Shown here piece after piece: positions 1 to 15,852 of a DNA stretch of 15,852 nt; positions within the stretch are counted from its first letter, which is position 1, and the number at the start of each line of letters is the position of its first letter. The stretch covers positions 1 to 15,852 of the forward strand of contig OMRN01000437.1 in NCBI GenBank assembly GCA_900313265.1, given 5' to 3'. The position numbers were made by a program, and so were the translations under genes. The DNA comes from an uncultured Lachnospiraceae bacterium (GTDB lineage Bacteria; Bacillota; Clostridia; Lachnospirales; Lachnospiraceae). Under the pieces are notes generated by a model. The model was not told the origin of the DNA. It saw only the letters and a list, made by a program, of their open reading frames with translations, and searched no databases.

Positions 1-138
1 AATGTCTGTCTCGTTCACAAATTTGGCATTGCTCATTGCTAACTTGGAATTTTCAGGGTTGCATTGCTGTTCATTTGTCAAGGTTCATTTGTCTGTTTTT
101 ATCAGACTTCACTGTCATTATTTTTGCGCAACAGCTTG

Positions 139-170
139 ATTATAATAACACCCTCGTAAGTTGTTGTCAA
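139..170 (-). promoter_or_regulatory. Strong sigma-A promoter reading off the left edge
   Basis: On the minus strand there is a perfect -35 TTGACA (165-170), a 17-base spacer and a -10 TATTAT (142-147); TATAAT at 139-144 overlaps it with a longer spacer. The transcript would run leftwards through a leader containing a small stem (91-107) and a duplicated 10-base word (70-79 and 84-93). The leader carries, on the minus strand, CTTGACAAATGAACAG, which resembles the antitermination and leader words found before rRNA genes in Firmicutes. An rRNA or tRNA operon just outside the window is therefore possible, but no rRNA sequence is seen. Confidence 0.6.
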
Positions 171-176
171 CAACTT
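158..176. promoter_or_regulatory. Perfect 9-bp inverted repeat over the -35 box
   Basis: AAGTTGTTG, one central base, then CAACAACTT forms a perfect palindrome with 9-base arms. It covers the whole -35 box of the leftward promoter. Its position suits a repressor operator. It could also be chance symmetry around TTGACAA, because the -35 box itself supplies part of the arms. Confidence 0.4.
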
Positions 177-502
177 TTTCCCGTTTTTTTAATTTTACGG
201 TGGGAATTTTATTTTATCATCCACATTTTTATGTGTCAATTATGAAAACCCGTATTTTTCCCATATTTTTCTGAACATTTTGTAAACATTGAAAGATATG
301 GCACGAATCCTCTGCTCCCCTGAGTCCTGGAAGATCAATTATTTTGATTTCATGTGCCCTATACGGTATTCTTTGTTCAAACATCTAATCGAGTAAACTT
401 GTATGTAAATTCTTGTTCTTAGCCATGCACAGATAATTTCGTCTTCAAAATTAAAATATAGTTATTCTTGTAGTATCATTAAAAGAAAACAGGAGGTTTT
501 TT

Positions 503-1345
503 ATGCCATTTCGAACACTGGAAATCACAAAACCATCAGAAATTCACATTAACCTTGGACAGTTGGAGATTACACAGAAAGAAAAAATTATTATTCCTAT
601 TGAGGACTTATACCAAATTACAACGATTGGACCAAACATTCGTCTGTCTACTATGGATTTATCTATTTTATCTCAAAAAAATATATGTGTTATGACATTG
701 GATGACAAATATCTTCCGACAGCAATTGTTCTTCCATTTTCGGGCAATTCCAGACAGTCACAGTTAATGCATGCACAAGTTTCCTTTCCGGAAGAAAAAT
801 ATCGGGTTCTGTGGGAAAAAATCATCAGACATAAAGTAGATAATCAGGCAAGAAACCTTGTTTTGCTTGGCTTAAACGGCGCAGAGAAGATTGAAGCATA
901 TGCTCAGAATATCAACGAAAAAAATGTTGATTATATAGAATCCTTGGCAGCAAAAGATTATTTTCAGGCATATCATAACGGACTAAACCGACGGGGAGAT
1001 GATCCGGTAAACAGCAGGTTAAATTATGGCTATGCTATAGTGAGAAGTGCCATATCCAGAGCTTTGTTTATTACAGGCTTTCATCCGGCATTCGGAATTC
1101 ATCATAACAACCAATTGAACGCATTTAATCTTGTGGACGATTTAATTGAACCATACCGGGCGATGGTAGATCAGATAGCATACTTTAACATCGGACCGAA
1201 TGAACATCTCAATAAGTCTGAAAGAAAGGAACTGGCCGGCATTCTTTTTAACGCATGTATTATTAATGGAAAAAAAATAAATATCATATCTTCGCCAATA
1301 CGATACACCAAAAATAGTGTATCGTTCAACTCATGCCGAATTTAA
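503..1345 (+). CDS. cas1: Type II CRISPR-associated endonuclease Cas1 (orphan)
   Basis: Cas1 is the metal-dependent integrase that, with Cas2, inserts new spacers into CRISPR arrays. The 280-residue product matches the type II (II-C-like) branch. The N-terminal beta domain is followed by the helical catalytic domain with ESLAAKDYF (residues 146-154, catalytic Glu146), RRGDDPVNSRLNYGYA (163-178), GIHHNNQLNAFNL (198-210, catalytic His at 200 or 201) and DDLIEPYR (212-219, Glu216). All three catalytic positions are therefore kept. The start is set by AGGAGG at 491-496, six bases before ATG. The last 15 or so residues do not look like the family C-terminus and coincide with an inverted repeat, so the 3' end is probably altered. 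No cas9, cas2, csn2 or repeat array is in the window. The gene is clearly more AT-rich than the synthetase genes beside it, which suggests transfer or a decaying locus. Confidence 0.9.
   Translation: MPFRTLEITKPSEIHINLGQLEITQKEKIIIPIEDLYQITTIGPNIRLSTMDLSILSQKNICVMTLDDKYLPTAIVLPFSGNSRQSQLMHAQVSFPEEKYRVLWEKIIRHKVDNQARNLVLLGLNGAEKIEAYAQNINEKNVDYIESLAAKDYFQAYHNGLNRRGDDPVNSRLNYGYAIVRSAISRALFITGFHPAFGIHHNNQLNAFNLVDDLIEPYRAMVDQIAYFNIGPNEHLNKSERKELAGILFNACIINGKKINIISSPIRYTKNSVSFNSCRI
1300..1325. repeat. 9-bp perfect inverted repeat at the cas1 3' end
   Basis: ACGATACAC, an 8-base loop and GTGTATCGT form a perfect hairpin inside the last codons of cas1. It lies where the protein stops resembling other Cas1 C-termini. 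It may be the edge of a small inserted or deleted element, or a hairpin acting at the end of the cas1 transcript; no T-run follows it directly. Confidence 0.5.
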
Positions 1346-1458
1346 TACTATCCGGTATCACACAACTGATAACCGTTGTATTGGCAGACAAAATCCACAG
1401 TCATCAATACATCCGAAGTCTAAAACCACTTCTTGCATAAGTTTTCAAAGATCAAAAA

Positions 1459-1488
1459 ACAAAAGGTTTTCTTTTTGTGCCCTTTTTT
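1459..1488 (+). terminator. Weak AT-rich terminator-like hairpin after cas1
   Basis: ACAAAAG, loop GTTTT, then CTTTTTGT, followed within five bases by a run of six T. The stem is almost all A-T and carries a bulged T, so the call is tentative. Its position after cas1 is right for a terminator. Confidence 0.3.
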
Positions 1489-1520
1489 CAAAAAACTCCA
1501 GCCCGACACATTTATTATCC

Positions 1521-1549
1521 GGAGAAATCCTGCTTTTCAGGATTTCTCC
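1521..1549. repeat. Perfect 12-bp hairpin
   Basis: GGAGAAATCCTG, loop CTTTT, CAGGATTTCTCC: a perfect 12-bp stem with a 5-base loop. It sits between two convergent genes and could stop transcription from either side, but neither strand has a T-run directly after it, so a repeat-type palindrome or RNA-protecting hairpin is equally possible. Confidence 0.65.
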
Positions 1550-1565
1550 CTTGTCTGGATTCAAG

Positions 1566-1594
1566 ATTGCGAACGCCAGCAGGCGTTTCGCAAT
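1566..1594. repeat. 12-bp GC-rich hairpin with one bulge
   Basis: ATTGCGAACGCC, loop AGCA, GGCGTTTCGCAAT: twelve pairs interrupted by one extra T in the 3' arm. It lies 16 bases from the preceding perfect hairpin. The symmetrical, GC-rich form in an AT-rich gap is like repetitive extragenic palindromes. It may be the main termination or RNA-stabilising hairpin for the leftward synthetase transcript. Confidence 0.6.
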
Positions 1595-1711
1595 TACCTA
1601 TCGAATATTATTTATTCAGCGCATTCGCTGATTCGTTTTCCTTACCAAGTTCTATTAAAAGCTAATGATTCCCGGCAGATATTCAATCTCAAAATTTCCC
1701 ATTTTAAAAGT

Positions 1712-4618
1712 TTACTTATTCTTTTCCATTCGAATTAAATGCTCCTCATCAGGCTTAGAAATACCATTTTTGAAGGAACAATGCTCCCTGCCTTTATCCG
1801 ACGGTTGCAGCCAGACAGCTGTCATTTCTGAAAAATAACGTGCGTCCCATGTAATCAGGGTCTCGCTTTTCATCTCTTCCGTGCGGAACTGTGTAATCCT
1901 TAACGGAACCTCGTGTTTTTGAAAGCCTCGCAGTTCCTCAAGCCGGATATAGCTTAGGATACGTTCTTCCTTTTTCAGCGCGGAATCCGTTTTGGTCAGA
2001 TCCACAAAAGAGATTTCCGGAAACGCCTCCTTCCGGAAGGTCGCCTTGAGCAGATTGTTTTCATCCGGAACCAGGTGATACGCATCCGCCTTCATCCGTC
2101 CTTTTAACACTCCGGTTAATGTTTCCGCATCGGTAAACGGAAAATCTGCGGTTCGAATGTGTCCATATACCGGGACAACATGTTTTTGAACTTCTTCCGG
2201 GAACAGCGCGCAAAGGAGGTCTGCCCCATTTTTCTCCGACCGTCCGGGAAAAGCAAGGGATACATCGATTGCCCGGAGGCTTTCCACCCAGGGTTTGAGC
2301 TTTTCGTGAATTTCCTCTTTTTGTTCCTTCGAAACGAACGGGCTTGTGAAAAAGGACAGCATCAATGTCAGGAAGGTCCAGCGCCAGTCATTTAAATCCA
2401 GCATCTTTTTCTGTTCTATCTTCCTTGTTTTCTCCAGAACATGTATTACGGAAAGGCAGGCCTCGTAAGCTTTCTCTCCGCTTGCCCTGCTTTGCAGATC
2501 GCTGCCTGCATAAATGTAATAAACATAGCCTTCCTCTCCCGGAAGGACTGCCACTCTTTCTGCCAGGGATACCGCTTCAATCAGGAATATGCTGTCACAG
2601 AAGCTTCTGCGCGTCGCAGTATCAAAGCAAATACCGGCTTTCTTCAGAAACTCCGTCCGATATCCCCAGCACCAGATGTCTATCCCACCGCCTGCAAAAA
2701 TGGCCCCGATGCAGGGATCGTTTTTCTCATACACACACGTCTCCGTCTCCCTAATGTTCGCTTTTCGGGAAACATACCAGGCGCCTTCTTCTGCTTCTTC
2801 CCGAAACGGGAACATAACCATGTCCGCATCCTGTTCCTCCATGACCTTCACTGCGCGGCTGACGCATTCCGGTATCAGCTCATCGTCGGAATCCAGCCAG
2901 AACAGATACTTTCCCTGCGCACGTTCAAGCAGGGCATTCCGGATTGCGCCGAGGGTTTCTGTCGGCTCGTTCAGGGAGAAGATGGATACGTTTTCCATCA
3001 TCCCGAATTTTTCTTCGACCTCTTTAAAGTACTCCTCACTCATATTGTGGACACCGATTATCCATTCGATCCGCTCTGTGCCAAAGCTCTGCGCCTTCAC
3101 AGAAGCCGCTGCCCGCCCGAGCAGACTGATGTCTGTTTTATGCACCGGCGTCAGTATCGACACACGCGGTCTGTTCTTTTTATTCGGAAACTGGATGACG
3201 GGAAGTCTTTTCCTGTCCCGTTTTCCGCTGGCATTTTCCGGTATGGCATCCAGGACATTCAGGAAAGCCGGAATCATATACATCGGCAGCCGTTCGGAAA
3301 GATGTTTTCTTAATGCTTTTTCATCAATTTTCGTATCTGCCGTATAAAACCCACAAAGGACCTCGTTATTCTCGTTTTTTTGTACACAGACGGCTGCGCG
3401 GGTGATACCCGGAAATACCTCGATTGCAGCTTCTACCTCTTCCACTTCGATCCGCTGTCCATTCAGTTTTATCATTCCGTCTTTTCTTCCAATCGGTGAG
3501 ATGTCTCCATCTTCTGTCCTACGTCCGTAGTCGCCTGTCTGGAACAGGCGTCCAAACTTCGGATGGACCGGAAACTTCTCCTTTGTCATTTCCGGATGAT
3601 GCAGATAATATCCACAATCTGCGCTCGGGCCGCTGATAAAAATCTCTCCTTCTTCTCCCGGAAGGACCTCATTTCCGTATTCATCCAGCAGGTAGATATT
3701 CACCCCGTTCGCCCGGTGTCCCAAACGAATCTCCTCGCCTTTTCTCCAGTAATAGGACGCACACTCGCCTGCTTCCGTACTTCCATAGTGAATCCACAGC
3801 GTTCCGCTGATTGCATCGGCGAGTTTTTCCGCCGCCTGCGGTGTGACCATTTCTCCGGTCAGAGGAAGACTTTTCAGCCGGTAAAACGGTTCCTTAAAGA
3901 ATGGAAGCTCTAAAAGGCGCAGAGCAACGGAAGTCGTGATTGGGAAAAAATCCACCTCATATCGGTTCATGGACTCCGCAAGGAGCGCCGGATTCGCCAG
4001 TTCCTCGTCGGTCGACAACAGGAGCGTTTTTCCGTAGTGGAATGCCAGCGCAATTTCCAAAAGTGCCACCACATAAGCAAAATTGGCCACGCAGAGACAG
4101 GTCTTTGCAACAAGACATGAATCGTCTTCCACCTTATCCAGCTCCACGTACACCTGCAACACTTTATGGTGGAGTACCACCCCTTTGGGCACGCCGGTGC
4201 TCCCGGATGTGAAAATGATGGCGGCAACGTCATCCTCTGTTACGACAGGAAGGGGCGTTTCCTCTGTTTCCGATTCCAGAAGGCGCTGAAAGCAATCGTC
4301 ATCCATCTGCAGGACACTGTTTGTATCGTCTCTCACAAACTCCATTCGGTCTTTCGGCCAGCGGGAATCCGTTGCCACAAATACAGCACCGGCATAAAAC
4401 ATACCAAAAATCGCACAGACTGCATTCACATTCCGGCTCATGGTAAGCATAATGCAGTCTCCCTTCCGGATTCCGTCACGCACCAGTGCACGGCCAATGT
4501 GCTGCGCTCTTTGAACCAGTTCCCGGTAACTGAGTTTTTCCTGCCCCGAGATTACTGCGACGTCTTCCCTGTCTTTCAGCTCTTCAATCACTTCCAAAAT
4601 TGTTGATTTGATTTCCAT
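1712..4618 (-). CDS. NRPS adenylation domain fused to family 2 glycosyltransferase
   Basis: The 968-residue protein has an acyl-adenylating domain at about 1-475. Its motifs are FTSGSTGVPKG (136-146), HYGSTE (277-282), TGD (361-363), GRKDGMIKLNGQRIEVEEVE (377-396) and the catalytic SGKRD lysine, K466. After a linker of about 15 residues, with no carrier domain, a GT2 fold starts at PRVSILTPVH (484-493) and carries the nucleotide-sugar metal motif WLDSDDE (574-580). The region from about 710 to 968 is not recognised. The A domain should activate a carboxylic acid with ATP, and the partner is probably the free carrier encoded at the head of the operon. At the A4 position where amino-acid-activating domains read F-D, it reads FAYVV (180-184). 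The ATG is 56 bases after the preceding stop, with a purine-rich GAAGAAGAG upstream. It is the last gene of the operon. The sugar and acceptor cannot be deduced. Confidence 0.85.
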   Translation of the reverse strand: MEIKSTILEVIEELKDREDVAVISGQEKLSYRELVQRAQHIGRALVRDGIRKGDCIMLTMSRNVNAVCAIFGMFYAGAVFVATDSRWPKDRMEFVRDDTNSVLQMDDDCFQRLLESETEETPLPVVTEDDVAAIIFTSGSTGVPKGVVLHHKVLQVYVELDKVEDDSCLVAKTCLCVANFAYVVALLEIALAFHYGKTLLLSTDEELANPALLAESMNRYEVDFFPITTSVALRLLELPFFKEPFYRLKSLPLTGEMVTPQAAEKLADAISGTLWIHYGSTEAGECASYYWRKGEEIRLGHRANGVNIYLLDEYGNEVLPGEEGEIFISGPSADCGYYLHHPEMTKEKFPVHPKFGRLFQTGDYGRRTEDGDISPIGRKDGMIKLNGQRIEVEEVEAAIEVFPGITRAAVCVQKNENNEVLCGFYTADTKIDEKALRKHLSERLPMYMIPAFLNVLDAIPENASGKRDRKRLPVIQFPNKKNRPRVSILTPVHKTDISLLGRAAASVKAQSFGTERIEWIIGVHNMSEEYFKEVEEKFGMMENVSIFSLNEPTETLGAIRNALLERAQGKYLFWLDSDDELIPECVSRAVKVMEEQDADMVMFPFREEAEEGAWYVSRKANIRETETCVYEKNDPCIGAIFAGGGIDIWCWGYRTEFLKKAGICFDTATRRSFCDSIFLIEAVSLAERVAVLPGEEGYVYYIYAGSDLQSRASGEKAYEACLSVIHVLEKTRKIEQKKMLDLNDWRWTFLTLMLSFFTSPFVSKEQKEEIHEKLKPWVESLRAIDVSLAFPGRSEKNGADLLCALFPEEVQKHVVPVYGHIRTADFPFTDAETLTGVLKGRMKADAYHLVPDENNLLKATFRKEAFPEISFVDLTKTDSALKKEERILSYIRLEELRGFQKHEVPLRITQFRTEEMKSETLITWDARYFSEMTAVWLQPSDKGREHCSFKNGISKPDEEHLIRMEKNK

Positions 4619-4674
4619 AGTCTGTACTCTTCTTCAGCGGCTCAAAATCGATAAAACGAACCGCTTCCCAACTC

Positions 4675-7600
4675 TTACTTATTGTCTGTTAAAAACTGTC
4701 TTAGCTCCTTCAATGCTTCGCGCATCAGTCTTTCGAGCGCTGCGGCATCATACCGCGATGTGTCACACCAGCCCATAAACCCGAATCTCTCATCCGGGTA
4801 GGCCTGGATTTCAAGAGGGGTATCTGTGACTGCAAAATATGTATTCCAAAGAGAACCCGCCGGATTCTCTTCATCCTCCAGTTCGTTCGGAAGAAGACTC
4901 CGGTATCCTTCCGGTACCGGAATATTCTGCACGTTCAGATTCAGCAGTTCTTCGCCGGAAGGAAGCGGCACATCCGGAAGGCCGAATACCCAGGCATAAC
5001 GTTCCGAACGAATCAGTTGTCTTTGCAGATCCTCCAAGGAATCTTCCTGCTTCAAATATACCGGGAATGATACAGTAAACATTCCGGGAAGCTGCATTTC
5101 CGATGCGTTTCTTCCGGTTCCCATGGTATAAAAGAGTGCGTTTTCCGTTCCCTGCACAGTTAACAGCGCTCTTCCGATTGCATAGGTCATAAGAATGGAT
5201 AAGGTGCTGCCCTTTTCCGCACAGCATTTTTTCAGTGTTTCGAACCGTTTTCTTCCTCCTGCCATGAAAAAGCTTTTTTTCGGCCCCGGGCACGCTGCTG
5301 CCGGGAAAGGAACCGCTTCCCCCGCCTGCTCGAAAAAGATATTCCAGTAAGCAAGTGCCGTACTCCGGTCTTCCCCAAAAAGGCGCCGGATCCTCTTTTG
5401 CCACAGTGTGCGATCCTGCAAAACGGGATCATGACCTAACACTTCCCGCAGGATCACGGCAATCCCGATTCCATCCAGCAGATAATGAGAGAATCCGCAG
5501 AAAAGGATTGCTTTTTTGTCGGAGATTCGAATATAACCCAGACGAAAAGTAGTCTTTCCGCCGAGTTCGGTTCTTTCTGAAAGCTCCATCCGCACCAGGG
5601 AGGAGAGATATCGCCTCTGTCCTTCTGAGAGTCCGTCACCCTTTGAAAGCTTGCGCAAATCGACATAAAAGAACTCGGTCATGGTCTGATTTTGCACCAC
5701 CTGCACCGGTTCCCCGTCCTTCCCCGTCATAATCCTCGAGCGCAGGGCATCATGCTTTTCGGAAAGCTCCGTAATCCGTTGCCTTAACTGCTCTTTTGAA
5801 GCAGAGGCGTCGATTTCACCGGTCAGTACGATCGGATATAACGATCCACGCCGCCGGAACCGGCTTTCGACATGGCGCGTCACCGGATAGACGATCTCTG
5901 TACCTTCCCCAAAGTACGCGGCATCTTCCTCTTTATTATCCTCGCTTTGCTCCTCGCTTTTTATAAGAGCGCGCAAGCGAGGTGCAAGCAGCCTCGGGGT
6001 CGGTGCTGTAAAGATATCTGTCAGTTCTAAGGAAAACCCTTCCTTTTCCAGAAGCGATGCCGCCATTAAAGCATGAATCGAATCGCCGCCCAGAGAGAAG
6101 AAACTGTCTTCCGCACCCGGCGGTGTCTCTGTGTCCAGAACCTCACCAAAAATGCGACACAGCATCCCTTCCCGCTCGGTTGCCGGAGCGCTGCCGGAAG
6201 CTGCACCCAACTCCGGCTCCGGAAGGGACAGATAGTCCAGTTTCCCATTCTCATTGATTGGGAACACGTCCATGTGCATGATCATGGAAGGGATCATGTA
6301 ATAGGGCAGGTGTTCCGAAAGGAATTCCCGAAGAACTCTTTCTTCCACTTCCTTCTCCGCCGTATAATAACCGCAAAGCTGTTCCTTTTTTAAAGAAACG
6401 GCCGCACGATGGATCCCTTCAAAGAGTTCCATCGCCGCTTCCACCTCTCCCGGTTCGATCCGAAGCCCGTGGAGTTTGATCATACGGTCAATGCGCCCAA
6501 TCACCCTGATTGTTCCGTCTTCCCTCAGCCGCCCTGCATCTCCGATGCGGAAAAGACGGCCATACACCGGATGGTCCAGATATTTTTTTTGATTCAGTTC
6601 CGGATCCAGATAGTGCCCATACTGTGAGCTGATCCCGCCAACCAGAATCTCTCCCGCATCACCGGCAGATACGGTCTTCAGATTCCTATCCAGAAGATAG
6701 ACCTTAACGCCCTCCGGAAACCCTTCCAGATAAATCTCTTTTCCCGGTTCATAGCGTGACGTGGAAAAGAGAAAAGTTTCCGTAGATCCGTAGCCGTTGA
6801 CTAACACCCCGTTTTCCATTGCGGAAAGCAGCCTTACGGCATCGGATTCTTTGAGCATCTCGCCGCCGACCCACAGATTGGTCACCTGCTGCCTGATCAC
6901 CCTCGCGAACAGCGGATGCAAAAGTGTGCGAAGCAGAAAGGACGGAGTTGCGCCAAGGCACTGCACCCGGTTTCTGACCAGACAGTCCACCATCTGTTCG
7001 ATTGAAGTCATTTCCTGCGGTGTCGGAAAGACCAGCGTATTTTCATAAGCAGGAATCGTAAAAACAGCAACCGCCGGAAAAACAGCTGCAAAGACAGGAA
7101 TGGTAAAAATACAGTCCAGATCGTAAAACTCCGGCAGAATGTCAGGTGTTTTCGCAAAGGACACCAGGATTCTGTGGTGAAGCACCGTTCCTTTCGGAGT
7201 CCCCGTACTGCCGGAAGTATAATAAACGGCTGCCTCATCCTCTTCCCTGACCACCGGAAGCGCAGTCTCCGGAAGGTCACTCCGAAGAAGCTCCAGAATC
7301 ATTTCATCGGTGATGCACCAGGAAACGCCTGCTTCCTCCGAAACCAGACGCAGCCGCTCCGACGGCCACCTCATATCGGCAGCCACATAGACGCCTCCTG
7401 CAAGAAGGATCCCATACATTGCCCGGACCACATGGATACTGTTCTGCACAGACAGCAGGATGCGATCTCCTTTCCGGAGCCCCTGCCTGATCAGACCCCG
7501 GGCAATTTTCTTTGCATCTGCCGCAAGCTGCCGGTAAGAGAGGGAGTCTTCCCCGCAGATCAGTACGGTGTGATCCGATTCTTCCTGCAGACGAAGCAGA

Positions 7601-7686
7601 TCCGTAACCGTTTCCAGAGTCTGCCGAATCTCGCCGGGGAGGCCTTTCTTTCCATTATTCTTTTGTTTCGATACGATGTCACTCAC
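4675..7686 (-). CDS. Nonribosomal peptide synthetase, A-T-C
   Basis: This is a 1003-residue, one-module synthetase. The adenylation domain (about 20-490) shows YYTSGSTGTPKG (155-166), GYGSTE (298-303), GRIDRMIKLHGLRIEPGEVE (397-416) and NGKLD with K482. The carrier domain (about 500-575) has FFSLGGDSIHAL, with the phosphopantetheine serine at S536. The condensation domain (about 595-1003) has SHYLLDG (733-739) for HHxxxDG: the catalytic second His (H734) and the DG are kept and the first His is Ser. The A4 region reads FAAV (199-202) without the usual Asp. The start is GTG, 8 bases inside the end of the upstream gene, with AAAGGA seven bases before it, so translation is probably coupled. There is no thioesterase; the protein ends in a condensation domain, so the chain must pass to another carrier or be released by condensation. 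It closely resembles the A-T-C part of the upstream protein. Confidence 0.92.
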   Translation of the reverse strand: MSDIVSKQKNNGKKGLPGEIRQTLETVTDLLRLQEESDHTVLICGEDSLSYRQLAADAKKIARGLIRQGLRKGDRILLSVQNSIHVVRAMYGILLAGGVYVAADMRWPSERLRLVSEEAGVSWCITDEMILELLRSDLPETALPVVREEDEAAVYYTSGSTGTPKGTVLHHRILVSFAKTPDILPEFYDLDCIFTIPVFAAVFPAVAVFTIPAYENTLVFPTPQEMTSIEQMVDCLVRNRVQCLGATPSFLLRTLLHPLFARVIRQQVTNLWVGGEMLKESDAVRLLSAMENGVLVNGYGSTETFLFSTSRYEPGKEIYLEGFPEGVKVYLLDRNLKTVSAGDAGEILVGGISSQYGHYLDPELNQKKYLDHPVYGRLFRIGDAGRLREDGTIRVIGRIDRMIKLHGLRIEPGEVEAAMELFEGIHRAAVSLKKEQLCGYYTAEKEVEERVLREFLSEHLPYYMIPSMIMHMDVFPINENGKLDYLSLPEPELGAASGSAPATEREGMLCRIFGEVLDTETPPGAEDSFFSLGGDSIHALMAASLLEKEGFSLELTDIFTAPTPRLLAPRLRALIKSEEQSEDNKEEDAAYFGEGTEIVYPVTRHVESRFRRRGSLYPIVLTGEIDASASKEQLRQRITELSEKHDALRSRIMTGKDGEPVQVVQNQTMTEFFYVDLRKLSKGDGLSEGQRRYLSSLVRMELSERTELGGKTTFRLGYIRISDKKAILFCGFSHYLLDGIGIAVILREVLGHDPVLQDRTLWQKRIRRLFGEDRSTALAYWNIFFEQAGEAVPFPAAACPGPKKSFFMAGGRKRFETLKKCCAEKGSTLSILMTYAIGRALLTVQGTENALFYTMGTGRNASEMQLPGMFTVSFPVYLKQEDSLEDLQRQLIRSERYAWVFGLPDVPLPSGEELLNLNVQNIPVPEGYRSLLPNELEDEENPAGSLWNTYFAVTDTPLEIQAYPDERFGFMGWCDTSRYDAAALERLMREALKELRQFLTDNK

Positions 7687-10600
7687 TGATTTTCCTTTCT
7701 TTTCCTTCCCCTGTTCCGATACAGGTCTTAAGCTGGCGAATCCATTCTGCTGAAAGGCTTCGGATTATTTCCGCGTCATATATACCTGAATCAAACAGCA
7801 AAGACCAGGAAAGCTGATTCGCTGTTTCTGCATAAATCATGACGGTATCTCTGTCGGAAACAAAAGTCCCGTCCATGATCTCTCTTACCTGTTTTGGTTC
7901 CAGAATTTCCGTAAACAGGTGCATCTGCCCTTCTTCCGCCAGATCACTGCTGTGAGTGGATCTAAGACGCAGAGGACTTCCTTCCATTACGGAATACGCC
8001 GGATCTGCCCAGACCCAGGCATGGTCTGATGATGTAAGAAGCTGATTCTGACAGGTAAAAATCGTATCCTCCTTTGTAAGCCGAAGCGGAAAAAACAAAA
8101 CAAACATGCCGGGAATATCCATTTCCGAAGCGCTTCTTCCGTTTCCGGCCACGGAAAAACACACCTCATCCAGTGAAAGGATTTTCATCAGGCTCTTTCC
8201 CAGGCTGTATCCAAGCAGAGCGGAAAGGGTAACCTGATGTGTCCGGCAGAAGTCCCGTGTTTTTTCATAAAACGTCCTTCCGCAGGAGGAAAAAACGGTC
8301 TCCCGCTTTCCCGAACCTTTTTTGTCCGCCCCCTTCGGCAGTTCTGTATAAGTCTTGCAGCCTTTTAACAGGTTCTCCCAGTATGCCGTCGCCTCCGTCC
8401 GGTCGGAACAGAAGAGCCGGGCCATATGCCGGTTTATTTCCTGTGTATCCGGTCGGGCTTGTTCCTGTCCTGTCAGTTCACGAAAGAGGCGGTCCACGGA
8501 AGCGCCTTCAATCGTAAGATGGGAGCTTCCGATATATAAAAGAGCCTTCTCTTTGGAAATCCGGATATGACCAATACGAAAAAGCGTCTTCTTTCCTAAA
8601 TCGCTCATGGGGGAATACTCCATCCGGATCAGTGTGGAAAGATAGCTTTTTTGTTTTTGAGAAAGACCTTCTCCTTCTGAAAGGGCCGAAAGGTCGGTCC
8701 GAAAGAACTGACTTCTCGGTGTTTTTAAAACTACCTGACAGAAATGTCCGTTTCCCGTCGGAAGAAGAAGTGAGCGAATCGCGGTGTGATTCCTGCTCAC
8801 CTCCTGAACGGCTGTTTTAATCTGTTCTGACGGAATATCGGAACTGATTTCAAAACAATATACCTGTGGCCAGGTGTTGCTGTTGTTTTCCAAATAGTTT
8901 TCCATGACAGCCGATGCCGGATAGACCTTTTCCACTTCGTCCCAGTCGATGATTTCGGAAATCGCGCTCCGGATCTCTTCAGAAACTTCCGGGACCTTCT
9001 CCTCCTGTTCTGCCGCTTTCGCGCGAACGCGCAAAAGCGGAGCAAGAAGACGGGCCGTCGGCGCGGCAAAGAGGTCTTTCAACTCCATCGAATACCCTTC
9101 TTTTTCCAGCAGAGATGCTACCTTCAGAGCATGGATAGAATCCCCTCCGAAAGAAAAGAAACTGTCTTCCGCACCCGGCATCTTCTCTGTGCTTAGAACT
9201 TCGCCAAAGACGCGGCACAGCAGTTCTTCCCGTTCATTGGCCGGAGCGCTGTCAGAACCTGCATCTGTTTCCGGCTCCGGAAGGGCTTTGAAGTCCAGTT
9301 TCCCGTTCCCGCTTACCGGCAGCGTTTTCATATATATGATTCTGGAAGGGATCATGAAATAGGGTAGCTGTTCGGAAAGAAACTGCCTCAAACTCCTTTC
9401 CTCCACTTCCTTCTCGCCCGTATAATAGCCGCAGAGCTGCTCCTTTTTCATGGCAACCGCAGCACGCCGAATGCCCCTGAAGCTTTCCATCGCCGTCTCC
9501 ACCTCCGCAGGTTCGATTCTAAGCCCATGGAGCTTAATCATGCGGTCGATGCGCCCTGACAGGATGATTCTCCCCTTCTCATCCACTCTGGCTGCATCCC
9601 CGGTGCAGAAACAACGACCGTAAAACGGATGGTCCACATATTTTTTTCGAGTCAGTTCCGGATCCAGATAGTGTCCATATTGTCCGCAAACACCACCAAT
9701 CAGAAGCTCTCCCGTTTCGCCATTCGAAACAGGAAGCTGATTCTCGTCCACGACATGCAGCTCCACACCGATTGGAATACGGTCCAGAAAGAGTTCCTTT
9801 TCCGGTTCATACGATAAACTGGAGATCATGAATGCTTCCGATAATCCGTAGCCAATCGATAATGTTCCGTTTTTCATCGAAGCATAGAGCCTGTCGGCAT
9901 CGGATTTTTTAAGTTGCTCGCCACCGGCCCATATATTGGTCACCTGCTGCCTGATCACATTCGCAAACGACGGATTCAGAAGGGCCCGAAGCAGAAAGGA
10001 CGGGGTTCCTCCCACACTCTGCACCCGGTTTCGGGTCATACATTCCACCAGCCGGTCGACAGAGCCCATCTCTTCAGGCGTTGCAATGATCAGTGTCTTT
10101 TCATACGCGTTGAGCATAAAAACCATGATTGCCGAAACAACGGATGCAAAAGCGGGAAAAATCAAAAACGAATCCCGTTCATAGTACTCCTGCAGGATTC
10201 TGGCCGGATTGCCATGTGCCAGAAAAACTCTGTGATGAAGAGCAGTCCCTTTTGGTGTCCCTGTACTGCCGGATGTATAATAAATGGCTCCTTCGTCTTC
10301 TCCTTTGATGACCGGGAGCGGAATCTCCTGACAGTCTGTTCCCAGATACTCTAAAATCATTTCATCCGTGACCTGCAAAGAAACCTCAGCCTCTTCCAGA
10401 ATCAGATGCATGCGCTCTGCCGGCCACTTCGTATCTGCCGCCACATAAACGCCCCCTGCGAGAAGGATTCCGTACATAGCCCGGACAATATGGATACTGT
10501 TTTTCACAGCCAGAAGGACCCGGTCTCCCTTCTGAATTCCCTGTTCCAAAAGACAGCGAGCGATTTGCTTTGCGTCTGAGACAAGCTGGCTGTAAGAGAT

Positions 10601-12064
10601 GGATTCTTTCCCGCAGATCAGGGCGGTGTGTTCGGATTCTTTCAATGCCAGCAGCCGGTCTGTGACTGTCTCTAAGATCCATAGCCTTCCACAGAGCAGA
10701 CTCTGATCCCCGTCCGAAAGAATCTGCTCAATCATCCGGACAAACGACCGTTCAAGTATGCATATCCATTCTTCCGAAAACTGATTGGCATCATAACAGA
10801 ACATACAGGTGAAACGCTCCTCTATGGTGTCAAAATACAGACAGAATCCCGTGGAAAGGTTATCATACGTTTCATCTCCAAGAAATGTGTAACCGGGACT
10901 CTTTTTTCGAATCACATCCATAATGGATGCTCCCTGAAAGTTATGAAAATTTAACAGATGGTCAAAAAAGCCTTCTTCGTTTCCAAGCTTCCTTCCGAGT
11001 TCCCCCGGAGACAGATATGCATACTCCCGGGAAATCAGAATCTGTTTCTGCACTCGTCTTGCCAGCGCACCGAAGAACTCGTCCTCTTTCACTTCCACCC
11101 GTACGGGAAACGCATTGATAAAACAGCCTGAAATCTGATTGATTTCTGCAACTTCCATGCTTCTTCCTGAAGATATCGTCCCGAAAACAATATCTTTTTT
11201 TCCGGTGTATCCTGAAAGAAGAATCCCCCAGAGAGTATGCAGAATACTGTTCAATGTTGCATTATATCGTCCCGGAAGCGCCTGGATGTCTTTCGTTTTT
11301 TCTTTCGAAAAAGAATGGACCAGGGTCCTCATGTCCATTTTTTTTCCGGAAGAAAGCCTGTTCGGAAGCGCAGTCATCTCTCCTTCTTTCAAAAGCTCTT
11401 TCCAATAGGACAGATCCTTCTCACAATCCCGTCCTTCCAGCCATCTCACATAATCCTGATAAGCTGCTTTCTTAGAATTACCGGTACACAGTTTCCCTTT
11501 CAGCAGACCGTCTAAAATCAGGTCCTTTCCCAGAAGGGCAAAGCTCTCACCGTCATCAATCAGATGCGGTCTCGAAACAATGAAGGCGCGGCCATTGTTC
11601 TTTGCCGCAAAAACAGTAATGCGAAGCAGAGAATCTTCCTCCGGGTCAAACCCGCGTGTACGATCTGCCTCGCAAAATGCATCAATTTCATCCGACAGCT
11701 CTTCTATCGTCTGATCCGGGCGGTGGATCAGTGTGACTTCCGGTTTCCGATCTTTTAAGACAACCTGAAACGGTGTTTTCATGCCGCGAAAGACAAATGC
11801 CGTTCGCAGGTTCTGTCTTTTCTTCACCAGGTTCAATAATAGTTCTTCTCCTGTCCCCGGCAGAGGCGGCGCCTCAAACTTGACCACATTCTGAAGAAAG
11901 AATACATCCGAAAACCGCTTTGTTACCTCCAGCATCCAGGCCTGTCCCGGGGAAAGAGGATAAATTGCTTCGATCTTATCGCCATATTTTTCAATAATCT
12001 TCCCGAGGCTTTCCGGATCCAGATTTTTCGACATGTATTGTATCTTATTTTTCATTTTCTCCAT
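7679..12064 (-). CDS. Nonribosomal peptide synthetase, C-A-T-C
   Basis: This is a 1461-residue synthetase. The first condensation domain (about 30-450) has YPLSPGQAWML (35-45), LRTAF (86-90), PHLIDDG (166-172, catalytic H167) and ISGCFIN (311-317). The adenylation domain (about 460-930) has YYTSGSTGTPKG (595-606), GYGLSE (738-743, where YGPTE is usual), GRIDRMIKLHGLRIEPAEVE (837-856) and K922. The carrier has FFSFGGDSIHAL with S976. The second condensation domain (about 1045-1461) has SHLTIEG (1181-1187): H1182 is kept and the usual Asp is Glu. The A4 segment is FASV (639-642). The leading C domain should accept an upstream donor, either from the free carrier encoded just before it or from an acyl-CoA. 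The start is uncertain: ATG at 12064 or 12055, the latter preceded by GATGGAG. It lies 78 bases after the carrier gene and overlaps the next gene by 8 bases. Confidence 0.92.
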   Translation of the reverse strand: MEKMKNKIQYMSKNLDPESLGKIIEKYGDKIEAIYPLSPGQAWMLEVTKRFSDVFFLQNVVKFEAPPLPGTGEELLLNLVKKRQNLRTAFVFRGMKTPFQVVLKDRKPEVTLIHRPDQTIEELSDEIDAFCEADRTRGFDPEEDSLLRITVFAAKNNGRAFIVSRPHLIDDGESFALLGKDLILDGLLKGKLCTGNSKKAAYQDYVRWLEGRDCEKDLSYWKELLKEGEMTALPNRLSSGKKMDMRTLVHSFSKEKTKDIQALPGRYNATLNSILHTLWGILLSGYTGKKDIVFGTISSGRSMEVAEINQISGCFINAFPVRVEVKEDEFFGALARRVQKQILISREYAYLSPGELGRKLGNEEGFFDHLLNFHNFQGASIMDVIRKKSPGYTFLGDETYDNLSTGFCLYFDTIEERFTCMFCYDANQFSEEWICILERSFVRMIEQILSDGDQSLLCGRLWILETVTDRLLALKESEHTALICGKESISYSQLVSDAKQIARCLLEQGIQKGDRVLLAVKNSIHIVRAMYGILLAGGVYVAADTKWPAERMHLILEEAEVSLQVTDEMILEYLGTDCQEIPLPVIKGEDEGAIYYTSGSTGTPKGTALHHRVFLAHGNPARILQEYYERDSFLIFPAFASVVSAIMVFMLNAYEKTLIIATPEEMGSVDRLVECMTRNRVQSVGGTPSFLLRALLNPSFANVIRQQVTNIWAGGEQLKKSDADRLYASMKNGTLSIGYGLSEAFMISSLSYEPEKELFLDRIPIGVELHVVDENQLPVSNGETGELLIGGVCGQYGHYLDPELTRKKYVDHPFYGRCFCTGDAARVDEKGRIILSGRIDRMIKLHGLRIEPAEVETAMESFRGIRRAAVAMKKEQLCGYYTGEKEVEERSLRQFLSEQLPYFMIPSRIIYMKTLPVSGNGKLDFKALPEPETDAGSDSAPANEREELLCRVFGEVLSTEKMPGAEDSFFSFGGDSIHALKVASLLEKEGYSMELKDLFAAPTARLLAPLLRVRAKAAEQEEKVPEVSEEIRSAISEIIDWDEVEKVYPASAVMENYLENNSNTWPQVYCFEISSDIPSEQIKTAVQEVSRNHTAIRSLLLPTGNGHFCQVVLKTPRSQFFRTDLSALSEGEGLSQKQKSYLSTLIRMEYSPMSDLGKKTLFRIGHIRISKEKALLYIGSSHLTIEGASVDRLFRELTGQEQARPDTQEINRHMARLFCSDRTEATAYWENLLKGCKTYTELPKGADKKGSGKRETVFSSCGRTFYEKTRDFCRTHQVTLSALLGYSLGKSLMKILSLDEVCFSVAGNGRSASEMDIPGMFVLFFPLRLTKEDTIFTCQNQLLTSSDHAWVWADPAYSVMEGSPLRLRSTHSSDLAEEGQMHLFTEILEPKQVREIMDGTFVSDRDTVMIYAETANQLSWSLLFDSGIYDAEIIRSLSAEWIRQLKTCIGTGEGKERKISE

Positions 12065-12142
12065 CTCTTATTTCATTTTTCTTATTACTTCCACAATTGA
12101 AAGAAGTGTAAGGAATTGATCTTTCAACCGAATGTGTCCCTT

Positions 12143-12880
12143 TTACTCTTCCTTTTTGTCTGAATCCGCGTTTTTAGAAGGATTGCCTGTCTCGTTCGGC
12201 CAGACCGGGTATACCGGATATGCCATCAACGGAACCGGTGCTGCCCACACGAAAGGCACGGTTCCCGGAAGTCCCGGAAGCGATGCCACCCCCGGAAATG
12301 ACGCGGCATCCGGAGTCGGTGCTGCCTCTGCAAACGTGAAGGCTTCCTGGGGCGGAACGCACATTTTGTCCGACCCGGATACGGGAACAAAATAATACAT
12401 CATCGGAACAGGAATGAAATAGCCTGCCTGCAACGGCGCTGCCCCCGGCTGCACGCCCGGAGAAGGCGGAATCCTGCCTGCTGCTTTTTTCTCTTCCTCA
12501 TTGGATTTTTTTTCGCTCATGCCAATTTTTCCCCTGACATCTTCGACCCGGATCCCGAATTCAGTCATCGCTTTCTGAACCATCGGATCTGCCAGATATT
12601 TCTCTATTTCCTCGCCGGAAAGATTGCCGCTGATCACATCGGCAGGAATGTCAACCGGCTCCATTTCTTCTGCTGCCTCCACCAGTTCTTCCACCGTAGG
12701 CTGGGTATATAGTTTCAGCATATCCAGTTTCAGGCCGTATCCCGCAAGAGCGCTAACCAGCTGAACCCCTTTCATCGAGTCTCCGCCCACCTCAAAGAAA
12801 TTGTCATCGTCTTTTACTTCGGCCACGTCAAATACCGTTTCCCATGCCTTGACAAACCGTTCTCTTTTCGTTTCTTCCAT
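12143..12880 (-). CDS. Free peptidyl carrier protein with proline-rich tail
   Basis: Residues 1-75 of this 245-residue protein form a carrier domain: FFEVGGDSMKG (28-38) contains the phosphopantetheine serine S35, followed by the helix II-IV pattern through YTQPTVEELVEAA. Residues 75-130 look helical and charged, with LSGEEIEKYLADP (87-99) and an acidic/lysine stretch. From about 137 the chain becomes rich in Pro, Ala, Val and aromatics, for example YFIPVPMMYYFVPV (154-167) and PLMAYPVYPVWP (217-228), and ends in a charged tail. Free carriers are usually 75-100 residues, so the tail is unusual. The start was moved 20 codons in from the longest frame because AAAGGAGAACGT lies directly before the ATG at 12880. 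It is the first gene of the operon. As the A-glycosyltransferase protein has no carrier, the two probably work together; that is an inference. Confidence 0.85.
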   Translation of the reverse strand: MEETKRERFVKAWETVFDVAEVKDDDNFFEVGGDSMKGVQLVSALAGYGLKLDMLKLYTQPTVEELVEAAEEMEPVDIPADVISGNLSGEEIEKYLADPMVQKAMTEFGIRVEDVRGKIGMSEKKSNEEEKKAAGRIPPSPGVQPGAAPLQAGYFIPVPMMYYFVPVSGSDKMCVPPQEAFTFAEAAPTPDAASFPGVASLPGLPGTVPFVWAAPVPLMAYPVYPVWPNETGNPSKNADSDKKEE

Positions 12881-12956
12881 ACGTTCTCCTTTAAAAAACA
12901 TTTTTTTCTGTAAATAGCTATTTTCCACCTCTTTTTTCAAAACCTTTCATTTAGGA

Positions 12957-12965
12957 ATTATAACA
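12957..12965 (-). promoter_or_regulatory. Extended -10 promoter of the synthetase operon
   Basis: The minus strand reads TGTTATAAT, an extended -10 with a consensus hexamer, about 77 bases before the carrier-protein ATG. No good -35 is found at the normal distance (TATACG at 17 bases), as is common with extended -10 promoters. A second, weaker candidate lies farther up: TTGACC at 13002-13007 followed 16 bases later by TATACG. The long leader between promoter and start is AT-rich. Confidence 0.5.
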
Positions 12966-13094
12966 CAAAAGATGCATTCCGTATATTTTTACACCTTGCC
13001 GGGTCAAAACGAAGGGCGTATTCAATTCTTCCTTTTGCTATCGGCAGGTATAAATGTGAAGAATCTTACTTTCTTCAGACGTGCTACCACAATT

Positions 13095-13335
13095 ATGACA
13101 AAACCGTTAAACTTTATAAAAATGTCCGAAATGTATAAAAATAAACTGAAAGTGGATTTGGAAACAGCAAAGATACTTTCTAAGATGACAAGAGGTTATG
13201 CTTACGCCTTTCAGGAATTGGGTGTGCTGTACTTTAAGAACAAGTACAAAAAACCTGATGATGCCGAAGCAGAACTGAAGGCAGAGTTGTACGCTTACGC
13301 ATATGAAAAAATATGGGATTTAACTGCTGTATTTG
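13095..13335 (+). pseudogene. Relic of an AAA-type ATP-binding protein, C-terminal part
   Basis: The plus frame from the ATG at 13095 reads on through SEMYKNKLKVDLETAKILSK, then MTRGYAYAFQELGVLYFKNK and LKAELYAYAYEKIWD. From memory this pattern matches the C-terminal helical region of a family of Firmicute AAA-type ATPases, where 'MTRGYAYAFQ' is typical. No Walker A or B motif is present, the similarity stops near 13333, and the frame then runs antisense into the 3' end of gtrA before stopping at 13421. It is therefore a short remnant of a gene normally several hundred codons long. No ribosome binding site precedes it. It marks an old rearrangement beside the synthetase operon promoter. Confidence 0.6.
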
Positions 13336-13365
13336 GAGAAACATCCAATCTGTGCAGAACTCTGC

Positions 13366-13872
13366 TCATGTATTTTCTTCCTTCGGTGCTTTCTTTTTTC
13401 CAAAAATCAAAACCTTACTGAATACGTAATTCAGTATCGTAACAAGGACAGCGGAAATAAAAATTTTGACGAACCAGTAGTGCACGTCTTCCACATCCAT
13501 TCGGGAAAGGAAGGAAACCTTTTCGTGAAGGAAGTTACATAGAGGGAAAAAGATTCTCCAGACATTGATAAAAACAAACATAATCAATATGTCCAGAATC
13601 CATGTACTCAGACGGGAGCCGGCAAATCCGAAAAATTCTTTGAGAATATGCGGGTTGCTGCTTTTAAAAACCCATTTCCGGTTCAGCGGATAGGCAAACA
13701 GAACACCGACCACCCAGCCGATGGTATTGATAATAAAATTCTGGATTTTAATATCCGGATCCAGTCCCAGGAGCTTTGCGACAAAACAGGCACCCCAGGA
13801 TACAATGGTTGTCAGCACGCCGACAATCAGGTATATGATAATTTCCTCGTATTTATTATATAATTCTTTCAT
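13366..13872 (-). CDS. GtrA-family membrane protein
   Basis: This 168-residue integral membrane protein has four predicted spans, at about 11-32, 46-63, 90-108 and 136-156. It has the GtrA family signatures: a Gly-rich first span (YLIVGVLTTIVSW), NRKWVF after the second span (64-69) and NYVFSKVLIF at the end of the fourth (148-157). The tail is lysine-rich. GtrA proteins are small membrane proteins associated with moving undecaprenyl-phosphate-linked sugars across the membrane, or with GT2 glycosyltransferases in wall and O-antigen glycosylation; the exact activity of this one is unknown. It is transcribed in the same direction as the synthetase operon but is separated by about 485 bases with an ATPase relic and the operon's own promoter, so it is probably a separate unit. 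A link to the GT2 domain of the A-glycosyltransferase protein is plausible but not shown. Confidence 0.85.
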   Translation of the reverse strand: MKELYNKYEEIIIYLIVGVLTTIVSWGACFVAKLLGLDPDIKIQNFIINTIGWVVGVLFAYPLNRKWVFKSSNPHILKEFFGFAGSRLSTWILDILIMFVFINVWRIFFPLCNFLHEKVSFLSRMDVEDVHYWFVKIFISAVLVTILNYVFSKVLIFGKKKAPKEENT

Positions 13873-13916
13873 TCTCTTTTCTTTCTTCTTTCTTCCGTTA
13901 TAATCTGTCGTCGACT

Positions 13917-13945
13917 AATATAACGCATATCATTTCCTTTATCAA
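13917..13945 (-). promoter_or_regulatory. Promoter of gtrA
   Basis: The minus strand has TTGATA (13940-13945), a 17-base spacer and TATATT (13917-13922), about 45 bases before the gtrA start. The -10 lies within the 14-base word TCGACTAATATAAC (plus strand, 13911-13924), which recurs at 14342-14355 beside the regulator gene. The shared word may be a common operator. Confidence 0.55.
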
Positions 13946-14009
13946 GGATGAATGGTTAAACCTTCGGTCTCTTATGATGAAGATCCTGAAAAACTATAAT
14001 CCGATACTT

Positions 14010-14264
14010 CTACTTATTTGAATACGCGGTCTTAACGCTGACACCCTTCAGGTTGCCGATTTTTCCGGACAGGGCAGATACCACATCCTGCGGCGCATCC
14101 ATCGCTACACTGATAACATTAATGTTTTTCTTTGCATAGGGAATGCCCATGCGCCCGATAATATACGATGCAAATTCATGCAGCAGATCGTTGATTCTCT
14201 CTGCCGCTTCGCTGTCTTCTACGATAATGGCAAGAAGCGCAACCCTTGTATTCTCTGTTTCCAT
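14010..14264 (-). CDS. TM1266-family iron-only hydrogenase system putative regulator
   Basis: This 84-residue protein has an ACT/ferredoxin-like beta-alpha-beta pattern: RVALLAIIVEDSEAAERIND, a helix, SYIIGRMGIPYAKKNINVIS, then VVSALSGKIGNLKGVSVKTAYS. It matches the small family annotated as putative iron-only hydrogenase system regulator (TM1266 type), often found near the [FeFe]-hydrogenase maturation genes hydE, hydF and hydG. Length and start fit the family: AGGAGG stands about eight bases before the ATG. No hydrogenase or maturation gene is visible here, so it is either solitary or its partners lie elsewhere. Its promoter lies within two tandem 28-base repeats, which suggests tight control, possibly by itself. 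The ligand is unknown. Confidence 0.8.
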   Translation of the reverse strand: METENTRVALLAIIVEDSEAAERINDLLHEFASYIIGRMGIPYAKKNINVISVAMDAPQDVVSALSGKIGNLKGVSVKTAYSNK

Positions 14265-14320
14265 GATGATTCCTCCTGATTCATCTTATGAAGTATGTCT
14301 CGATGAAATTCGAATTAACC

Positions 14321-14376
14321 ATATAACTTTCACAAATTATATCGACTAATATAACTATCGCAAATTAACCCGACTA
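14321..14376. repeat. Two tandem 28-base direct repeats
   Basis: Copy 1 is 14321-14348 and copy 2 is 14349-14376; they match at 23 of 28 positions, share the start ATATAACT and end with CGACTA. The junction recreates the word TCGACTAATATAAC (14342-14355), which is also found at 13911-13924 in the gtrA promoter. The repeats overlap the regulator gene's promoter, so they look like operator copies rather than a neutral repeat. Confidence 0.7.
14336..14363 (-). promoter_or_regulatory. Promoter of the TM1266-family regulator
   Basis: The minus strand has TTGCGA (14358-14363) in repeat copy 2, a 16-base spacer and a perfect TATAAT (14336-14341) in copy 1. The start codon lies about 70 bases downstream with a strong AGGAGG. 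Each box falls in a different repeat copy, so a protein bound at the repeats would directly affect polymerase. Confidence 0.55.
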
Positions 14377-14385
14377 AAAAGTCGA

Positions 14386-14545
14386 ATGCCCGCCTGAAAG
14401 TGCCCCCTGGGAAACGCAGGCGTAGTTGGTTACATCGAGGCTTTTCAGAACATCACATTGACAAACGGCTTCAAAAACGTCTAAACTGTTGTTGCGAGGT
14501 ACCGCTTTAAGGCAAACCGGCTATGTTTCGCCGGGACGGGCAATC
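14386..14545 (+). ncRNA. Possible structured RNA or leader, unassigned
   Basis: A roughly 160-base stretch with no gene shows nested pairings. An outer stem TGCCC (14387-14391) pairs with GGGCA (14538-14542). Inside it are GCCTG (14392-14396) with CAGGC (14417-14421), and a hairpin CCGGC/GCCGG (14517-14534), giving a closed multi-branch layout. It is more GC-rich than its surroundings and lies between two divergent genes, ending about 60 bases before the YcxB-like start. I cannot assign a family. The strand is uncertain, since stems read on both strands. It could be a small RNA or a 5' leader of the YcxB-like gene. Confidence 0.35.
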
Positions 14546-14605
14546 ATTTCAAAAAGGAAACCGTATTGATACTCTCTCGCCGGCGGTCAGTAAAGGAAAT
14601 TATTC

Positions 14606-15175
14606 ATGTCCAAAAGCAGAAACGACAAAGAAGATTTATTAAATGCAGCAAAGCTGTTATTAACCAATCGTTTTATCCTTACCAAAAGGATGCATCGTTT
14701 CTATGCCCGCGAAACCTTCCGTCTGTATCATAAAAAATGGAAAAACGGCGTTTTGCTTGCCGGCATACTGACTGCGGGTGCAGGAATATTGCTGCTTACC
14801 ATGCCGTCCTATTTTAAAATTGCCGGTGCTGTCGTTTTGCTAGCGGGACTTTATTTTATCTTTATGTCACAGTTCGGCTATCTTTACGGTGCCATGATTT
14901 CCTACCGGAATCTTACCGAAATGTTAGGCACTCCCCCGGAAATGTGTGTCCGTTTTTATCCGGCCTTTTTCAGTGTCAAAACCGGTCAGGCGGATTTAAA
15001 CTTTGCCTACAAACAAATCACCAGACGGCTCGAATACGATGAAATGTCCATTCTCATCATCGGAAAGGGAAACACCATCGCACACGGTCAGATTATTGAT
15101 AAAGCCGCCATGGAACCGAAAGACTTAGCAAAGTATTACGATGTTTTGGAACATGCCGGGATTCTTCCGGAGTAA
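14606..15175 (+). CDS. YcxB-like membrane protein
   Basis: This 189-residue protein has a basic N-terminal segment (about 1-46, inside) and two adjacent membrane spans at about 48-66 and 72-94. A C-terminal soluble domain contains FYPAFFSVKTGQADLNFAYK (117-136), then RRLEYDEMSILIIGKGNTIA. The pattern of two spans followed by 'F..v.....s..y.qI......d...l.i' is that of the YcxB-like family, widespread in Firmicutes and of unknown function. The start follows AAAGGA at a distance of about ten bases. It is divergent from the TM1266 regulator and convergent with dtd. The 5' leader includes the structured stretch at 14386-14545. Confidence 0.75.
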   Translation: MSKSRNDKEDLLNAAKLLLTNRFILTKRMHRFYARETFRLYHKKWKNGVLLAGILTAGAGILLLTMPSYFKIAGAVVLLAGLYFIFMSQFGYLYGAMISYRNLTEMLGTPPEMCVRFYPAFFSVKTGQADLNFAYKQITRRLEYDEMSILIIGKGNTIAHGQIIDKAAMEPKDLAKYYDVLEHAGILPE

Positions 15176-15209
15176 TATTAAATCCGTTTCAAAAATTGCT
15201 ATTCCCGCA

Positions 15210-15671
15210 TCAATTCTTCGAATTCAATAACTCATCCGAATCCATAACAATCGTAAACGGTCCGTCGTTTAAAAGCGATACTTTCATTTCGGCGCCGAAT
15301 TTTCCGCACTCCGTCTTATAGCCCAGACTTCTGCATTTTTCCACGATATCATCATACATAGCGGATGCCTTCTCAGGATTGCCGGCACGGAAAAAGGACG
15401 GGCGGTTTCCTTTCTTGCAGTCCGCATAAAGCGTGAACTGGGAAATCAGTAAAAGTTCACCCTTCACATCATCAATCGATAAATTGGTTTTTCCGTTCTC
15501 ATCGTCAAAAATGCGAAGCTTTAGCATTTTCTGAATCATTTTATCGGCAATCTCTTCCGTGTCTGTTTCGGCAATTCCGATTAAGACCATAAATCCGGGA
15601 CCGATTTTACCGATTACTTCGCCTTCTACTTCTACCTGCGCATGTTCAACGCGCTGAATTACAAATTTCAT
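15210..15671 (-). CDS. dtd: D-aminoacyl-tRNA deacylase
   Basis: Dtd hydrolyses the ester between tRNA and a wrongly attached D-amino acid (or glycine on the wrong tRNA), protecting translation in the cytoplasm. The 153-residue product has the family N-terminus [17 protein letters not shown], the catalytic-region motif SQFTLYAD (77-84) and the Gly-cisPro motif in NDGPFT (135-140), and is of normal length. A start seven codons farther up (15692) is open, but AGAGGA stands directly before the ATG at 15671 and the family begins at MKF/MR, so the inner start was chosen. It lies about 75 bases after the HAD-family gene on the same strand, and the two may share a transcript. Confidence 0.93.
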
Positions 15672-15747
15672 TTTTTCCTCTTCTTCTGACATTCCGGCAA
15701 TGGGGGTGTCACCCGTAACTGCCGTTTTTCATTTACCGGATTGTGAA

Positions 15748-15852
15748 TTACGCAGATTTGATAATCTTACGGATTTCTTCCGCCGAATCCGCTGTATAAT
15801 CGGCACCGGCCATTATTAAATCTTCCTTCTTTCCGAAACCGTATGTCACACC
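15748..15852 (-). CDS. HAD-family phosphatase, C-terminal fragment (cut by window edge)
   Basis: The last 34 residues read GVTYGFGKKEDLIMAGADYT, then ADSAEEIRKIIKSA and a stop. This is the usual end of phosphoglycolate phosphatase-like HAD hydrolases (GVxYGFG....L..AGAD.i.ds..el). The catalytic DxD and the rest of the protein lie outside the window, so the substrate cannot be judged. The gene is incomplete only because the window ends. Confidence 0.8.
   Translation of the reverse strand, partial: GVTYGFGKKEDLIMAGADYTADSAEEIRKIIKSA

Follow-up and report, generated by a model that had tools for sequence, protein, structure and literature searches.

An adenylation-glycosyltransferase fusion from a Lachnospiraceae bacterium and a GT2 clade found beside acid-activating enzymes

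The operon and its adenylation domain

The window, by which we mean the whole 15,852-nucleotide stretch that was analysed, is a complete contig (C30) from an incomplete genome of an uncultured Lachnospiraceae bacterium (2.24 Mb in 477 contigs, 73% complete). Its minus strand carries an operon of four genes encoding, in order, a free carrier protein, a protein with condensation, adenylation, carrier and condensation domains (C-A-T-C), an A-T-C protein and, last, a protein in which an adenylation (A) domain is joined to a GT2 glycosyltransferase. The genes and the A domain are as follows.

12143..12880, minus strand: free carrier protein, PP-binding with GGDS and a long Pro/aromatic-rich tail
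7679..12064, minus strand: C-A-T-C protein, 1461 aa, C motifs RPHLIDDG and SSHLTIEG
4675..7686, minus strand: A-T-C protein, 1003 aa, C motif FSHYLLDG
1712..4618, minus strand: A-GT2 protein with a probable C-terminal condensation stub, 968 aa, intact open reading frame, final gene of the operon
3197..4618, minus strand: its adenylation domain, residues 1-474, from Pfam, PDB sequence match to LgrA/GrsA and code alignment

Together these genes encode three A, three carrier and three C domains, the stub not included, and Pfam finds no thioesterase in the four proteins. The C-A-T-C and A-T-C genes overlap by 8 bases. The free carrier is likely to start at the ATG at 12880, which is preceded by AAAGGAG, where the open reading frame list has a TTG at 12940 instead. 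Its tail is rich in Pro, Tyr, Phe and Val (YFIPVPMMYYFVPV ... PVYPVWP) and is possibly a docking element. A Cas1 gene (PF01867, 280 aa) at 503-1345 on the plus strand adjoins the end of the operon, with no repeats of at least 18 bases beside it in window positions 1-520 or 1300-1720. The window has no tRNA and no Rfam match at gathering score. The gene for GtrA (13366-13872) was rejected as a component of the system, since 26 of the 30 relatives in the genus have DNA matching its region. Around GtrA in eight relatives the sequence examined has no match to the window's NRPS proteins, and at four of the eight (L114, L115, L116 and L117) a contig ends within 1.5 kb of the gene, as if this region were hard to assemble or variable.

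The A-GT2 reading frame runs from ATG to stop without internal stops. Pfam assigns AMP-binding to residues 17-338 (187.8 bits, cut-off 29.9), AMP-binding_C to 394-466 (36.3 bits, cut-off 24.5) and GT2 to 487-621. The A domain resembles the LgrA modules, its best PDB sequence match, and GrsA PheA in having both AMP-binding parts and the catalytic lysine of motif A10, K466 aligning with GrsA K517. It differs from them in having no downstream carrier and in having Val at GrsA position 235. With GrsA as ruler its specificity residues read VVLPPTHECK, those of the A-T-C protein VFVGWGGLFK and those of the C-A-T-C protein VVIGWGGMIK; position 235 is thus Val in all three A domains of the operon, in place of the Asp that marks alpha-amino-acid activation. 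Since this position contacts the alpha-amino group in GrsA, an alpha-amino acid substrate is unlikely, and the A domain of the A-GT2 protein probably does not bind an alpha-amino group. A domains without Asp235 may take hydroxy, keto, aryl or fatty acids. The original prediction had credited the domain with all core motifs including K466; this holds for the catalytic motifs and fails for alpha-amino-acid recognition, and the aminoacylated product that it offered as an example becomes unlikely for an alpha-amino acid.

Similarity to A domains stops near residue 474 and the glycosyltransferase begins at residue 484 with PRVSILTPVH, a gap of 10-20 residues that agrees with the spacer of about 15 first proposed. 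The chain contains no PP-binding domain by Pfam and no GG[DHN]S motif, so that the two enzymes are indeed joined without a carrier between them, and a complete NRPS module, with a carrier after the A domain in the same chain, is absent. A carrier hidden in the unassigned C-terminal end was also considered and was rejected by Pfam, motif search and profile comparison. The A-GT2 protein is thus a case of an A domain whose carrier, if any, must act in trans. A free carrier gene, as the model of the original prediction needs, is present in the window's operon, the one operon to which this statement applies.

The fusion is genuine and conserved. When residues 478-968 were searched against proteins, 7991 candidates of about 530-1700 aa were scored, a range that left unfused relatives out of reach, and eight matches came out: the window's own cluster, six further A-GT2 clusters (P0002-P0007) and one other GT2 protein (P0008). 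The GT half of P0002-P0007 is 49-70% identical to the window protein, position 235 of their A domains is Val or Ile, and the P0006 chain runs on into a C domain that has HLIIDG. Pairwise identity averages 0.63 in the A core, 0.63 in the GT-A domain, 0.52 in the helical extension, 0.55 in the end domain and 0.25 in the last 31 residues; the GT and end parts, at 0.52-0.63, are thus conserved. The same domain order in six further clusters excludes a sequencing or assembly fusion of two genes, the error on which the original prediction might have foundered. Within the genus, the A-GT2 protein is found in the window's genome only (1 of 31), and five other genomes have matches at 2e-17 to 5e-11.

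The glycosyltransferase domain and its His-Asn clade

The GT domain matches PF00535 and has a GT-A fold. It belongs to a group of 24 GT2 domains, the HN clade, in which His-Asn replaces the DD of VDDGSTD. The features of this half of the protein are as follows.

2189..3169, minus strand: TarS/TarP-like GT-A domain with helical extension, residues 484-810
3140..3142, minus strand: His493, aligned to TarS Tyr10, His in 23 of 24 clade members
3044..3049, minus strand: His524-Asn525, present in all 24 clade members where the canonical motif VDDGSTD has DD
2882..2893, minus strand: DSDD, residues 576-579, metal/donor motif, D576, D578 and D579 invariant in 24 of 24
2594..2596, minus strand: Asp675, catalytic base position (TarS D178), preceded by Cys, not Glu
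1808..2128, minus strand: probable condensation-domain N-lobe stub, residues 831-937, from a profile-profile match

The TarS study (PMC5156392) gives R75A, D91A, D93A, D94A, E177A and H210A as mutations that abolish activity; there D178 is the proposed base, E177 touches the C4 and C6 hydroxyls of the sugar and Y10 stacks on uracil. In our profile alignment R75 corresponds to R560, D91, D93 and D94 to D576, D578 and D579, and D178 to D675, all five of which are invariant in the 24 clade domains. The DSDD motif reported originally is thus in place. H210 has no counterpart in this alignment, the surrounding loop being aligned unsurely. E177 corresponds to C674, Y10 to H493 and D39-D40 to H524-N525, the last pair by TarS numbers counted from the printed alignment. 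The Glu equivalent to E177 is kept in 15 of 24 domains, is Cys or Gly in all seven A-GT2 proteins and is Gln and Thr in two domains of locus L097. In GT2 enzymes such as SpsA, an Asp of the VDDGSTD motif reads the nucleobase; this acidic residue is likewise absent throughout the clade. The window domain shares its fold and key catalytic residues with the wall-teichoic-acid GT2 enzymes TarS, TarP and RmlT, and differs from them in the change of Tyr10 to His, of Asp-Asp to His-Asn and, in the A-GT2 subclade, of E177, and in being preceded by an A domain. From these residues, catalysis looks possible and the donor looks different from that of the TarS type.

The last 250 or so residues had been left unassigned, with an acceptor-binding domain as one possibility. 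They appear instead to hold the helical extension of the GT domain (about residues 711-810) and a probable stub of a C-domain N-lobe (about 831-937). A first profile test of the stub was weak (score 23.8, probability 3.3%); once the tail of L105 and more C domains had been added to the profiles, the match to C domains rose to a score of 37.2 and a probability of 64.5%, with eight other profiles at no more than 23.2 and 40 shuffles at no more than 18.7. Against a single-sequence profile of the family of about 440 aa described below, which was later found to be C-like, the stub scored only 13.8. It matches the N-lobe of NRPS condensation domains as far as the HHxxxDG site and differs from them beyond it, since the site reads ARYFSEM, with Arg for His, and the chain ends about 35 residues further on with no C-lobe. 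The C-terminal end is thus a probable truncated N-lobe without the catalytic His. The whole-protein structure prediction originally suggested was carried out with AlphaFold 2 on seven sequences; it was poor for the full chain (pLDDT 60.5), with VIA covering mainly residues 1-478.

The clade was delimited by scanning loci with a ten-sequence GT2 profile (alignment A3) and taking domains of at least 185 bits, which gave 24 distinct domains. The remaining GT2s in the scanned loci score no more than 116 bits and none has His-Asn where the motif is aligned. A class-wide search gave one match besides the window, which at 123 bits and with VDDNSTD is the best GT2 without His-Asn. In an unrooted tree the 24 HN domains split from 12 other GT2s, picked by similarity, with support of 100/100; the seven A-GT2 domains cluster together (100/100), adjoining that of L072 and two of L097 (96/92). 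A scan of genome contigs with two peptide patterns (A2) gave 36 further loci, called non-HN by score: 34 match the GT2 profile at 21-46 bits, L042 and L051 fall short of the threshold, and only L020 has residues aligned at the motif (DDGS). By score, motif and tree, the His-Asn group is a discrete clade.

HN domains occur in at least 8 of 397 genomes of the family in the A3 search, the window's included. A match below 1e-30 was found in 16 genomes, 8 of which carry other GT2s and no HN domain. A search by domain order placed HN domains in at least 6 genomes besides the window's, one of them common to the A3 genome search. In the A3, domain-order and class-wide searches at most 4-5 candidates were scored per genome, so that misses are likely. 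If the proposed tie to acid activation is true, TPxH together with HN in place of VDDGS would help to find more of its members.

Partners of the clade

The 24 HN domains comprise seven in A-GT2 proteins (one running on into a C domain), one in an A-T-C-GT2 protein, one in a GT2-C protein, eleven in GT2-GH3 proteins and four that are unfused. Thus 20 of 24 are fused to A, C or GH3, and the other four lie within two genes of such enzymes: unfused domains adjoin A-T-C-GT2 (L097), GH3 (L103) and A-T-C (L105), and that of L072 is two genes from a C gene, with an A gene then following. Domains at these loci were named with local profiles seeded partly from the loci themselves; GH3 was checked by Pfam in 3 of the 11 GT2-GH3 proteins and assigned in the others by a local profile, at no less than 205 bits; the C domain of GT2-C was assigned by a local profile (105 bits) and lies under the Pfam cut-off. 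Stretches of 6-20 kb were examined. Besides the window's own, six of the 24 domains came from the search limited to long chains, and the 17 from genome searches without a chain-length limit divide into 13 fused and 4 adjacent. At 49 comparison GT2 loci no A, C or GH3 match was seen in the sequence examined, 36 of these loci spanning 552 kb in total and 13 about 3.6 kb each. Other GT2 genes also lie inside HN clusters beside A, C or GH3 (L067, L069-L071, L099, L100 and L102). The pairing with acid enzymes is therefore typical of the HN clade, not exclusive to it.

Several of these proteins invite comparison with the window's. The eleven GT2-GH3 fusions, at ten loci (L067, L068, L069, L071, L098-L102 and L104), likewise pair an HN GT2 with an enzyme that activates acids, and C-type acyltransferases and exporters often lie nearby. 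They differ in using GH3, not an NRPS A domain, and in having the GT2 at the N-terminus. The A-T-C-GT2 (L097:9808-13872) and GT2-C (L070:8191-10500) proteins also hold an HN GT2 in one chain with NRPS domains, but the former has a carrier, the latter lacks an A domain, and the domain order of both is unlike that of the window protein. The stretch with the A-T-C-GT2 gene also carries a C domain fused to a cyclic-nucleotide-binding domain (L097:353-2335, PF00668 and PF00027). A chain combining STAS and an APH-type kinase domain occurs in one HN cluster of the NRPS type and in one of the GH3 type (L070:10505-11695 and L069:6363-7529).

The ten GT2-GH3 loci have matches to ABC exporters at six, to acyltransferase-3 at five and to a family of about 440 aa at seven. 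This family has no Pfam name; its 12-protein profile matches C domains with a probability of 96.4% and a score of 80.3, seven other profiles reaching no more than 20.3. Members include L067:12339-13676, L067:11044-12339 and L068:12057-13340, with others in L068, L069, L071, L099, L100 and L102. The motif HxxxD[G/A] is rightly placed in 8 of the 12 and is lacking in the L099 and L102 members. Counting this family, a C-type gene or domain is present at 13 of 16 HN loci; L098 has one on the opposite strand only, and none was seen at L101 and L104.

The altered position 235 is also widespread. Asp is absent there from 14 of 16 aligned HN-linked A domains, the exceptions being L098 and L103; this alignment does not extend to those of L072 and L070:1-1150, to a second match in L097:4192-8811 or to weak ones in L067, L069 and L098, and the count leaves aside one cut A domain and two aligned A domains elsewhere in the window's genome (one Asp, one Leu). 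That genome has a second NRPS cluster (L075, contig C437) with A-T-C and T-C proteins, GH3 enzymes and two ABC exporters. It is without an HN GT2, and its aligned A domain likewise lacks Asp235.

Since the whole clade is tied to acid activation, the A-GT2 fusion is more telling than it first seemed. The recurrent couplings to acid-activating and acid-transferring enzymes point to a little-explored acyl-sugar chemistry. The original idea gains support as far as an activated acid and a sugar-type transferase working in one pathway, since the clade is repeatedly paired with A, C and GH3 enzymes in several domain orders; it is weakened as to an ordinary NDP-sugar donor, the pocket being altered.

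A possible role in joining acids and sugars

The best explanation overall, which we hold tentatively and at somewhat less than an even chance, is that a carrier is primed in trans with a starter other than an alpha-amino acid and that the GT either adds a sugar to the chain or produces the acceptor for it. The A domain of the A-GT2 protein would activate a non-alpha-amino acid and load the free carrier, which would feed the N-terminal C domain of the C-A-T-C protein with this starter. Two further acids would then be added, and the terminal C domain would release the chain by passing it to an acceptor with a hydroxyl or amine group. The HN GT2 would either make this acceptor or glycosylate the acyl chain, with a donor base read differently from that of UDP. 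An acylated glycoside or a glycosylated acyl chain would result. Trans-loading is the simplest assignment because the free carrier is the only carrier without an A domain of its own, and that of the A-GT2 protein is the only A domain without its own carrier. Release onto a nucleophile is plausible since there is no thioesterase and the second His of the terminal C domain is kept (FSHYLLDG). In P0006, L070 and L097 a GT2 stands next to C, which suggests a part for the GT2 in making or modifying this nucleophile.

For the clade as a whole it is possible, albeit doubtful, that its members have moved off UDP-sugars, either to cytidine, adenosine or other activated donors or to the transfer of a group that is not a sugar, and have become dedicated to acyl-activation pathways. 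There they would link an activated acid to the group they transfer, working within a single chain or cluster alongside A, GH3 and C enzymes. The window protein would then be the direct A-GT2 form.

The GT2 could instead be a normal UDP-sugar enzyme that decorates the NRPS product, fused by chance to the operon's last gene. Glycosylation is common among nonribosomal products, the GT2 fold and DxD are intact, and ordinary GT2 genes are present in HN clusters. Such tailoring is nevertheless somewhat unlikely, given that all 24 HN domains are fused to A, C or GH3 or lie close to such enzymes, a pairing seen at none of the 49 comparison loci, and that His-Asn has taken the place of the DD of TarS and RmlT throughout the clade. 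It is unlikely that the GT2-like domain no longer transfers sugar and acts, between A and C components, as a scaffold for docking or for holding an acceptor: the altered base pocket, the loss of E177 in seven of seven A-GT2 proteins and the probable C stub, which suggests that this protein retains non-catalytic remnants, would suit a scaffold, yet a scaffold does not need all of R560, D576, D578, D579 and D675, and these persist across several architectures. Very unlikely is an A domain acting as an acyl-AMP ligase that hands its acid directly to the GT product as GH3 enzymes do, which conjugate without a carrier, for although eleven relatives are GT2-GH3 (Pfam-checked in three) and the A-GT2 chain is carrier-free, the operon has a free carrier gene and an A:T:C ratio of 3:3:3, and this A domain has its best PDB sequence matches among those of NRPS enzymes (LgrA).

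If the preferred reading of trans-priming and glycosyl transfer is true, a transferase family has been repeatedly wired to acid activation within one bacterial family, and a class of acylated or glycosylated products is predicted which A-domain rules for alpha-amino acids would mis-predict.
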